In this document: positions 1-64,000 of the stretch, in pieces
How the letters are laid out: each line of letters begins with the position of its first letter
Numbering within the stretch: the first letter of the stretch is position 1
DNA from: Bacteroidota bacterium
GTDB taxonomy: Bacteria > Bacteroidota > Bacteroidia > 2-12-FULL-35-15
DNA: 64,000 nt
Assembly (NCBI GenBank): GCA_947504725.1
Contig: CANNHN010000001.1
Location: 372,001-436,000, forward strand
Direction: 5' to 3'
Notes under the pieces: model-generated
Database searches by the model: none
The model's input: only the letters and a program-made list of their open reading frames with translations
What the model was told of the DNA's origin: nothing
Translations under genes and position numbers: made by a program

Positions 1-764
1 GAACCCTGATTTTTAAACATATATTCTACTACAGCTTGCGCTTGATATTCTTTCATTTCGGGCTCCAAAGCTTTCATAACTTCCGCATGTGCCATACAAG
101 TCATATCAATGGCTTTGCGCATCAAAATAAGCTCTTCAGGTTGTTTTATTTCACGCAAAGTAGCGAGCCAAGTTGCCAAACTCTGATTGTCAGATTTTGT
201 TGAAACAGATGCTGTTTTTAAGCGAAAATGCTTGATTAAGCTATATAAATCACCTTTATCATTTTTATCGTCTCTTACATCATCATTAAACTCAAGGTGA
301 AATATTTTATCGAATTTATCGAAGTCAATTTTAAAATCAGCGAATTCGTTGTTAATTAAAACCTTCGAAAAACCCAACTTAGTGGCAACACCAGTTCTAC
401 CCATTATTTTTCCTGTCCACGATTCTTTAGCAGCATCTCGGTCTTGAACAAAAATCAACTCATTGGTTTTAATGCTATCAAAAAAAGTCTGCTCTTCTTT
501 AAAAATAAGAAGCAAGGCATTCGGCTCATTTAAGCCTGTTAAATAATAAAAATTTGGATCTTGATGGTAAATAAATTTGGTGTCATTTGCTCTTTGACGC
601 TCTGCTCCAGCAAAAACAGCTGCACACGTATTCTCTGGTAGAGATTTGCGAATAGCCTCTCTTCTTCCTTTATGGAAGTCTTTTGAAAGCATATCCGTAT
701 CATAGATTTGAGAGAAGCCTGATAGTGCTATTAAAAGAAATAAGAGTGTTTTAAGGATTTTCAT
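1..764 (-). CDS. pepP: Xaa-Pro aminopeptidase (aminopeptidase P family), N-terminal part
   Basis: The gene starts with ATG at 764 and runs off the left edge, so about 254 N-terminal residues are visible. A secretion signal (MKILKTLLFLLIALSGFSQ) suggests an exported enzyme. The aminopeptidase P N-terminal domain (AMP_N) follows, recognisable by the stretch around FIYHQDPNFYYLTGLNEPNA. The start of the creatinase-fold catalytic domain comes next (MRKAIDMTCMAHAEVMKAL). The metal-ligand residues would lie beyond the window. The family removes N-terminal residues in front of proline. It is read toward the window edge; a cluster of hairpins at 868-965 separates it from rpmB. Family assignment is firm; the export call rests on the signal peptide. 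Confidence 0.85.
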   Translation of the reverse strand, partial: MKILKTLLFLLIALSGFSQIYDTDMLSKDFHKGRREAIRKSLPENTCAAVFAGAERQRANDTKFIYHQDPNFYYLTGLNEPNALLLIFKEEQTFFDSIKTNELIFVQDRDAAKESWTGKIMGRTGVATKLGFSKVLINNEFADFKIDFDKFDKIFHLEFNDDVRDDKNDKGDLYSLIKHFRLKTASVSTKSDNQSLATWLATLREIKQPEELILMRKAIDMTCMAHAEVMKALEPEMKEYQAQAVVEYMFKNQG

Positions 765-867
765 TTGTAAAGAATTACTATGTAATTCCAGCATTTAGCG
801 GGATTGATGAAACTAAGACTTTTGAAATCAAAAGCCAAGCCAATAAAATTTCGTCTTCAACAATGAG

Positions 868-891
868 ATCCCGCTCTTCAGCGGGATTTTT
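868..891 (+). terminator. Terminator-like hairpin 1 of 3
   Basis: ATCCCGCT (868-875) pairs with AGCGGGAT (880-887) across a four-base loop and is followed by a short T run on the plus strand. It has the form of a rho-independent terminator, but no plus-strand gene lies upstream within the window. It could instead be a structured repeat remnant. Confidence 0.45.
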
Positions 892-930
892 AAGACTAAT
901 CGTTTGCGAAAAGCAAACGATTAGTCTTAA
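890..930. terminator. Long perfect hairpin 2 of 3
   Basis: An 18-base perfect inverted repeat lies at 890-907 and 913-930 around a GAAAA loop. The outer ends are TTAA/TTAA and the core is ACTAATCGTTTGC. Its stem is longer than an ordinary terminator needs. It lies between hairpins 1 and 3 in the gap separating rpmB from pepP. Confidence 0.5.
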
Positions 931-935
931 ATAAA

Positions 936-965
936 AAAACGTTACTACAAAAGTAGTAACGTTTT
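936..965 (-). terminator. rpmB terminator (hairpin 3 of 3)
   Basis: AAAACGTTACTAC (936-948) and GTAGTAACGTTTT (953-965) form a 13-base stem with an AAAA loop. Read on the minus strand it lies about 30 bases after the rpmB stop and is followed by a T-rich run, so it should end rpmB transcription. Confidence 0.75.
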
Positions 966-995
966 AATATATAATTTATACCAGTTGTGAAAAAA

Positions 996-1235
996 TTACT
1001 TTTTCAAGTAACCAGCTAATCTAGCTTCTTTAACAACAGCAGAAATACCGTTTTTGTTGATTGTTTTAAGAGCAGAAGTAGAAAGTTTAATAGTAATCCA
1101 CTTGTCTTCTTCAGGTAAGAAGAACTTCTTAACTTGCAAGTTCACATTGAACTTACGCTTCGTTTTTGTGTTTGAGTGAGATACTTTATTACCTACAATC
1201 GCTTTTTTTCCTGTGATTTCGCAAACTCTTGACAT
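996..1235 (-). CDS. rpmB: 50S ribosomal protein L28
   Basis: This is a 79-residue basic protein matching L28 over its full length: N-terminal [12 protein letters not shown], the central KRKFNVNLQ segment, and a C-terminal [11 protein letters not shown]. It is a component of the large ribosomal subunit. The ATG at 1235 is the only sensible start. A well-formed Bacteroidota promoter lies just upstream (1278-1309). In many Bacteroidota rpmB is followed directly by rpmG (L33); here a strong hairpin follows instead and no L33 gene is seen. Confidence 0.97.
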
Positions 1236-1277
1236 TGTATTTTGTATTAAATATGTTCTTTTTTAAATTTCGGACTG

Positions 1278-1309
1278 CAAATATAGGAATTTGTATTTAA
1301 ATGGCAAAA
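1278..1309 (-). promoter_or_regulatory. Promoter of rpmB
   Basis: On the minus strand, TATATTTG (1278-1285) matches the Bacteroidota -7 consensus TAnnTTTG. A TTTTG (1305-1309) sits 19 bases upstream, matching the -33 element at the expected spacing. Transcription would start near 1274, giving a leader of about 40 bases. Confidence 0.7.
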
Positions 1310-1324
1310 TCTTTCTGAATATTG

Positions 1325-2803
1325 TTAAAACTGCAAATAAATCGGCATAACCTGATCGGATTGTTTTACCTGAATCATGATCCAGATAAATACCAGCATA
1401 ATTACTAAACGACCAGCTATAGATACGTTTGACAACACTTTTACCGACAAGGTTTCGTAAGCTTTCGGGATAAAATGTATGATGTATCCCAAAAGCATTA
1501 CCCCTATTACAACCCCATACGCTTCCAACATGGGTTTCCAGGCTGAGCCATTAAAATTGGTAAAGATTTGCGACAAAATCACTTGTGCATCCTGAAAAGA
1601 GCTAGCTTTAAAGAATATCCAGCAGAAACAAACGAAATGAAAGGTAACAATCACTCCAACTATTTTAAATAGCTTAGAGGGTGAATTCAGTATCTTAATT
1701 GACAATCGCACTTTATCAAACGCCAAGGCAATTCCGTGCATCGCTCCCCAAACGATAAAATTAAACGAGGCGCCATGCCATAAACCTCCAAGAATCATTG
1801 TTATCATCAAATTGAGGTATTGACGGAACTTCCCTACTCTATTTCCACCCAAAGAAATGTATAAATAATCTTTCAGCCATGAGGATAATGACATGTGCCA
1901 TCTTCTCCAAAATTCTGTTATACTACTCGACTTATAAGGAGAATCAAAATTGTCATTTATAGTAAAGCCCATCCAACGAGCCATCCCGATGGCCATATCG
2001 GAATATCCAGAAAAATCACAATATATAACCATTGCATAGCCGTATACACCCAATAAACATTCTATTCCTGAATGCCGAGCAGGATCATCAAAAATGTATT
2101 GTACGTAATTTACATAAATATAATCGGAGATGACCACCTTTTTAAACAGACCACCCAAAATCAAATACATCCCTTTTGAAATGTCTTCCTGCGTTATGTG
2201 AATGTCTTTTCGAATTTGTGGAATGAAGTCGGATGCCCTCACAATTGGCCCCATCACCAACTTAGGAAAGAATGATAGAAAGAAACAATAATCCAAAAAG
2301 CTAGAAACAGGTTTAAATTTTCCGCGATATACATCAATTGTATAACTCAAATTTTCGAATGTGTAAAAAGAAATGCCGATTGGAAGAATTAATTTTAATG
2401 GTTTAACTTCTCCAATCTTTAAATCGTTAATGATTTCAATAAAAAAATCGGTGTATTTGAAATAAAATAGTAAACCAAGATTGATAACGATGCTAAAAAT
2501 CAAAATAGCATTTTTTCGTCCTTTTGTTTTTGCGGAATAAATCCAGTTGGAGAGATTAAAATCGACTACGGCAGAAAGTAAAATAAATCCAAAATAAAAC
2601 CCGCAGGCTTTGTAAAAGAAGTAAAGTGAGAAGATTGTAAAATAAACTACACGTGTTAATTTACGTTTGTATAAAAACTGATAGCCCAATAAAAAAACAC
2701 AAAAGAAAAACAGAAAGAACCCACTATTAAACAATAGCGGGTCTTTCGCATTGTAAGTTAATTGCGAAAATAATTTATCGTTATCGAAGTGAAAGTCGAA
2801 CAT
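1325..2803 (-). CDS. MBOAT family O-acyltransferase (AlgI-like)
   Basis: A 492-residue polytopic membrane protein of the AlgI/DltB type. Such enzymes move an acyl group from a cytoplasmic donor across the membrane to an exported polymer. Visible marks are the GPIVRASDFIPQI loop, the FWRRWHMSLSSWLKDYLYI segment and the LGGLWHGASFNF motif with the catalytic His. The ATG at 2803 lies 3 bases after the stop of the upstream SGNH gene, so the three genes form an operon. With two SGNH partners the likely job is acetylation of a surface polysaccharide or other envelope polymer; the substrate cannot be read from the sequence. Confidence 0.92.
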   Translation of the reverse strand: MFDFHFDNDKLFSQLTYNAKDPLLFNSGFFLFFFCVFLLGYQFLYKRKLTRVVYFTIFSLYFFYKACGFYFGFILLSAVVDFNLSNWIYSAKTKGRKNAILIFSIVINLGLLFYFKYTDFFIEIINDLKIGEVKPLKLILPIGISFYTFENLSYTIDVYRGKFKPVSSFLDYCFFLSFFPKLVMGPIVRASDFIPQIRKDIHITQEDISKGMYLILGGLFKKVVISDYIYVNYVQYIFDDPARHSGIECLLGVYGYAMVIYCDFSGYSDMAIGMARWMGFTINDNFDSPYKSSSITEFWRRWHMSLSSWLKDYLYISLGGNRVGKFRQYLNLMITMILGGLWHGASFNFIVWGAMHGIALAFDKVRLSIKILNSPSKLFKIVGVIVTFHFVCFCWIFFKASSFQDAQVILSQIFTNFNGSAWKPMLEAYGVVIGVMLLGYIIHFIPKAYETLSVKVLSNVSIAGRLVIMLVFIWIMIQVKQSDQVMPIYLQF

Positions 2804-2806
2804 CCT

Positions 2807-4078
2807 TTACTTTGTTTTTCCTTTTTTAAATAACTCATATCCTTCCATCAAGGCATTGTAAAACAAATCGCCTTGAATTTGATAACCCTTTCCCGAAAAA
2901 TGCACTCTATCTTTTGCACTTAACTTCATTGCATACCACTTGCCCATAGAGCCATATCCGCCCATTACTTCAAACAAATCCCAATAAGCGACATTGTTTT
3001 TCAAACAATAACTTACAACAGTTTCTCTTGCCAATTTCATGTCTGGATTTTTTACTCTTCCATTTTTTGTTCTTCGATATGAATCTGGAGGAGTTGTAAT
3101 AATTATAGATGCTTTCGGATTCGTCAGTTTTACACTCATCACTAAGGAGTCAATACTTCTATAAAAAAAATCTTTATCGAATCCTTTTGAATATGCTTCG
3201 TTTGTGCCTAAAGAAATAATCATCAAATCGGAATTCAAATACGACAATTGCTGGGTAAAGTATTTCGACATAACATAATGTCGATATTCAGCACCATTCA
3301 CACCAATCATATTGTACAATACTCCTGAAGAATCATTTTCTAACAGCATGCCATAGATGCGAGTTGCACGTTGGTGTGCCGTATCAGAATTTTTGTTGCG
3401 CAAATAAATCTGGCGAACAGGTTTATCAAATTTTAATTCAGAGACAAATGGATTGTTTGATTTATCTGTTGATTTAAACAAGCCGCGTTCACAATTCAGT
3501 TCATCACAAATACTAATATCAAAATTGCTTAATCCTTTTTCGTGAAACAACGTAAACTTTGTAAAACTATATCCGAGATTCGGTTGATCTTTCACCATTA
3601 GATTAATTTCCGCCAACGAATCATTCGTTTGAATGGTGAACCCGCTTATTCCGATGGGCAAAGGCTTATCGTAAAACACATTTCGTTTATACTCCCAAGG
3701 AACGTTGGTAATTGTTTTGTAAGAAGTGGGCTCATTGCTTTTAGCGGAGCGGTATGGGAAGACTAATCCTCTTCCAGCATTACCAAATTTAAATTGCATT
3801 TTTTGACGAACCAATCCTGAAAAATGGTCTGCTTGAATGTGAGAATCACCAATATGAGTAATATTTATACGAGTGATTTTCTTTTCTTCAAGTTGATACA
3901 ATCTTTCATAAAACAAATTTAAAGAAGAACTATCATTCTCAATATGATTTAAATTGTGCTTTATGAAAGTGTATTGTTTATATGCAGAAGTATCGAGTGT
4001 TTGCGCAAAGACCCCACCCCTGCCCTCCCCGAAGGGAAGGGAGAAGATTAACAATAAAAATATATACAACTTTCTCAT
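2807..4078 (-). CDS. SGNH/GDSL hydrolase-like secreted protein
   Basis: A 423-residue protein with an N-terminal signal peptide ending near FAQ. SGNH blocks are present: GDSH around residue 76 (nucleophile Ser), the SLGTNEAY block near residue 290, and a C-terminal D-x-x-H in DRVHFSGKGY. It therefore looks catalytically intact, as an extracytoplasmic acyltransferase or esterase. Its start overlaps the stop of the upstream SGNH gene (ATGA at 4075-4078) and the MBOAT gene follows 3 bases downstream. The signal peptide includes an inserted G-rich repeat (4011-4046) encoding part of SLPFGEGRGGVFAQ. A role as AlgJ/DltD-like partner of the MBOAT protein is inferred. Confidence 0.85.
   Translation of the reverse strand: MRKLYIFLLLIFSLPFGEGRGGVFAQTLDTSAYKQYTFIKHNLNHIENDSSSLNLFYERLYQLEEKKITRINITHIGDSHIQADHFSGLVRQKMQFKFGNAGRGLVFPYRSAKSNEPTSYKTITNVPWEYKRNVFYDKPLPIGISGFTIQTNDSLAEINLMVKDQPNLGYSFTKFTLFHEKGLSNFDISICDELNCERGLFKSTDKSNNPFVSELKFDKPVRQIYLRNKNSDTAHQRATRIYGMLLENDSSGVLYNMIGVNGAEYRHYVMSKYFTQQLSYLNSDLMIISLGTNEAYSKGFDKDFFYRSIDSLVMSVKLTNPKASIIITTPPDSYRRTKNGRVKNPDMKLARETVVSYCLKNNVAYWDLFEVMGGYGSMGKWYAMKLSAKDRVHFSGKGYQIQGDLFYNALMEGYELFKKGKTK
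4011..4046. repeat. CCCTCCCC/GAAGGG-type intergenic repeat inside a signal-peptide coding region
   Basis: The segment ACCCCACCCCTGCCCTCCCC followed by GAAGGGAAGGGAGAAG has the same character as the intergenic elements at 10968, 32582 and 48827. Here it lies in frame within codons 11-22 of the SGNH gene. Its GC content is far above its surroundings. Confidence 0.6.
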
Positions 4079-5523
4079 TTTAATTTTTTCGATGTATCGT
4101 TTCCTACTAAAACTTCTTTAGGAGGAGTAATCGGATTCAAACTAAGTTTCTTATTATAATCGTTGTATTCGCTTATAATTTTACTAAACAAAAGCTTCCC
4201 AACTTTATGTGCACCTTTAAAATTAAAATGTGTATAATCTCTGTTTGCAAAAGCGGTATCTCCTTCCACCCATTTCACCATTGAACCATTTCCGCCCATG
4301 GCATCATACAAACTCCAAAATGCTAGTTTATTATCCTTTGCCATACGCTTTTGTGCTTCTACTAAAATTGGAACACTCGGGTCGGTTTGATAAACTCCGT
4401 CTTTGCGATAGCTCTTATCGCCAACGCTTATCAACAAAATACTAGCATTCGGAAAGCTTGCTTGCATATGTTTAATCACCACATTCATTCCTCTTTCATA
4501 CCAAGAGAAGTCGGTAACAATTGGATTAACTGCATTCAAGCCATATTCCAAAATAATTAAATCATAATCTAAACATTCATTGGTAGCAGAGTAAATTGTT
4601 TGTTTCACTTTTTGAATAGGCAATCCTGAATTTCCTCTGAAAGAAAAATTATCTACAAAAACGCCACTATCACTTTCCATACTAAATCCATAAATATCGA
4701 TTGGTGATTTACATTGAAACCTTGCATTTACTTGCTGTGAAGAAGTATTTACAACAAGTTGATTGACCAAATTATTGCCGCTTAATTTATGTCGACTACC
4801 ATTGATAATGACATGATTTTCTCCTTCACTTTTGCCATAAAGAACTTTTGTTTCATAAAAACGATTTAAGTGTTTTCGTTTTACAGCAGTATATTTTACA
4901 GAACTTCCAATATTCGCATTTGTTGTATCAACAACATTAAATGTATTGGGAACAAAACAAAAACCAGCAATTCCTAACGAATGTCCAGAAGGAACATTTT
5001 CTAACAAATTATAGGTTGTCCAGCCATCAAAAGAATGAAACACACTCGTCCTAAATCCCGAAACAATAGAAGTGATAGGCACATAGCCAACTCCATCACC
5101 TCCAAAATAATCCTGCAAACATTCTCTTAAATCTTGAGAAATCAAGTCACCTTCAATCATTGAATCGCCAAAATAAGCGATACGTGTTTTATTTTTTTTC
5201 TTTTTACCCAAATTTAAAGATTGAAAAAAATGTGACAAAGCAGAAGTTGTATCATCTTCAAAATCAAAAATATTACTGGAATCTACTTGTCTCAAAGCAA
5301 AAGCAGTACTATCTTTCGCTATTATAGAATCAGTAATTAAAGGATGCGTTAATGGAACTTTTTTTAATGAGCCAGTTAACTGAATATCAGAAAGTGGAGC
5401 AACTTTTTTTGTTTTGTAACCAGCAATAGTAAATTCGGTATTGAATTGTGAAAGGACGAGCAGTACTATGGTAATTGTAAATACCATAATAAAGGGTTGC
5501 AAATGCCTGTTTTTATCGCTCAT
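4075..5523 (-). CDS. SGNH/GDSL hydrolase-like membrane-anchored protein
   Basis: 482 residues. One hydrophobic segment near residues 11-27 acts as signal anchor. The SGNH domain covers roughly residues 110-455: GDSM with the nucleophile Ser (IAYFGDSMIEGD), LEYGLNA near residue 323, and a C-terminal DYTHFNFKG with the D-x-x-H pair. The GDSM block resembles AlgX/DltD-type partners. It is the first gene of the operon with the second SGNH protein and the MBOAT acyltransferase. Extracytoplasmic acyl transfer or de-acylation is inferred from context. Confidence 0.82.
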   Translation of the reverse strand: MSDKNRHLQPFIMVFTITIVLLVLSQFNTEFTIAGYKTKKVAPLSDIQLTGSLKKVPLTHPLITDSIIAKDSTAFALRQVDSSNIFDFEDDTTSALSHFFQSLNLGKKKKNKTRIAYFGDSMIEGDLISQDLRECLQDYFGGDGVGYVPITSIVSGFRTSVFHSFDGWTTYNLLENVPSGHSLGIAGFCFVPNTFNVVDTTNANIGSSVKYTAVKRKHLNRFYETKVLYGKSEGENHVIINGSRHKLSGNNLVNQLVVNTSSQQVNARFQCKSPIDIYGFSMESDSGVFVDNFSFRGNSGLPIQKVKQTIYSATNECLDYDLIILEYGLNAVNPIVTDFSWYERGMNVVIKHMQASFPNASILLISVGDKSYRKDGVYQTDPSVPILVEAQKRMAKDNKLAFWSLYDAMGGNGSMVKWVEGDTAFANRDYTHFNFKGAHKVGKLLFSKIISEYNDYNKKLSLNPITPPKEVLVGNDTSKKLK

Positions 5524-5543
5524 TGAAAGTTTTAGAAATTAAT

Positions 5544-5551
5544 CAAAGATA
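5544..5551 (-). promoter_or_regulatory. Candidate -7 box of the SGNH-MBOAT operon
   Basis: TATCTTTG on the minus strand matches TAnnTTTG and lies 21 bases before the ATG at 5523. No convincing -33 element is seen at 19-21 bases. Confidence 0.4.
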
Positions 5552-5589
5552 CTCTTTTGCTAAAGAGGTATTCCGCAGAATAAAAAAGA

Positions 5590-5624
5590 AATAAAAAACG
5601 CTCTGTTAATAAAAACAGAGCGTT
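5590..5624 (-). terminator. Terminator of the FKBP gene array
   Basis: AACGCTCTGTT (5597-5607) and AACAGAGCGTT (5614-5624) form an 11-base stem. On the minus strand the hairpin is followed by a T run (5590-5598), and it lies 23 bases after the stop of the three-domain FKBP gene. Confidence 0.85.
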
Positions 5625-5646
5625 CAATTATGATTGTGTTTAAGAC

Positions 5647-6873
5647 TTAATGATTGTGTCCATCTCCTGGACCATGTTGTTGAGCTCCCTCACTTACTTC
5701 TACCAATTCAACATCAAAAGTTAGATCTGCTTTAGCGGGAATCATTGGCGCTCGTCCTTGTTCGCCATAAGCTAAAATATAAGGAATCACCAATCTAAAT
5801 TTATCTCCTATACTCATTAAAGCAATACCTTCATCCCAACCTGGAATTACAGCACCTTGACCTAAAGGAAATTCAATCGGTTCGCCACGTTCAACTGATG
5901 AATCGAACATTTTACCATCTGCTAAATAGCCAGAATAATGAACTTTAACCGTCTTCCCAGAAGCAGCTTTAACAGCAGAACCAGCTTTTTTTACTTCGTA
6001 GTAATTTAAGCCCGAAGCAGTTGTTTTCATTTCTAATCCTTTAATATCATACAATGCAGGCGGTACAATTACTTTTACATTAATCATTTCGATATCCATA
6101 ATCAAATCAGTATTTGGTGGAATCAATGGTGGATAACCTTTTTCACCTAATGCCAATGCAGCAGGAATGATTAATCTAGCTTTTTCACCTGCACGTAACA
6201 TTGAAACCCCTTCATCCCATCCTGGCATTAATTGTTGTTTTCCAACTTTAATGTTAAGAGGTTGATTGCGGTCAAACGAATTATCAAATGTTTTTCCATC
6301 ACGAAAATAGCCAGCGTAATTAAACTCAGCCATTGTACCAGCAACAGCTTTTTCTCCGGTCTTGTTTTCTTTAACAATTATGTATTGAACACCACTTGGT
6401 AATTTAACTGTATCTTTTCCTTTAACATCGTAAGGTCTCACACCTTCTTTAATATCTAGCAATTCAACATCGAAAATAAGAATAGAATTTGCAGGAATTT
6501 TTCCAGTAGCATTAGCTCCGTAACCTAATTCTGGTCCAAATTTTATAGTTGCTTTATCTCCTACCGAAAGCAATAAAAATGCTTCATCCCATCCTTTAAT
6601 AACATTCCCAGCACCCAATTTAAATTCAAACGGCTGACCACGTTTTAAAGATGAATCAAAAACAGTATCATTTGTAAGCTTACCAGTATAATGAACAATT
6701 ACTTTATCTCCTGCTAATGGCTTTTTCCCGTTTCCTTTTTCCGTGATGGTATATTCTAATCCAGATGCTGTTTTCACTGTTTTCGGTTTTTTAACTTTTA
6801 CACTTTTCGGTTTTTCTTGAGCACAAACTGCAATGGTTGCAAAGGCTAAAAGAATAGTTGCTATTTTTTTCAT
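5647..6873 (-). CDS. Triple-domain FKBP-type peptidyl-prolyl isomerase, secreted
   Basis: 408 residues from the ATG at 6873; a TTG two codons upstream is possible but unneeded. A signal peptide (MKKIATILLAFATIAVCAQ) is followed by three FKBP domains at about residues 35-140, 150-270 and 280-395. Each keeps the GWDE active-site motif. Domains 1 and 3 keep the late aromatic position (GYG, AYGEQG), while domain 2 reads ALGEKG, so its catalytic pocket is probably altered. The tail is His-rich (GPGDGHNH). The family catalyses proline cis-trans isomerisation and chaperones secreted proteins. Last gene of a four-FKBP array, ended by a strong terminator. Confidence 0.92.
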   Translation of the reverse strand: MKKIATILLAFATIAVCAQEKPKSVKVKKPKTVKTASGLEYTITEKGNGKKPLAGDKVIVHYTGKLTNDTVFDSSLKRGQPFEFKLGAGNVIKGWDEAFLLLSVGDKATIKFGPELGYGANATGKIPANSILIFDVELLDIKEGVRPYDVKGKDTVKLPSGVQYIIVKENKTGEKAVAGTMAEFNYAGYFRDGKTFDNSFDRNQPLNIKVGKQQLMPGWDEGVSMLRAGEKARLIIPAALALGEKGYPPLIPPNTDLIMDIEMINVKVIVPPALYDIKGLEMKTTASGLNYYEVKKAGSAVKAASGKTVKVHYSGYLADGKMFDSSVERGEPIEFPLGQGAVIPGWDEGIALMSIGDKFRLVIPYILAYGEQGRAPMIPAKADLTFDVELVEVSEGAQQHGPGDGHNH

Positions 6874-6899
6874 TTTCAAAATATAGTTTAAATTATATT

Positions 6900-7892
6900 T
6901 TAGTTAACTTTTTGTCCTTGAATTACTTGTCCTGCTGGTGCAGGAGTAACAGATATCAATTCTAAATCAAATACTAATGGAGAGAATGGAGGAATTGGTC
7001 CACCACCTTGAGCTCCATAACCCATTGCAGAAGGAATGATTAATTGGCCTTTTGAACCAACGCTCATCAACATTATACCTTCTTCCCAACCTGCAATTAC
7101 TTGTCGTTGTCCCAAAGGAAATTCAATTGGGTCGTATGGTTTTCTGCGTTCATCAAATACTCCCGCTTCTTTTGCAATTGCTTCGAAGCTTGTATCAAAA
7201 ATCTTACCATCCATTGTACGGCCAGTATAATTTACTTTAACAACATCACCTGCTTGAGGTTTTTTACCACTTCCTTTTTTAGATTCAACAAAGTACAAAC
7301 CACTAGCTGTAGGCTTAACAGTAACTTTATTGTCTGCAAGGTATTTAGCAAAAGTTGCAGTTTCTTCTGCTTCAAGTTTTGCCATCATAACTTGCTGTTC
7401 TTCCATTTGTTTTTTCTGTAAAGCATCAACTTCAGCTTTTGCGGTTATTTTTTGCAAAACAACATTATATGTTAACATGGCACCTTTTTTCAAAAATGGA
7501 GGCATTTCTCTTGATTTGTACATAGAGTCAACACTCACTAAAAAGCTAGCGCTATCTCCAACAGCCATCATTGCTAGTGCCGCTTCAAAACTTCCACTAA
7601 ATTCTGGTTTCATAAGAGGAAATTCGTAATATGTTAATCCAGAACGATTGTATTTAGGATCTTTTGAATCTGTTAAAATAGAATCAGTATCTGTTTTAAC
7701 AACCAAACCAATTCTAAGTAAGTCGCCTTCAATAGGCTTTACACCATTTTCAACTTGAGTAAAAAACTGAGCATATACTCCAGTTGCTTCATCCAATTCA
7801 TATCCAGGATAAGGAGAATTTGTACATGAGGTGAATGCTGCAATAATACCTACAGCAACTACTGCCATTGATTTTGAGAAAGAAATTTTCAT
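6900..7892 (-). CDS. FKBP-type peptidyl-prolyl isomerase lipoprotein (two FKBP domains)
   Basis: 330 residues with a lipoprotein signal (AAFTSC, Cys near residue 23). An N-terminal degenerate FKBP-like domain (about residues 40-155) lacks the Trp motif. A Gln/Glu/Lys-rich helix of about 30 residues leads into a canonical C-terminal FKBP domain with VNYTG, GWEEG and GYGAQG motifs. Likely anchored in an envelope membrane, facing the periplasm or surface. The arrangement resembles the next gene (7903-8796), suggesting tandem duplication. The ATG at 7892 is 10 bases from that gene's stop. Confidence 0.9.
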   Translation of the reverse strand: MKISFSKSMAVVAVGIIAAFTSCTNSPYPGYELDEATGVYAQFFTQVENGVKPIEGDLLRIGLVVKTDTDSILTDSKDPKYNRSGLTYYEFPLMKPEFSGSFEAALAMMAVGDSASFLVSVDSMYKSREMPPFLKKGAMLTYNVVLQKITAKAEVDALQKKQMEEQQVMMAKLEAEETATFAKYLADNKVTVKPTASGLYFVESKKGSGKKPQAGDVVKVNYTGRTMDGKIFDTSFEAIAKEAGVFDERRKPYDPIEFPLGQRQVIAGWEEGIMLMSVGSKGQLIIPSAMGYGAQGGGPIPPFSPLVFDLELISVTPAPAGQVIQGQKVN

Positions 7893-7902
7893 TTTTTAAT
7901 TA

Positions 7903-8796
7903 TTATTTTTTAGTTAAATTGAGTAATTCTATTTCGTAAACAACTGTTGTATATGGTGGGATAATTCCAGTTGAAGAACCTTCCTCCCCATAAGCGAGGT
8001 GCGAAGGTATAATAAATTTTGCTTTTGCACCTTCATTCATTAAACTTATTGCTGATTCTAAACCTTTAATTACTTGTCCTTGTTCTCCACAAATAAATTC
8101 CATAGGCTGACTTCTTTCATATGTAGATTCAAACATCTTACCATTAATAAAAGAACCTGTATAATTCATTTTAATCACGTTTCCTTTTTCTGCTCTAGCA
8201 CCAGAACCTTGAGTAATCGGGAGGTAATACATTCCATTCGCCAATTTCGAATAACTTACATTACTGGTATCGATAAACAGTTGAATCTTTCTTTGTTCTT
8301 CTATGTCTCTGTCTTCAACTATGGAATCGTAACGTTTTAATTCAGCCTCGTATTCCGCTAATGTAAAGATCTTGTGCAATTTCACATCCATTTTAACAAC
8401 ACTGGTCGGTTTTAAAAAAAGGGGAAGTTTCGCTTTAAAGAATTGTGAAAAAAGGGGTTCTGCATCAACAATAAAAGAAACACTATCTCCTTCATTCATT
8501 GAACTTAATCCTTCTTCAAAGCTTCCTTCAAATGAGGAGTGATTGAAGGGAAGAACTACCATTCCAATATCATTCATGGAATAGGTATCCATAAAAATGG
8601 AATCCTTTTCGGTTTTATAAGTAATAATGAGTTGTAGATAATCTCCAAAGGCTGGCTTTCTTTTGCCATCACCTATCATTTCTAATTTGTAGAAAAGGCC
8701 AGAATCGGTTTCAGTATAACCCTTATACGGAGAAATATCACCGCAAGAAGCTAAAACTATTACTCCAATTAATATATATAATCTATTGATTTTCAA
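7903..8796 (-). CDS. FKBP-type peptidyl-prolyl isomerase lipoprotein (two FKBP domains, TTG start)
   Basis: 297 residues with a lipobox ending IVLASCGD. A degenerate N-terminal FKBP-like half (about residues 25-140) and a canonical C-terminal half (about 185-295: MNYTGSF, IKGLESA, LAYGEEG). In the active-site motif the Trp is replaced by Leu (GLE instead of GWD). No ATG is available: an in-frame TGA lies four codons upstream, so translation must start at TTG 8796, one base from the stop of the upstream gene, which suggests translational coupling. Paralogue of the 6900-7892 gene. Confidence 0.87.
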   Translation of the reverse strand: MKINRLYILIGVIVLASCGDISPYKGYTETDSGLFYKLEMIGDGKRKPAFGDYLQLIITYKTEKDSIFMDTYSMNDIGMVVLPFNHSSFEGSFEEGLSSMNEGDSVSFIVDAEPLFSQFFKAKLPLFLKPTSVVKMDVKLHKIFTLAEYEAELKRYDSIVEDRDIEEQRKIQLFIDTSNVSYSKLANGMYYLPITQGSGARAEKGNVIKMNYTGSFINGKMFESTYERSQPMEFICGEQGQVIKGLESAISLMNEGAKAKFIIPSHLAYGEEGSSTGIIPPYTTVVYEIELLNLTKK

Positions 8797-8797
8797 T

Positions 8798-9343
8798 TTA
8801 TTGTCTCACAGAAAGAAGTTCGAGTTCATACAATACGGATGCTCTCGGAGGGATACGTTTTTCATCGCCAATTAATCCATACGCTAAGTGAGAAGGAAGT
8901 ATCATTGTCGCCTTATCACCCACATGCATATACTTAACTCCTTCATGTAATCCTGTTTCAACGCTACTTTTATCAATAAAAAACTCATATACACCTGTAG
9001 AATCGGATGAATAACAAATCGTACCGTCTAATAGTTTTACATTAAAATTAAGTTTCACCCTTTGCTCAGTCTTTGCTAATTCTCCTGCCCCTTTTTGTGT
9101 AATCATATAACGCAATCCACTACCTGTAATAATCATATCCCACCCTTTTCGTTTCACGTATTGGTCTATTTCGTCACTTTCACGCTTAACAGACATCTTA
9201 TTGGCATCTATCAACTTCTCTTTAAACTCTTTACTTTCAATGTTCGTTTTTTGAACAGGCTTATCCTGATTACTTCCACATGACAACTGCAAAAGCGTTG
9301 ACACATATACAATAGCAATTAAAGAATAGTTTCTAAAAATCAT
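8798..9343 (-). CDS. gldI: GldI-like FKBP-type peptidyl-prolyl isomerase lipoprotein
   Basis: 181 residues with a lipobox (LQLSCGS), a charged helical linker (about residues 35-70) and a single FKBP domain (about 80-181) with VETGLHEGVKYM and HLAYGLIGDEKRIPP motifs. Length, the single domain behind a charged helix, and its position next to nrnA fit GldI, a lipoprotein needed for gliding and T9SS function in Flavobacterium. The active-site Trp position is GLHEG, as is common in GldI-like proteins. It sits 3 bases after nrnA and 1 base before the next FKBP gene. FKBP identity is secure; GldI orthology is inferred. Confidence 0.72.
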   Translation of the reverse strand: MIFRNYSLIAIVYVSTLLQLSCGSNQDKPVQKTNIESKEFKEKLIDANKMSVKRESDEIDQYVKRKGWDMIITGSGLRYMITQKGAGELAKTEQRVKLNFNVKLLDGTICYSSDSTGVYEFFIDKSSVETGLHEGVKYMHVGDKATMILPSHLAYGLIGDEKRIPPRASVLYELELLSVRQ

Positions 9344-9346
9344 GTT

Positions 9347-10363
9347 TTATTTACGATGTAAAGCTGTTTTGTAATCTGGCAATAAAGCCTCAAACTTCTG
9401 AAGTGTCTTTGACATACTTAATTCACTCATACCGCCAGCCGCATTTGCATGTCCGCCTCCACTAAAATGCTTACGCGCAAATACATTCACATCAAAACTG
9501 CCTTGCGAACGGAAAGATGTTTTAATAATTCCATCTCGCTCTACAAAAAAAGCGGCAAAACGGATGCCTGCAATAGATAAAGCATAGTTCACAACACCTT
9601 CGGTATCGCCCTTTTGATATTTGTAGCGAATCAATTCTTCTTCCGTTAGGCTAAAATAAGCTGCGTTATATTCCTTAAACACTTTTAATTTTTCACTTAA
9701 ACTGAAACCGAGTAACTTGATTTTATTCTCGGTACTTCCATCATAAATGCGATTGTGTATGTCAGCATTTTCGGCACCAGCATCAATTAGAGAAGCAATA
9801 ATCTTATGTGTCTTAGAAGTAGTTGATGGAAAACGAAAAGAGCCAGTATCGGTCATAATACCTGTATACAAACAGTTTCCAATATCTTTATTCATGAGCT
9901 TTTTATGTCCCATCATTTGGATAAATTCAAAAACAAGCTCACAAGTCGAACAAGCCTTTATACTGTGTAACATATATTTAGCAAAGCCTTCAGGCTGTAA
10001 ATGATGATCAATCATAAACTTAACTCCTTTTGACTTTCCTACTTCATCACCTAATTTATCAATTCGCTTTAATGAATTAAAATCCAAACAAAAGATAATA
10101 TCTGCTTTAGCAACTAATGTTTTTGCCGTCTTCGGATTTTTTGTAAAATCGGTTGCTTTTTTATTCCCAGGCAACCAAAATAAAAAGGAAGGATAATCAT
10201 TTGGTGTAATTACGTTCACTTTGTGCTTTAATTGTATAAGATAATTATACAAGCCCAAGGAAGACCCCATTGCATCACCATCAGGCGACCAATGCGTAAC
10301 GATTACAATATTTTTTGGCTTATTTAAAAGCGATTTTACTTCTTTAAGTTGTTTTGCATTCAT
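9347..10363 (-). CDS. nrnA: DHH-family phosphoesterase, NrnA-like oligoribonuclease/pAp phosphatase
   Basis: 338 residues, cytoplasmic. DHH motifs: SPDGDAMGSS near residue 28, CLDFN near 95, MIDHH near 120, and the DHHA1 glycine-rich GGGHANAAGG near 302. The family degrades nano-RNAs and adenosine 3',5'-bisphosphate using Mn2+. It heads the minus-strand operon with the GldI-like and other FKBP genes and is divergent from ndk. A TAAATTTG box lies only 8 bases upstream of the ATG, implying a very short leader. Confidence 0.9.
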   Translation of the reverse strand: MNAKQLKEVKSLLNKPKNIVIVTHWSPDGDAMGSSLGLYNYLIQLKHKVNVITPNDYPSFLFWLPGNKKATDFTKNPKTAKTLVAKADIIFCLDFNSLKRIDKLGDEVGKSKGVKFMIDHHLQPEGFAKYMLHSIKACSTCELVFEFIQMMGHKKLMNKDIGNCLYTGIMTDTGSFRFPSTTSKTHKIIASLIDAGAENADIHNRIYDGSTENKIKLLGFSLSEKLKVFKEYNAAYFSLTEEELIRYKYQKGDTEGVVNYALSIAGIRFAAFFVERDGIIKTSFRSQGSFDVNVFARKHFSGGGHANAAGGMSELSMSKTLQKFEALLPDYKTALHRK

Positions 10364-10370
10364 AGAAGTG

Positions 10371-10378
10371 CAAATTTA
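10371..10378 (-). promoter_or_regulatory. Candidate -7 box of the nrnA-FKBP operon
   Basis: TAAATTTG on the minus strand matches TAnnTTTG, 8 bases upstream of the ATG at 10363. The transcript would start about 3-5 bases before the start codon. A TTG lies about 24 bases further upstream, longer than the usual 19-21. Confidence 0.4.
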
Positions 10379-10488
10379 CAATAAAAAGCGCTTGGTTATT
10401 TGCAATCTTTATTTGGGAATCTTACTTATTTGAAGATATTTTTTCTAATTTCGCACCCGAATTTAATTAACAAATCAAGATAAAAGAA

Positions 10489-10908
10489 ATGGCAACAAAC
10501 AGAACATTTACAATGATTAAGCCGGATGCAGTTGAGAACAACTCTATTGGTGGGATTTTAAAGATGATTAACGAAGCGGGGTTTCGCATTGTAGCAATGA
10601 AATACACAAAATTATCAGCAGAAGCGGCTGGTACTTTTTATGAAATTCACAAAGAGCGTCCGTTCTATGGTGAATTAGTAAATTATATGTCATCTGGACC
10701 AATAGTAGCGGCTATCTTAGAAAAGAATAATGCTGTTGCTGATTTCAGAACCTTAATTGGAGCTACAGATCCAACAAAAGCTGACGAAGGAACAATCCGT
10801 AAAATATACGCAAAATCAATTGCAGCAAATGCCGTACACGGTTCTGACAGCGATGAAAACGCTCAAATTGAAGGAGATTTTTATTTTTCTAAATTGGAAA
10901 GATTCTAA
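10489..10908 (+). CDS. ndk: Nucleoside diphosphate kinase
   Basis: A 139-residue NDP kinase of normal length. MIKPDAV opens the fold and the phospho-acceptor His lies in [11 protein letters not shown] near residue 116. It balances nucleoside triphosphate pools using ATP. Divergent from nrnA, with 125 bases between the start codons; a TAATTTCG near 10446-10453 (one mismatch to TAnnTTTG) may be its -7 box. A clear terminator follows at 10934. Confidence 0.97.
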
Positions 10909-10933
10909 TTATATTAACTTTCTTTACGAATAG

Positions 10934-10963
10934 AAGCCTGTTTTAAATAAAACAGGCTTTTTT
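10934..10963 (+). terminator. ndk terminator
   Basis: AAGCCTGTTTT (10934-10944) and AAAACAGGCTT (10949-10959) form an 11-base stem with an AAAT loop, followed by a T run. Confidence 0.88.
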
Positions 10964-10967
10964 AATT

Positions 10968-10995
10968 CCCCTCCGTGAAGGGAGTTAGGGGGATT
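10968..10995. repeat. CCCCTCC...GGAG...GGGG intergenic repeat
   Basis: CCCCTCCGTGAAGGGAGTT followed by AGGGGGATT, a short GC-rich palindromic element between ndk and the convergent DUF2779 gene. It is related in form to those at 4011 and 32582. Confidence 0.55.
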
Positions 10996-11010
10996 GATAA
11001 CGTATTTAAA

Positions 11011-12489
11011 TTACGAAACTCCTTCAAGCACTTCAAATATTTTCACCATAGCGAATGTATCCAGCTTGCAATATTCCAAAAGCTGTTCGCGGGTTTCCAA
11101 AGCTCTGAACATATCAGACTCTTTTTTAAGATTTTCAAACGCAATCATAGCAACACTTCCGCTACCAATTTTTAAATTCGAATAGCTCAATTCTGGAACC
11201 AATGCAGGCAAAACATTTTTGATTGAAAACGAATTTTTCATATCCGGATGATAATAAGCTCTTTCTTGAAAAGGCTGAACAAGATCAACAATGCGACTAA
11301 TACGGCTATCAATTTCAGAAGCAAATTCAGGAAAATCTTTTTTCAATCCATTCAATACGTTTCGCTCCATCAAAATATCATAAACCAAAATTGTTCCTTC
11401 CGATTCGGTATCTTTTAAGAGTGATTCTAAAAAAGCTTTACGAGGGTCAGAATGTTCGTCAGCCAAAAATTCAAAATGTTCTAGCTTCGAATGTTGATCT
11501 TTTTTATAATGCAATGAATATTGAAAAGGAATATGCTGATAAGGCTTTGTTTTCTCAAATAAAGGAACTGCTGGCATAAACGTTTCAAAATCCATAAAAA
11601 ACAAAGGATATTTTAATTTTTGTAGAAATCCTGAAATTGATACTTTATCAACAAGTGCTTTCTTATCCTTAATAGCTTGAATATGAATATTCACATTTTT
11701 GTCTAATTCATTTACTGCAGGAATTTGATCAATTGTTTTATATCCATTATTATACAAAGTAAAGAGCTCTGTTTTTTTTATTCCTGTTATTTCAAAAACT
11801 GAATTACTCGGAACGCCTTTCCAACAATTACCCATAAAATCACAGTTATAAGGACTAAAGCATTGTTCTCCAATTTTAATATCTGGCTCAGCTGGAGTGT
11901 TTACAACTGCCATTGAGCGATTTATATTATCCTGCACCAAGTCTTGATTAGACAAGGCTTCTTTTAAAACCGACTTGATAGAAAATAATCCTTTTAAATC
12001 AACGTCCCCATTTCTTACATATTGATTATTGATAATCACTAGAGAAATGTCCGTCAATGGAATACCAGAATTTGTAATTACCCAATATTGCAAAGAGGCG
12101 TCTAAAATATACGTTGGAGAAATTTTGGTAGAGCTTTTTACCTCATATGCATACCATTCATTGTCTTTTTTCACTAAAATATCAAGAATAGCAAGCACTT
12201 GATTGAACTGAAAAGCAGCTTCATAAATCACTTCTACTCCGGATTCTATTAATTTTCTTGTTTTTTCTACGGCCTCTATATTGTTTGAACGTTTTGCAGG
12301 AGTTGCATCAACACCATTCGGAAAAAGCTTCTGAGCTAACACTCCAACATTGTTTCCTCTATTGAAAATTGCTTGTTGCTCAGAAGAAACAGCATCTCTT
12401 TTTTGAATAAAGAATTTATAGAGGTACAATGATTTTGAACATTGCAAACCCCTCAAGAATGTTGATTTACTTAAAATATGCTTTTCCAC
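11011..12489 (-). CDS. DUF2779 protein: Cas4/RecB-like nuclease joined to a DnaQ-like exonuclease
   Basis: 492 residues from a GTG start at 12489. The first half has a PD-(D/E)xK nuclease core (ILDILVKK then YEVKSST, about residues 90-115). It also has cysteines like the iron-sulfur Cas4/AddB group: one early (GLQCSKS, residue 17) and three later in C-x5-C-x5-C spacing (near residues 205-220). The second half begins FMDFETF (about residue 295) and ends with YCKLDTFA, a YxxxD pattern of DEDDy 3'-5' exonucleases. Two nucleases in one chain suggest DNA processing or repair; the function is uncharacterised. It stands alone. A TACTTTTG box 5 bases before the GTG suggests a leaderless mRNA. Confidence 0.82.
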   Translation of the reverse strand: MEKHILSKSTFLRGLQCSKSLYLYKFFIQKRDAVSSEQQAIFNRGNNVGVLAQKLFPNGVDATPAKRSNNIEAVEKTRKLIESGVEVIYEAAFQFNQVLAILDILVKKDNEWYAYEVKSSTKISPTYILDASLQYWVITNSGIPLTDISLVIINNQYVRNGDVDLKGLFSIKSVLKEALSNQDLVQDNINRSMAVVNTPAEPDIKIGEQCFSPYNCDFMGNCWKGVPSNSVFEITGIKKTELFTLYNNGYKTIDQIPAVNELDKNVNIHIQAIKDKKALVDKVSISGFLQKLKYPLFFMDFETFMPAVPLFEKTKPYQHIPFQYSLHYKKDQHSKLEHFEFLADEHSDPRKAFLESLLKDTESEGTILVYDILMERNVLNGLKKDFPEFASEIDSRISRIVDLVQPFQERAYYHPDMKNSFSIKNVLPALVPELSYSNLKIGSGSVAMIAFENLKKESDMFRALETREQLLEYCKLDTFAMVKIFEVLEGVS

Positions 12490-12603
12490 AGAGCAAAAGT
12501 ATCAAATATGTTGAAGCACTGAACTTTTGCTTTTTTTATTTACAAATCGACCGATAACTAATTTGTGCAGGCAAATGGTCTTTTAATTTACAATATATAT
12601 AGC

Positions 12604-12611
12604 TACATTTG
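12604..12611 (+). promoter_or_regulatory. Candidate -7 box of the T9SS pair
   Basis: TACATTTG matches TAnnTTTG and lies 26 bases before the ATG of the CHU_C protein. No clear -33 TTG at 19-21 bases. Confidence 0.35.
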
Positions 12612-12637
12612 TTATCCAGATTACTTGCGATTAAATT

Positions 12638-13708
12638 ATGAATAAAATTATACGACACGTACTTTTAGTATTCGTCTTTACAAATTTATTTTTCACCTTT
12701 ACTTCTGCTCAATTTGTAGTAAATGCAGGTTCAGATAAAGTGCTTTGCCCTGGTTTCACTGCGTTAATTGGCAGTCCAGCACCAGCTTCCGGTGGATTAG
12801 CACCATATACTTATTCATGGAACCCTTCTACATTTTTAAGTAGTTCTACTTCTCCAAATCCTTTATGTTCACCTGCATCTGGTAATTATATTACCTATAC
12901 ATTAACTGTAACAGATGATACTGGTGCTGTTAAAACTGATATAGTTATTGTTTCCTTTCAATATGTAGATAATGTCAATGCAGGAAACGACACAAGCATT
13001 TGTGAAAACAGCTTTGCCGTTTTAGGCGCTGACTTGAATATTAGTGGCATGGGCGTGAATTACTCATGGTTACCGACAACGTTTCTCGACAACAACACGC
13101 TTCCTCGTCCAACATCCTTAAATCCAACATATAGCATAACGTATACATTAACAGCTACCAGCGCAGCTTGTCCTCCCAAAACAGACGTGGTAACGGTAAC
13201 CATCATCCCTACTCCGATTATTGATGCTGGATTAGATGTTACTATCCAGGAAGGTGAAGTTGCTACATTAAATGCTACAGGTGGTTTTTATTATGCTTGG
13301 GCTCCAATGCCAATTAGCTATCAATTTACAGCAAACCCTGATGTAGAACCACTCATAACTACTACATATTATTTATATGGCACCGACAATTCAAATACTT
13401 GTCCTAATTATGATTCGGTTATAGTAACGGTTATACCAAATGACGAACTCGTTTTCTATAATACCTTCACTCCGAATAATGATGGGAACAATGACACCTG
13501 GTACATTGGAAACGTTTATAAGTATCCAAACAACAAACTTGAAATATACAATCGGAATGGGAAGCTAGTTTATAAAGCGAGTAGTTATGTAAACAACTGG
13601 GATGGACATGCATTTGGTGAAAGACTTCCTGCTGGCACATACTTTTGGGTTTTTGAGTTAGGAGATGGTAAAGGGAAAAAACATGGGGATGTTACAATTA
13701 TAGATTAA
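12638..13708 (+). CDS. T9SS type B sorting-domain (CHU_C) secreted protein
   Basis: 356 residues. A signal peptide ends near TSAQ. Three repeated Ig/PKD-like beta domains follow at about residues 28-108, 110-190 and 192-268, each with a NAG.D/DAG.D opening. The C-terminal 85 residues are the gliding-motility-associated type B sorting domain: FTPNNDGNNDTWYI, IYNRNGKLVY, NWDGH and a final LPAGTYFW strand. Such proteins cross the outer membrane through the type IX system and usually need a PorP/SprF partner, which is the next gene 5 bases downstream. The adhesive or structural role is not known. Confidence 0.92.
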   Translation: MNKIIRHVLLVFVFTNLFFTFTSAQFVVNAGSDKVLCPGFTALIGSPAPASGGLAPYTYSWNPSTFLSSSTSPNPLCSPASGNYITYTLTVTDDTGAVKTDIVIVSFQYVDNVNAGNDTSICENSFAVLGADLNISGMGVNYSWLPTTFLDNNTLPRPTSLNPTYSITYTLTATSAACPPKTDVVTVTIIPTPIIDAGLDVTIQEGEVATLNATGGFYYAWAPMPISYQFTANPDVEPLITTTYYLYGTDNSNTCPNYDSVIVTVIPNDELVFYNTFTPNNDGNNDTWYIGNVYKYPNNKLEIYNRNGKLVYKASSYVNNWDGHAFGERLPAGTYFWVFELGDGKGKKHGDVTIID

Positions 13709-13713
13709 TAATT

Positions 13714-14673
13714 TTGAAAAAAAAGAGCATATATTTTATTCTTTTTTGTTTTGTATCACTTTTCTGTGATGCACAGCAGTTGCCATATTATACGCAACAT
13801 AAAAACAATGCTTTTATGATTAATCCTGGAGTAACAGGAACAAAAAGATTATTAGATGCTCGATTAAACTACAGAAAGCAATGGGTTGGTTACGATGGTG
13901 CACCAACTACACTCTCACTTGGATTGCACAGCAGATTCCTAAAGGGTAAAATGGGTGCTGGTTTGTATTTGATGCAAGATAAAATTGGTCCTTCAAAACA
14001 AACTAACATTGGTGGAGCATATGCTTACCACCTTCGCTTCCCTGATTGTGAATTATCAGCCGGACTAGCAGGCAATTTCACAAAATATACTTTGAATGGA
14101 AATTATATAAACTTGCACAATAATCAGGATCCTGCCATCAACCAAAATTTGTCAAATAGTACGTGGGTATCAGATGCCAGCTTTGGAGTCTATTTATATA
14201 ATGATCGATTTCATGTTGGAGCAAGTGGTTTACATTTATTACAATCTACCGCTGAATTTTATAAAGAGGATACTACAAAAAGAGGATTAGTTAAATATAC
14301 CTCTCAAATTAACTTTACTTTAGGTTACAACTTCTCACAAAATCCTGATTATGTCTGGGAAAGCACATTGTACGGACAATACGTGAAAGGTGCGCCCTTG
14401 ATGCTTGATTACACATTGCGCGTTCACTTTTTCGAAAAGGCTTTTACTGGTGTTTCACTTCGATTGCGCGATGCAATAGCAATTCATGCTGGATTTACCA
14501 TTCTAGAGAATTATCAAATTAGTTATTCATATGATATTCAAATAGGCGGACTAAAAAAATACAACAGCGGTTCGCATGAAATTATGCTATCGGTTAGTCA
14601 CAACATTTTTAAAACAAAAAGGGGAAGAGATAATAGTAAGTTTCTGAATCAGAGATACGGTTATCTTTTTTAA
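13714..14673 (+). CDS. PorP/SprF family type IX secretion outer-membrane protein
   Basis: 319 residues, signal peptide ending near CDAQ, then the family opening QLPYYTQHKNNAFMINPGVTG and a series of amphipathic beta strands typical of this barrel family. Members hold or help secrete the type B T9SS substrate encoded next to them. The start is TTG at 13714, 5 bases after the preceding stop, so the two are co-transcribed and probably translationally coupled. Confidence 0.93.
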   Translation: MKKKSIYFILFCFVSLFCDAQQLPYYTQHKNNAFMINPGVTGTKRLLDARLNYRKQWVGYDGAPTTLSLGLHSRFLKGKMGAGLYLMQDKIGPSKQTNIGGAYAYHLRFPDCELSAGLAGNFTKYTLNGNYINLHNNQDPAINQNLSNSTWVSDASFGVYLYNDRFHVGASGLHLLQSTAEFYKEDTTKRGLVKYTSQINFTLGYNFSQNPDYVWESTLYGQYVKGAPLMLDYTLRVHFFEKAFTGVSLRLRDAIAIHAGFTILENYQISYSYDIQIGGLKKYNSGSHEIMLSVSHNIFKTKRGRDNSKFLNQRYGYLF

Positions 14674-14678
14674 AACAA

Positions 14679-15476
14679 CTATTCTAATATCTCATACTTT
14701 TCATAGGCTTCAGTTCGATAACAAGAATTAAAATGCCACCATTCTGTGGTTATTCCCATAAAACCACCTAACTCCATAACATCACGCAATAATTTCCTGT
14801 TCAACAATTGAATATAAGTCAACTTGCCTTCTTCTAACATTCTATCTTCTTCTCTAGGATAAGCTAACTCACCGAAATAATCATAAGGAGTTCCCATGTC
14901 TAATTCAATTCCATCTTCATTAATAATACTCACATCTACAGCAGCTCCAAAATTATGCAAAGATCCATTGTTCGGGTTCGAAACATATTTTGATCTTTCG
15001 AAATATGGAACATCAATTGTGTCCCACATCTTACGCTGTATACTCCTTGAACGAACAGCATCAAAAACGATAAGATTATAAAATGGAAATTTTGCTTTTA
15101 GAATCCTCTGAGAACATATTAATTTTTTAGCTACATCAGGCTGTAAATAGCATTTATTAAAGTCCCCATAAATATCTAAACCTAAAAAATTATTATTTGT
15201 AGAATATTTTAAATCCACAACAATACTCGTATCGAGTTCTTTTACATCAATAAGTCCAGTAGCAAGAATACGTTTTTCAATTTCACTAATCACCAAGGGT
15301 GTTGGAAGATAAACGCCTTTTAGTATAGAGTCGTGAACAATAGTAATTGTGGGTTCTTTTAAAGCAATAGACGGCACTTTATTCTGAGCATTATTCGCTT
15401 GAACAAAGTAATCACAGGCTTCAAAAGAAAACAATGCAATACTTAAAAACACCAAAAAGATTAAAAACTTCTTCAT
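14679..15476 (-). CDS. D-Ala-D-Ala dipeptidase (VanX/DdpX-type, peptidase M15D)
   Basis: 265 residues from the ATG at 15476 (a TTG four codons upstream is possible). The N-terminal signal with FEAC suggests a lipoprotein. The zinc site is visible: SLHNFGAAVD (His and Asp ligands, near residue 165) and EWWHF near residue 250 (catalytic Glu and third ligand). The family hydrolyses D-Ala-D-Ala or related dipeptides; with no vanA/H beside it, peptidoglycan turnover or nutrient use is likelier than glycopeptide resistance. Convergent with the T9SS pair, divergent from ctlX. Confidence 0.88.
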   Translation of the reverse strand: MKKFLIFLVFLSIALFSFEACDYFVQANNAQNKVPSIALKEPTITIVHDSILKGVYLPTPLVISEIEKRILATGLIDVKELDTSIVVDLKYSTNNNFLGLDIYGDFNKCYLQPDVAKKLICSQRILKAKFPFYNLIVFDAVRSRSIQRKMWDTIDVPYFERSKYVSNPNNGSLHNFGAAVDVSIINEDGIELDMGTPYDYFGELAYPREEDRMLEEGKLTYIQLLNRKLLRDVMELGGFMGITTEWWHFNSCYRTEAYEKYEILE

Positions 15477-15485
15477 TTCTATGAA

Positions 15486-15521
15486 CAAAGTTAATCATTC
15501 TATAATTCTTGATTACTTTTG
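15486..15521. promoter_or_regulatory. Compact divergent promoter pair
   Basis: TAACTTTG on the minus strand (15486-15493) serves the dipeptidase gene and TACTTTTG on the plus strand (15514-15521) serves the amidinotransferase gene. Both match TAnnTTTG and lie 9 and 5 bases from the respective ATG. The whole divergent region is only 50 bases. Confidence 0.5.
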
Positions 15522-15526
15522 TAGAA

Positions 15527-16435
15527 ATGCTGAATAAAGCTTCTAAAATATTAATGATTCGTCCGACTAATTTCGGATTCAATTCACAAACTGCTGAGAG
15601 CAATTCCTTTCAGCAAAAAGCAGCAGCGGATAATGCCGAAATGATTCAATCTAAAGCCTTAGAGGAGTTTGAAGCATTTTCCAAAAAACTAATTGCGGCT
15701 GGAATTGATGTTATTATTTTTGATGACACTAACGTTCCGCATACTCCTGACTCCATTTTTCCAAACAATTGGATTTCCTTTCACGAAAACAATGTGTTGG
15801 TCTTATATCCGATGCTTGCAGAAAACAGGAGGCATGAAAGAAGATCCGACATTTTATCAGAATTCAAAAAAAGCAATACCGTATTTATTGATTTGTCAAA
15901 ATTTGAAAACAAAAAAATGTATTTGGAAGGAACTGGAAGTATCGTTTTTGACTATACGAACATGGTTTCTTATGCAAACCGTTCTCCGCGCACAGATAAA
16001 ATGCTATTTGAGCAATTGAGTAAACAATTGAATTTCGAAAGTGTATTTTTTAATGCTGTAGATCAAAAAGGGAATGACATTTATCACACAAATGTTTTTA
16101 TGTGTATTGGAATAGGGTTTGCTGTTCTTTGTAGCGACTGCATTACCGACAAAAACGACTTAGAAAAAGTAGTAGACTCTTTAAAATCTACTAAACATGA
16201 AATTATTTATATTTCGTACGATCAAATGAATTCCTTTGCTGGCAACATGTATCAGCTGTATAATTTTAAAGGAGAAAGTTTTGTTGTAATGAGCGAACAA
16301 GCTTTCAAATCTCTAAATGCGAATCAAATTAAACAACTGGAACAATACGGAAAATTATTACACAGCCCACTTTATACGATTGAGCAATATGGAGGTGGCA
16401 GCGCGAGATGCATGATGGCTGATATAAAAACATAA
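15527..16435 (+). CDS. ctlX: CtlX-like amidinotransferase / arginine-deiminase-related hydrolase
   Basis: 302 residues from the ATG at 15527. Guanidine-modifying-enzyme motifs are present in order: FPNNWISFH (about residues 80-88), EGTGS near 138, the catalytic His in YHTN near 184, and the C-terminal GGGSARCM with the nucleophile Cys near 295. The family hydrolyses citrulline or related guanidino/ureido compounds. No arginine or citrulline pathway genes lie beside it. YajQ follows 23 bases downstream, possibly on the same transcript. Confidence 0.85.
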   Translation: MLNKASKILMIRPTNFGFNSQTAESNSFQQKAAADNAEMIQSKALEEFEAFSKKLIAAGIDVIIFDDTNVPHTPDSIFPNNWISFHENNVLVLYPMLAENRRHERRSDILSEFKKSNTVFIDLSKFENKKMYLEGTGSIVFDYTNMVSYANRSPRTDKMLFEQLSKQLNFESVFFNAVDQKGNDIYHTNVFMCIGIGFAVLCSDCITDKNDLEKVVDSLKSTKHEIIYISYDQMNSFAGNMYQLYNFKGESFVVMSEQAFKSLNANQIKQLEQYGKLLHSPLYTIEQYGGGSARCMMADIKT

Positions 16436-16458
16436 ATTCTAAAAATCATAACTTCTAA

Positions 16459-16950
16459 ATGGCTTCATTTGATATAGTAAACAAAGTAGATGTTCAATTG
16501 CTCGACAATGCAATTAACGTAGCACGTAAGGAAATTGTTAATCGTTTTGATTTTCATGGCTCCAAGAGTGAAATCACACTTGATAAAAAAGGCATGGCCA
16601 TAAATATCACTACTGAAAATGATATGCGTTTAGAATCAATTATTGATATTATCCGTCAACGCATGATCAAACAACACTTGAATCCGCTCTGTCTGGATTC
16701 TAGCAAGGAACATTATGCTTCTGGAATGATGATAAAAAAAGACATTAAAGTGAAAGAAGGTGTTGACAAAGACGTTGCGCGGAAAATTGTTAAAGACATA
16801 AAAGACTCCAAATTAAAAGTACAAGCACAAATGCAAGATGATCAGGTGCGAGTTTCCGGAAAGAAATTAGATGATCTGCAAGCGGTTATTTCTCTAATGC
16901 GACAAGGCAGTTATGATTTGCCTTTGCAGTTCATAAATATGAAGTCCTAA
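16459..16950 (+). CDS. yajQ: YajQ family nucleotide-binding protein (UPF0234)
   Basis: 163 residues matching YajQ end to end: MASFDIVNKVD start, RFDFHGSKSEI, and a C-terminal LMRQGSYDLPLQFINMK. Homologues bind tRNA or cyclic di-GMP; which ligand applies here is unknown. Its stop overlaps the last base pairs of the convergent repeat-protein gene (16947-16950). Confidence 0.95.
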   Translation: MASFDIVNKVDVQLLDNAINVARKEIVNRFDFHGSKSEITLDKKGMAINITTENDMRLESIIDIIRQRMIKQHLNPLCLDSSKEHYASGMMIKKDIKVKEGVDKDVARKIVKDIKDSKLKVQAQMQDDQVRVSGKKLDDLQAVISLMRQGSYDLPLQFINMKS

Positions 16951-17375
16951 TTCAATCTAAAAAAGAAAAAGAAAACTGCGGCTGCGGCATCCGTATGATT
17001 TTTCACATCTTTAGCATATCCAATAGTTGAGTAATTACTATTTTGCATCGTTCCATCCGATTTGATATATCCAATAGTAGAATAATTTTCGTTTTGAATT
17101 GTACCATCCGTCTTAATGTACCCTATTGTAGAATAATTTGAATTCTGAATAGTTCCATCATCTTTGATATAACCTACAGTTGAATAATTCCCATTTTGTA
17201 CAGTTCCATCCGTTTTAATATATCCAATAGTTGAATAGTTTTCATTCTGTACTGTTCCATCATCTTTGATGTAACCAACTGTTGAATAATTGCTGTTTTG
17301 AATTGTTTGAGATATTGCTTGATTTGAAATCAATGCAAAGCAAACGAAAGTGATGGAAGAGATTAGTTTTTTCAT
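16947..17375 (-). CDS. Secreted small protein with six 17-residue tandem repeats
   Basis: 142 residues from the ATG at 17375, where a clean signal peptide begins (MKKLISSITFVCF...ISQ). The mature part is six copies of a 17-residue unit with consensus QNSNYSTIGYIKtDGTI, then a short tail of Asp-Ala-Ala-Ala-Ala and five Phe. The regular GYI..DGT strands suggest a small beta-repeat fold, similar in style to Bacteroidota proteins called five-fold beta-flower. Function unknown. It is read in the same direction as the membrane-gene run, 28 bases after dgkA. Confidence 0.8.
   Translation of the reverse strand: MKKLISSITFVCFALISNQAISQTIQNSNYSTVGYIKDDGTVQNENYSTIGYIKTDGTVQNGNYSTVGYIKDDGTIQNSNYSTIGYIKTDGTIQNENYSTIGYIKSDGTMQNSNYSTIGYAKDVKNHTDAAAAVFFFFFRLN
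17010..17308. repeat. 51-bp tandem repeat, about six copies
   Basis: The motif CAATAGT(T/A)GA(A/G)TAAT recurs every 51 bases from 17021. Units 1 and 3 of the protein carry KDDG and STVG, units 2 and 4 carry KTDG and STIG. This indicates duplication of a two-unit (102 bp) block after the original 51-bp unit. Confidence 0.85.
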
Positions 17376-17403
17376 ATAAAATTGTTTAATCAAATATAAG
17401 AAA

Positions 17404-17775
17404 TTAAAACAATTTCGGCAAAAACACAATCAAACCAATCAAAACAGCACATAATGCCGCGATCAAAACAGCTCCTGCTGATACATCTTTGACTTTTTTT
17501 GCAGTTGGATGAAATTGTGGTGAAACTATATCTGTTAAAAATTCGATGGCGGTATTAAACATTTCTGCTGCAAAAACAAATCCAATTGATATAATCAACC
17601 AACACCATTCCGTTTTATCAACTTTCAAAACAAATCCTAATACAATTACAACTATTGTTGCCAAGAGGTGAATCCATGCATTGTGCTGTGTTTTAAAGAA
17701 GGTAATCAAACCTTGAATAGCAAATCCAAAACTCAGAATTCGATCTCCTAGGCTAAAAGATTTATTTGTTTTCAT
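17404..17775 (-). CDS. dgkA: Diacylglycerol/undecaprenol kinase, DgkA family
   Basis: 123 residues, three membrane segments. The catalytic signature EMFNTAIE (about residues 70-77) and KVKDVSAGAVL (about 95-105) are intact. The family phosphorylates diacylglycerol (Gram-negatives) or undecaprenol. Its start overlaps the end of the DUF1361 gene by 14 bases, so it belongs to the membrane-gene operon. Confidence 0.92.
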   Translation of the reverse strand: MKTNKSFSLGDRILSFGFAIQGLITFFKTQHNAWIHLLATIVVIVLGFVLKVDKTEWCWLIISIGFVFAAEMFNTAIEFLTDIVSPQFHPTAKKVKDVSAGAVLIAALCAVLIGLIVFLPKLF

Positions 17776-18415
17776 AGTTCTTGTGATTTATCATTGTGTT
17801 CAATGTCCAGTAACTTACCATCAAAAATACAGAAAAGAAAAAGGTAACTCCAACCATTCTAGTATTATTCATTGGGTCTAAAATCATATTAAAAATATCT
17901 GAGAACAATCTAATTGGATTGGTAATGATATCCCAGCTATTATATCTTGGGTAACGTCCTAAATAAATGCCAAAACTGCATAGCACTAATAATCCAGCAA
18001 TGAATAAATTGACAATGCCTACTGACAAACGAGTTCGTAATACTTTTTGAATTTCCATTAAGGAAGAATATCCTAATAATAATCCATTCCACGCGAATGA
18101 AAGAATTAATACTAAATCAAACCAAATTGGAATTTCGGAGCGTAAACGTAGATGAAATAAGTCAGTTAAGATGTAAGGAGAATTAGGAAAAAATAATAAC
18201 CATCCAGAAAACACAGCTAATTTTTTTATTCTAGACGTTCCATTATTATTCATTTCAGAAAGTGCAAAAGCTAAAAGAAAAGGAATCCATGCCAAAAATA
18301 AATTCCATGTAAGGAAAACAAACATCAAGCTTCCGCTCCACTGAATTCTAAAGTATAATAAGATTACACTTAAAGCAGACGAAACTGCCATTACTTTAAT
18401 TAATCGTTTGTTCAT
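17762..18415 (-). CDS. DUF1361 membrane protein
   Basis: 217 residues with about six membrane segments. Family features: FLTWNLFLAWIPF (about residue 35), FFPNSPYILTDLFHL (about 75) and GIYLGRYPRYNSWD (about 150). No reaction is known for DUF1361. Five bases separate it from the upstream membrane gene and it overlaps dgkA, so co-expression is likely. Confidence 0.88.
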   Translation of the reverse strand: MNKRLIKVMAVSSALSVILLYFRIQWSGSLMFVFLTWNLFLAWIPFLLAFALSEMNNNGTSRIKKLAVFSGWLLFFPNSPYILTDLFHLRLRSEIPIWFDLVLILSFAWNGLLLGYSSLMEIQKVLRTRLSVGIVNLFIAGLLVLCSFGIYLGRYPRYNSWDIITNPIRLFSDIFNMILDPMNNTRMVGVTFFFSVFLMVSYWTLNTMINHKNYENK

Positions 18416-18419
18416 GTTA

Positions 18420-19130
18420 TTATGCTTTTTTTACTCGTTTATAAATCATCCATATTACCAAACATATTATTCCTTGCCCAATCCAAAACAGTGACCAATT
18501 AAAATGTTGTGGAATATAATTTTTTACTTCATCAAACATGTTTTTGTTACTAGATAAGGTCCAAACACCTCTATCTACACCGTAACTAGAAACGTAAATG
18601 ATATAATCCCACATAAAAGAAACCATACAAGTGATACTACCAAAAATAAAGAACATCCATTCCATAAATGTAAAGTAGACATACTTGCCTTTGTCTTGAA
18701 AATATAAAACAACAAAGGTTAGAATTATCATTGACAAAGAAACAATACAAGGAGCAATAACAGGCCCAACCCAAGGAACTGGAACTAAGAATAAAATATC
18801 CCATGTAAATAAGGATTCAGGCCAATTGAGCAATACTTTTAAAAAAACATAATAAAAGATGTCCCAGATTGCAAAGCTGTAAAGAAAAAATACAAATCGT
18901 TGAATCAAATTTTTTCCAGCCATCACCCCTGCTCCAATCAACATAATTATGGTTGCTATTTCTCTGAAGAATTCTGTTGTTGCAATGTCTCGTGGTACAG
19001 CCACTAGTGGAAATTTAAATCCTTCGGGATAATAAAGTTCTCGCAAATACACAACAACTGATGTTTCCAAAAATCCCATGGAAATACTAAATAATGTTAA
19101 CCATAGAATTGTTTTAATTATTGGTTTCAT
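18420..19130 (-). CDS. Unrecognised polytopic membrane protein
   Basis: 236 residues with about seven hydrophobic segments separated by short loops (for example near residues 5-27, 52-66, 75-95, 110-125, 130-150, 158-178 and 213-230). No family recognised. The start overlaps the stop of the DUF4173-like/LRR gene (ATGA-type, 19127-19130), tight coupling that points to a shared process with its neighbours. Confidence 0.7.
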   Translation of the reverse strand: MKPIIKTILWLTLFSISMGFLETSVVVYLRELYYPEGFKFPLVAVPRDIATTEFFREIATIIMLIGAGVMAGKNLIQRFVFFLYSFAIWDIFYYVFLKVLLNWPESLFTWDILFLVPVPWVGPVIAPCIVSLSMIILTFVVLYFQDKGKYVYFTFMEWMFFIFGSITCMVSFMWDYIIYVSSYGVDRGVWTLSSNKNMFDEVKNYIPQHFNWSLFWIGQGIICLVIWMIYKRVKKA

Positions 19131-21073
19131 CTTCCTTCGTATGTATTTACCACATTAGCTACAATTTTAACGTTCGGAAAAGTTTTTTGTAATGAATCTA
19201 GCCCTTCAGATGTGATACTTCCAATGGTTAACTTCTTTAATTTTTTCAAAGCTAAAAGAGGTGAGTAAGCTTTTGGGCGATTATTCTCTCCAGAAATATC
19301 TAAAACTTCTACATTTCTTAATCTTGCAATTGGATATAAATCAACAATATTATTCCCGCTTAAATCCAATTCTCTCAGAGATGCAAATGCAGGCATTTTA
19401 TCAAGAGTATCAATTTGGGTATTTCTTAATGTTAGGGACTCTAGTTTTGGAAATTGCTTTAATTCAGACAAATCATTTAAACTATTATTAAGAATTATCA
19501 ATGAACGTAAATTATCAAAAGCTCTCAAATACTTAAGTGACTCAAAATAATTGTATTGAAACTCCAGCGAATCTACTTCATCCTTAATAGCTAAAATATC
19601 ATTATACGTTCTTGTTTTTTCAATACAATTAGATTGCCACTCCATTTGCTGATAATCTTTCATGAAATTCAACAACTTGTTTGACAAACCTGATTTAAAG
19701 TTGTAATAGTAAGTTCCTCGAGAAAAATTATAATAATCACGGGCTTCATAATCATCACTGTTTGCGACTGAATCAGGTAGTGTTAAAAGTTGAGGAAGGT
19801 TTTTATAACTTAGATCGAGTAAAAGATATTTTTCTAGTTTTTTATGTTCAACAGTATGCTTATTAATATTAAAGTCTGTGATGATAATATCCCAATTAAA
19901 AAAACATGTAAATACTATAAAATAATAATAGACTGCAGCATTTACTCTAAATAAATACCAGTTCGTTTTAAGTTTTACAACTTTAATGAATGTAGTAGCT
20001 AAGCCAATCAATGCAAGAATTAAATAAACATAAACACCGATTTTTTTATACGAAATCCCAGACTCATCTATGTATAAGTTGTTTCGATAAGCAGTTGAGA
20101 ATATCATAAAGGCATTTTGCAAAATCCAAATTAATGCCATTATTTTCAACCACTTGTTTTGCTTATGGAAATTCAATTCTCCTCGGAAATAGAATAAAAT
20201 GATACAGATTGCAACAACTATTGATGTAATAAGCGTTCCTATTCCATCGTGAACAAAGCCTTTATGATTAACTCCTTCCGGTAATTTTCCGTTAAATAAA
20301 AAATAGTTGATATCGAGCACATTTAAAATGAGCAACAAAGTGTTCAGCATTACAAACAAAATAATTCCTGAAAGATTTTCATTGTCAATTCGCATCAAAC
20401 CATTCAAAAAGTTTTTTCGTGAAGCTATCTCTAGAGTAAGATTAAGAGAAACCTTTTCATCTAACTCATAAACACTCGGCATAATTTTGTTGTGGAAAAA
20501 TCCGTATAACAAAAACAATCCTCCCAATGTAAAAAACAGCCAACCTATGGAGATGAAATCCAGGTTGATATCTTTTGTGAAATCATAAAATAACGGATTT
20601 GATGTTTGATAAAAGAAGAAAAATAAAACTGCTATCAAAAAAGGGATTACAAAAATAAACAGTTTTACATAAAAAGGGCGTTGATACACACCTGTTATTT
20701 GATTTTTTTTGCGATTTACCCAATCTATGAACATATAAACACAAGATGTGCTGACAGAACAAATTGTTAAGAAAATGCTTGTTAAAAATGATGTTTTGGG
20801 GTTTATGCTTAAGGCAGAAATAATAAACAATGAAAACATGTTTGCCCAAATTGCAAGTGCGCTTCCATACATGTAAATAAAAAATGAAGAAGCGATTGAT
20901 CCGAAAGCAACCGATAACCATACTTTATTTTTAATTAAATCGAATTGCCTAAAGGCAAGAAGTCCGACTATCAAAATATTAAAAATTAAAAAGTTTATTC
21001 CTGCATTTTGGTCGTAAAATAATGCGCCATATACAAAAACGGATATAAGTATTGCCCAGTCATTTTTTTTCAT
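19127..21073 (-). CDS. DUF4153/DUF4173-like membrane protein fused to leucine-rich repeats
   Basis: 648 residues. Residues 1 to about 400 are a polytopic membrane region of about 11 segments. It ends with the NWYLFRVNAAVYYYFIVFTCFFNWD stretch typical of DUF4153/DUF4173 (shown in parts: NWYLFRVNAAVYY, then NWDIII). Residues about 500-635 are five or six leucine-rich repeats (LRSLIILNNSL, LESLTLRNTQI, LRELDLSGNNI, VEVLDISGENN, LKKLTIGSI). This joins an integral membrane domain to a protein-binding solenoid. Such membrane domains often lie near small winged-helix regulators, as here. The partner is unknown. Confidence 0.8.
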   Translation of the reverse strand: MKKNDWAILISVFVYGALFYDQNAGINFLIFNILIVGLLAFRQFDLIKNKVWLSVAFGSIASSFFIYMYGSALAIWANMFSLFIISALSINPKTSFLTSIFLTICSVSTSCVYMFIDWVNRKKNQITGVYQRPFYVKLFIFVIPFLIAVLFFFFYQTSNPLFYDFTKDINLDFISIGWLFFTLGGLFLLYGFFHNKIMPSVYELDEKVSLNLTLEIASRKNFLNGLMRIDNENLSGIILFVMLNTLLLILNVLDINYFLFNGKLPEGVNHKGFVHDGIGTLITSIVVAICIILFYFRGELNFHKQNKWLKIMALIWILQNAFMIFSTAYRNNLYIDESGISYKKIGVYVYLILALIGLATTFIKVVKLKTNWYLFRVNAAVYYYFIVFTCFFNWDIIITDFNINKHTVEHKKLEKYLLLDLSYKNLPQLLTLPDSVANSDDYEARDYYNFSRGTYYYNFKSGLSNKLLNFMKDYQQMEWQSNCIEKTRTYNDILAIKDEVDSLEFQYNYFESLKYLRAFDNLRSLIILNNSLNDLSELKQFPKLESLTLRNTQIDTLDKMPAFASLRELDLSGNNIVDLYPIARLRNVEVLDISGENNRPKAYSPLLALKKLKKLTIGSITSEGLDSLQKTFPNVKIVANVVNTYEGR

Positions 21074-21121
21074 TGTTGTTTAGTTTTAGAGTTTATAATT
21101 TTAGCCTATTAGGAACGCTTA

Positions 21122-21610
21122 TTAAGCGAATTTATTTTGTTGTTCAAGTATCCGAATGTTTTTATAAGTAATGTATAATGGAATAAAGCCAAATACACCA
21201 AAAGAGCAATCAATCATTTGCCAAAAAAATGGAATTTGTCGGATTGGACCAGCAATCAAAGCCAAAGGGAAAACCATAATACAAGCAATCATGCCGAATT
21301 GAATAACCCAAATATTTTTTATGGGATCTAAATACGGACCAATAAAAGCAGTTGCAATAACAATATGTGCAAAGGCTAACCAATCTGTTCCATAAGAAAG
21401 ATGCGGATAGTTTAAGTTCACTGTTTTTACTTCATTGTAAATAGTCGTTATCCACGTCTGCATAAATTCAGGAAAGTATGAACTGTGCCTTGTCAAAAAA
21501 GAAAGTTCAGTTTCAATTGGAAATGCCGTCACACCGCTTAATACCAACAATACTATGAATAAAATAATCCAGGTTTTGATTTTTCTATTTAATTGAGTGT
21601 TTGTTAACAT
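21122..21610 (-). CDS. Unrecognised four-segment membrane protein
   Basis: 162 residues, membrane segments near 12-32, 75-97, 101-122 and 128-146; Arg/Lys at both ends. No family recognised. The start overlaps the Coq4-like gene by 7 bases and the next gene follows after 48 bases, so it sits inside the membrane operon. Confidence 0.7.
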   Translation of the reverse strand: MLTNTQLNRKIKTWIILFIVLLVLSGVTAFPIETELSFLTRHSSYFPEFMQTWITTIYNEVKTVNLNYPHLSYGTDWLAFAHIVIATAFIGPYLDPIKNIWVIQFGMIACIMVFPLALIAGPIRQIPFFWQMIDCSFGVFGFIPLYITYKNIRILEQQNKFA

Positions 21611-22080
21611 GGTTTATAAATTTTACGTAATTCGTTTGTTTTTAAAAGTACTATTACATTATAATCAATCTCTTCAAAAGGCTTGCCTTTTTTGCCTTTC
21701 TGATAATCTAATTTGAATTGTTTCCAATATTCAGGCATAAGAAAAAAAGTAATGAAACAAGTGGAAAGAACAGGGATTGAATAATGTCTGTTTCCTAAAA
21801 AGTAAAATTGCATTCTCGCCTCCCCTGCTTCATCCATTTCGTATTGAAGAATAATATGTTTACAAACGTGCTGTTCGTAGTTTAGCAAAAGTTTAAAATT
21901 CATCTTATTTAAATAGATTGCAAGATCTTTCCCTAACGTTCCTTCATCCAGTGCTAATAAGTCGTTCATCGCAAAATTAAATTTTGGTTTTGTTCGAAAT
22001 TTTCCAATTAGCGGCAAAGCAATTTTATGAGTCAAGAACTCTAATACTTTTGATCGAACATATTTTATTTTTTTTATCAT
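21604..22080 (-). CDS. Coq4-like protein with an altered metal motif
   Basis: 158 residues, mostly soluble. The pattern EGTLGKDLA (about residue 46), then H-V-C-K-H-x11-E (about residues 70-87) and RMQFYFLGNRHY resembles Coq4, whose metal motif is HDxxH-x11-E. Spacing of the two His and the Glu is exact, but the Asp is Val. Coq4 acts in ubiquinone synthesis, whereas Bacteroidota normally make menaquinone, so another lipid-binding role is likely. The gene is embedded in a membrane-protein operon, 12 bases from the upstream gene. Confidence 0.62.
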   Translation of the reverse strand: MIKKIKYVRSKVLEFLTHKIALPLIGKFRTKPKFNFAMNDLLALDEGTLGKDLAIYLNKMNFKLLLNYEQHVCKHIILQYEMDEAGEARMQFYFLGNRHYSIPVLSTCFITFFLMPEYWKQFKLDYQKGKKGKPFEEIDYNVIVLLKTNELRKIYKPC

Positions 22081-22092
22081 GTTTCTATATTT

Positions 22093-22803
22093 TTAACGCG
22101 AAAAAACAAAACCAACCGAATGTGTGAATACTTTTACAATTGCATCAATTTCTTGCCCGCAGCCAAACGCTAAAAGAATTTGAATACTAATTAAAGGAAT
22201 GAGCATTGCTCCGTAAATAACTAAGCGAGTATAAATTTGTGCTTGAATAATTTGAACTGGAATCGCTACAAATCCAAGTTCTTGACGATATGGAAGAGCG
22301 TCATCATAATTGAATTCTGTTTTATTAAAAAATAAAAATTCTCTTATTAATAAAAACAATGCAAAGACTGGAGAGAGTAATTCGAATCCATAAATAGGAT
22401 AAATCAACCCCAATGGTATAAATGTTAAAAAATGAATACTTGTAAAAAGACAAATTACTATCCCTTGTAGTAGACCAACAGAAACAAGTATTCTAAAAAT
22501 AGGATTCGATATTTTCGAAGAAAAACGTGCTAACCAAAAAGATGCAGAGCCAATAATTACGAATAAAATTACTGTAAGAACATGTTGTTTTGCAAAAGGC
22601 GTTTCATGACCAAATGAATCAAAACGCATAAACCCTATAGCTGGTCCAACAACAGTATAAACTACTTCAGTAAACGTTATCATTAATTTAGAAAACGAAT
22701 CTTTTGGTCTTCTTTCTCCAGATTTTATTGTCTTAAATAACGTTATAAGAAAGAATATTCCGTATGCTGCATAAAGAATTCCAAACATGAAAAATACTGC
22801 CAT
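22093..22803 (-). CDS. Unrecognised polytopic membrane protein, first gene of the membrane operon
   Basis: 236 residues with about six membrane segments and a cytoplasmic-looking loop (residues 26-37, RRPKDSF). There is a conserved-looking MRFDSFGHETPFAKQHVLT segment between segments 1-2 and 3. Family not certain. Its upstream region carries the palindrome AAAGTACTTT (22826-22835), which is also found before the membrane gene at 23834. Confidence 0.7.
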   Translation of the reverse strand: MAVFFMFGILYAAYGIFFLITLFKTIKSGERRPKDSFSKLMITFTEVVYTVVGPAIGFMRFDSFGHETPFAKQHVLTVILFVIIGSASFWLARFSSKISNPIFRILVSVGLLQGIVICLFTSIHFLTFIPLGLIYPIYGFELLSPVFALFLLIREFLFFNKTEFNYDDALPYRQELGFVAIPVQIIQAQIYTRLVIYGAMLIPLISIQILLAFGCGQEIDAIVKVFTHSVGFVFSR

Positions 22804-22825
22804 AGTTATAAAATTGAATCAGTTA

Positions 22826-22835
22826 AAAGTACTTT
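22826..22835. promoter_or_regulatory. Candidate operator palindrome, copy 1
   Basis: AAAGTACTTT is a perfect 10-base palindrome inside the 14-mer TTAAAAGTACTTTG, located 23 bases before the ATG at 22803. The same 14-mer occurs before the gene at 23834. The winged-helix regulator gene lies between the two. Confidence 0.5.
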
Positions 22836-22864
22836 GAGTTTCAAGGTGTATGTATAAAAAAATA

Positions 22865-23164
22865 TCAGTCTCTGTTTTTTAAAAGTTTTTCAAGTGCATC
22901 CAAATGTTCATTAAAAGCTTTCTTACCAAGTTTAGTGACAGCATATGTTGTGTTCGGTTTCTTACCAACAAATTGTTTCTTCACTTCAACATATTCAATT
23001 TTTTCCAACGCAGAAATATGGGAAGCTAAATTACCATCGGTAATATCCAGCATTTCTTTTAGAGTACTAAACTCAACCCAATCGTTTACCATCAATACAG
23101 ACATGATGCCCAAACGAATTCGATTTTCAAAAGCTTTATTAAGATATTGTATATAATTTTTCAA
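22865..23164 (-). CDS. Winged-helix transcriptional regulator (HTH_34 type)
   Basis: 99 residues. A single winged helix: EFSTLKEMLDITDGNLASHISALEKI contains the recognition helix (about residues 30-55; shown here as FSTLKEMLD and NLASHISALE), followed by the wing KKQFVGKKPNTTYAVT. The family controls neighbouring membrane-protein genes in many bacteria; no ligand domain is visible. No ATG is usable, so the start is TTG at 23164. It lies between two membrane-protein genes, 61 bases before one and 43 bases after the other. Confidence 0.88.
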   Translation of the reverse strand: MKNYIQYLNKAFENRIRLGIMSVLMVNDWVEFSTLKEMLDITDGNLASHISALEKIEYVEVKKQFVGKKPNTTYAVTKLGKKAFNEHLDALEKLLKNRD

Positions 23165-23207
23165 GGTTACAGATAACTAATCAAAATGAAATTACTAGAT
23201 GTATATA

Positions 23208-23834
23208 TTATTTTATCTCGTATTTAAAATACATAACAGCACCATAAATAATATGCAACACACCAAAACCAAAAGCCCAAAAATACAAACCATAGCCAAT
23301 AAAAAGGGAAGCAGCTAAACCTAAAATAATTTCTAAAATTCCTAAATAACGAATATCATTAAACGTATATTTACTTGCATTGATTAAAGCTAGTCCGTAA
23401 AATATTAAAGTTGCTGGAGCAACAAGACCAATAATTCCGTGAAAAAGAAGTACTAAACAAAATAAACCACCTGCAACTAATGGAATCCCTAAGTTGATCA
23501 ACAAACGTTTTGCAGAATTATCCCAAACAGAAATTCCTTTTCTTTTAGAATTACGAATTGTTAAAAGTGTCCCAACTAATAAAGAAGCAATTAAAACGGC
23601 AGAAGCTATCTCAATAAAATATACAGTTACTTCAACAATATCTTCACCACTAACACCTCTTGTATTTTGGTAACTCGATGCTCTCAGTTTTGTGTACGCC
23701 AAATACGCTCCTATTAAAGCAAATATTCCAGCAAACACTCCCGATAAACCACTTAATGAAATGCAACGAGACGAACGCTCCATCATAGAACGAATGTCTG
23801 TTATTGCTTGTAAATGTTCTTTTTGTTCTGTCAT
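23208..23834 (-). CDS. Unrecognised membrane protein paired with the winged-helix regulator
   Basis: 208 residues from the ATG at 23834; the frame extends 11 codons further but that part lies over the operator. About six membrane segments follow a charged N-terminus (EHLQAITDIRSMMERSSRCI). Pairs of such a membrane protein and a small winged-helix regulator recur in Bacteroidota. Function unknown; sensing or modulating the regulator is a possible role. First gene of the minus-strand run. Confidence 0.75.
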   Translation of the reverse strand: MTEQKEHLQAITDIRSMMERSSRCISLSGLSGVFAGIFALIGAYLAYTKLRASSYQNTRGVSGEDIVEVTVYFIEIASAVLIASLLVGTLLTIRNSKRKGISVWDNSAKRLLINLGIPLVAGGLFCLVLLFHGIIGLVAPATLIFYGLALINASKYTFNDIRYLGILEIILGLAASLFIGYGLYFWAFGFGVLHIIYGAVMYFKYEIK

Positions 23835-23848
23835 TTTAGAATAGATTA

Positions 23849-23872
23849 AAAGTACTTTGTACTGCAAAGTTA
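23849..23872 (-). promoter_or_regulatory. Promoter with candidate operator palindrome, copy 2
   Basis: TAACTTTG (minus strand, 23865-23872) matches the -7 consensus. The palindrome AAAGTACTTT (23849-23858) lies just downstream over the expected transcription start, a repressor-like position. A second dyad, ACTTTG/CAAAGT (23854-23859 and 23865-23870), overlaps the -7 box. Confidence 0.5.
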
Positions 23873-23945
23873 AACATAATTATTAATAGTGTAAACATTA
23901 TTTTGTAAAAAAATGTTAATTGACCAATTATTGACAAATAAAAAA

Positions 23946-23970
23946 CACTTCGACTCAGCTCAGTGTGACA
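23946..23970. repeat. CTTCGACTC...CTCAGTGTGACA intergenic repeat fragment
   Basis: CACTTCGACTCAGCTCAGTG plus TGACA, a member of the CTTCGACTnCGCTCAGGGTGAC family found also at 40950, 44462, 50681 and 55758. It lies in the divergent gap before cdaA. Confidence 0.6.
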
Positions 23971-24010
23971 TCTGAGTGGCCAATGGACAAAAAATCCTTA
24001 TACTTGTAAC

Positions 24011-24808
24011 ATGATTCAGTTGTTTACATCCGCTTTTATTGCTGTCCGATGGATTGATGTGCTGGATATTGTTTTAGTTGCTGTTCTTATATACCAACTC
24101 TACTATTTGGTAAAAGGGACTGTTGCCATAAACATCTTTGTCGGTATAATGCTCATTTACACGCTTTGGATTCTAGTTAGAGCGGCAGACATGCAATTAT
24201 TTGGCAGTATACTTAGTAAGTTTATTGATGTTGGTTTCATTGCTTTGTTGATTGTATTTCAGCCCGAACTTAGAAGATTCTTATTATTTATTGGAACTTC
24301 TGATGTTTTTACAAAAGGCAAAATCGGGAAAGGGTTGTTTGACTTCAAATGGAATGTGAGCCCTACAAAAACATTAGACATAAATTCAATAGTGAAATCC
24401 TGTAAAAACATGAGTGAAAATAAAACAGGGGCAATAATTATTCTTACAAAGGAAAACGATTTGAAATTTTATGCAAATACAGGTGATAGTATTGATGCAA
24501 AAGTTTCTGTAAGAATGATTGAAAGTGTTTTTTATAAAAACTCTCCACTACATGATGGAGCAATTATTATTTCTAACAACATTATTGTTGCAGCACGATG
24601 TGTTTTACCTGTTACTGAACACGCTGATTTTCCAGCACATTTAGGAATGCGTCATAGAGCTGCTGTTGGAATTACTGAAAACACCGACTCAATTGCAATT
24701 GTTGTTTCTGAACAAACTGGAGAAATATCTTATTCTATTGCTGGGGAATTAAAACATGCCGTTTCACACGAGCGATTGAGGGAATTATTGGAAAAAGAAT
24801 TTAACTAG
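24011..24808 (+). CDS. cdaA: Diadenylate cyclase CdaA
   Basis: 265 residues: three N-terminal membrane segments (about residues 15-80) then a DAC domain with the catalytic DGAIII (near residue 181) and RHRAAVG (near 211) motifs. It makes cyclic di-AMP from two ATP. Its usual Gram-positive partner cdaR is not adjacent. A TATACTTG-like box ends about 5 bases before the ATG. Confidence 0.95.
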   Translation: MIQLFTSAFIAVRWIDVLDIVLVAVLIYQLYYLVKGTVAINIFVGIMLIYTLWILVRAADMQLFGSILSKFIDVGFIALLIVFQPELRRFLLFIGTSDVFTKGKIGKGLFDFKWNVSPTKTLDINSIVKSCKNMSENKTGAIIILTKENDLKFYANTGDSIDAKVSVRMIESVFYKNSPLHDGAIIISNNIIVAARCVLPVTEHADFPAHLGMRHRAAVGITENTDSIAIVVSEQTGEISYSIAGELKHAVSHERLRELLEKEFN

Positions 24809-24810
24809 AC

Positions 24811-25371
24811 TTACTTCTCTCCATTCTTCTTCTTGAATTCTTTTATCAAATCTTCATCTGATTTACCAAGATTTTCAATGGATGATTTCGCATCTTTTGC
24901 ATACGAACTTTCTGGATATCGTTTAATCAAATCTTCGTATACTATTTTTGCTTTATCATCTTCATTCAAGTAATGATCAAGTATGGAAGCTTCTAGAAAT
25001 AGACTTTCTTGTACTAATTTATAAGTTGGATATTTTTCAGCAATCGTTTTGTAATTACTGTATGCTTGTGGATATTGTTGGAGTGCAGTTAAAATTTCGG
25101 CCGACTTAAAAACAAAATCAGGAGTAACTGAGTCGCTTGGATACTTTTTAGAATATTGAAAATAGGCTTGAAGTGCTTTAGCTGCAATGGTATTATTAAT
25201 TTCTTCCGACTTATGCATTTCAGTTTCTAAACTATCGATTTGATGCAACAATATCACCTTAGGATCAAGATCCAAAATCGACTCTTCAATTACTTTTGGT
25301 TCATTACTGCCACAAGATACTAAAGTGAATAACGCAATCGAGGCAACTAAAAAATTTATGCTATTTCTCAT
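24811..25371 (-). CDS. Tetratricopeptide-repeat lipoprotein
   Basis: 186 residues from the ATG at 25371, which puts a lipobox (LFTLVSC) in the right place; a longer frame to 25416 would bury it. After the Cys, residues about 55-170 form three or four TPR-like helical hairpins (YFQYSKKYPSDS, AYSNYKTIAEKYPT, KIVYEDLIKRYPESSYAKDA), resembling BamD/CpoB-type envelope adaptors. It follows def after 48 bases. Role unknown; an envelope scaffold is likely. Confidence 0.82.
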   Translation of the reverse strand: MRNSINFLVASIALFTLVSCGSNEPKVIEESILDLDPKVILLHQIDSLETEMHKSEEINNTIAAKALQAYFQYSKKYPSDSVTPDFVFKSAEILTALQQYPQAYSNYKTIAEKYPTYKLVQESLFLEASILDHYLNEDDKAKIVYEDLIKRYPESSYAKDAKSSIENLGKSDEDLIKEFKKKNGEK

Positions 25372-25419
25372 TTTTGATATTCCTTCTATGGTATTAGTGA
25401 ATACTGCGTATTTCATAAT

Positions 25420-26019
25420 TTATTTATTTGGAAAACGCATTTTATAAGTGACACTTACTTTTCCTTTTGAAATATCATTTAATTTGCCTTTTAATAATCT
25501 TCTTCTTAAAGGACTAATTCTATCAGTAAAAAGCTTCCCTTCAATGTGATCGTATTCGTGCTGAATGACACGTGCAGCAATGCCTTCGTAAGTTTCTTTA
25601 ATAAAATTAAAATCTGCATCGTAATATTCAATGTAAATTTTTGGTTTACGATAAACATCTTCACGAATTTTTGGAATACTTAAACAACCTTCGTTGAACG
25701 ACCAAATTTCACCTTCTTCTTCTATTATAGTTGCATTAATAAATGCTTTAGAAAGTTTTCCTAATTGTTCGCGTTCTTGTGCCGTATATTCATCTTCTTC
25801 ATCTTCATCACGTTCGCCATTTACAAAAGGTGTTGTGTCCACAATGAACAATCGTATTGCTTTTCCTACTTGCGGAGCGGCAATACCAACTCCAGAAGAA
25901 GCACGCATTGTTTCAAACATGTCTTTAATAAGCTGATCCAAACCAGGATAATCTTTTGAAACCTCTACCCCTACTTTCCTCAAAACGGGGTCTCCGTATG
26001 CTACAATCGGTAATATCAT
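25420..26019 (-). CDS. def: Peptide deformylase
   Basis: 199 residues. The three deformylase motifs are intact: GVGIAAPQVG near residue 43, EGCLSIP near 113 and QHEYDHIEGKLF near 155 (metal ligands Cys and two His, catalytic Glu). An acidic insertion (DEDEEDEY, about residue 76) is usual in this phylum. It removes the formyl group from nascent proteins. It lies 83 bases after ruvX on the same strand. Confidence 0.97.
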   Translation of the reverse strand: MILPIVAYGDPVLRKVGVEVSKDYPGLDQLIKDMFETMRASSGVGIAAPQVGKAIRLFIVDTTPFVNGERDEDEEDEYTAQEREQLGKLSKAFINATIIEEEGEIWSFNEGCLSIPKIREDVYRKPKIYIEYYDADFNFIKETYEGIAARVIQHEYDHIEGKLFTDRISPLRRRLLKGKLNDISKGKVSVTYKMRFPNK

Positions 26020-26102
26020 TTTATTAAATTTTAATGTATTATGTATAATGGAAGATGCTAAATGTAAATGGTTTTCATAATCCTTCCATCATACATCTTC
26101 CC

Positions 26103-26513
26103 TTATTTCTTGTTCATATAACTTTGCAAAATAATAGTAGCGCTAATTTCGTCTACCAATTCTTTATTCTGTCGCGCTTTCTTTTTTAATCCACTATCAA
26201 TCATTGTTTGAAACGCCATTTTCGATGTAAATCGTTCATCCATGCGCTCTACTTTAATTGCTGGAAACGTACGTTTTAGATGAACAACAAATGGTTCAAT
26301 AAATCGTGCCGAATCTGATGGTTCATTATTCATACGTTTGGGCTCTCCAACAACGATACATTCCACTTCTTCTTTGCTAATATACGTTTTCAAAAATTCA
26401 ATTAAATCTTGAGAATGTACAGTTGTTAAGCCAGTAGCAATAATCTGTAATGGATCTGTAACTGCAATTCCCACTCTTTTGCTTCCGTAATCTATTGCCA
26501 TTAACCTAGCCAT
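26103..26513 (-). CDS. ruvX: RuvX/YqgF family RNase H-fold nuclease
   Basis: 136 residues with MAIDYGSKRVGIAVTD at the N-terminus, VVGEPKR mid-way, ERMDERFTS near residue 92 and a final VDEISATIILQSY, giving the acidic active site. The family acts in pre-16S rRNA 5'-end maturation and is also described as a putative Holliday-junction resolvase. Divergent from dapD. A TACTTTTG box lies 4 bases before the ATG, implying a leaderless mRNA. Confidence 0.95.
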   Translation of the reverse strand: MARLMAIDYGSKRVGIAVTDPLQIIATGLTTVHSQDLIEFLKTYISKEEVECIVVGEPKRMNNEPSDSARFIEPFVVHLKRTFPAIKVERMDERFTSKMAFQTMIDSGLKKKARQNKELVDEISATIILQSYMNKK

Positions 26514-26517
26514 AATA

Positions 26518-26525
26518 CAAAAGTA
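26518..26525 (-). promoter_or_regulatory. Candidate -7 box of ruvX-def
   Basis: TACTTTTG (minus strand) matches TAnnTTTG and begins 5 bases from the start codon of ruvX, placing the transcription start at or next to the ATG. Confidence 0.45.
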
Positions 26526-26604
26526 GTAAAAAAGTGATTATGAAACTATGTAATTGAGTGATTAGGTGCTTCAGAATCGAGGTATTTTTAGCGCAAAAAA
26601 AGAA

Positions 26605-26612
26605 TATATTTG
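26605..26612 (+). promoter_or_regulatory. Candidate -7 box of dapD
   Basis: TATATTTG matches TAnnTTTG, 33 bases before the ATG at 26646. A T-rich stretch (26584-26589) sits near the -33 position but lacks a clear TTG. Confidence 0.45.
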
Positions 26613-26645
26613 CGAAGAATCTTTTTTAAGGAAATAATTAAAATT

Positions 26646-27455
26646 ATGATGCAATCTATTATCGAAGCTGCTTGGGATAACCGAGAATTATTAAAGGAAG
26701 AAAAAACTCAAAATACCATTCGTGAAGTGATTGAAATGCTTGACAAAGGTAAATTGCGTGTTGCAGAACCAAAAGGAGCTGAATGGCAAGTAAACGAATG
26801 GATTAAAAAAGCAGTGATTATGTATTTCCCTATACAAAAAATGGAAACCATTGAGGTGGGCATTTTTGAGTATCATGATAAAATGAAATTGAAAACCAAT
26901 TATGCCGAATTAGGCATTCGTGTTGTTCCCAATGCTGTTGCCCGTTACGGAGCATTTTTAGCAAAAGGTGTAATCATGATGCCGAGTTATGTCAACATTG
27001 GAGCTTATGTAGATAGTGGAACAATGGTAGATACTTGGGCAACTGTTGGTTCATGTGCACAAATTGGAAAAGATGTGCATTTGAGTGGTGGTGTTGGAAT
27101 TGGTGGAGTTCTAGAACCTGTGCAAGCGGCTCCTGTTATTATTGAAGATGGTTGTTTTATTGGATCTCGTTGTATTGTAGTGGAAGGTGTTCACGTTCAA
27201 AAAGAAGCGGTACTTGGTGCAAACGTAGTATTGACTAAATCAACTAAGATTATTGATGTGACTGGAAGCGAACCAAAAGAATATAAAGGTTTTGTTCCAA
27301 CTCGCTCCGTTGTAATTCCAGGTTCGTACACCAAAAAATTTCCTGCTGGAGATTTTCAAGTTCCTTGCGCAATCATAATCGGGACACGTAAAGAAAGTAC
27401 CGACCTAAAAACATCTCTTAACAATGCGTTGAGAGAATATGATGTAGCCGTATAA
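26646..27455 (+). CDS. dapD: 2,3,4,5-tetrahydropyridine-2,6-dicarboxylate N-succinyltransferase
   Basis: 269 residues from the ATG at 26646 (a second ATG follows directly). The frame reaches back to a TTG at 26610, but that region holds the -7 box. The family start MQSIIEAAWDNRELL, the core VVPNAVARYGAFLAKGVIMMPSYVN region (hexapeptide beta-helix, about residues 95-200) and PGSYTKKFP near the end identify DapD. It uses succinyl-CoA in the succinylase branch of diaminopimelate/lysine synthesis. dapB lies elsewhere in the window (46251). Confidence 0.96.
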   Translation: MMQSIIEAAWDNRELLKEEKTQNTIREVIEMLDKGKLRVAEPKGAEWQVNEWIKKAVIMYFPIQKMETIEVGIFEYHDKMKLKTNYAELGIRVVPNAVARYGAFLAKGVIMMPSYVNIGAYVDSGTMVDTWATVGSCAQIGKDVHLSGGVGIGGVLEPVQAAPVIIEDGCFIGSRCIVVEGVHVQKEAVLGANVVLTKSTKIIDVTGSEPKEYKGFVPTRSVVIPGSYTKKFPAGDFQVPCAIIIGTRKESTDLKTSLNNALREYDVAV

Positions 27456-27462
27456 TGGGAAA

Positions 27463-27490
27463 GGGAAGATGGAAGATGGAAGATGGAAAC
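27463..27490. repeat. GGAAGAT tandem repeat, three units
   Basis: Three consecutive GGAAGAT heptamers follow the dapD stop. A six-unit version lies after the YrdC gene at 29308. Confidence 0.8.
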
Positions 27491-27518
27491 GGTATGTTTT
27501 ATAATTTAAATTGAGACA

Positions 27519-28502
27519 TTGAAATTTTTAATCATACAAACTGCCTTTATTGGTGATGTGATTTTGGCAACTGCAGTTGCTGAGAAATTACATCAACAAT
27601 ATCCTGATGCTCAAATTGATTTTGTTTTGCGAAAGGGAAATGAATCCTTACTATCAAATCATCCGTTTATAAAAACTGTTTTTGTTTGGGATAAAAAGCA
27701 AGGGAAAATTAAAAACCTATTTTCTATCACAAAACAAATTCGTGCAAACAAATACGATAGCGTTATCAATCTGCATCGCTTTGCCAGCTCCGGCATCATT
27801 GCTGGTTTTTCGGGCGCTAAAGAAATAATCGGTTTCGATAAAAATCCACTTTCTTTTTTATTTTCTAAAAAAATGAAGCATGAAATTGGGACAGGAATTC
27901 ATGAAGTGGAACGCAATCAATTATTAATTCAACATTTGACTGATAAGTCTTTTGCAAAGCCAAAACTTTATCCAACTGCGACTAATTTTGAATCCATAAA
28001 AAAATACAAAACAAATTCTTTTGTATGCCTCGCTCCTACTTCTGTGTGGTTCACAAAACAATATCCAAAAGAAAAATGGATTGAACTCTGCGACCAACTG
28101 CCAAAAGAGTTAACCATTTATTTACTTGGTGCTCCGAATGATGATAAAGCTTGCGAAGAAATTAAATCGAGTTCAAAAAATGCGAACATTGTTAATCTTG
28201 CTGGCAAATTAAGCTTTCTAGAATCAGCCGCATTGATGAAAGATGCCGCAATGAATTATGTAAATGATTCTGCTCCAATGCATATAGCTTCCGCCATGAA
28301 TGCAAAAACAACCGCTATTTATTGTTCAACCGTTCCAGCTTTTGGATTTGGTCCATTGGCGGAGAATGCTAAAATCATAGAAACAATAGAAAAGTTAACC
28401 TGCCGTCCATGCGGTTTGCACGGACATAAAGCTTGTCCTGAAGGCCATTTCAAATGTGCTTTCTCTATTGAGACTAGTGAATTACTGAATCGTCTATCCT
28501 AA
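27519..28502 (+). CDS. Glycosyltransferase family 9 (ADP-heptose:LPS heptosyltransferase type)
   Basis: 327 residues from a TTG start at 27519. GT-9 marks: KFLIIQTAFIGDVILATAV at the N-terminus, YVNDSAPMHIASAM near residue 247 (nucleotide-sugar binding) and a C-terminal Cys-rich CRPCGLHGHKACPEGHFKC segment. It probably adds heptose or a related sugar to lipopolysaccharide core at the cytoplasmic face of the inner membrane. Confidence 0.9.
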   Translation: MKFLIIQTAFIGDVILATAVAEKLHQQYPDAQIDFVLRKGNESLLSNHPFIKTVFVWDKKQGKIKNLFSITKQIRANKYDSVINLHRFASSGIIAGFSGAKEIIGFDKNPLSFLFSKKMKHEIGTGIHEVERNQLLIQHLTDKSFAKPKLYPTATNFESIKKYKTNSFVCLAPTSVWFTKQYPKEKWIELCDQLPKELTIYLLGAPNDDKACEEIKSSSKNANIVNLAGKLSFLESAALMKDAAMNYVNDSAPMHIASAMNAKTTAIYCSTVPAFGFGPLAENAKIIETIEKLTCRPCGLHGHKACPEGHFKCAFSIETSELLNRLS

Positions 28503-28520
28503 ATCATTTCTCATTTAGAA

Positions 28521-28628
28521 CGTCATTGCGAGTCACGGACCGAGAATCGGGACGGGATGTGGCAATCTTGCCCAATTGTGACTATTCTCCCCATCGTGAG
28601 AGATTGCTTCACTTCGCTCGCAATGACG
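28521..28628. repeat. CGTCATTGCGAG...CTCGCAATGACG inverted-repeat element, copy A
   Basis: A 108-bp element bounded by CGTCATTGCGAG (28521-28532) and its exact inverse CTCGCAATGACG (28617-28628). Its left part matches, in inverted orientation, the right part of copy B at 39649. It lies between the GT9 and yrdC genes and has no coding capacity. Confidence 0.85.
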
Positions 28629-28687
28629 CTCCGTAATAATCATCGAACTCAAAACAATTTGCAATTGCATAAATTTGTATCTTCGTT

Positions 28688-28713
28688 GTCATCCCGAGCG
28701 GAGTCGAGGGACG
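28688..28713. repeat. GTCATCCCGAGCGGAGTCGAGGGACG repeat fragment
   Basis: A GTCATCCCGAGCGGAGTCGA element plus GGGACG just 11 bases before the yrdC ATG. It belongs to the broad GTCATnCCGA family of intergenic repeats and probably contributes the 5' leader of this gene. Confidence 0.6.
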
Positions 28714-28724
28714 TTATCTGTATC

Positions 28725-29288
28725 ATGGAAGAAGAAATAAAAAACGCTTTAGAAGTATTACGCAAAGGAGGAACGATTTTGTATCCTACCGATACCGTTT
28801 GGGGAATTGGCTGTGATGCAAGAAACAAAGAAGCTGTAAATAAAATCTTCAAAATAAAACAACGTGCCGAATACAAAAGCATGGTGGTTTTAGTCTGTGA
28901 CGATAAAATGGTAAACCGATATGTGAAAGAAGTTCCTGCAGTTGCTTGGGATTTAATTGAAACTGCAGAAGAACCGTTAACACTTATTTATCCTGATGGA
29001 AGAATGTTGGCAGAAAATATTATTGCTGCCGATGGAAGTGTTGGTATCCGAATAGTAAAGGATGAATTCTGCAAAAATCTGATTCATAAATTTGGGAAAC
29101 CAATAGTTTCAACATCTGCAAACGTAAGTGGTGAAGCCTCTCCCAACTCGTTCAATGATATCAAACTAGACATCATGAACAAAGTAGATTACATTGTGAA
29201 TCTGCGACAAAAAGAAGTAAACAATACGAAGCCTTCTACAATTATTAAGATTGCGATGAATGGAGAGATTAAAATAATTAGGAAGTAA
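28725..29288 (+). CDS. L-threonylcarbamoyladenylate synthase (YrdC/Sua5 family, short form)
   Basis: 187 residues from the ATG at 28725. The frame is open further upstream to 28557, but that part is only repeat DNA. YrdC features: GGTILYPTDTVWGIGCDA near residue 15, KIKQRAEYKSMVVLV near 42, and IVSTSANVSGEASP near 130. It makes the threonylcarbamoyl-AMP used for t6A at tRNA position 37. There is no C-terminal Sua5 domain. miaA, another position-37 enzyme, is 3 kb away. Confidence 0.92.
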   Translation: MEEEIKNALEVLRKGGTILYPTDTVWGIGCDARNKEAVNKIFKIKQRAEYKSMVVLVCDDKMVNRYVKEVPAVAWDLIETAEEPLTLIYPDGRMLAENIIAADGSVGIRIVKDEFCKNLIHKFGKPIVSTSANVSGEASPNSFNDIKLDIMNKVDYIVNLRQKEVNNTKPSTIIKIAMNGEIKIIRK

Positions 29289-29307
29289 CTAGGTGACTAG
29301 GGAAAAG

Positions 29308-29356
29308 GGAAGATGGAAGATGGAAGATGGAAGATGGAAGATGGAAGATGGAAAAA
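29308..29356. repeat. GGAAGAT tandem repeat, six units
   Basis: Six perfect GGAAGAT heptamers followed by GGAAAAAG. Copy number differs from the 27463 site (three), as expected for slippage. Confidence 0.85.
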
Positions 29357-29438
29357 GTGATAAGGTTATTGAGTTATAAAAGGAATTAAGAAATAAAATA
29401 ATTGCATCTGCTTACTCTGCGAGTAAAAATTACATACT

Positions 29439-30869
29439 TTGAAAACCAAATTAACCCACCCTATATTTAAAATCATTTCGGAAGCTGCTGATGAAATGAA
29501 TCTTTCTGCTTATGTCATTGGCGGATGGGTGCGTGATTTGCATCTGAATCGTCCTTGTAAAGACATTGATATTGTTGCCATTGGTCCGGAAGATGCAGAA
29601 CGCAAAATCGGAATTGAATTGGCTAAGGCAGTTGCAAAAAAGCTAGGAAATAAATTTCATGTCAATGTTTACAAAAATTTCGGTACTGCTCAAATTGTAT
29701 ATGAAGATTACGACATTGAATTTGTAGGTGCCAGAAAAGAATCCTACCGCTCCGAAAGTCGCAACCCGATTGTAGAAAACGGAACGCTTGAAGATGATCA
29801 AAATCGCAGGGATTTTACTATTAATGCGTTGGCGATTTCGTTGAATTCAAAAACATATGGCGAACTATTAGATCCCTTTGATGGATTGAAAGATATGGAA
29901 GGGGGTATAATTCGTACACCATTAAATCCTGATATTACTTATTCGGACGACCCGTTGAGAATGATGCGTGCCATTCGTTTTGCAACTCAGTTGAATTATA
30001 CAATTGAAGAAAGTTCCTTAGCAAGTATTTCGAAAAATAAAGAACGAATCAAAATCATTTCGAAAGAGAGAATAACAGATGAAATGAATAAAATCATTTT
30101 ATCGAAAACTCCGTCTATCGGATTTAAAATTTTGTTTGATACGGGATTACTGCATTTCATCTTCCCTGAAATGGTGGCATTGCAAGGTGTTGAAATTAAA
30201 AACGGAAAAGGTCACAAAGATAATTTCTATCATACGTTGGAAGTGTTGGATAACATTTGTAAAACAACGGACGACTTATGGCTACGTTGGGCTGCGATTT
30301 TACACGACATCGCAAAACCGCCAACCAAACGTTTTGAACCAGAACACGGCTGGACCTTTCACGGACACGAAGATAAAGGTTCTAGAATGGTGCCGAAGAT
30401 TTTCGAAAGTCTGAAATTGCCCTTGAATGAAAAAATGAAGTACGTACAAAAATTAGTGCTTCTTCATTTACGTCCGATTGTATTAGCAAAAAGTGAAATT
30501 ACAGATAGCGCTGTTAGAAGATTGCTTTTTGAAGCAGGCGATGATATTGATGATTTGATGAAATTGTGTGAAGCCGATATCACTTCCAAAAACGAATACA
30601 AAGTTCAGAAATACATGAAGAACTTTGAACTGGTGCGTCAGAAATTAAAAGAAGTAGAAGAAAAAGACAATATCCGAAACTGGCAGCCACCAATAAGCGG
30701 AGAAGATATCATGAAAATATTCAATATTCCTGCTGGTAAAGAAGTCGGGATAATTAAATTGGCGATAAGAGAAGCGATACTAGATGGCGTTATCAAAAAT
30801 AACATTGAGGAAGCTACAGAGTTTATGATCACTGAAGCAGCCAAACTCGGGTTCAAAGTTCAAAGTTAG
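29439..30869 (+). CDS. CCA tRNA nucleotidyltransferase / poly(A) polymerase family with HD domain
   Basis: 476 residues, TTG start at 29439. Polymerase beta-type head: YVIGGWVRDLHL (near residue 20), KDIDIVAIG (DxD metal site), RRDFTINALAIS and RMMRAIRFATQ. An HD domain follows (LHDIAKPP near residue 288, GHEDKGSRM). It adds or repairs the 3' CCA of tRNAs. The last five codons and the stop lie inside an intergenic repeat (30851 on), so the natural C-terminus has been replaced by repeat-derived FKVQS. Confidence 0.93.
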   Translation: MKTKLTHPIFKIISEAADEMNLSAYVIGGWVRDLHLNRPCKDIDIVAIGPEDAERKIGIELAKAVAKKLGNKFHVNVYKNFGTAQIVYEDYDIEFVGARKESYRSESRNPIVENGTLEDDQNRRDFTINALAISLNSKTYGELLDPFDGLKDMEGGIIRTPLNPDITYSDDPLRMMRAIRFATQLNYTIEESSLASISKNKERIKIISKERITDEMNKIILSKTPSIGFKILFDTGLLHFIFPEMVALQGVEIKNGKGHKDNFYHTLEVLDNICKTTDDLWLRWAAILHDIAKPPTKRFEPEHGWTFHGHEDKGSRMVPKIFESLKLPLNEKMKYVQKLVLLHLRPIVLAKSEITDSAVRRLLFEAGDDIDDLMKLCEADITSKNEYKVQKYMKNFELVRQKLKEVEEKDNIRNWQPPISGEDIMKIFNIPAGKEVGIIKLAIREAILDGVIKNNIEEATEFMITEAAKLGFKVQS

Positions 30870-30950
30870 AAAGTTTAAAGTTGGGGGCTATTGCTAAAAT
30901 TCAACCCTGAGTTCCAAAACTTTGAATTTTGAACTTTCTAACTTTAAACT
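30851..30950. repeat. TTCAAAGTTCAAAGTTAGAAAGTT inverted repeat
   Basis: Left arm 30851-30882 and right arm 30918-30950 pair imperfectly (shared core AAAGTTAGAAAGTT). A related sequence occurs before lepB at 47028-47055. It may act as terminator for the CCA enzyme gene. Confidence 0.65.
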
Positions 30951-31021
30951 AACATATTATTTCGTATTTTTATAACCTTAAATAGGTCTACTCACATTTC
31001 ATAACTGATAATTAAATTAGC

Positions 31022-31669
31022 ATGGCTGTTTACCGCTTTCGAGTAACATTTGAAGATAACGAAGAAGTTTATCGCGAGATAGAAATAAAATCCGTTCAAA
31101 ATTTTGAGGATTTTCATAATATTATTGTTCAATGCATTGGATTCGACAACTTGCACGATGCATCTTTTTTTATAAGTGACGATCTTTGGAGAAAAGGCGA
31201 TGAAATAGGTTTGCGCCCTTTGAGTGAAGATGACGTGGAGAAATTAAAAAGAAGAGATTTACCCGTTAAAAAACAAATGAATAAATGCAAGTTGGCATCA
31301 ATGATTGACGACCCGCATCAAAAATTTGTTTATGTATATGATCCAAAAGCAGCATGGACATTCATGGTGGAATTGGTGAAAATATTATTAGACGATCCGA
31401 AAGGTACATTCCCGAAAGTAACGAAGACCTTTGGAGAATCACCAAAACAACACATTGTTAGCAATATTCCTCCGCCAGTTGATGAAGATGAGTTTGATGA
31501 AGACGAACCACACGCAGATGATGATGCTTATGTAAATGCACATGCAGAAGACGAAACGGCTTTACTAGAAGGTGAAGAAGGAGAAGACGATGCAGAAGAA
31601 GAAGCACACGATGATGAAGAAATGCATGACGATGATGCTCACGAGGAAGTTTCGGGTGACGAAGATTAA
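31022..31669 (+). CDS. pRiA4b ORF-3-like domain protein with acidic tail
   Basis: 215 residues. Residues 1-150 match the plasmid pRiA4b ORF-3 / IS1096 passenger domain (VYRFRVTFEDNEEVYREIEI, FDNLHDASFFISDD, VYVYDPKAAWTFMVEL). From about residue 152 the chain is almost only Asp, Glu, Ala and His (over half acidic), giving a long disordered acidic tail. Despite the name it is a stable chromosomal gene in Bacteroidota, often beside miaA as here (9 bases). Function unknown. Confidence 0.85.
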   Translation: MAVYRFRVTFEDNEEVYREIEIKSVQNFEDFHNIIVQCIGFDNLHDASFFISDDLWRKGDEIGLRPLSEDDVEKLKRRDLPVKKQMNKCKLASMIDDPHQKFVYVYDPKAAWTFMVELVKILLDDPKGTFPKVTKTFGESPKQHIVSNIPPPVDEDEFDEDEPHADDDAYVNAHAEDETALLEGEEGEDDAEEEAHDDEEMHDDDAHEEVSGDED

Positions 31670-31678
31670 TTAAAATTC

Positions 31679-32581
31679 ATGCTTAATAATTCTCTTATTG
31701 TACTTGTTGGTCCAACTGCCATTGGCAAGACTGCTGCAAGTATACATATTGCCGAAGCTTTCAATTGCCCCATTGTTTCTGCGGATTCCCGACAGTTTTT
31801 TAAAGAGATGAGTATTGGCACAGCAAAACCTAGTGCTGAAGAAATGCAAGGTGTTCCCCATTATTTTATCGATTCACATTCCATTACTGACGAATTCAAT
31901 GTTGGGAAATATGAAACAGAAGCGATTGCACTTTTGGATAACCTTTTTAAAACAAACGATACTGTTCTTTTAGTTGGTGGCTCAGGACTCTACATTGATG
32001 CAATCTGTAAAGGTTTTGATGTATTGCCAGAAGCAGATGCAGAAGTACGAACGAAGATAAATTCTTTGTTAGAAGAAAAAGGAATTGAAGCCTTGCAAGA
32101 ACTTTTAAAAGAACTAGATCCTGAATACTATTCAAAAGTAGATTTACAAAATCCGCAGCGAATGAGTCGTGCTTTGGAAGTTTGTTTAACTACTGGCGAG
32201 CCCTACTCTGCTTTAAGAAAAGGTAACATCAAAAAACGTGATTTCAATATCATTAAAATAGGATTGAATACGGAGCGTGAAATTTTGTACGAACGCATCA
32301 ACAAACGGGTTGACATCATGATGCAACAAGGACTGTTGGAAGAAGTAAAAAATCTCCTTCCAAAAAAACACCTGAATGCATTACAAACTGTCGGTTACAG
32401 CGAGCTGTTTGATTTCCTCGAAAACAAAACCGATTTAAACACAGCAGTTGATTCTATCAAACAAAACACACGAAAGTTCGCAAAGCGACAATTAACTTGG
32501 TTCCGCAGAGACGAAGAAATAAAATGGTTTGAACCAAATCAAGTCGAGGAAACAATAACATATATAAAAAAACGAATCTAG
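31679..32581 (+). CDS. miaA: tRNA dimethylallyltransferase
   Basis: 300 residues. P-loop VGPTAIGKTAAS near residue 10, SADSRQFFKEMSIGTAKPS near 37 and the QNPQRMSRALEV segment near 157 identify MiaA. It adds dimethylallyl to A37 of tRNAs reading UNN codons. The stop is immediately followed by a GC-rich repeat and then the MFS gene. Confidence 0.97.
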   Translation: MLNNSLIVLVGPTAIGKTAASIHIAEAFNCPIVSADSRQFFKEMSIGTAKPSAEEMQGVPHYFIDSHSITDEFNVGKYETEAIALLDNLFKTNDTVLLVGGSGLYIDAICKGFDVLPEADAEVRTKINSLLEEKGIEALQELLKELDPEYYSKVDLQNPQRMSRALEVCLTTGEPYSALRKGNIKKRDFNIIKIGLNTEREILYERINKRVDIMMQQGLLEEVKNLLPKKHLNALQTVGYSELFDFLENKTDLNTAVDSIKQNTRKFAKRQLTWFRRDEEIKWFEPNQVEETITYIKKRI

Positions 32582-32615
32582 TCCCCTCTCCATCTGGAGA
32601 GGGCTAGGGAGAGGC
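32582..32615. repeat. CCCCTCTCC...GGAGAGGG...GGGAGAGG palindromic repeat
   Basis: TCCCCTCTCCATCTGGAGAG then GGCTAGGGAGAGGCT, directly abutting the miaA stop and ending 2 bases before the MFS start codon. CTCTCC/GGAGAG forms a hairpin. Confidence 0.75.
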
Positions 32616-32617
32616 TC

Positions 32618-33865
32618 ATGCTCGCTACTATAAAGCAATATACATCCATCAACAAAACACTCCTCAACCTCGTTGCAGTAGAGTTCTTTGTTCAATTGGT
32701 AAACGTATTGTTCATCGCTATCCTCCCACTCTACATGAAGTCCGAAGGGTACAGCGATTCTGAGTATGCACACTTTACTTCTTATCGTTATTTTGGAATG
32801 TTGGCTTTGGCTTTGTTCTTAGGAATGTATATCAAAGGACGAAAAATTTTACCGCTCATTTATATTTCTGCTATCTGTGTTCCGTTTTTTGCTTTGTTAA
32901 TTATTATTGGTGTACACATTCATTCCACTCCACTTCTACTTATTTCTCATTTGTTATGGGGAACAGCATATACGTTTATTCAGATTCCGATTTTGCCTTA
33001 CATCATGCGCAATGCTCCTAAAGACCAACAAACCAGGGCAATTACTTTCAACTTCGCAACCTGGAGCTTGGCAACTATTTTAGGAAGTTTATTGGTTGCA
33101 GTATTTAATGGAATAAATCCAGAGCTTTTTACGGAGCGGAATTTATTATTCGTTATTTCTTTCTTGTCTTTTGCCGGAGTTTATTTTGCAATGAAAATGG
33201 ACAAGAACGAACACGTTCCCATCATCAAAGAAAAAAGCAGGACAAATTTGAAACATTACGATTGGGTAATTATAATGAAAGCCCTTGTTCCAACCGCCAT
33301 AATTGCAACCGGAGCGGGATTCACCATTCCATTCATGAGTTTATTTTTCTCCAACGTTCACAACATGAGTACAGCCACATTCTCAACATTGAATATGCTG
33401 ACTGCCATTTTAGTGACCATTGTTGCGATATACATACCGAGATTAAAAGATAAATACGGATATCACAAAACCATTCCAACAACACAATCCTTTGCCATTG
33501 TTGCATTGATTATTATGGCAACTACACAGTATTATAGTCAGTATAGTTTTGCGGTGATTATTGCTGGGATGTTTTATTTATTGCGACAACCTCTGATGAG
33601 TGCTGCCGTTCCAATGACTTCTGAAATAACAATGAAATACGTTGGAGAAAATAATCGGGAAATGGTAAGTGCGTTAACATCTGCAATTTGGTCTGGCAGC
33701 GCCTATTTTGCCGCAGTCGGATTCGGAATTTTACGTCACTTAGATGTACAATACGTAAACATCTTCTGGATTACTTCCGCAATGTATAGCATCGGGGTGG
33801 TGTTGTATGTGATGTTGATTAGAGATTATAATGTGAGGGAAAAAGCAGGATTAATCAATCATTAA
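32618..33865 (+). CDS. MFS transporter
   Basis: 415 residues with about 12 membrane segments; the loop after segment 2 reads MYIKGRKILP. Substrate not identifiable. The ATG at 32618 lies at the border of a repeat element. The Crp/Fnr regulator starts 9 bases after its stop, so the two are probably co-transcribed. Confidence 0.87.
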   Translation: MLATIKQYTSINKTLLNLVAVEFFVQLVNVLFIAILPLYMKSEGYSDSEYAHFTSYRYFGMLALALFLGMYIKGRKILPLIYISAICVPFFALLIIIGVHIHSTPLLLISHLLWGTAYTFIQIPILPYIMRNAPKDQQTRAITFNFATWSLATILGSLLVAVFNGINPELFTERNLLFVISFLSFAGVYFAMKMDKNEHVPIIKEKSRTNLKHYDWVIIMKALVPTAIIATGAGFTIPFMSLFFSNVHNMSTATFSTLNMLTAILVTIVAIYIPRLKDKYGYHKTIPTTQSFAIVALIIMATTQYYSQYSFAVIIAGMFYLLRQPLMSAAVPMTSEITMKYVGENNREMVSALTSAIWSGSAYFAAVGFGILRHLDVQYVNIFWITSAMYSIGVVLYVMLIRDYNVREKAGLINH

Positions 33866-33874
33866 ATTATAACA

Positions 33875-34495
33875 ATGGAACTTGATAACTTAGAAGAATT
33901 TAAAAATATCCCAGAAATAAAGGAAAAACTTTTTGAATATGGTTTTGTCAAAACCTTTTCAGAAGGAGATATTATTTTAGGTGAAAATGCCTATATAAAA
34001 GCAATTCCTATTGTTACAAAAGGAAGCATTAGAGTGATGCGAACAGATGAAGACGGAAGAGAACTACTGCTCTATTACATTAAAGCGGGAGAAAGTTGCA
34101 TCATGTCGTTTTTAGGAGGCATTCATCAAGATACAAGCAAAGTGAAAGCTATTGCTGAAGAAGAAACGGAAATACTATTTATCCCAATTGACAAAGTAAG
34201 CTTATTGATAAAAGAATATCCTGAATGGCTCGATTATATTTTCAGGTTATATCACAAACGTTTTGAAGAATTGCTAGAGGTTGTGAATGAAGTGGCGTTT
34301 AAAAAAATTGACGAACGGTTGTTAAATTTCATTAAAAAGAAGAGCGAACTCACAAATAACAAAATTCTTCATTTAACACATGAGCAGCTAGCAAATGAGT
34401 TAGGAACAGCCCGTGTTGTGGTATCTCGCCTTTTAAAACAGATGGAAATGGAAGGTCTTGTGAAACTCGGAAGAAATAATATTACCCTTATGTAA
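33875..34495 (+). CDS. Crp/Fnr family transcriptional regulator
   Basis: 206 residues: cyclic-nucleotide-type sensor barrel (about residues 20-125), a long dimer helix and a C-terminal helix-turn-helix (HLTHEQLANELGTARVVVSRLLKQ, about 165-190; recognition helix ARVVVSRLLKQ). No FNR-type N-terminal cysteine cluster, so the signal is not an iron-sulfur sensor of the classical kind. The dyad GTAAC-N4-GTTAC overlapping its stop codon is a likely binding site, suggesting that it controls the redox/sulfur operon downstream. Confidence 0.93.
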   Translation: MELDNLEEFKNIPEIKEKLFEYGFVKTFSEGDIILGENAYIKAIPIVTKGSIRVMRTDEDGRELLLYYIKAGESCIMSFLGGIHQDTSKVKAIAEEETEILFIPIDKVSLLIKEYPEWLDYIFRLYHKRFEELLEVVNEVAFKKIDERLLNFIKKKSELTNNKILHLTHEQLANELGTARVVVSRLLKQMEMEGLVKLGRNNITLM

Positions 34496-34505
34496 CATTA
34501 GTTAC
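34492..34505. promoter_or_regulatory. Candidate Crp/Fnr-type operator GTAAC-ATTA-GTTAC
   Basis: A perfect 5-base dyad with a 4-base spacer, the usual geometry for FNR-like sites. A near-consensus -7 box (GAACTTTG, 34528-34535) puts transcription start at about 34540, so the dyad centre falls near -41.5, the class II activator position. Confidence 0.6.
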
Positions 34506-34557
34506 TGTACACTCTGTTTTATTGTCGGAACTTTGTATTATAAATAAACAATATGAT

Positions 34558-34764
34558 ATGAAACCAAACATGGGAAATGCAGACAAAGTATTAAGAATAC
34601 TGGCTGCCATCATAATAACAATACTTTATTTTACAAATGTAATTTCAGGAACACTGGCAATCGTTCTTTTAGTATTGGCTGGAATTTTTATCCTTACAAG
34701 CTTTATTAGTTTTTGTCCGTTGTACCTTCCATTTGGATTATCCACTAGAAAAAAAGAAAACTAA
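34558..34764 (+). CDS. DUF2892 (YgaP-like) membrane protein
   Basis: 68 residues from the ATG at 34558. MKPNMGNADKVLRILAA opens the family; two membrane segments and the C-terminal SFCPLYLPFGLST complete it. The same domain is attached to the rhodanese in YgaP-type proteins; here it is a separate chain encoded just before two rhodaneses. First gene of the putative Crp/Fnr-controlled operon. Confidence 0.9.
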   Translation: MKPNMGNADKVLRILAAIIITILYFTNVISGTLAIVLLVLAGIFILTSFISFCPLYLPFGLSTRKKEN

Positions 34765-34765
34765 A

Positions 34766-34948
34766 ATGGCATTTATCTTAAAACATAAACTAACAATTAT
34801 CGGAGTTTTTGTGGGTGCAATTGCTGGCTATCTCTACTATTATTTTTATGGTTGTGAAAACGGGTGTACCATATCCTCTAGTCCAGTAAACAGTACTTTG
34901 TATGGCAGTTTGATGGGAGGACTATTGGTAAACATCTTTAAAAAATAA
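34766..34948 (+). CDS. DUF6132 small membrane protein
   Basis: 60 residues from the ATG at 34766, one base after the preceding stop. Two hydrophobic segments flank a cysteine pair (YGCENGCTISSSP) and the family end YGSLMGGLLVNIFKK. The Cys-x3-Cys may be redox active or bind metal. Function unknown. Confidence 0.87.
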   Translation: MAFILKHKLTIIGVFVGAIAGYLYYYFYGCENGCTISSSPVNSTLYGSLMGGLLVNIFKK

Positions 34949-34952
34949 AAAA

Positions 34953-35228
34953 ATGAAACTAGAAACAATTATCAAAGAAAAACAAGGTACTATTGTAGAC
35001 GTGCGTTCACCTGAAGAATTCAGAGGTGGACATGTTGCAGGATCTATTAATATTCCTTTAATGGAAATTCCAAAAAGAATGGATGAATTAAAAAACATGA
35101 AATCACCGCTAGTCTTATGTTGTGCATCAGGAGGCCGAAGCGGTCAGGCGCATGGCTATTTGGCTCAGCAAGGAATTGAATGTTTCAATGCAGGTTCTTG
35201 GTTAGACGTAAATTATTATCAATCTTAA
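34953..35228 (+). CDS. Rhodanese-like sulfurtransferase 1
   Basis: 91 residues, a single rhodanese domain: VDVRSPEEFRGGHVAGSINIP and the active loop LCCASGGRSG with the catalytic Cys near residue 54. It carries persulfide sulfur. Four bases after DUF6132 and followed by a second rhodanese with the same paired-Cys loop. Confidence 0.92.
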   Translation: MKLETIIKEKQGTIVDVRSPEEFRGGHVAGSINIPLMEIPKRMDELKNMKSPLVLCCASGGRSGQAHGYLAQQGIECFNAGSWLDVNYYQS

Positions 35229-35239
35229 AAATAAACAAT

Positions 35240-35554
35240 ATGATTAACACATTAAAACAATTATTGGGATTCGGTCCAAAAGTAAATTATGCAGAACTTG
35301 TAAAACAAGGAGCAATAATTCTGGATGTAAGAAGCAAAGGAGAATATGCTGGAGGTCATATTAAAGGCTCCATGAATATTTCTGTTGATGCTTTGAGCAG
35401 CAATTTGAGCAAACTCAAAGACAAAAACAAAACAATCATTACTTGTTGTGCATCTGGAATGCGAAGCGCTTCTGCAAAGAACATTTTAAAATCAAATGGA
35501 TACACACAAGTTCACAATGGTGGCGGATGGAGCAGTTTGCAAAGTAAAATCTAA
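35240..35554 (+). CDS. Rhodanese-like sulfurtransferase 2
   Basis: 104 residues from the ATG at 35240. A short N-terminal helix ([11 protein letters not shown]) precedes the rhodanese domain with [13 protein letters not shown] and active loop [10 protein letters not shown]. Like its neighbour it has adjacent cysteines in the loop. Eleven bases separate it from the stop of rhodanese 1 and from the thioredoxin start. Confidence 0.92.
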
Positions 35555-35565
35555 TCTACAAACCA

Positions 35566-35862
35566 ATGGCAACATTTTCAGAAATCATAAAAAGCGATAC
35601 TCCTACATTGGTTGATTTTTCAGCCGAATGGTGCGGTCCTTGCAAAATGATGAAACCAATATTAGATCAATTAAAAGCGAGTATGGGAGATAAAGCTACT
35701 ATCTTAAAAATTGATGTAGATAAAAATCCAAAGGCAGCAAGTGCATACAGCATTCAAGGAGTTCCCACATTGATACTTTTCAAGAATGGAGAGATTAAGT
35801 GGAGACAATCGGGAGTAATACAAGCAGAACAATTAAAAACAATCATTCAATCTTATTCATAA
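35566..35862 (+). CDS. Thioredoxin
   Basis: 98 residues with the classical WCGPC motif (near residue 22), DVDKNP and [11 protein letters not shown] cytoplasmic disulfide reductase that could regenerate the two rhodaneses by reducing their persulfides or disulfides. Overlapping function with housekeeping TrxA is possible. Confidence 0.95.
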
Positions 35863-35863
35863 G

Positions 35864-36301
35864 ATGCTAAAAGACGTTCTATACTCAACACTCGCAAACA
35901 AATGTCCGCAATGTCATCAGTCGAATGTGTTTATTACAAACAACCCGTACAATCTGAAACGATTTGACAAAATGAATGTAACCTGTGATTGCTGTGGAGT
36001 AAAATTTGAAAAAGAACCTGGATTTTATCAGGGAGCAATGTATGTAAGTTATGCTTTGATGGTTGGATGGTTTGTTATTACTTGGGTATTTGATACATAT
36101 ATCACACAAGCTGAAATCAAGTATTACCTAGCTTTCCTTATTACAACAACCATTTTGTTTATGCCACCGACTTTCCGTATTTCTCGTTTGCTTTGGATTA
36201 ATTTTTTTATTCACTATGATAAATCGAAAATAAAAAAAGAACAAAAAGCTACTGTTCCAAACTCACCTGCTCATCACCATTCTGATATGGCAAATACGTA
36301 A
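35864..36301 (+). CDS. DUF983 zinc-ribbon membrane protein
   Basis: 145 residues. N-terminal zinc ribbon (CPQCHQS near residue 14, CDCCGVKF near 42), the family segment EPGFYQGAMYVSYA, and two membrane segments (about 55-75 and 85-105). The last 53 bases overlap the convergent cytochrome/monooxygenase gene. The His-rich end (PAHHHS) may be a product of that overlap. Confidence 0.9.
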   Translation: MLKDVLYSTLANKCPQCHQSNVFITNNPYNLKRFDKMNVTCDCCGVKFEKEPGFYQGAMYVSYALMVGWFVITWVFDTYITQAEIKYYLAFLITTTILFMPPTFRISRLLWINFFIHYDKSKIKKEQKATVPNSPAHHHSDMANT

Positions 36302-37601
36302 CAATAAACTGAAACATTTCATCGGAAGTGCGCATACTTCCCTCCCGCTCCGCAACCAGCCTTGGTGGTGAAAAAGGATTGTTCGGGTTTGAACGGGTAT
36401 TGTCGAAAACACCAACCGTATGAATGGTTGCTCCTTTCGGGATTTTTACCATTTTTTTAAACGTATAAAAATATTGCCATCTGAAATCCCATTTATTTAT
36501 TTTAATAAGTGGAATGGTATCACCTTGCAAAGTAACTGCATACGCCCAAAAACTTTTTCCTAATAAATGCATGTGTGGATTTATCGTCAGTAATGAAATA
36601 TCAAATGGAACTTGGTATTGAGATGTGAATGTTTTTATTTCATTCGGAGGAATTATTAAAGCAGGAACTGTTGGAGAAATACCAAAAGTCCCCATTTGAA
36701 ATTCTTGTGTAGGTCGCTTAGGTGGAGATTTTGCAAAGAATACATTAAAAGTAGTTTGGTCGGTTGTATCCACACGTGACGGACCGTAATGAATATCTTT
36801 TAAGAACAATGCACCTTTTCTTGCCAACTTAAATCCTCCAATTCCATCAGGATAAATTGGTGGCGTAACGCCTGGTAAATAATTGGTTACAGATTGTGTC
36901 ATCATGGGAAACGTTGTTCCATCATCATTTGCCAAACCTAATTCTTTGTATGCAACGAGCTTGTCAGCGAATGAATCTACATTAACAAATGTATTTCCTG
37001 CAAACACATCTTTCTTTTTATCAAATTCATAACTCAGCAATTGAGCATTTACATGATGTAATAATTTTCTATTATCGGGAATCACTTCAATAGTAGTGAT
37101 GAATTTATCTTCTGGAATTTCATAAGGAACACGCATCAGCAAAAACTTATCTTGAGAATCACCTTTTATTTTGTAAGCCTCTCTGAATTTAATTACCAAA
37201 TCAGGTTTCCCTAATTGTGAGCCAATAGGAAAAAAAGGAACAGCAGGCATTTTGGTAGAATCACCCTGCACACATCCTTCATCCACCCAACGAACAACCA
37301 AATCAATTTCTTCCTGTGTCAATACTTTTTCACCAATAAAGTGTGAGTAGCTTGCATCTGCAGGCCAAGGCGGCATAAAGCGTGTCTTGGTGACAAACTT
37401 CATCAAAGCACTTCTTGATTTTGCGTCTTTGTAAGTGATCAAACTAAACGGTCCTGCTTCACCTGGTCGGTGACAGCTAGTACAGTTTTTATAAATGATA
37501 GGTGCAATGTGTTCGGAGAACGTAACTTGTTCAATTTGTTTATCATCTCCGCAGGATGTGAGGAGGATGATAAGAAAAAGTATGCACTTAGTTAACTTCA
37601 T
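36249..37601 (-). CDS. Haem c-binding, copper type II monooxygenase-like lipoprotein
   Basis: 450 residues from the ATG at 37601, which gives a lipoprotein signal (LLTSCGDD); the frame extends to 37652 but without a better start. One cytochrome c motif CTSCH with the partner region MPPWPAD (about residues 35-85). The rest resembles the copper type II ascorbate-dependent (PHM-like) monooxygenase fold, with HH in LLHHVNAQ (near 182) and H-x-H in NPHMHLLG (near 340) as copper ligands. A haem-fed copper oxygenase at the envelope is inferred; the substrate is unknown. Confidence 0.82.
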   Translation of the reverse strand: MKLTKCILFLIILLTSCGDDKQIEQVTFSEHIAPIIYKNCTSCHRPGEAGPFSLITYKDAKSRSALMKFVTKTRFMPPWPADASYSHFIGEKVLTQEEIDLVVRWVDEGCVQGDSTKMPAVPFFPIGSQLGKPDLVIKFREAYKIKGDSQDKFLLMRVPYEIPEDKFITTIEVIPDNRKLLHHVNAQLLSYEFDKKKDVFAGNTFVNVDSFADKLVAYKELGLANDDGTTFPMMTQSVTNYLPGVTPPIYPDGIGGFKLARKGALFLKDIHYGPSRVDTTDQTTFNVFFAKSPPKRPTQEFQMGTFGISPTVPALIIPPNEIKTFTSQYQVPFDISLLTINPHMHLLGKSFWAYAVTLQGDTIPLIKINKWDFRWQYFYTFKKMVKIPKGATIHTVGVFDNTRSNPNNPFSPPRLVAEREGSMRTSDEMFQFIVTYLPYQNGDEQVSLEQ

Positions 37602-37631
37602 ATTCTTAATAAGAAAAAACAAAATCCTAAT

Positions 37632-37729
37632 CGTCATCCCGTGCTCCGACACGGGATCTCCCTGTTAATGGCTCTAGTCAAACATTCATGAGATACCGTG
37701 TCGTGGCACGGTATGAGGCTCCGTGATGA
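37632..37729. repeat. CGTCATCCCGTGC... palindromic repeat
   Basis: CGTCATCCCGTGCTCCGACA continues as CGGGATCTC, with CCCGTG pairing CACGGG; a second hairpin ACCGTGTCGTGGCACGGT lies at 37695-37712 and a terminal GGCTCCGTGATGATG closes the element. It fills the gap between the monooxygenase gene and the next plus-strand gene. Confidence 0.7.
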
Positions 37730-37791
37730 TGCGTGTATCTTTCTCAAGTCCCCTCCGTTATATCCTCGAAACATTCAAACAAAATTAAGAT

Positions 37792-37799
37792 TATCTTTG
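37792..37799 (+). promoter_or_regulatory. Candidate -7 box of the small lipoprotein gene
   Basis: TATCTTTG matches TAnnTTTG and ends 5 bases before the ATG at 37805, implying an almost leaderless mRNA. Confidence 0.45.
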
Positions 37800-37804
37800 T
37801 GTTA

Positions 37805-38050
37805 ATGCGTATCACATTAAAAATAATTTCTGTAATATCTCTTTGCTTATTGCTAAGCTCAACCTACTCCTGCAAAACAAAATCTGGTCACAACAAATAC
37901 AGAGAAGCAAAAGTTCGCCCTAGCGAAAAACAAATGCGTGCAGATAAACGTGCTATTGCTAAAGGAAATAAGAATTATAAAAAGAATTTACTGTCGAACA
38001 GAAAACGTTTGTTTGGAAGTAAAAGAGATCCAGGCAGACCGAGAAATTAA
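37805..38050 (+). CDS. Small basic lipoprotein, unknown function
   Basis: 81 residues from the ATG at 37805. A signal with lipobox-like SSTYSC (Cys near residue 23) is followed by a very basic, Lys/Arg-rich tail (RADKRAIAKGNKNYKKNL, then NRKRLFGSKRDPGRPRN). No family recognised. Such basic tails may bind nucleic acid, LPS or polyanions, but that is speculation. The end overlaps the convergent LuxC gene by 4 bases. Confidence 0.75.
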   Translation: MRITLKIISVISLCLLLSSTYSCKTKSGHNKYREAKVRPSEKQMRADKRAIAKGNKNYKKNLLSNRKRLFGSKRDPGRPRN

Positions 38051-39117
38051 ATCCCAATCAGAAATTTCATAGTATCCACACCATCCGCATAATCATTGAG
38101 CGTTGGGCATTGTGCTTGTCCAAACGGAAGAGCATTTTTTATTTCTATACTGCTGGAAACAATGCATTGCAATTGCTCTGCTTCGGTTTCTAGTTTTTTG
38201 TTTAACTGTTTGATGTCGTCATAGAATTCGTAAAACAAAACACCAATCGGAGACGAATAAGTTGCATCTTCTTTCAGCAATAAAAAATTATTATCGAGCA
38301 ATGTTGGATTGCTACTCATGAGATAAACCGTTTTATTGTAATCGTAATTGTTTGCGTATTTGTTGTTGTTCACAATGTTTTGAAAATCAAAAATGGATTC
38401 GTAAAATGTATCGAACACATACCCTTTCGGAACAAATAATTTAGAGACATTTCTGCATCCTAATCCAAAATACTGAAACACATCATTACCCAAAAGTTTT
38501 AATTCAGAAGTAGTTTCAGCACCTGTGAGGACAGCAATAGAATTTCTATTCTTACGGATAATGTTGGGATATTTTCCAAAATAGTATTCGAAATAACGAG
38601 CCGAATTATTACTTCCTGTTGCAATAACTGCATCCATACTTTTTAATTGATCTTCGGTGAATTCAATCATATTAGAAAATTCAGGTTCAATTTGTTTTAG
38701 AATTTTCGCAACAAAAGGCAACAAAAATTTATCATCGGAAGAAAGTTTTCCAACAAATTTATTTCCTGAAAGCAACACACAAAGCATATCGTGAAAACCA
38801 ACCATCGGAATATTTCCTGCCATTATCACAGCCACACGTTTCGGTTCTTTTTCTGCTTTTAAGTCTTTAATGTAAATGGATACCCAATCAAGCAAAGGAG
38901 TTTCCTCCAAACTATCTGCAAGAGCACCAAAAGCATTTCTCACATTATCTTCCGTAAACCATTGATTGTGGATATGAACAGACGTAATAAGCTCCTGCAT
39001 ATCTTCATAGAACATGGAATTCAGAGCATTTAACTCCTCTTTTTCCCCATTTACAGCAAACTGTCTTAGAAAATGTCCTAAACTTATAAATGCCTTTATT
39101 CTATTATCAGTGGTCAT
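38047..39117 (-). CDS. Acyl-CoA reductase (LuxC family)
   Basis: 356 residues of the LuxC-type acyl-CoA reductase family: VAVIMAGNIPMVGFHDML near residue 92, VIATGSNNSARYFEYYF near 160 and the catalytic-Cys region FGLGCRNVSKLF near 220. It reduces acyl-CoA to aldehyde. Divergent from the ferredoxin gene, an arrangement common in Bacteroidota; no lux genes are present, so light production is not implied. Confidence 0.9.
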   Translation of the reverse strand: MTTDNRIKAFISLGHFLRQFAVNGEKEELNALNSMFYEDMQELITSVHIHNQWFTEDNVRNAFGALADSLEETPLLDWVSIYIKDLKAEKEPKRVAVIMAGNIPMVGFHDMLCVLLSGNKFVGKLSSDDKFLLPFVAKILKQIEPEFSNMIEFTEDQLKSMDAVIATGSNNSARYFEYYFGKYPNIIRKNRNSIAVLTGAETTSELKLLGNDVFQYFGLGCRNVSKLFVPKGYVFDTFYESIFDFQNIVNNNKYANNYDYNKTVYLMSSNPTLLDNNFLLLKEDATYSSPIGVLFYEFYDDIKQLNKKLETEAEQLQCIVSSSIEIKNALPFGQAQCPTLNDYADGVDTMKFLIGI

Positions 39118-39144
39118 ATTTTTATGTAATTCAATAAAATCTAG

Positions 39145-39152
39145 TAATTTTG
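39145..39152 (+). promoter_or_regulatory. Candidate -7 box of the ferredoxin gene
   Basis: TAATTTTG matches TAnnTTTG and lies 30 bases before the ATG at 39183. Confidence 0.45.
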
Positions 39153-39182
39153 CACTACTATTTTACAAAACTAACAATAATT

Positions 39183-39530
39183 ATGGCAATTAAAATTACG
39201 GAAGAGTGCATTAATTGTGGAGCTTGCGAGCCAGAATGTCCAAACAATGCCATCTACGAAGGTGGTAACGAATGGCGTTTTGCTGACGGAACCTCATTAA
39301 AAGGAGCATTTACTTCAAAAAGTGGAATTACTGCAGATGCGGATGCACCTCAAGCACCTGTACTTATGGATGTGTATTATATCGTTTCTGATAAATGTAC
39401 AGAATGTGTAGGCTTTCATGATGAACCGCAGTGTGCTGCTGTTTGTCCTGTTGATTGTTGTGTAGATGACGAGAACTGGAGAGAATCTAAAGAAGAACTT
39501 TTAGAGAAAAAATCAACATTGCACTTGTAG
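39183..39530 (+). CDS. 4Fe-4S dicluster ferredoxin
   Basis: 115 residues from the ATG at 39183. Two cluster motifs: [12 protein letters not shown] (near residue 9) and, after an insertion, [18 protein letters not shown] (near 74). It transfers single electrons in the cytoplasm. The gene is divergent from acyl-CoA reductase. A terminator hairpin follows at 39578. Confidence 0.95.
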
Positions 39531-39577
39531 AAAGTATCAAGTAGTAAGTATCAGGTATTAAGACTTGAATATATTAG

Positions 39578-39603
39578 AACGTCTCACATTTGTGGGACGT
39601 TTT
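39578..39603 (+). terminator. Ferredoxin gene terminator
   Basis: AACGTCTCAC (39578-39587) pairs with GTGGGACGTT (39592-39601) with one G-U pair, followed by a short T run. In front of it lies a stuttering GTATCAAGTAGTAAGTATCA sequence. Confidence 0.75.
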
Positions 39604-39648
39604 GCATTAATAGCAAATCCATTACGAAGCGTTACGCCCAATTAGAAC

Positions 39649-39776
39649 CGTCATTGCGAGGGAACCGAAGCAATCTCATACATAGTGCTGATTTGGAAAC
39701 TTATGCTACTCACTAACATTCTCTGCCCGTTTGTAAGATTGCCACATCCCGCGAAAATGCAGGACTCGCAATGACG
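39649..39776. repeat. CGTCATTGCGAG...CTCGCAATGACG inverted-repeat element, copy B
   Basis: A 128-bp element with the same 12-base ends as copy A (28521). Its right half (AAGATTGCCACATCCCG) is the inverse of copy A's left half. The whole gap 39531-39851 (about 320 bases) holds the ferredoxin terminator, this element and a -7 box; no gene is seen in it. Confidence 0.85.
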
Positions 39777-39841
39777 CTCCGAAAGAATGCTTGCACGTAC
39801 ATCTGCACAATATCACATTTCACTTTCCGTTTAATAATCCT

Positions 39842-39849
39842 TACTTTTG
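39842..39849 (+). promoter_or_regulatory. Candidate -7 box at a start codon
   Basis: TACTTTTG matches TAnnTTTG and ends 2 bases before the first of two adjacent ATGs (39852 and 39855). Transcription would begin at about the start codon. Confidence 0.45.
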
Positions 39850-39851
39850 TA

Positions 39852-40838
39852 ATGATGAAGAAGTCGTTAACCTTATTGGTATTGCTCTTGTCTCTGAATG
39901 CTTTTTCTCAAAGTGCTTCAGCAGATAAACTACGAATTCAGACTGATGAATTGGAGTTGAAAACCATTTGTGACAAACTTTATCATGTCAAGCAAGCAAA
40001 GCAAACAGATGCTGAAAAAAAAGAAATCAATGCCAGTTTATTGAAAAAGTTTGATGAGATTTTAGATTTGCCTAACTCCTTTGAAAATTACCAATTCGAT
40101 TCCTTAAAAAACGATATTGGCATTCTGGTTTCACCTGATAAAAAATTCCGCATCATCCATTGGAATGTAGCAAAAACAGATGGCACACATGAATATTATG
40201 GATTTATTCAATCCAAATTCACAACTAAAAAAGGCAGAACAGAAAGCATTCAACTTTTTTCATTAACAGATAAATCTGCTGAGATTAGAAATCCGGATAA
40301 TGCTGTTACAGACCACAACAAATGGTTTGGCGCGCTTTACAGCAGAATAATTATCAAAAAAACAAAAACAAAAACGTATTATACTTTATTAGGTTGGGAT
40401 GGAAATGATAAATTTTCTCAGAAAAAAATCATTGACGTATTAACGTTTGATCCAAATAACGGAACGCCAAAATTCGGAGCTGATATTTTTAATTACGAAC
40501 GTAAATATCCGAAACGCATCATCTTTGAATACTCTGCTACTTGTAGCATGTCGCTAAAATACAGTCCTAAAAAAGATTCCATTGTATTCGGACACCTTGC
40601 TCCTACTTCTCCGCAATTGGAAGGACAATTTCAATACTATTGTTCAGATATGAGTTTTGATGGCTTTGGTTTTAAAAAAGGCAAATGGAGTTATGGCACA
40701 AATGTGAATGCTTTGAATGAAAAAGATCAAAATGATAATTTCTATGGCGATCCCAAAGATAAAGCTGAAAGCCACAATATGAGCAATGATTACAAAGACC
40801 CAAATCCAAAGAAAAAGAAGAAAAAAAAGACTGAATAG
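39852..40838 (+). CDS. Secreted protein of unknown function
   Basis: 328 residues from the ATG at 39852 (39855 equally possible). Signal peptide ending SLNAFSQ, then a globular region with many aromatic residues (VSPDKKFRIIHWNV, KTYYTLLGWDGNDKFSQKKIIDVLTF in two parts, GADIFNYE). The C-terminus is a lysine run (KKKKKKKTE). No family recognised with confidence, although similar secreted proteins occur in Bacteroidota. A longer frame to 39771 is repeat-derived and was rejected. Confidence 0.78.
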   Translation: MMKKSLTLLVLLLSLNAFSQSASADKLRIQTDELELKTICDKLYHVKQAKQTDAEKKEINASLLKKFDEILDLPNSFENYQFDSLKNDIGILVSPDKKFRIIHWNVAKTDGTHEYYGFIQSKFTTKKGRTESIQLFSLTDKSAEIRNPDNAVTDHNKWFGALYSRIIIKKTKTKTYYTLLGWDGNDKFSQKKIIDVLTFDPNNGTPKFGADIFNYERKYPKRIIFEYSATCSMSLKYSPKKDSIVFGHLAPTSPQLEGQFQYYCSDMSFDGFGFKKGKWSYGTNVNALNEKDQNDNFYGDPKDKAESHNMSNDYKDPNPKKKKKKKTE

Positions 40839-40890
40839 CGGTTCAAAAAATTATTCCTCCCTATTTCCCCTTCCACGTTTAATTTATTTC

Positions 40891-40898
40891 TAATTTTG
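40891..40898 (+). promoter_or_regulatory. Candidate -7 box upstream of serC
   Basis: TAATTTTG matches TAnnTTTG but lies about 150 bases before serC, so the leader would contain the repeat at 40950-41003. Confidence 0.35.
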
Positions 40899-40949
40899 TA
40901 ATAGACATTAATAACCACTCTTGACATAATTGCTATTCCATATTGATTT

Positions 40950-41003
40950 GTCACCCTGAGCTGGCACACTGAGCGGAGTCGAAGTGCGAAGGGCGAGAAA
41001 TCT
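40950..41003. repeat. GTCACCCTGAG...GAGTCGAAG...GGGCGAGAAATCT repeat
   Basis: A reversed member of the CTTCGACTnCGCTCAGGGTGAC family, including the attached AGATTTCTCGCCC segment also present at 50681-50780 and 55758. Confidence 0.7.
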
Positions 41004-41051
41004 TATGACCGCAAAATATATTTTAAACTCATATACATGTTAACTAAAGAA

Positions 41052-42125
41052 ATGACAAAAGTCCACAATTTTAGCGCTGGTCCTGGAATATTACCAGCAG
41101 AAGTATTAAAACAAGCAGCAGAAGCTTGTATCAATTTTGATAATTTAAATCTTTCACTTTTAGAAATTTCTCACCGTAGCAAGAACTACGAAAAAGTGAT
41201 GGAAGAAGCTCGTGCTTTGGTAAAAGAGCTTTTAGGATTAAATGATAACTACAAAGTTTTATACCTTGGTGGTGGTGCAAGTTTACAATTTGCAATGGTT
41301 CCGTTCAATTTATTAAAAACAGAAGGAACTGCAGGTTATATCAACACAGGTGTTTGGGCAAGCAAAGCAATTAAAGAAGCAAAACTAATTGGCAACACAC
41401 AAGTGATTGCTTCGTCTGAAGACAAGAACTTCAATTACATACCTAAAGGATATGATATTCCTTCAACATTGGATTATTTACACATCACATCTAACAATAC
41501 TATTTACGGAACACAAATGAAGAACTTTCCGAAAACATCGGTTCCATTGGTATGTGATATGAGCAGTGATATTTTCAGCAGAAAAGTAAACGGTAATGAT
41601 TTCGCTTTAATTTATGCTGGAGCACAAAAAAATATGGGTCCGGCTGGCGCTACAATGGTTGCAGTAGATGAAACAAAACTTGGAAAAACTGGTCGCAAAT
41701 TATTATCGATGATGGATTATCAAGTACACATCAAAGGAGATAGTATGTACAACACACCTCCTGTGTTCCCAATTTATGTAACGATGTTAACATTAAGATG
41801 GTTAAAAAATAATGGCGGTATTCCTTGGATTGAAAAATTAAACGAACAAAAAGCAGGATCATTGTATGCTGAAATTGATCGCAACACTTTGTTTAAAGGT
41901 ACTACTGCAATTGAAGATCGTTCGAATATGAATGTGACATTTGTAATGCACAAACCAGAACTAGAACTCGAGTTTGATAAACTAGCAAAAGAAGCAAATT
42001 TAAGTGGTTTGAAAGGACATAGAGATGTTGGTGGTTACAGAGCATCTTTATACAATGCTTTACCTTTAGAAAGTGTAAATGCATTAGTTGAAGTGATGCA
42101 AGCATTTGAAAAGAAATTCGCATAA
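41052..42125 (+). CDS. serC: Phosphoserine aminotransferase
   Basis: 357 residues from the ATG at 41052 (MTKVHNFSAGPG, the family start); an ATG five codons upstream at 41037 is possible. The PLP lysine is in YAGAQKNMGPAG near residue 195, and HRDVGGYRASLYNALP lies near 325. It makes 3-phosphoserine in serine synthesis and can serve pyridoxine synthesis. serA, often next to serC in this phylum, is absent here. A nested hairpin region follows. Confidence 0.96.
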   Translation: MTKVHNFSAGPGILPAEVLKQAAEACINFDNLNLSLLEISHRSKNYEKVMEEARALVKELLGLNDNYKVLYLGGGASLQFAMVPFNLLKTEGTAGYINTGVWASKAIKEAKLIGNTQVIASSEDKNFNYIPKGYDIPSTLDYLHITSNNTIYGTQMKNFPKTSVPLVCDMSSDIFSRKVNGNDFALIYAGAQKNMGPAGATMVAVDETKLGKTGRKLLSMMDYQVHIKGDSMYNTPPVFPIYVTMLTLRWLKNNGGIPWIEKLNEQKAGSLYAEIDRNTLFKGTTAIEDRSNMNVTFVMHKPELELEFDKLAKEANLSGLKGHRDVGGYRASLYNALPLESVNALVEVMQAFEKKFA

Positions 42126-42126
42126 A

Positions 42127-42246
42127 GGTTTACCACTAAGGCACTAAGAAAAAAGGAACCACAAGGGTTCCTTTTTTTGTTATATAAAATTATATTTTTT
42201 CTTTTTTTAAAAAAAACCTAAGTGCCCTTAGTGCCTTAGTGGTAAA
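42127..42246. repeat. TACCACTAAGGCACTAAG large inverted repeat
   Basis: The left arm (42127-42148) and the right arm (42227-42246, CTTAGTGCCTTAGTGGTAAA) match over 20 bases and enclose the serC terminator. The right arm carries an extra partial duplicate (CTAAGTGCC). Confidence 0.8.
42149..42178. terminator. Bidirectional terminator between serC and the FMN reductase gene
   Basis: AAAAAAGGAACC (42149-42160) and GGTTCCTTTTTTT (42166-42178) form a 12-base stem with A/T runs on both sides, suited to both convergent genes. Confidence 0.88.
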
Positions 42247-42250
42247 AAAC

Positions 42251-42772
42251 CTACATCTTCATAAACTCCTCTATTTGCTTTTCTAACACTTTGATGGTAT
42301 TTTCATCTTTCAGTGTTCCATCTTCATTAAGCAAAGTTAAAACACTAGAAACAGGAAGTTTATGTGGCAAAATATGCATTCCTAAATAGTTCAAAATACC
42401 TGTTAAGTGATCTAAGCCACGTAAATTTCCAGCTCTTCCACTAGATACACCAACCAAAGCAACTTTTTTGCCTCTGTTTAAATCAGGGTGAACCGCATCC
42501 AAAAAGGTTTTCAGAACCCCCGGAAAGCTTCCGTTGTATTCTGGAACAATAAAAACTAGCTTATTAGCTGGAATAATGAATTCATCCAATAATTGTTGAA
42601 AATTTTCTGAACGTTTGTTATACAAATCGCTTATTATAAAATCAGTTGGCAAGCTTTCAAACGAAAAGAGTTTAGATTTAACCCCTTGTTTTTCCATAAG
42701 TTGCGTATAGTTTTTAGCCATTTTTAGGCTATTGCTATTGGGTCTGTTTGTGGCTGAAATAACAGTAATCAT
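42251..42772 (-). CDS. NAD(P)H-dependent FMN reductase
   Basis: 173 residues from the ATG at 42772. Flavodoxin-like: N-terminal ISATNRPNSNSLKMA (FMN phosphate loop), FIVPEYNGSFPGVLKTFLD near residue 78 and GVSSGRAGNLRGLDHL near 108. The group includes chromate and azo reductases and general quinone/flavin reductases; the true substrate is unknown. Convergent with serC. Confidence 0.9.
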   Translation of the reverse strand: MITVISATNRPNSNSLKMAKNYTQLMEKQGVKSKLFSFESLPTDFIISDLYNKRSENFQQLLDEFIIPANKLVFIVPEYNGSFPGVLKTFLDAVHPDLNRGKKVALVGVSSGRAGNLRGLDHLTGILNYLGMHILPHKLPVSSVLTLLNEDGTLKDENTIKVLEKQIEEFMKM

Positions 42773-42895
42773 AGTAAATATTATTAACAAATTAATTGTT
42801 TAAAAGTGTTCCATAAGTTTTGAAGAACTTATCGACTCAAAATCTGTATTTTTAAGACTTCTTAAAGCACAAAGTAAAGCATTTTCAGTCAATTT

Positions 42896-43582
42896 ATGAA
42901 TATAACATATTTCGGTCATTCTTGTTTTGGAGTTGAGGTAAATAAAAAGCATATTTTATTCGACCCTTTCATTTCCGACAATGAATTAGCCTCAAAGATT
43001 GATGTTAATTCAGTAAAGGCTGACTACATATTGGTTTCTCATGGTCACTTCGATCACATTGCTGATTTAGTTAGCATTGCAAAGCGAACCAATGCGAAAG
43101 TGATTTGTAATTGGGAAATACACGTTTGGTTAAACAAGCAAGGTATTACAAACACTCATCCTATGAACATTGGCGGGAAATGGAAGTTTGAGTTTGGTGA
43201 TGTCAAATGTGTGGTGGCAGTTCATTCAAGCAGCCTGCCAGATGGTTCAAATGGTGGTAACCCGATGGGGTTTATTGTGGAGACAAATATTGGAAACTTT
43301 TATTACGCTGGTGATACAGCTTTAACTTACGACATGAAGTTGATTGGCGATTACAGAAAAGTGGATTTTGCATTTTTACCGATTGGAGATAATTTCACAA
43401 TGGGTGTTGATAATGCAATTATTGCTTCTGAATTTATAAAGTGTAACAAAATTATTGGGATGCATTTCGATACATTCGGATTTATTAAAATTGACAAAGA
43501 ACAAGCCGTAAAAAAATTCGACAATGCGGGCAATGAGTTGATGTTGTTTGAGATTGGGGAAGTAAAAGAAATAAAAAAGTAG
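42896..43582 (+). CDS. UPF0173 metal-dependent hydrolase (metallo-beta-lactamase fold)
   Basis: 228 residues. MNITYFGHSCFGVEV opens the family, SHGHFDHIADL near residue 50 is the metal-binding HxHxDH, and YAGDTAL near 139 and MHFDTFG near 190 supply further ligands. Substrate not known. Divergent from the FMN reductase and 63 bases before parA. Confidence 0.93.
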   Translation: MNITYFGHSCFGVEVNKKHILFDPFISDNELASKIDVNSVKADYILVSHGHFDHIADLVSIAKRTNAKVICNWEIHVWLNKQGITNTHPMNIGGKWKFEFGDVKCVVAVHSSSLPDGSNGGNPMGFIVETNIGNFYYAGDTALTYDMKLIGDYRKVDFAFLPIGDNFTMGVDNAIIASEFIKCNKIIGMHFDTFGFIKIDKEQAVKKFDNAGNELMLFEIGEVKEIKK

Positions 43583-43645
43583 GCAGTCGACAATAGACAA
43601 AAAACAAAAAGAAATAAAACAAAATACTAAAGACTAACAAACGGG

Positions 43646-44461
43646 ATGGGAAAAATAATAGCAATAGCAAATCAGAAAGGTGGAGTTGGAAAAACAACAA
43701 CAGCTATTAATTTGGCGGCAAGTTTAGCCGTATTGGAATTTAAAACGCTTTTGATTGATGCAGATCCTCAAGCGAATTCAACTTCAGGAGTAGGATTTGA
43801 CCCAAGGAACATCAAAACAGGTATTTACGAATGTATCATTGATGGTATTGAACCAAAAGATATTATTCTTCAAACAGAAACACCAAACTTATTCTTACTT
43901 CCAGCTCATATCGATCTTGTTGGTGCAGAAATAGAAATGATTAATCTTCCAAATCGTGAAAAAATGATGAAGATGGCGTTGGATAAAATCAAAAACGATT
44001 ACGATTTTATTATCATCGATTGTTCTCCTTCATTAGGATTAATAACTGTAAATGCATTATCAGCTGCTGATTCAGTATTGATTCCTGTACAATGTGAATA
44101 CTTTGCTTTGGAAGGATTAGGAAAATTATTAAACACGATTAAAATCGTTCAATCACGATTAAATACTGAGCTAGCTATTGAAGGAATTTTATTAACCATG
44201 TACGACATGCGTTTGCGATTAAGCAACCAAGTTGTGGAAGAAGTAAAAACACATTTTCAACAGATGGTTTTTGATACAATTATTCAGCGAAACACAAAAT
44301 TGGGTGAAGCTCCTAGTTTCGGACAAAGCATTATTATGCACGATGCTAGCGGGAAAGCAGCTGTAAACTACTTAAATTTAGCAAGAGAGATTTTACAAAA
44401 AAATGGAATGACCAGATTAAATGATTCTGAGAAATTTATTAATGTAGAAGAGGAAAATTAA
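43646..44461 (+). CDS. parA: Chromosome-partitioning ATPase ParA/Soj
   Basis: 271 residues. Deviant Walker A KGGVGKTTTAINLA (near residue 10), IDADPQANST (near 38) and FIIIDCSPSLGL (near 118). Together with ParB it moves newly replicated origins. parB starts 48 bases downstream, with a small repeat between. A chromosomal rather than plasmid locus is indicated by the conserved dapB-lepB neighbours. Confidence 0.96.
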   Translation: MGKIIAIANQKGGVGKTTTAINLAASLAVLEFKTLLIDADPQANSTSGVGFDPRNIKTGIYECIIDGIEPKDIILQTETPNLFLLPAHIDLVGAEIEMINLPNREKMMKMALDKIKNDYDFIIIDCSPSLGLITVNALSAADSVLIPVQCEYFALEGLGKLLNTIKIVQSRLNTELAIEGILLTMYDMRLRLSNQVVEEVKTHFQQMVFDTIIQRNTKLGEAPSFGQSIIMHDASGKAAVNYLNLAREILQKNGMTRLNDSEKFINVEEEN

Positions 44462-44485
44462 CCCTTCGACTACGCTCAGGGTGAC
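44462..44485. repeat. CCCTTCGACTACGCTCAGGGTGAC repeat
   Basis: A 24-base core of the CTTCGACTnCGCTCAGGGTGAC family between parA and parB. CCCT/AGGG ends allow a hairpin. Confidence 0.75.
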
Positions 44486-44509
44486 AAAAAAATATAAAAT
44501 TCATTAAAA

Positions 44510-45442
44510 ATGTCAACAACAAAAACGATGTCAACAAAAAGAAACGCATTAGGCAGAGGATTAAGTGCATTACTAGAAAATGCTAATACTGATATTACCA
44601 GCAACAACAAGTTGGAAGGTGAAGGAAAAGTAGTTGGTGCAATTGCCAACATCGAAATATCAAAAATTGAAACCAATCCGTTTCAACCAAGAACTAACTT
44701 TGAAGAAGATGCATTGAATGAATTATCAGCATCTATCAAGGAACATGGAATTATTCAACCCATAACTGTACGCAAACTTGGATACGATAAATACCAATTA
44801 ATTTCTGGAGAAAGACGTTTCCGTGCTTCTCAGCTAGCTGGATTAACAAGTGTCCCTGCATACATTCGAATTGCAAACGATCAAGCAATGTTGGAAATGG
44901 CTTTGGTAGAAAACATTCAACGTGAAAATTTAGATGCGATTGAAGTTGCTATAAGCTACAAACGTTTAATCGATGAGTGCTCGTTAACACAAGAACAACT
45001 TTCACAAAAAGTGAGCAAACAACGTTCAACAATCACCAACTATTTACGTTTATTAAAGCTGCCAGTAGAAATTCAATTAGCAATCCGTAATGGTGACATT
45101 TCGATGGGTCACGCTCGCGCCTTGATTAGTGTTGAGAATGTTGATTTACAATTGGACATCTACAATAAAATTGTATTGAACGATTTATCTGTTCGTGACG
45201 TTGAAGATTTGGCACGTGGAGTTAAAACAGAAATTGATGCAAAAACAAGCAAATCAAGTTCCGATAAAAAAACTACAAAAGCATCTTTATCAGTAGAGCA
45301 AATAAATGCCATAGAAGATTTACGTGCGGTATTCAACGCAAAAGTATTAATCAGCAAAGAATCTAACGGCAAAGGAAAAATTGTAATCCCATTCAAATCA
45401 GATAACGACCTAAAACGTATCTTGGATCTTCTGGATGCATAA
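44510..45442 (+). CDS. parB: Chromosome-partitioning protein ParB/Spo0J
   Basis: 310 residues: RNALGRGLSALLE at the N-terminus (ParA-contacting), the CTPase/ParB motif SGERRFRASQLAGL near residue 102 and VENIQRENLDAIE near 137, a helix-turn-helix (LTQEQLSQKVSKQRSTITNYLRL, in parts) and a C-terminal dimer domain. It binds parS sites; none was recognised by eye in this window. Its end overlaps the DUF5683 gene by 8 bases. Confidence 0.96.
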   Translation: MSTTKTMSTKRNALGRGLSALLENANTDITSNNKLEGEGKVVGAIANIEISKIETNPFQPRTNFEEDALNELSASIKEHGIIQPITVRKLGYDKYQLISGERRFRASQLAGLTSVPAYIRIANDQAMLEMALVENIQRENLDAIEVAISYKRLIDECSLTQEQLSQKVSKQRSTITNYLRLLKLPVEIQLAIRNGDISMGHARALISVENVDLQLDIYNKIVLNDLSVRDVEDLARGVKTEIDAKTSKSSSDKKTTKASLSVEQINAIEDLRAVFNAKVLISKESNGKGKIVIPFKSDNDLKRILDLLDA

Positions 45443-46127
45443 ATCATTCACTCATAACCGTATTGCAAGCAGGTTATTTCAATTTTTTATTGGAATAACC
45501 TTTTTGCTTTTTTTTACTTCTCCTACCATAGCGCAAGTAAACGATACAATTATTCAAAAAGATTCTGCTACAATCAAAAAAGAAGCTATAGTAATTGACT
45601 CAATCAAATCAACAGTAACAATTAAAAAAGGGGTTAAACACTCTCCTAGAAAAGCAGCATTATTGTCTACTATTTTACCTGGTGCTGGACAAGTTTACAA
45701 TAAAAAATACTGGAAGGTCCCAGTCATATATGCTGGTGCAGCAGGTTTGGCCTATTCGTTTCAATTCAATCAATCGCGATATGTAAAATATCGTGATGCT
45801 TATAAATTTAGAATTGATGGTGATGCTACAACCACCGATGATTACATCGGATTGTATAGTGACGATAATTTAAACACACTTCAAAAATACTATCACAGGT
45901 ATCGCGATTTAACAGTAATTGGTTTTGTAGCATTATATGCTCTGAATATTATTGATGCAAGTGTTGATGCACATTTGTTTACCTTTGATGTGAGTGATAA
46001 TTTATCTATGAAAATAGAACCAACATTGATTAATACAGTTGGAATGAATAATTATACAACTGGAATTAACCTTTGCATGTCATTAAGAACTGAGAATAAT
46101 AATTTAATCCGTTTACGATTGGAATAG
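45435..46127 (+). CDS. DUF5683 protein
   Basis: 230 residues, signal peptide ending TIAQ near residue 34, then the DUF5683 segment HSPRKAALLSTILPGAGQVYN and YWKVPVIYAGAAGLAY, with two hydrophobic segments. Function unknown, but it sits between parB and dapB in many Bacteroidota. The 8-base overlap with parB implies coupled translation. Confidence 0.92.
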   Translation: MHKSFTHNRIASRLFQFFIGITFLLFFTSPTIAQVNDTIIQKDSATIKKEAIVIDSIKSTVTIKKGVKHSPRKAALLSTILPGAGQVYNKKYWKVPVIYAGAAGLAYSFQFNQSRYVKYRDAYKFRIDGDATTTDDYIGLYSDDNLNTLQKYYHRYRDLTVIGFVALYALNIIDASVDAHLFTFDVSDNLSMKIEPTLINTVGMNNYTTGINLCMSLRTENNNLIRLRLE

Positions 46128-46234
46128 GATTTCTCCGCTTCGGTCGAAATGACAAAAAGAAGAAAGGTCGAAATGACAAAAAGAAGAAGAGGCGAAATGA
46201 CAAAAAATAGAAAGGTCGAAATGACAAAAAGAAA
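46128..46234. repeat. GGTCGAAATGACAAAAAGAAGAAA tandem repeat, four units
   Basis: An initial GATTTCTCCGCTTCGGTCGA is followed by four consecutive GG(T)CGAAATGACAAAAA(G/T)A units of about 23 bases between DUF5683 and dapB. The unit equals one end of the GTCATTCCGA/TCGAAATGAC element. Confidence 0.85.
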
Positions 46235-46250
46235 CATATAGAATAATATT

Positions 46251-46973
46251 ATGAACATTGCACTTATTGGATACGGAAAAATGGGAAAAGAGATTGAGCA
46301 AATTGCTATCTCACGTGGACATTCAATTGTTTTAAAAGTTGACATTACAAATGCTACAACCTACTCTATTGAAGAGTTAAAAAAGGCAGATGTGGCTATT
46401 GAATTCAGCACTCCTGAAGCTGTTATCAGCAATATTTACAAATGTTTTGATGCAAATGTTCCTGTAGTTGTTGGAACAACTGGCTGGTTGAAACAATTAG
46501 AAGAAGTAAAATCAAAATGTTCTGATAAAAAACAAAGTTTGTTCTATGCTTCAAATTATAGCATTGGAGTAAATTTATTTTTTAAAGTAAATGAGTATTT
46601 GGCAAAGTTGATGAATACATATCCTGAATACAATATCGCGATGGAAGAAATTCATCACGTGCACAAATTAGATTCACCAAGTGGAACAGCAATTTCATTA
46701 GCGAACCAAGTTTTAGAAAACAACAAACAAAAACAAAAGTGGGTGAATGTTGCTACCGATAACAAAAACGAATTAGCAATTATTTCAAAACGCATTGATG
46801 AAGTTCCAGGAACACATACTGTAACGTATAGTTCTGCAGTAGACGAAATTAGCATGACGCACATTGCACATAATCGCAAAGGGTTTGCATTAGGCGCTGT
46901 TATTGCAGCAGAATGGGTGAAAGACAAAAAAGGAATTTATGGAATGAATGATTTATTTGCTAATTCACATTAA
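46251..46973 (+). CDS. dapB: 4-hydroxy-tetrahydrodipicolinate reductase
   Basis: 240 residues: NAD(P)-binding LIGYGKMGKEIE at the N-terminus, FSTPEAV near residue 55, VVGTTGW near 74 and the catalytic EIHHVHKLDSPSGTA near 136. It reduces the dihydrodipicolinate intermediate in diaminopimelate/lysine synthesis, the same pathway as dapD at 26646. Confidence 0.96.
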   Translation: MNIALIGYGKMGKEIEQIAISRGHSIVLKVDITNATTYSIEELKKADVAIEFSTPEAVISNIYKCFDANVPVVVGTTGWLKQLEEVKSKCSDKKQSLFYASNYSIGVNLFFKVNEYLAKLMNTYPEYNIAMEEIHHVHKLDSPSGTAISLANQVLENNKQKQKWVNVATDNKNELAIISKRIDEVPGTHTVTYSSAVDEISMTHIAHNRKGFALGAVIAAEWVKDKKGIYGMNDLFANSH

Positions 46974-47059
46974 TTAACATTAATAAAACAATAAAAAGAG
47001 GGAAATTCGTTTATCGTATCGAAACTTTAAACATTGAACTTTAAACTTTAAAATAACGT

Positions 47060-48826
47060 ATGGAAATTTCTTATATTTTTTTAATTCTCGCTTCAATAAC
47101 AACAATCATTGGCTTATGGAAACTATTTCCATTAGCTAGTCAGGAAGGTTGGAAAGCATTTGTGCCAGTATACAACTTTATTGTTTGGCTTAAAATTATT
47201 CAACGACCATGGTGGTGGATTTTTCTAATCATAACTCCTGGAATTAATTTTTTGATGGTTGCCATTATGTATTTATTAACCGCAAAAGCATTCAACAAAC
47301 GTTCAAATCAAGATAAAACAATTGCCTTTTTATTCGGATATATTTATTTACCTTATTTAGCATTTCAAAAAGATACAGCGTATGTTGGTCCGGAAGACAT
47401 GAGCAAAAGAAAACCTTCTATTGCTCGTGAATGGACAGAAGCAATTGTTTTTGCGGTTATTGCAGCAACTGTTATCAGAACTTTCTTTTTCGAAGCCTTC
47501 ACTATTCCCACTTCTTCACTTGAAAAATCAATGATGGTAGGTGATTATTTGTTTGTGAGTAAAGTAAGTTACGGAGCGAAGATTCCGAACACTCCTCTCT
47601 CCTTCCCTTTTGTTCATCACACATTACCAGGATCGGCTACAACTAAATCGTATTTAGAATGGTTCAAACTTCCATATTTCCGTTTACCAGGATTTGGTTC
47701 GGTAAAAAATAACGACATCGTTGTATTCAACTATCCTGACGGAGATACCGTTGCTTTGAACTATCAAAATCAAAGCTACTATCAAATTTGCAGAGATGCT
47801 AAAAAATCTAGCCTGTACAACAATCCAAATGCACAAATTGAATTAGAAACAGAAAATGGAAAAGTTTTATCTCCAATCGGAGAAGTAGTAGCTCGTCCAG
47901 TTGACAAAAGAGAAAACTATGTAAAACGATGTGTAGCCATTGCTGGAGATAAATTTGAAATTAGAGATGCTGAAATTTATATCAACGATAAACATGTTGA
48001 AACACCTGAGCATGCACAATATCATTATTATGTAAAAACATTGGGCTTTGCTTTTGGCGAATACAATCGTAATGCTGGACAGTTTATTCCAAACGTTCGT
48101 TTACTTGATAAATACGACATCTATGTGGATGAAATGGGAATCATGGATATATCTCAGTCAGGTGATACCGTTACGTATTTAATTAATATGCCACTAGCAA
48201 CTGTTGCTAAAATTAAAGGATTAACAACAGTAATCTCATGTACAAAAGAGATTACTCCAAAAGGACAATATTCAAGCAGAATATTCCCACACTCACCTTC
48301 TATTCCTTGGAACAATGATAATTTCGGTCCGTTTGTTATTCCACAAGCAAACACAACTGTGAATTTGGACACAACAAACATTAAGTTGTATGATCGCATT
48401 ATAGTGAACTATGAATTGAACAAATTAGAAATCAAAGGCGATAAAATTTTCATCAACGGTGTAGAAACAAAAACGTACACATTCAAAATGGATTATTATT
48501 TCATGATGGGTGATAATCGTCAAAACTCTGCAGATTCACGTTATTGGGGAGTTGTGCCAGGCGACCACATTGTTGGGAAACCAGTTTTTGTTTGGATGAG
48601 CATTAAAGATCCAGCTAAAAATCCTGTATCAGGAAGTGTTGGATTAATCAAATCGTTTACACAAAATTCAAAACAAGGTAGATTCAGATGGGAACGTTTC
48701 TTTTGTTTCGTGGGCGAAGATGGATTATCACGGTCGTACAGAGTTCACTTTTTAGTAATTGTTTTAGGTATTACTGGTTTTGTTTATTTTAAAAACAAAC
48801 GTGCAGCTAAGAAAGTAAAGAAATAG
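47060..48826 (+). CDS. lepB: Signal peptidase I with N-terminal DUF5684 domain
   Basis: 588 residues, long for the family. Residues 1-110 are a DUF5684 membrane domain (GLWKLFPLASQEGWKAFVPVYN, in part; RPWWWI). The peptidase starts near residue 125: nucleophile Ser in TIPTSSLEKSMMVGD, general-base Lys in YVKRCVAIAGD, and the closing MMGDNRQNSADSRYWG. The residue after Ser is Leu rather than the usual Met. An insertion of over 200 residues separates the last two boxes. A short membrane segment and KKK end the chain. A second signal peptidase gene follows. Confidence 0.93.
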   Translation: MEISYIFLILASITTIIGLWKLFPLASQEGWKAFVPVYNFIVWLKIIQRPWWWIFLIITPGINFLMVAIMYLLTAKAFNKRSNQDKTIAFLFGYIYLPYLAFQKDTAYVGPEDMSKRKPSIAREWTEAIVFAVIAATVIRTFFFEAFTIPTSSLEKSMMVGDYLFVSKVSYGAKIPNTPLSFPFVHHTLPGSATTKSYLEWFKLPYFRLPGFGSVKNNDIVVFNYPDGDTVALNYQNQSYYQICRDAKKSSLYNNPNAQIELETENGKVLSPIGEVVARPVDKRENYVKRCVAIAGDKFEIRDAEIYINDKHVETPEHAQYHYYVKTLGFAFGEYNRNAGQFIPNVRLLDKYDIYVDEMGIMDISQSGDTVTYLINMPLATVAKIKGLTTVISCTKEITPKGQYSSRIFPHSPSIPWNNDNFGPFVIPQANTTVNLDTTNIKLYDRIIVNYELNKLEIKGDKIFINGVETKTYTFKMDYYFMMGDNRQNSADSRYWGVVPGDHIVGKPVFVWMSIKDPAKNPVSGSVGLIKSFTQNSKQGRFRWERFFCFVGEDGLSRSYRVHFLVIVLGITGFVYFKNKRAAKKVKK

Positions 48827-48881
48827 CCTCTTCCGTCCCGCCAAAAGCGGGACACCTTCTCCAAATAGAGAAGGGAAGCGG
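48827..48881. repeat. Double-hairpin GC-rich repeat between the two lepB genes
   Basis: GTCCCGC/GCGGGAC (around CAAAA) and CTTCTC/GAGAAG (around CAAATA) form two adjacent hairpins in a CCTCTTCC...GGGAAGCGG element. It starts at the first lepB stop and ends 15 bases before the second gene. Confidence 0.75.
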
Positions 48882-48896
48882 AATAAATTATATATA

Positions 48897-49955
48897 TTGA
48901 AATACAAGGAATCCATATTTGATTGGGGAAAGGCGGTTTTATTCGCCTTTTTCACTATTCTATTGTTTCGAATATTTTGTTTTGAAGCATTTACTATTCC
49001 ATCGCCATCCATGGAAAAATCATTGCTTACGGGTGATTACATCATCGTAAGCAAATTAAGTTATGGTCCGCGCATTCCCATTACACCTATTTCATTTCCA
49101 TTCGCACATCAAACATTGCCTTTTACAGAAAGTACAAACTCCTATTTGGATTGGATTCAGATTCCGTACTTACGGTTATTTAGTGCACCAGATATCGAAC
49201 GACACGACATTGTAGTTTTTAATTGGCCTGTAGAAGATGAACGACCAGTAGACCAACGAACATTCTATATCAAACGCTGTATGGCCATTGCTGGAGATAC
49301 GTTGGAATTACGTGATGGACAAGTTTACATCAATGGGAAATACAATGATTGCCCTGAGAAATTGCAATTCGATTACAAAGTAAAAACGGATGTAGATTCT
49401 ATCAACAACGATTCATTAAAATTATTAGGAATCACTGAAGGCGATCACATGCAAAACAAAGGTGAATTTTGGTTCACCATGAATTTAGAAAATGTGGAAA
49501 TCATGAAAAAATTCCCACACGTAACATCCGTTGAACCATTGATTGATAGAAAAGGGGCTTATAACGATTACATGTTTCCTGAAAACGAACATTTTTTATG
49601 GAACGTAGATTTCTTCGGTCCGATATACATTCCAAAGGAAGGTGATTCTGTAAAACTTACAAAAGACTCACTCCCACTCTACGAAAGAATTATAAAAGTG
49701 TATGAGAAAAATGAATTACGTGTGAGCAACGATTCTATTTTTATCAACGAAGTATACTCTACTTCATATACTTTCAAAATGAATTATTATTTCATGATGG
49801 GTGATAATCGCCACAATTCCGCTGATTCACGTTTCTGGGGTTTTGTTCCCGAAGATCACATTGTAGGAAAAACTGTTTTAATTTTAATGTCAATTGATAA
49901 ATCTGATGGTGGAAACAGCATTCGAGGGAATAGATGGTTTAAATCGGTAGATTAA
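48897..49955 (+). CDS. lepB: Signal peptidase I, second copy
   Basis: 352 residues from a TTG start at 48897; no ATG exists before the active site. One membrane anchor (AVLFAFFTILLFRIFCFEAF), nucleophile Ser in IPSPSMEKSLLTGDY (canonical Ser-Met), Lys in YIKRCMAIAGD and closing MMGDNRHNSADSRFWG. Clearly a paralogue of the preceding gene, without the DUF5684 domain. Two peptidases may divide the substrates. Confidence 0.93.
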   Translation: MKYKESIFDWGKAVLFAFFTILLFRIFCFEAFTIPSPSMEKSLLTGDYIIVSKLSYGPRIPITPISFPFAHQTLPFTESTNSYLDWIQIPYLRLFSAPDIERHDIVVFNWPVEDERPVDQRTFYIKRCMAIAGDTLELRDGQVYINGKYNDCPEKLQFDYKVKTDVDSINNDSLKLLGITEGDHMQNKGEFWFTMNLENVEIMKKFPHVTSVEPLIDRKGAYNDYMFPENEHFLWNVDFFGPIYIPKEGDSVKLTKDSLPLYERIIKVYEKNELRVSNDSIFINEVYSTSYTFKMNYYFMMGDNRHNSADSRFWGFVPEDHIVGKTVLILMSIDKSDGGNSIRGNRWFKSVD

Positions 49956-49992
49956 TGTTTGGTGATAAAGTAATTGAGTAACGAATTGAATA

Positions 49993-50610
49993 ATGAACAC
50001 AACAGCAATATTACCTTCCGCTTACCTCGCTCCTATTCAATATTATTCCAAATTGAAAAATTATCAGGAGTGTATTATTGAACATCATGAACATTTTCCT
50101 AAGCAAACGTATAGAAGTCGCTGTGATGTTTATTCTCCAAATGGCATTTTAACTTTGAGTATTCCGTTGGTAAAACGTAACCATCGTCAATCAACAAAAG
50201 ACATAAAAATATCTTATGAATACGATTGGCAAAAATTGCATTGGAGAAGTTTAGAATCGTGTTATAGACGTTCTCCTTTTTTCGAATATTTTGAAGATGA
50301 TTTTTTACCTTTTTATACGGATAAGAAATTTGAATTTCTAATAGATTTAAATGAAGAATTGAATCAGGAAATTCTGAAACTTTTAAAATTAAAACCAACA
50401 TATTCGTTTAGTAAAGAATATCATAAAACATATCCCAATGCAGATGATTTCAGGGACATTATTTCTCCGAAAGAACCATTGAGTTTGGACACCCAATTCA
50501 CCCCAAATCCATACATGCAAGTTTTTGAACCCCGTCATGGATTTTTACCTAACTTAAGCATAGTCGACCTCTTATTTAACGAGGGTTCCAAGGCTTCTGA
50601 GTTGCTATAA
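49993..50610 (+). CDS. WbqC family protein
   Basis: 205 residues: opening LPSAYLAPIQYYSKL, TYRSRCDVYSPNGILTLSIPL near residue 36, and HWRSLESCYRRSPFFEYF near 79, all typical of WbqC. The family is linked to O-antigen or surface sugar synthesis in some bacteria but its chemistry is not established. It is the last gene of the conserved par-dap-lep group. Confidence 0.92.
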   Translation: MNTTAILPSAYLAPIQYYSKLKNYQECIIEHHEHFPKQTYRSRCDVYSPNGILTLSIPLVKRNHRQSTKDIKISYEYDWQKLHWRSLESCYRRSPFFEYFEDDFLPFYTDKKFEFLIDLNEELNQEILKLLKLKPTYSFSKEYHKTYPNADDFRDIISPKEPLSLDTQFTPNPYMQVFEPRHGFLPNLSIVDLLFNEGSKASELL

Positions 50611-50680
50611 TTTTTCTTAAAAAAACCACTCATTTTTTGAACAAAAACAATGATTTGTTGTTATATTTGAGACCAATAAT

Positions 50681-50780
50681 GTCATTCCGACCGAAGCGGA
50701 GGAAACTAATAAAACACGAATGCAAATCATGTTAGATTTCTCGCCCTTCGACTACGCTCAGGGTGACAGCTCGAAATGAC
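50681..50780. repeat. Full-length GTCATTCCGA...TCGAAATGAC element
   Basis: A 100-bp element bounded by GTCATTCCGA and TCGAAATGAC (inverted, one mismatch). It contains GACCGAAGCGGAGGAAAC at the left, and CTCGCCCTTCGACTACGCTC and AGGGTGACA at the right. It appears to be the complete form of which 44462, 46128 and 55758 are fragments. Confidence 0.75.
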
Positions 50781-50801
50781 AGAAAACGAACATTATATAT
50801 T

Positions 50802-52430
50802 ATGGATATAGAATTCAACAAAAACGAAGATGTAATGAAACAACTTATTTCCGGAATGGAACGTAAGTTGGAAAAGATTTACCTAGGAGGAGGAAAAACA
50901 AGAATAGATAAATTACATGAACAAGGGAAAATGACTGCCCGTGAACGTATCGCTTATCTAATTGATAAAGATTCTCAGACATTGGAGATTGCAGCATTTG
51001 CAGGAGAAGACATGTATAAAGAACATGGTGGTTGTCCGGCAGGTGGCGTTGTAATTGTTATTGGATATGTGAGTGGCAGACAATGTATTATTGTTGCCAA
51101 CGATGCAACTGTAAAAGCAGGTGCCTGGTTTCCAATCACTGGAAAAAAGAATTTGCGTGCTCAGGAAATAGCGATGGAAAACCGTTTGCCAATTATTTAT
51201 TTGGTGGATAGTGCAGGTGTATTTCTACCGATGCAAGATGAAATATTTCCAGATAAAGAACATTTTGGAAGAATTTTCCGCAACAATGCAGTGATGAGTA
51301 GTATGGGAATTTTACAGATTTCTGCTGTTATGGGAAGCTGTGTTGCCGGTGGCGCTTACCTTCCAATCATGAGCGATGAAGCAATGATTGTAGAAGGAAC
51401 TGGAAGTATTTTCTTAGCAGGTTCCTATTTGGTAAAAGCAGCAATTGGCGAAAACATTGATAACGAAACGTTGGGCGGAGCAACTACACATTGCGAAATA
51501 TCAGGCGTTACAGATTATAAATGCAAAGACGATAAAGATGCATTGGATCGTATTAAAAACATTATGAGCAAAGTTGGCCATTTTGATAAGGCTGGATTTA
51601 ATCATGTTGCAGCAGTCGCTCCTAAAAAAGATCCGAAAGATATTTTGGGAATTATTCCAGATGCTAGAGATAAACAATATGACATGCAAGAAGTTATCGA
51701 TCGTTTGATTGATGATTCTGATTTTGAGCCTTACAAAGAAGACTATGGACAAAGTATTATTTGTGGATTAGCACGTATTGAAGGTTGGGCAGTTGGAATT
51801 GTTGCGAATCAACGTAAAGTTGTGAAAAGCAAAAAAGGCGAAATGCAATTTGGTGGTGTCATATACAGTGATAGCGCTGATAAAACGGCCCGATTCATTA
51901 TGAATTGTAATCAGAAAAAAATTCCATTGGTGTTTTTACAAGATGCAACCGGATTTATGGTTGGTTCACGTTCAGAGCATGGCGGCATCATTAAAGACGG
52001 AGCAAAACTAGTAAACGCAATGGCGAATTCGGTAGTTCCAAAGTTCACTATCATTATAGGAAATAGTTACGGAGCGGCAAATTATGCAATGTGTGGAAAA
52101 GCTTACGACCCACGATTAATTGTTGGTTGGCCTACCGCACAAGTTGCAGTAATGGGTGGTGCACAAGCTGCAAAAGTATTGGTTCAAATTGAAGTAGCTT
52201 CTTTAAAAGCAAAAGGAGAAGTCATTACTCCCGAAAAAGAAGCGGAATTGTATAACAAAACAAAAGATAAATACGATCAACAAACAACACCATATTACGC
52301 AGCTTCAAGAATATGGTTGGATGCCATTATCAATCCATTGGATACACGCAAGTGGATTTCGATGGGAATAGAAATGGCAAACAACGCCCCGATAACAAAG
52401 CCGTATAATGTTGGCGTTATTCAAACATAA
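50802..52430 (+). CDS. Acyl-CoA carboxylase, carboxyltransferase (beta) subunit
   Basis: 542 residues from the ATG at 50802; the upstream open frame is repeat DNA. Biotin-dependent carboxyltransferase domains: GGGKTRIDKLHEQGKMTARERI near residue 27 (in parts), GGAYLPIMSDEAMIVEGTGS mid-protein, and KIPLVFLQDATGFMVG and IIGNSYGAANYAMCG in the second half. The likely substrate is propionyl- or methylcrotonyl-type acyl-CoA; this cannot be separated by eye. No biotin carboxylase gene is adjacent. Confidence 0.92.
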   Translation: MDIEFNKNEDVMKQLISGMERKLEKIYLGGGKTRIDKLHEQGKMTARERIAYLIDKDSQTLEIAAFAGEDMYKEHGGCPAGGVVIVIGYVSGRQCIIVANDATVKAGAWFPITGKKNLRAQEIAMENRLPIIYLVDSAGVFLPMQDEIFPDKEHFGRIFRNNAVMSSMGILQISAVMGSCVAGGAYLPIMSDEAMIVEGTGSIFLAGSYLVKAAIGENIDNETLGGATTHCEISGVTDYKCKDDKDALDRIKNIMSKVGHFDKAGFNHVAAVAPKKDPKDILGIIPDARDKQYDMQEVIDRLIDDSDFEPYKEDYGQSIICGLARIEGWAVGIVANQRKVVKSKKGEMQFGGVIYSDSADKTARFIMNCNQKKIPLVFLQDATGFMVGSRSEHGGIIKDGAKLVNAMANSVVPKFTIIIGNSYGAANYAMCGKAYDPRLIVGWPTAQVAVMGGAQAAKVLVQIEVASLKAKGEVITPEKEAELYNKTKDKYDQQTTPYYAASRIWLDAIINPLDTRKWISMGIEMANNAPITKPYNVGVIQT

Positions 52431-52516
52431 GTTAATTGAACAACTAGGGAAATAGTTAAATAGGAATAATCAATAAGTATCTTAATTAACACAATTAACC
52501 ATTACCACAATTTTAT

Positions 52517-52524
52517 TATCTTTG
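52517..52524 (+). promoter_or_regulatory. Candidate -7 box of the DUF6580 gene
   Basis: TATCTTTG matches TAnnTTTG, 20 bases before the ATG at 52545. Confidence 0.45.
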
Positions 52525-52544
52525 AACGATTAAAAAAAAAAACT

Positions 52545-53081
52545 ATGAATTCAAAATTATTTTCACCTCGTTTTATATTTGTTGCATCTGCTATTTTATT
52601 AGCTGCATTAAGTCGAGTATTTCCTCACTTCAACAACTTCACTCCGATTGCTGCAATGGCACTATTTGGTGGAGTTTATTTTTCAGATAAACGTTTGGCA
52701 TTCATTGTTCCATTAGTGGCTATGATTCTTTCTGATGTTATATTGGAATTAACTACTGGATGGGGATTTCATAATACAATTGCTTATGTATATGTTGCTT
52801 TTATCATAACAGCAGCAATTGGATTGTATGTTAGAAAAAATACAAATGTTCAAACGGTATTAGGTGCTTCTGTTCTTTCTTCAGTATTATTCTTCATCAT
52901 CACCAACTTTGGTGTATGGGCTGCAAGCGGAGGAATTGGCGGAGCATCAGGATTAGCAACAACATATGTATTAGGGGTTCCATTTTTTGCTCCAACACTT
53001 TTAGGTGATGTTTTCTATAATGCAATCTTGTTTGGAGCATTTTATTTAGCTCAACGCAGAATTCCAGCTTTAATAAAATAA
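52545..53081 (+). CDS. DUF6580 family membrane transport-like protein
   Basis: 178 residues with five or six membrane segments. Features: LAALSRVFPHFNNFTPIAAMALFGG at the start (in part), FIVPLVAMILSDVILELTTGW, and a GDVFYNAILFGAFYLA end. The fold resembles substrate-binding (S) components of ECF vitamin transporters; the substrate is unknown. Single-gene transcript, with its own -7 box and a good terminator. Confidence 0.85.
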   Translation: MNSKLFSPRFIFVASAILLAALSRVFPHFNNFTPIAAMALFGGVYFSDKRLAFIVPLVAMILSDVILELTTGWGFHNTIAYVYVAFIITAAIGLYVRKNTNVQTVLGASVLSSVLFFIITNFGVWAASGGIGGASGLATTYVLGVPFFAPTLLGDVFYNAILFGAFYLAQRRIPALIK

Positions 53082-53105
53082 TTTATTAAAACTTCTATAA
53101 ATACT

Positions 53106-53134
53106 GGCGAAACGAGAGTTTCGCCTTTTTTTTT
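53106..53134 (+). terminator. Terminator of the DUF6580 gene
   Basis: GGCGAAAC (53106-53113) and GTTTCGCC (53118-53125) with a GAGA loop, followed by nine T. Confidence 0.93.
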
Positions 53135-53226
53135 ACTGCTCAAGAAATTGGTATATCTGCACATAAGCACATTTTTTTTACTTTTTTTAAAGTATTACTC
53201 TTTTATATTCGTCTTTATAATCAAAT

Positions 53227-53802
53227 ATGGCTGAACAAACGCAATACACTGCCGAGAGTCAAACAAAAGACGAAGCTCTATCCAAGACAATCAACAAGGA
53301 AAGAGGCAAGCTTTTAACTTTCATCAGCAATCGTACACCTACTATAGAGGATGCCGAAGATATCCTGCAGGATGTCTTCTACGAGCTGGTGCAGAGTGAG
53401 ACAATCGAAAATACTGCAGCATGGCTTTATCGTGTAGCGAGAAACAAGATTACTGATTGGTATCGCAAAATGAAACCAGACCGCTTGGATGATATATCAT
53501 TCAAAGGTTCGGATGAAGACGATGCACTTTTACTTTCAGACATTATTCCTTCAATGGAAACTTCGGCCGACAAACAAATATTGCTAAAGCTAATATCAGA
53601 AGTATTAGCCGACACATTAGAAGAATTGCCGAAAAACCAACGTGAAGTATTTGTACTTCACGAGATAGAAGGAAAAAGTTTGAAAGAAATTGCTGAGCTA
53701 ACAGAAACAGGAATAAAAACCGTTATCTCACGTAAAAGATATGCTGTGATGTATTTGCAGGAGCGCTTAAGAAGCCTTTACACTGAATTGTTAAACAACT
53801 AA
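53227..53802 (+). CDS. ECF-type RNA polymerase sigma factor
   Basis: 191 residues. Region 2 (DAEDILQDVFYELVQ, about residues 45-60, and AAWLYRVARNKITDWYR, about 65-85) and region 4 (LPKNQREVFVLHEIEGKSLKEIAE, in part, with the helix-turn-helix near 150-175). No classical anti-sigma gene follows; instead two small proteins do (53815, 54218), which may set its activity or be its targets. Confidence 0.92.
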   Translation: MAEQTQYTAESQTKDEALSKTINKERGKLLTFISNRTPTIEDAEDILQDVFYELVQSETIENTAAWLYRVARNKITDWYRKMKPDRLDDISFKGSDEDDALLLSDIIPSMETSADKQILLKLISEVLADTLEELPKNQREVFVLHEIEGKSLKEIAELTETGIKTVISRKRYAVMYLQERLRSLYTELLNN

Positions 53803-53814
53803 AAAATATAAAAC

Positions 53815-54204
53815 ATGAATACTAAACATGAAGCTTTTATAACATCTAAAATAATAATGGTATTTAAAATAATTTTCGGAATACTAATCTTTGTCCCGCT
53901 ATTTATTTTCGGAACTATGTATTTGTGGAACTGGTTAGTACCAGAACTATTTCACGGACCAATCATCAATTTCTGGCAAACACTTGGCTTGGTTGCCCTT
54001 TGTAAAATTCTTTTCGGTGGATTTGGAAAAGGTCACCATGGTAGACACAACAACTGGAAACAACGTATGAAAGAGAAAATGGGTGACATGTCTCCTGAAG
54101 AAAAAGAACAATTCAAACAACGTTTGAAAGACAAATGCAGAAATAAATTTTGGCCAAGTGATGCCGTTTATAAAGATGATACACAGAAAAACGAGACAAA
54201 TTAA
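53815..54204 (+). CDS. Small membrane protein with His-rich charged tail
   Basis: 129 residues, 12 bases after the sigma-factor stop. Two hydrophobic segments (about residues 13-40 and 52-66), then GFGKGHHGRHNNW and a charged helix (MKEKMGDMSPEEKEQFKQRLKDKC). The MSPEEKEQFK piece recalls the LTxxQ helices of Spy/CpxP-like periplasmic proteins, and the His/Cys content suggests metal contact. Function unknown; the tight linkage to the sigma factor suggests regulation of, or by, it. Confidence 0.8.
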   Translation: MNTKHEAFITSKIIMVFKIIFGILIFVPLFIFGTMYLWNWLVPELFHGPIINFWQTLGLVALCKILFGGFGKGHHGRHNNWKQRMKEKMGDMSPEEKEQFKQRLKDKCRNKFWPSDAVYKDDTQKNETN

Positions 54205-54217
54205 ACAAACAAAAACT

Positions 54218-54436
54218 ATGCAACCAACTCTTCACATATTCAAGACGAATATTAACAGTATTGAACAAATTAAAAAAGCAGATTTGTTTTTATCAACAAA
54301 TGCCAAAGTGAAAAAATGGAACATTGACATTGAAGATTGCGATAAAGTGCTAAAAATAGAATCTTCACAACTGGAAACAGTTGATATTATTGGAAATCTA
54401 AAGTCCTTTAACATTTATTGTGAAGTATTAGAATAG
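54218..54436 (+). CDS. HMA-like small protein lacking the CxxC metal site
   Basis: 72 residues from the ATG at 54218. The beta-alpha-beta pattern (LHIFKTNINSIEQIKKADLFL, in part; VKKWNIDIEDCDKVLKIES; a final FNIYCEVLE) resembles heavy-metal-associated ferredoxin-like domains, but the metal-binding CxxC loop is replaced by TNINS. Third gene of the sigma-factor operon, 13 bases after the His-rich gene. A regulatory or binding role without copper transfer is likely. Confidence 0.72.
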   Translation: MQPTLHIFKTNINSIEQIKKADLFLSTNAKVKKWNIDIEDCDKVLKIESSQLETVDIIGNLKSFNIYCEVLE

Positions 54437-54458
54437 TAGTATAATGGCGTGGTAGAAC

Positions 54459-54494
54459 ATCCCTGTATCGAAAAATCGGTGCAGGGATTTTTTA
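54459..54494 (+). terminator. Terminator of the sigma-factor operon
   Basis: ATCCCTG (54459-54465) pairs with CAGGGAT (54482-54488), with inner CGA/TCG pairing, and is followed by a T run. Confidence 0.82.
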
Positions 54495-54511
54495 TTGATA
54501 CAGGATTTTTG

Positions 54512-54519
54512 TAAGTTTG
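54512..54519 (+). promoter_or_regulatory. Candidate -7 box upstream of 54542
   Basis: TAAGTTTG matches TAnnTTTG and lies 22 bases before the ATG at 54542. Confidence 0.4.
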
Positions 54520-54541
54520 ATATGTAATCAAAAGATCTAAA

Positions 54542-54943
54542 ATGAAATCACCTTCCGCTGCAGTAAAAGTATTGACGATTTCCGTTTTTACTCTTTTAAT
54601 TGTTTGCTTTGTTTGTTACAGAGTTGGCGCATTCGATAACTTCTCTTTTACTTCTACTCCAACTGACAATTATTTTGCTTCAAATACAAATCTAATGGCT
54701 GTTGATACACCAATAGTAGGAAAAGACTCACTAGTAATAGAACGTGAAATTATGCCAAGCTCTAAAATGATGATGATGCCCCGTCCTAAAAAAACAGATA
54801 CTACAAAAAAAACTACCACAGCACCAGCGGATACAACCACAAAGAAACCGTTGAAAAAAAAGACGATGATGAGCAGCTCTAAATCTGGTATGATATACGA
54901 ACCAGAGCCTGAAATCGACACAGCATCAAAGCCTAAAAAATAA
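54542..54943 (+). CDS. Membrane-anchored low-complexity protein, unknown
   Basis: 133 residues. One N-terminal membrane anchor (about residues 9-28) followed by a Thr/Lys/Met/Pro-rich segment (MMMMPRPKKTDTTKKTTTAP, then KPLKKKTMMSSS) with an acidic end. It looks disordered and extracytoplasmic. No family recognised. The sterol-desaturase-family gene starts 16 bases downstream. Confidence 0.7.
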   Translation: MKSPSAAVKVLTISVFTLLIVCFVCYRVGAFDNFSFTSTPTDNYFASNTNLMAVDTPIVGKDSLVIEREIMPSSKMMMMPRPKKTDTTKKTTTAPADTTTKKPLKKKTMMSSSKSGMIYEPEPEIDTASKPKK

Positions 54944-54959
54944 TTTATAAAATAATAAA

Positions 54960-55757
54960 ATGTTTTATGAATCCTCAATAGCTGCAATTATCAGCATCGC
55001 TTTTTTAGTACTGGTGTTTTTACCAATGGAAAAAGTATTTCCAGCTAAAGCAAAACAGAAATTTTTTCGTCCTAATTGGATATTGGATTTATGCTATTTC
55101 TTAGGACAATATTTTATATGGGGAACCTTGGTCTTGTGGACAATGAACTATTTTAGAACGTCATTAGAATCAATTGTGCCAGCAAGTTTCCGCACATCCG
55201 TTGCATCACAACCTTGGTGGCTAATTGCGATTGAAGTAGTCATACTAAGTGATTTTCTTATTTATTGGGGACACCGAATTCAACATCGTGTTAATTTCCT
55301 TTGGCGTTTTCATAAAGTTCATCATTCTGCCGAACATTTGGATTGGCTTGCAGCCCACCGTGAACATCCGCTTGATACAATTTACACTGTTGGATTAATT
55401 AATCTTCCTGCATTCATTTTAGGATTCCCTTTAGAAGCGATAGCTGGATTAATTGCTTTCAGAGGAATCTGGTCAATATACATTCATTCAAATGTTCGTT
55501 TCCCTATTGGGAAACTAAAAATTTTAATTGGAGCACCAGAATTGCACCATTGGCATCATGATGTGGAAAGAGATAGAGGAAACTATGCCAACATTTCTCC
55601 TTTGATGGATATTCTATTCGGCACTTATGTTTGTCCAAACCACGAACCAGAAAAGTTTGGGATTAAAGAAGCGTTTCCGAAACATTATGTTGGTCAAATG
55701 ATACATCCAATGTTGCCAAATGCTATTAGTAAGAAACTTTTCAAGAGTACGAAATGA
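54960..55757 (+). CDS. Sterol desaturase / fatty acid hydroxylase family protein
   Basis: 265 residues, about four membrane segments. The eight-His di-iron signature is present: HRIQH near residue 117, HKVHH near 132 and HHWHHD near 198. Enzymes of this family hydroxylate or desaturate sterols, fatty acids or carotenoids at the membrane; the substrate here is unknown, perhaps an ornithine-lipid or carotenoid chain. The 55758 repeat follows its stop. Confidence 0.9.
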   Translation: MFYESSIAAIISIAFLVLVFLPMEKVFPAKAKQKFFRPNWILDLCYFLGQYFIWGTLVLWTMNYFRTSLESIVPASFRTSVASQPWWLIAIEVVILSDFLIYWGHRIQHRVNFLWRFHKVHHSAEHLDWLAAHREHPLDTIYTVGLINLPAFILGFPLEAIAGLIAFRGIWSIYIHSNVRFPIGKLKILIGAPELHHWHHDVERDRGNYANISPLMDILFGTYVCPNHEPEKFGIKEAFPKHYVGQMIHPMLPNAISKKLFKSTK

Positions 55758-55801
55758 TTTCTCGCCCTTCGACTCCGCTCAGGGTGACAGCTCGAAATGA
55801 C
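55758..55801. repeat. TTTCTCGCCCTTCGACTCCGCTCAGGG... repeat
   Basis: TTTCTCGCCCTTCGACTCCG, then CTCAGGGTGACAGCTCGAAA and TGAC, starting right at the desaturase stop codon. It is the right half of the 50681 element and sits between convergent genes, where its CCCT/AGGG hairpin could help termination. Confidence 0.75.
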
Positions 55802-55811
55802 AAAAAAGGCT

Positions 55812-56717
55812 CTACCAGCGCATCAACTGATCTTTAGAGAACGTCCATTCAGGAGTTTCTAAATCGCCAGTAAAAGTTGTGCTGTACCAAGGACTAATAC
55901 TTGAATTGTTTAAATTTTTAAGAACGTGAATTTCTTGAGCTGGCATATAACTTTGCTGAATCATAAATAATTTTTCTCCAGTTGTTTCATGCACACAAAC
56001 ATCAATTACTAAAACAGCGTGACCAGGAAAACCACCAAGGATAAAAACATCTCCAGCTTGAATATCTTTTACATCTGCAACCTTTTTCAATTCTTTACTC
56101 AATGAAGAAGTTCCAGCATAATTAAAAATAGTATTGTTATAGCTCTTGAATGTTTTATACGAATCATCCTTAGCTGCATTCTTCGACCACGTAACGTTGT
56201 TTCCCTTGATTACTGTGCGATAGCCTTCACTCCACTTTTTAAAACCAACAGAATGCCCACTCGTAAAATTGAAGTGCAAATTTTCATAATCTTTAATTGA
56301 ATAAAGATATTCCGAACGCATTCGCATTACAGCATCCGCACATTGCTGAATATCAGTTGAACCAACATCGATATCAACCACAGCAGCATGACCGCTTTGA
56401 TAACGTTTCAATTCGCCATTATACAGATGCACATCAGGGTTGCCGGGTTTTAAAGGCAGAAATCGTAACCAATCGGCAAATGAATTCGTCTTTACTTCTA
56501 CTCTTTTAAATCCTTTTGGTACTGCAATTCGATTTATGAGCGCATTTTTAATGTCATAATTCGTTTGCCAAGAATATTTATTGGTGGTAGTTGAAAAAGC
56601 TTCATCAGGAAGAGCGGCAGCTAAAATAGCTGTATTATATTCTCCTGCATTTGAGTGAGTGCAAGAGTTCATAAAAACAAGTCCCGAAAATAAAAACAGA
56701 ATGTTTTTTACTAACAT
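55812..56717 (-). CDS. DUF4846 lipoprotein
   Basis: 301 residues, lipobox FMNSCTHS near residue 18. DUF4846 hallmarks: VHLYNGELKRYQSGHAAVVDID near residue 98 (in parts), QCADAVMRMRSEYLY, HFNFTSGHSVGFKKWSEGYR, and a late GDVFILGGFPGHAVLVIDV with a conserved GHA. Function unknown; the last part resembles an NlpC/P60- or CHAP-like core. Its start shares one base with the stop of the beta-barrel gene, so it is the last gene of the giant-repeat operon. Confidence 0.9.
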   Translation of the reverse strand: MLVKNILFLFSGLVFMNSCTHSNAGEYNTAILAAALPDEAFSTTTNKYSWQTNYDIKNALINRIAVPKGFKRVEVKTNSFADWLRFLPLKPGNPDVHLYNGELKRYQSGHAAVVDIDVGSTDIQQCADAVMRMRSEYLYSIKDYENLHFNFTSGHSVGFKKWSEGYRTVIKGNNVTWSKNAAKDDSYKTFKSYNNTIFNYAGTSSLSKELKKVADVKDIQAGDVFILGGFPGHAVLVIDVCVHETTGEKLFMIQQSYMPAQEIHVLKNLNNSSISPWYSTTFTGDLETPEWTFSKDQLMRW

Positions 56718-57367
56718 TATTCTTTTTCTTTATGACGATTTAAAAACTGTTTATGTGAACGAAATACAACATAATTCAACGAAAATTGGAAGACTCCAAA
56801 ATTAATTTGATTTGAATCATAAAATGTGGAAGCAGACATTGTATATCTTGCAGTTAGAGCAAGGTTTTTACTCAAATCAATTTCAGCTCCAAATAACACT
56901 CCAACGTCTGATGGCTTAATATTATTGTAGCTATTAATATTTACACCCGTAGAACTATTCTGATCTATTTTAATAATTTTTGAATTCGTGAATATAGAAT
57001 ATTGAGCGCCTAAGTTAAATCTAATATTTTCTCCCAACTTGAATTGAGCGTAAAGAGGAACATCTACATAGAAATAGCGAAATTTAGTAATTCCTGTTTC
57101 GCTTTTGAATGACTTCCCTGTATACAACAACTCCAGACCAATATTTAACTTTTCGTTCAATACAACTGTGTAAATAAATCCACCAGAAAATAAAATTCCA
57201 GATTTATATTTTACCGAATCTTTCAATAGATTTGAGCTAGTCATCCCAATCGTAAAAGAAAAGGTAGATGAAGGTTCATTAGAATATACTTGAGCTGTTA
57301 CATTAAACGAAAACAAGCATAAGACCAGAGTCGTTATGCTTGTTTTAAAAAATAAATGAGCGGTCAT
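56717..57367 (-). CDS. Outer-membrane beta-barrel protein
   Basis: 216 residues, signal peptide ending FNVTAQ. Alternating hydrophobic strands (GGFIYTVVLNEKLNIGLELLYTG, in part; FRYFYVDVPLYAQFKLGENIRFNLGAQY, in part) and a closing aromatic strand match small eight-strand PorT/OmpW-like barrels. Short charged tail RHKEKE. It lies 3 bases after the LecA-like gene. Confidence 0.82.
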   Translation of the reverse strand: MTAHLFFKTSITTLVLCLFSFNVTAQVYSNEPSSTFSFTIGMTSSNLLKDSVKYKSGILFSGGFIYTVVLNEKLNIGLELLYTGKSFKSETGITKFRYFYVDVPLYAQFKLGENIRFNLGAQYSIFTNSKIIKIDQNSSTGVNINSYNNIKPSDVGVLFGAEIDLSKNLALTARYTMSASTFYDSNQINFGVFQFSLNYVVFRSHKQFLNRHKEKE

Positions 57368-57370
57368 AAA

Positions 57371-58375
57371 TTATTTTAAAGAGATCTTTACTGTATAACT
57401 TCCAGTATTACTAACATTATAAACCGTTTCGTAAATTGAAATAAACAACATACCACTTGAGGCTGCAACACCGTTTAATTTTGCACCTGCTTTTAGTGTT
57501 TGAGTTGAAGTTTCACCAATTTTGTATACTACATTCCCATAAGCAGGGTAAGAACCACCAGCATTATAATCTCCTTCATAATCACTAATCGCTGCAGCTG
57601 CACCAGCAATCGATCCATCTGGTTTGTATTTACTTCCCGATAAACTAGCGAAAGAAACTTCGCCACTAGCCGTTATTGTAAATTTTTGTCCTTGCTTCAG
57701 CATGATTCCTGTTTTCAACCAGCCACCAGCAGTATTTGAACTAATATGTTTTGTTGCTAATAATTTGAAAGTCAAATCTCCACTTCCGCTATCACCAGTA
57801 TACATCACATCTATGTGTTTGATTTTTTCTTTTGGAATGCTCAATGTTCCGTATTCTGTTTTCAAATCAATTTTTGCAAAATCATATGTTCCACCCATTG
57901 AATATTCATAATCAATGGAGACAACATCTTTATCAGAAATAGAACTTTCTACATTATATTTTGACTGCAAATCAAGCAATGCTCCATCTACCGTGTAATC
58001 AGTATATGTAGATGGCTCGTATTTAGCAGAGTAGATAAAATCGGTGATCGCTGGAATAGCTTTTATATCCGTCTTTACCAGCTCATCAAAAGAGGTTTTG
58101 CGCATTTGTTCATTTGAATTTGACAATTGCTTTATCAAGTTAATTACTTTGTCGCTTGTTGTTTTGTCGCTTGTTATTCCTAAATCTAAGGCAGTAACAT
58201 TTTTAATAGGAATCTCTAACTTTCCGTATGAGGTAGTCAAGGAGATGCTAGCCATTTTAGAAGTACCACTTACAACATTTCCATCGCGCAAAGTAAGTTT
58301 TAACTCAACATCATTTTGTGCTTGAATATTCAAACCACAAAACAGAATTAGTATTCCTACAATTATTTTTTTCAT
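57371..58375 (-). CDS. Secreted protein with C-terminal LecA (PA-IL)-like domain
   Basis: 334 residues, signal peptide ending NIQAQ. The N-terminal part (about residues 20-75) and a middle part (about 140-195) are related beta modules (YGKLEIPIKNVTALD and YGTLSIPKEKIKHID). The last about 120 residues resemble Pseudomonas lectin LecA: GIMLKQGQKFTITASGEVSF, GNVVYKIG, GMLFISIYE and NTGSYTVKI. Of the LecA calcium ligands only part is kept (YE and NT in place of ND and NN), so sugar binding is uncertain. It lies 13 bases after the giant gene. Confidence 0.75.
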   Translation of the reverse strand: MKKIIVGILILFCGLNIQAQNDVELKLTLRDGNVVSGTSKMASISLTTSYGKLEIPIKNVTALDLGITSDKTTSDKVINLIKQLSNSNEQMRKTSFDELVKTDIKAIPAITDFIYSAKYEPSTYTDYTVDGALLDLQSKYNVESSISDKDVVSIDYEYSMGGTYDFAKIDLKTEYGTLSIPKEKIKHIDVMYTGDSGSGDLTFKLLATKHISSNTAGGWLKTGIMLKQGQKFTITASGEVSFASLSGSKYKPDGSIAGAAAAISDYEGDYNAGGSYPAYGNVVYKIGETSTQTLKAGAKLNGVAASSGMLFISIYETVYNVSNTGSYTVKISLK

Positions 58376-58388
58376 AAATTAATTTAGT

Positions 58389-61300
58389 TTATTGAGATTG
58401 AACTTCTGTATCTCTTAAATATTCCGTTTCGGTAATAGCAACATTGTCTTTAAAGAAGTAAATTGGTCCAAAAGAAGTTTCTTTTCTTATATACAAGTGA
58501 CCTTCTAATCCTCTAACAACAATCCTTCTTGTTACTTTAGCATTATTTTCGGTTGCACTTTCTTCAGTGATTCCTTCTGGATATTTTTTTGCCAAATCGC
58601 TTTTAAAATCTTCATTAATTGCGTTTGTATTAGTTGTAGTTGTCGTGTTTTTCTTTTTCAGCAAGATATCAATCTCAGCAAACTTGTCCTTAGGATATTT
58701 TTCCGATGGTTTGATAAGAGAAGCATCTAAGAATTTATTTTTAGCCGACTTGTAATCTTTTAAAGCAAACAATTTGTCTCCTTTACTAATAACATCTAAA
58801 TACTGTGCATCTTTTTCTTTAGCACGAGCTAAACCATCAATGAGTCCGTTTGCTTCTGAAATTTTATTTGCTGGATACGGTTCTTTTGGTTTAATTAATT
58901 GTGCCTCTTTATAAACTGAAATAGCATTTGAATAGTCCTTGTTTGCAAGAAGTCCATCCGCTTTATCAATTACGGCTTGATACTTTGCTTGAATTGCCTG
59001 AACTTTTGCAGCATCTGCAAGCAAACCATTTATTTTTACTATTTGGTCTTTAGGATATTGCTCAGAAGGCTTCAACGAAGATGCATCAGTATAAAGAGCT
59101 TTAGCAGGATCGTAATTTTTAGAATTAAATTCTACATCTGCTTTTGCAATTGTTGCTTTATAGTTTTGTTCCAATTCTTTTGCTCCAGCTTCTTTTGCAA
59201 TTAATGCATCTATGGCAGCAATTTTATCTTTTGGATATTTTTCAACAGTTTTTATTCCTAAAGCTTCATTGTAAGCCAATTTTGCTCCGTCATAATCTTT
59301 CGAAGCTAATGCAGCATCTGCTTTAGCAACAGCAGCAAGATACTTTTCGTTCAACGCTTTTGCAGCAGCATCTTTATTTGCTAATTCAGAAAGAAGTTTA
59401 TCTATTTCTGTAATTTTATCTGTAGGATATTTTTCACCAGATTTAATTCCCAATGCCTCAAAATAAGCTGTTTTCGCGTTAGCATACGTTTTTGCTTTAA
59501 ACGCTGCATCACCTTTTGCAATTGCAGTCTTGTATTTCGACTCAAGAGCCAAGCGGTCTTTTTCAGAAGAGGCAGCATCCATTAATGAATCAATTTCCGA
59601 AAGTTTATCAGTAGGATATTGTTCGCCAGGTTTTATAACTAATGCTTCATTGTATGCAGCTTTTGCAGCAGTGTATGTCTTCGCTTTAAATGCTGCATCG
59701 CCTTTTGCTATTGCAGCTTTATATTTGGCTTCTAATTCTCTTTCTTTTGCTAAACGCGCTTTCTCAGCAGCATCGTTCGACATCAAACCATCAATCTCAG
59801 CAAGTTTATCTTTCGGATATTTTTCTGTTGGCTTATACGTCAAGGCTTCATTGTAAGCCGTTTTTGCTGCAGCATAGGTTTTAGCAGAAAGCGCAGCATC
59901 ACCTTTTGATATTGCAGCAGTATATTTTGCTTCTAATTCTTTTCCTTTGTTTGCAGCAGCAATTTCAGCCAATGCTTTTTCTACTTCCGCTAACTTATCT
60001 TTCGGATATTGTTCTGAAGGTTTAAGAGCAAGTGCGGCAGTGTATTGTGTTTTTGCAGTAGTATAATCTTTAGAGCCTAGACCTGCATCTCCTTTTGCAA
60101 TCGCATCCGCATATTTTTTCTCCAACTCTTTCGCACCCATTTCTTTTGCAAGGATGGCATTAATTTCGGATATTTTATCTTTCGGATATTTTTCAGCAGC
60201 CTTAAACACGATTGCTTCATTGTAAGAAGTTTTTGCTCCAACATAATCTTTAGAGCCAAAAGCAGCATCCCCTTTTGCAATTGCTGCTGCATATTTCTCA
60301 GCCAATTCTTTTTCTTTAGCTAAGCGTGCTTGCTCGGCAGCATCTTTTGCACCAGCATCTGAAATGGCTTTATCAATAGCGGCTAGTTGAGCTTTCGGAT
60401 AAGCTTCAGCTGGTTTAAATCCAAGTGCTTCATTGTATCCCGTTTTTGCATCGTCATACGATTTTGTTTTAAATGCAGCATCACCTTTTGCAACAGCAGC
60501 TTTGTATTTTTCATCCAATTCTTTTGCACCCATTTCTTTTGCAAGAAGAGCATCAATTTCAGCAATCTTATCTTTTGGATATTGTTCTGCTGATTTAATA
60601 GCTAGTGCTTCGTTATAAGCAGTTTTTGCAGCTGGATATGTTTTTGCTTTTAATGCGGCATCACCTTTTGCAACAGCTGCTTTGTATTTCGCTTCTAATT
60701 CTTTTTCTTTAGCAATACGATCTTTATCAGCAGCTTCAGCAGCCAACGCTTTTTCTATTTCCGCTAATTTATCTTTCGGATATTGTTCACTTGGTTTGTA
60801 TCCCAGTGCTTCAGTAAAAGCCGTTTTTGCTACTGCAAACGTTTTAGCAGAAATTGCAGCATCCCCTTTTGCAACGGCAGCTTTATATTTTTCTTCCAAC
60901 GCTTTTGCACCCATTTCTTTTGCAAGAATAGCATCTATCTCCGCAATTTTATCTTTCGGATATTTTTCTGTCGCTTTATAAGTTAAAGCTTCGTTATAAG
61001 AGGTTTTTGCTGATGCATAATCTTTAGAACCTAAAGAAGCATCCGCTTTTGCTATTGCGGCAGCATACTTCGCAGCCAATTCTTTTTCTTTTGCTAAACG
61101 CGCTTGTTCTGCTGCATCTTTTGAAGCGGCATCTGCAATAGCCTTGTCAATAGCTAGTAATTGTGCTTTCGGATAAGCTTCAGCTGGCTTAAAACCTAAT
61201 GCATCATTATAACTAGTTTTTGCAACATCGTATGATTTTGTTTTAAAAGCTGCATCTGCTTTAGTTATAGCAGCAGTATATTTTTCGTTTAATTCTTTAG

Positions 61301-63215
61301 CTGCTGAATCCTTTGCAAGTAATCCATCAATTTCTGCAAGCTTGTCTTTCGGATATTGTTCAGCCGATTTTATAGTTAATGCTTCGTTGTATCCCGCTTT
61401 TGCTGCATCGTATGTTTTTGCTTTAAATGCAGCATCTGCTTTTGCGATTACTGCTTTATATTTTGTTTCTAACTCTGCACCTTTTGCAGCATCTGCCAAT
61501 GTTTTATCAATCTCCGCCAATTTATCTTTCGGATATTGTTCGGCAGACTTAACTACTATCGCTTCATTGTATCCAGCTTTTGCAGTTGTGTAATCTTTCT
61601 TTGCAAGAGCAGCATCACCTTTTGCTATCGCTGCATTGTATTTATCATTTAATGCTTTCTCTTTGGCTAAACGATCTTTTTCAGCTGCATCTTTAGCAGC
61701 TGCGTCCGCAATTAATTTATCAATTTCAACAATTTTATCTTTTGGGTATTGCTCAGTAGCTTTTACACTTATTGCTTCATTGTATGCGGCTTTTGCATTT
61801 ACATAATCTTTAGCTGCTAAAGCTTTATCGCCTTTTGCAATTGCGGCTGCATATTTTTCTCCTATTGCTTTTTCTGAATTTTCTTTTGCGGCAATGTCTG
61901 CTAAAATTTTATCAATCTCTGCAATCTTATTTTTTGGATATACTTCGTTTGGCTTCAACTTCAATGCTTCCTCGTAACCAGGCTTAGCAAAAGAATATAA
62001 TTTTGAATTAAACGATTTATCTGCATTCGCAATTGCAGCTTTGTATTTATCATCTAAATCTTTGTTTGCTTTTTCTTTCGCTAAAATGTCAGCAAGTATT
62101 TTATCTATCTCCGCAATTTTATCTTTTGGATATTTTTCTGCTGGCTTCAAGGCTGATGCTTCTGAATATGAAGCTTTCGCACTCTCATATGTTTTACCGC
62201 CAAATGCTGCATCTGCTTTTTGAATTGCAGATTTATATTTTGATTCTAGCTCTGCTCCTTTAGCTAAATCTGCTTGAATTTTAGCAATTTCATCTAGCTT
62301 ACCTTTAGGGTAAACTTCTGCTGCTTTCAACTTTAAAGCATCTGTATAAGAAACTTTTGCTGCATCATAATTTTTAGCTGTAAATGCGGCATCTGCTTTT
62401 GCGATTGCTGCTTTATAATCTGCTTCTAAACCCGCATTCTTGGCAGCATCAGCAATCAGCTTTTCAATTTCAACTATCTTACCTTTTGGATAAGCCTCGC
62501 CTGGCTTAATACTCAGTGCATCTGTATAAGCTGCACGTGCAGTTGTATAATCTTTTTTTCCAAATGCTGCATCTCCTTTTATGATGGCTGCTTCGTACTT
62601 ACTAGCTGCTGCACTTTCTAGCGCTGTTTTGTTTTTAGCCTCTTCATCGGCTTTCTTTATTGCTTCCTGCTCTACCTGATTCAATTTAGCAAGCTCATCT
62701 TGCATAGATTGTGAATAAGCTTTGTCAAAATCAACTTCTTTTATTTTTTCATCGTAATAAAATTTAGCAATAGGCTGACTCAATATCTGATTGATTTGAG
62801 CTACTACACTTGGATCCTTAGGCATTTCAAAAATACTTACTTCAATATCTTGACCCCCAAAATCTTCCTTAGCACGGTCATCTGGTATTCCTTTAAAATT
62901 GAAATAGAACTTTTTAGTTATACAACCTGCCTTAGTTACTGTCAGTGTATATTCTGAACCTAAATCCATTTTAACATCAAAGCGACCACTAGTATTAGTT
63001 ACCAGTTGAGAAACCTGTGAAGAACCTTTGAATAAAGTAACAACAGCGCCTTCTGTTTTTTTTCTGCTCTTTTTTACTGTTCCTTTTACACTATATGAAT
63101 TCGTTTGACCACTTGCTGTCTCAGCTGTAAATGTCAAAAACACAAACAAAAACAGGAATCCAAGGAGAAATTTCACTGACTGATTTGATGCTTTATTTAA
63201 AGGAGTAAAAATCAT
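58389..63215 (-). CDS. Giant secreted protein with 21 TPR-like tandem repeats
   Basis: 1608 residues. A signal peptide ends near ASGQ (residue 37). A carboxypeptidase-regulatory-like beta domain follows (about 40-130: SVKGTVKKSRKKTEGAVVTL, SGRFDVKMDLGSEYTLTV). Then a linker, and about residues 205-1520 with 21 units of about 63 residues: AAIAKGDAAFxxKxYxxAKxxYNEAL, KxxExYPKDKIAEID, sometimes with an RLAKEKEL linker. These resemble TPR/Sel1-like helical hairpins. A conserved C-terminal piece (KKYPEGITEE, RRIVVRG, YFFKDN) recurs in Bacteroidota cell-surface proteins. It is first in a four-gene operon. It may act as a periplasmic or surface scaffold; no catalytic motif is seen. Confidence 0.9.
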   Translation of the reverse strand: MIFTPLNKASNQSVKFLLGFLFLFVFLTFTAETASGQTNSYSVKGTVKKSRKKTEGAVVTLFKGSSQVSQLVTNTSGRFDVKMDLGSEYTLTVTKAGCITKKFYFNFKGIPDDRAKEDFGGQDIEVSIFEMPKDPSVVAQINQILSQPIAKFYYDEKIKEVDFDKAYSQSMQDELAKLNQVEQEAIKKADEEAKNKTALESAAASKYEAAIIKGDAAFGKKDYTTARAAYTDALSIKPGEAYPKGKIVEIEKLIADAAKNAGLEADYKAAIAKADAAFTAKNYDAAKVSYTDALKLKAAEVYPKGKLDEIAKIQADLAKGAELESKYKSAIQKADAAFGGKTYESAKASYSEASALKPAEKYPKDKIAEIDKILADILAKEKANKDLDDKYKAAIANADKSFNSKLYSFAKPGYEEALKLKPNEVYPKNKIAEIDKILADIAAKENSEKAIGEKYAAAIAKGDKALAAKDYVNAKAAYNEAISVKATEQYPKDKIVEIDKLIADAAAKDAAEKDRLAKEKALNDKYNAAIAKGDAALAKKDYTTAKAGYNEAIVVKSAEQYPKDKLAEIDKTLADAAKGAELETKYKAVIAKADAAFKAKTYDAAKAGYNEALTIKSAEQYPKDKLAEIDGLLAKDSAAKELNEKYTAAITKADAAFKTKSYDVAKTSYNDALGFKPAEAYPKAQLLAIDKAIADAASKDAAEQARLAKEKELAAKYAAAIAKADASLGSKDYASAKTSYNEALTYKATEKYPKDKIAEIDAILAKEMGAKALEEKYKAAVAKGDAAISAKTFAVAKTAFTEALGYKPSEQYPKDKLAEIEKALAAEAADKDRIAKEKELEAKYKAAVAKGDAALKAKTYPAAKTAYNEALAIKSAEQYPKDKIAEIDALLAKEMGAKELDEKYKAAVAKGDAAFKTKSYDDAKTGYNEALGFKPAEAYPKAQLAAIDKAISDAGAKDAAEQARLAKEKELAEKYAAAIAKGDAAFGSKDYVGAKTSYNEAIVFKAAEKYPKDKISEINAILAKEMGAKELEKKYADAIAKGDAGLGSKDYTTAKTQYTAALALKPSEQYPKDKLAEVEKALAEIAAANKGKELEAKYTAAISKGDAALSAKTYAAAKTAYNEALTYKPTEKYPKDKLAEIDGLMSNDAAEKARLAKERELEAKYKAAIAKGDAAFKAKTYTAAKAAYNEALVIKPGEQYPTDKLSEIDSLMDAASSEKDRLALESKYKTAIAKGDAAFKAKTYANAKTAYFEALGIKSGEKYPTDKITEIDKLLSELANKDAAAKALNEKYLAAVAKADAALASKDYDGAKLAYNEALGIKTVEKYPKDKIAAIDALIAKEAGAKELEQNYKATIAKADVEFNSKNYDPAKALYTDASSLKPSEQYPKDQIVKINGLLADAAKVQAIQAKYQAVIDKADGLLANKDYSNAISVYKEAQLIKPKEPYPANKISEANGLIDGLARAKEKDAQYLDVISKGDKLFALKDYKSAKNKFLDASLIKPSEKYPKDKFAEIDILLKKKNTTTTTNTNAINEDFKSDLAKKYPEGITEESATENNAKVTRRIVVRGLEGHLYIRKETSFGPIYFFKDNVAITETEYLRDTEVQSQ
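58650..62600. repeat. Coding tandem repeat array, 21 units of about 190 bp, with a 774-bp higher-order copy
   Basis: Units are marked on the minus strand by codons for YPKDK(I/L)AEID. The GCTTTCGGATAAGCTTCAGC landmark at 60391 recurs at 61165, an exact 774-bp (258-codon) offset. Similarity continues on both sides, so about four units were copied as a block. Confidence 0.85.
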
Positions 63216-63429
63216 ATTTAATGCTTAATTATCAATTACTTATACCACACAACTCATGTAATTCGCAAATATCGTAAAAAATGGTCAAAAAATCACAAAA
63301 AACAGTCAATTACTTTGCCACAAAATTTCAACTATAAATTAGCCCTATTTTTTCTATTTATTTAGGAACTTTTGTTTTAAAATAAAATTTCTTACATTTA
63401 TAAAAATAGCCTTTAAATACAAGCATTCA

Positions 63430-64000
63430 ATGAGCTTAAGTTACTGGGAAAAAACAATCTATTTTAATGATATCGATGTTGCAATTATCGGGAGCGGAAT
63501 TGTGGGATTAAATGCTGCTTTAAATCTTAAGAAAAAACATACAGATTTGAAGATTGTTGTGCTTGAAAGAGGCATGCTCCCTTCTGGGGCAAGTTCTAAA
63601 AATGCTGGTTTTGCATGCTTTGGTAGCGCTAGTGAATTGTTGAGCGACTTAAATAACACTTCCGAAAACGAGACTTTTTCATTGGTTGAAAAACGTTGGA
63701 AAGGATTGCTAAGACTAAGAAAAAATTTAGGAGACAAGGCAATTGATTTTCATAACTGGGGTGGATACGAAGTGTTTGATACAAAAAAAAAGTATGCTTT
63801 GTGTGAATCAAAAATCGACTACTTAAATAAACATACTTTTCCTATTATCGGTAAAAAAAATGTATATCAAAATGCTGATAATAAAATCAAAACTTTTGGC
63901 TTTAAGAACGTTAAACACATGATTGTGAACACAGCCGAAGCACAAATTGATACAGGAAAAATGATGCGTGCATTAATTGATAAAGTTAGAAAACTGGGTG
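63430..64000 (+). CDS. FAD-dependent oxidoreductase (DAO family), N-terminal part
   Basis: Starts with ATG at 63430 and runs off the right edge (about 190 residues visible). The Rossmann FAD motif AIIGSGIVGLNAA lies near residues 20-32, with an acidic/basic end of strand 2 (VVLERGMLPSGASSKNAGFA), typical of glycine/D-amino-acid oxidase-type enzymes (DadA, ThiO, GlpD). Divergent from the giant-repeat operon across about 210 bases of AT-rich DNA with no other gene; substrate unknown. Confidence 0.85.
   Translation, partial: MSLSYWEKTIYFNDIDVAIIGSGIVGLNAALNLKKKHTDLKIVVLERGMLPSGASSKNAGFACFGSASELLSDLNNTSENETFSLVEKRWKGLLRLRKNLGDKAIDFHNWGGYEVFDTKKKYALCESKIDYLNKHTFPIIGKKNVYQNADNKIKTFGFKNVKHMIVNTAEAQIDTGKMMRALIDKVRKLG

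Follow-up and report, generated by a model that had tools for sequence, protein, structure and literature searches.

A conserved gene pair for a membrane protein and an HTH_34 regulator, with an operator-defined regulon, in Bacteroidota

Why is a small winged-helix regulator encoded within a run of genes for membrane proteins, and what might it control? The question is raised by a minus-strand locus at positions 17404 to 23872 of the window, by which we mean the whole 64,000-nucleotide stretch of Bacteroidota DNA analyzed here. The initial annotation had described nine genes on one strand, mainly for polytopic proteins and many of them overlapping or within 15 bases of each other, with the regulator among them and the same palindrome in front of two transcription units. 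Our reading of the open reading frames (ORFs) confirmed nine genes, mostly for membrane proteins, which we named A to I. The features of the locus are as follows.

Gene A, 23208..23834, minus strand: 208 aa, six-helix membrane protein with an N-terminal helix, no Pfam family above the cut-off
Gene B, 22865..23164, minus strand: 99 aa, HTH_34 winged-helix regulator (PF13601, 4e-31)
Gene C, 22093..22803, minus strand: 236 aa, DUF6688 membrane protein (4e-11, 43 bits against a cut-off of 26)
Gene D, 21604..22080, minus strand: 158 aa, Coq4-like protein
Gene E, 21122..21610, minus strand: 162 aa, membrane protein, no family above the cut-off
Gene F, 19127..21073, minus strand: 648 aa, DUF4153 membrane part followed by C-terminal leucine-rich repeats
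Gene G, 18420..19130, minus strand: 236 aa, membrane protein, no known family
Gene H, 17762..18415, minus strand: 217 aa, DUF1361 membrane protein (160 bits against a cut-off of 25)
Gene I, 17404..17775, minus strand: 123 aa, DgkA-type lipid kinase family (PF01219, DAGK_prokar, 125 bits against a cut-off of 22.3)
Gene J, 16947..17375, minus strand: 142 aa, 5-fold beta-flower protein (PF21785, 8e-36)
Operator 1, 23849..23872, minus strand: TAACTTTGCAGTACAAAGTACTTT, before A, overlapping a -7 box, perfect match to the consensus
Operator 2, 22826..22849, minus strand: ACACCTTGAAACTCAAAGTACTTT, before C, one change in the -7 half, as read from the sequence

For gene A, an ATG was taken as the start; the listed ORF of 219 aa begins at an upstream TTG. 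The intergenic distances from A to I are 43, 61, 12, -7, 48, -4, 4, and -14 bases, and five of the eight neighboring pairs overlap or lie no more than 15 bases apart. Hydropathy analysis predicted 5, 0, 5, 0, 2, 8, 6, 5, and 3 membrane segments for A to I, leaving only B and D without any. The extent proposed initially was probably one gene too short, since gene J lies 28 bases downstream of the DgkA gene I on the same strand. Its product has a hydrophobic N-terminus, and a J-type gene directly follows DgkA on the same strand in the relatives L042, L049, L054, and L055. Thus, J is probably the last gene of an operon running to 16947. The locus is flanked upstream by a divergent gene (24011-24808), which we take to be dacA, and downstream by a gene (16459-16950) that is presumably yajQ-like. 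No RNA families were found in the region, and a search for sigma-70 type promoters was uninformative (36 found, 38 expected).

Most of the family assignments made at first sight stood. DUF1361 and DgkA were recovered for H and I by Pfam matches. The Coq4-like nature of D was upheld by its family profile, which matched the Coq4-type protein 3msq at 2e-5; D alone matched Pfam Coq4 weakly and below the cut-off (E 0.12), and its relative L061 scored 35.7 bits against a cut-off of 22.9. By sequence, D is therefore a Coq4-superfamily protein. The Coq4 metal motif is HDxxH-x11-E, which nearly all relatives of D retain; D itself lacks the aspartate (HVCKH-x11-E, i.e., HVxxH), so that its activity may have been altered or lost. 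Gene F had been called a fusion of a DUF4173-like part with leucine-rich repeats. The repeats were borne out (LRR_4, 48 bits), with their fold visible in the predicted model, but the membrane part is DUF4153 (PF13687, 3e-33, 116 bits, cut-off 27) and not DUF4173. Fold comparison of F gave matches only in the leucine-rich repeats and barely probed the DUF4153 part.

Do these genes belong together? Within the genus they do: about 19 species share the order A-B-(C-D)-E-F-G-H-I without scattering, often with the same flanking genes. Genes C and D are optional and are replaced by other genes in some species. Of 19 genomes with a B orthologue, 17 carry gene G, versus 1 of 16 without (p = 6e-7), and 15 carry gene H, versus 0 of 16 (p = 2e-6). 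Since the presence of G and H tracks the B orthologue, the cluster appears to be gained or lost largely as a unit. In some species, C or D is replaced by a gene for a ferritin-like protein that may carry a membrane tail (L053, 7603-8379, and 14 other loci).

Across the phylum, the neighborhood as a whole was not conserved. A search of named genomes for A yielded at least 80 loci; these are its nearest relatives rather than a random sample. The matches listed span Pedobacter, Chitinophaga, Flavobacterium, Chryseobacterium, Runella, Pontibacter, Prolixibacter, and others, including Ignavibacteria. B lies within 600 bases behind A on the same strand in 75 of the 80 listed and follows after inserted genes in 3 more. 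At the remaining 2, a contig ends close behind A; thus, among the matches listed from Bacteroidota and Ignavibacteria, every one of the 78 testable loci has B behind A on the same strand. Behind the pair, the genes vary, nearly always on the strand of A. At 102 loci, we counted DUF4153 (61), DUF1361 (38), DgkA (35), E (32), G (24), ferritin-like proteins (15), Coq4-like proteins (14), CreD (14), and DUF6688 (10). A B12-binding radical SAM enzyme also recurs behind A-B or the operator described below (L085, L095, L131, L141, L045, and L193). The only phylum-wide constants are A-B and the operator, and the remaining genes form an interchangeable set, which argues for a regulon and against a single fixed pathway.

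The palindrome AAAGTACTTT, as first noticed, precedes both A (region 23849-23858) and C (region 22826-22835). Counted by itself, CAAAGTACTTT has 8 copies in the 3.4-Mb genome versus 6 of the control. Two of the copies lie 1 kb apart at the locus, and such a pair recurs in relatives. The palindrome belongs to a longer site, TwACTTTG-N5-CAAAGTACTTT (also written T(A/T)ACTTTG-N5-CAAAGTACTTTT), of which operator 1 is the sole exact match in its own genome. This operator, with at least 17 of its 20 positions matching, was present before A in 118 of 125 A-B loci (conservation counts include related genomes), while shuffled sequence reached 15 at most. In most loci, a second copy follows B. The elements CTTTG, CAAAG, and CTTT are nearly invariant in the aligned sites, an outcome that motif-based choice of sites favors. 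Within a locus, the central bases agree between the two operators in 74 of 99 cases versus 54 of 99 shuffled pairs, which we left out as evidence because common ancestry can explain it. The base before AAAGT showed no clear pattern when compared with the recognition helix of B.

The placement of the operator suggests how it could act. In Flavobacterium, the -7 box recognized by sigma-A is TAnnTTTG at -12 to -5 (PMC9723704), and the left half of the operator matches this consensus. Therefore, the rest of the operator would cover approximately -4 to +12, the position of a repressor. At the sites behind B, no clear -33 element was found; judged by their sequence, these sites may be something other than plain promoters. 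A run of seven T residues stands right behind the stop codon of B (22857-22864), approximately six bases upstream of the -7 box, and such a run is present in most of 50 sites behind B in relatives; the usual place of a -33 element would be further upstream. Candidate roles of the run are a promoter element, a weak terminator, or attenuation.

The operator was then used to define the regulon in 198 genomes sampled evenly across the phylum, which are less biased than the named-genome set. The exact operator was detected at 55 sites in 34 of the 198 genomes, whereas the reversed control gave 0 sites. Gene A was present in 32 of the 34 operator genomes versus 30 of the 164 others (p = 2e-17, with related genomes counted separately), and the two operator genomes without A hold a diverged A-like gene beside B. 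The exact operator was absent from 30 of the 62 genomes with A in this sample. Among the loci inspected, variant sites, CAAAGCACTTT, occur in many A genomes without the exact operator, for example in Pedobacter, and a few A loci, for example in Runella, showed no recognizable operator. In the window's own genus, most genomes with a B orthologue have two sites, both at the locus, and most others have none. One genome of this genus (G010) has a single exact operator, before a DoxX/DUF2071 operon (L189, near 2906), and a search for an A or B orthologue there found none; an orphan site, a lost regulator, and an assembly gap are candidate readings.

Sites away from A-B give the most stringent test, and they point to the same families. 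At 21 of 24 such sites, the first two genes include a family found behind A-B elsewhere, versus 7 of 191 nearby ORFs as a control, which counts single ORFs, so that a factor of about two should be allowed. The families at these unlinked sites include Coq4-like proteins (in some cases accompanied by a YiiX-type enzyme), DUF4153, CreD, DoxX, a small membrane family, and exosortase N (XrtN) with its VIT-domain partner. XrtN and its partner stand behind the operator in three genomes (L187, L194, and L238). Among the 3 of 24 sites without a matching family, one (L191, 1985-5845) precedes an exosortase K/MSEP-CTERM set. Exosortases act in sorting proteins to the cell surface. Two such sorting systems, those of exosortase N and exosortase K, seem to share one regulator; both sets are absent from the operon in the window. 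In 14 loci, the target genes that follow A-B or the operator include CreD, and one unlinked operator (L254) precedes a CreD-type gene. In Stenotrophomonas, CreD maintains envelope integrity (PMC4689548). The A-B targets share CreD with the CreBC-CreD system of gammaproteobacteria, where the regulator is the two-component system CreBC; unlike that system, the window operon itself lacks CreD.

Envelope maintenance is the common theme of the targets. The initial annotation had proposed an undescribed envelope or lipid-related system, and the first half of this proposal gained substance, with a regulated set that includes envelope genes such as CreD. The lipid half is weaker: DgkA and the Coq4-like protein make a lipid role possible. 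The make-up of the target list points to a possible induction of the regulon by envelope stress. No description of the A-B system was found in the open-access literature. Searches there for AAAGTACTTT returned, among the matches listed, nothing bearing on the A-B operator, those for HTH_34/PF13601 and XrtN returned none, and those for DUF4153 and DUF1361 returned nothing useful.

What, then, can be said of the two constant proteins? B matched HTH_34 with 107 bits against a cut-off of 27, covering positions 1 to 80 of the 80-position profile, which places the winged-helix regulator noted initially in this family. The B profile matched a single solved structure, 1ub9 (E 4e-12), that of PH1061 from Pyrococcus horikoshii, likewise a small winged-helix protein but archaeal, unlike the bacterial B. 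Among defence families, the sole match was a weak one of Csa3 to the winged helix of B, which was rejected. For A, the predicted model has six membrane helices in addition to an N-terminal helix (mean pLDDT 85, pTM 0.79), the N-terminal helix being modelled at lower confidence than the rest. A fold identity was not assigned, because the best Z scores (8.9 for a designed helical filament, 8.5 for TMEM45A) are at chance level for helical bundles. The residues I14, M18, and S21 of the N-terminal helix are invariant in both A alignments, and the diverged A-like proteins of G070 and G195 show the same spacing by eye. This helix could be a docking helix for B.

A precedent for such a contact is found in Bacillus subtilis, where SdpI sequesters the repressor SdpR at the membrane on a signal (PMC1626106). 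There, too, a small winged-helix regulator and a polytopic membrane protein are encoded on one strand in one two-gene operon. SdpR is an autorepressor, as B may be. The likeness lies in the mechanism that we infer for A-B and not in family membership. The gene order is reversed, with the membrane protein first in A-B; the regulon of A-B is broad and consists of envelope genes, unlike that of SdpR-SdpI; and A lacks the SdpI domain of the Bacillus protein, which was absent when 27 members of the A family were scanned against Pfam at E 0.1.

A second pair of the same kind may exist. Paralogues of B, to which B is homologous, are encoded directly behind another membrane protein of approximately 190 to 213 aa at the loci L066 to L073, among them one in the window's own genome (L066, contig C11, 9118-10416), often with a gene for a short two-helix protein next to it. 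The operator motif was not found at these loci, and a search for homology between A and the membrane partner of the B paralogue gave a probability of only 11%.

On balance, we lean toward A and B being a membrane-to-DNA signalling pair, in which B would be an operator-binding repressor and A its antagonist, with envelope genes as their regulon. B would bind TwACTTTG-N5-CAAAGTACTTT and repress its own A-B operon together with the target operons. Since the operator covers the sigma-A -7 box and the transcription start, B is most likely a repressor. A, located in the inner membrane and made from the same transcript, would sense a membrane or envelope change and hold B off the DNA, probably via its conserved N-terminal helix. 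This would switch on genes C to I or J here and, elsewhere, CreD, other DUF4153 proteins, Coq4-like, ferritin-like, and DoxX proteins, and the exosortase N and K sets.

It is rather unlikely, though worth weighing, that B regulates the operator while itself sensing a cytoplasmic small molecule, a metal, or the redox state, with A as merely its most constant target. ArsR and MarR, which bind ligands directly, are among the Pfam relatives of B, and the contact between A and B is something we infer. However, with 99 aa B offers little beyond a bare winged helix for a ligand, A alone is kept with B everywhere while the other targets change, and the B paralogue is likewise paired with a membrane protein. 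The direction of control is a separate matter, because conservation gives no indication of it. B might be an activator that needs A or another partner, and the lack of a clear -33 element at the site behind B recalls some activated promoters; this is improbable, since the site spans the -7 box and approximately -4 to +12, where bound proteins usually block the polymerase.

We give even less weight to the possibility that the conserved site represents an uncommon kind of promoter or is recognized by another factor, with A-B as one target. The left half of the site is indeed a -7 box, but the conserved CAAAGTACTTT extends beyond it, the site and A-B co-occur strongly in the 198 genomes, and genomes of the window's own genus without B mostly lack the site. 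Finally, an ordinary operon of unrelated membrane genes, with regulator and palindrome brought together by chance, would agree with the short palindrome being no commoner in the genome than its control. This explanation has almost no claim on us given the gene order kept in the genus, the phylum-wide regulon, and the control for the full operator, which gave no site at all.

The membrane-to-DNA signalling pair that we favor can be placed in a wider frame, which we hold more tentatively and a little short of evenly balanced. A-B would be a phylum-wide membrane-stress pair and a one-component counterpart of the proteobacterial envelope-stress systems, with a regulon that includes CreD and two exosortase systems, and it would belong to a wider class of HTH_34 regulators with membrane partners. 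To our knowledge, envelope-stress signalling in Bacteroidota is poorly charted, and we are not aware of any regulator described for the exosortase N or the exosortase K/MSEP-CTERM systems, for both of which A-B is a candidate. The A-B regulon gives a shared context to DUF4153, DUF1361, DUF6688, and Coq4-like proteins, the last of which stand out in a phylum that mostly uses menaquinone. With a fixed operator, a proposed regulator, and a named list of targets, the A-B system is directly testable.
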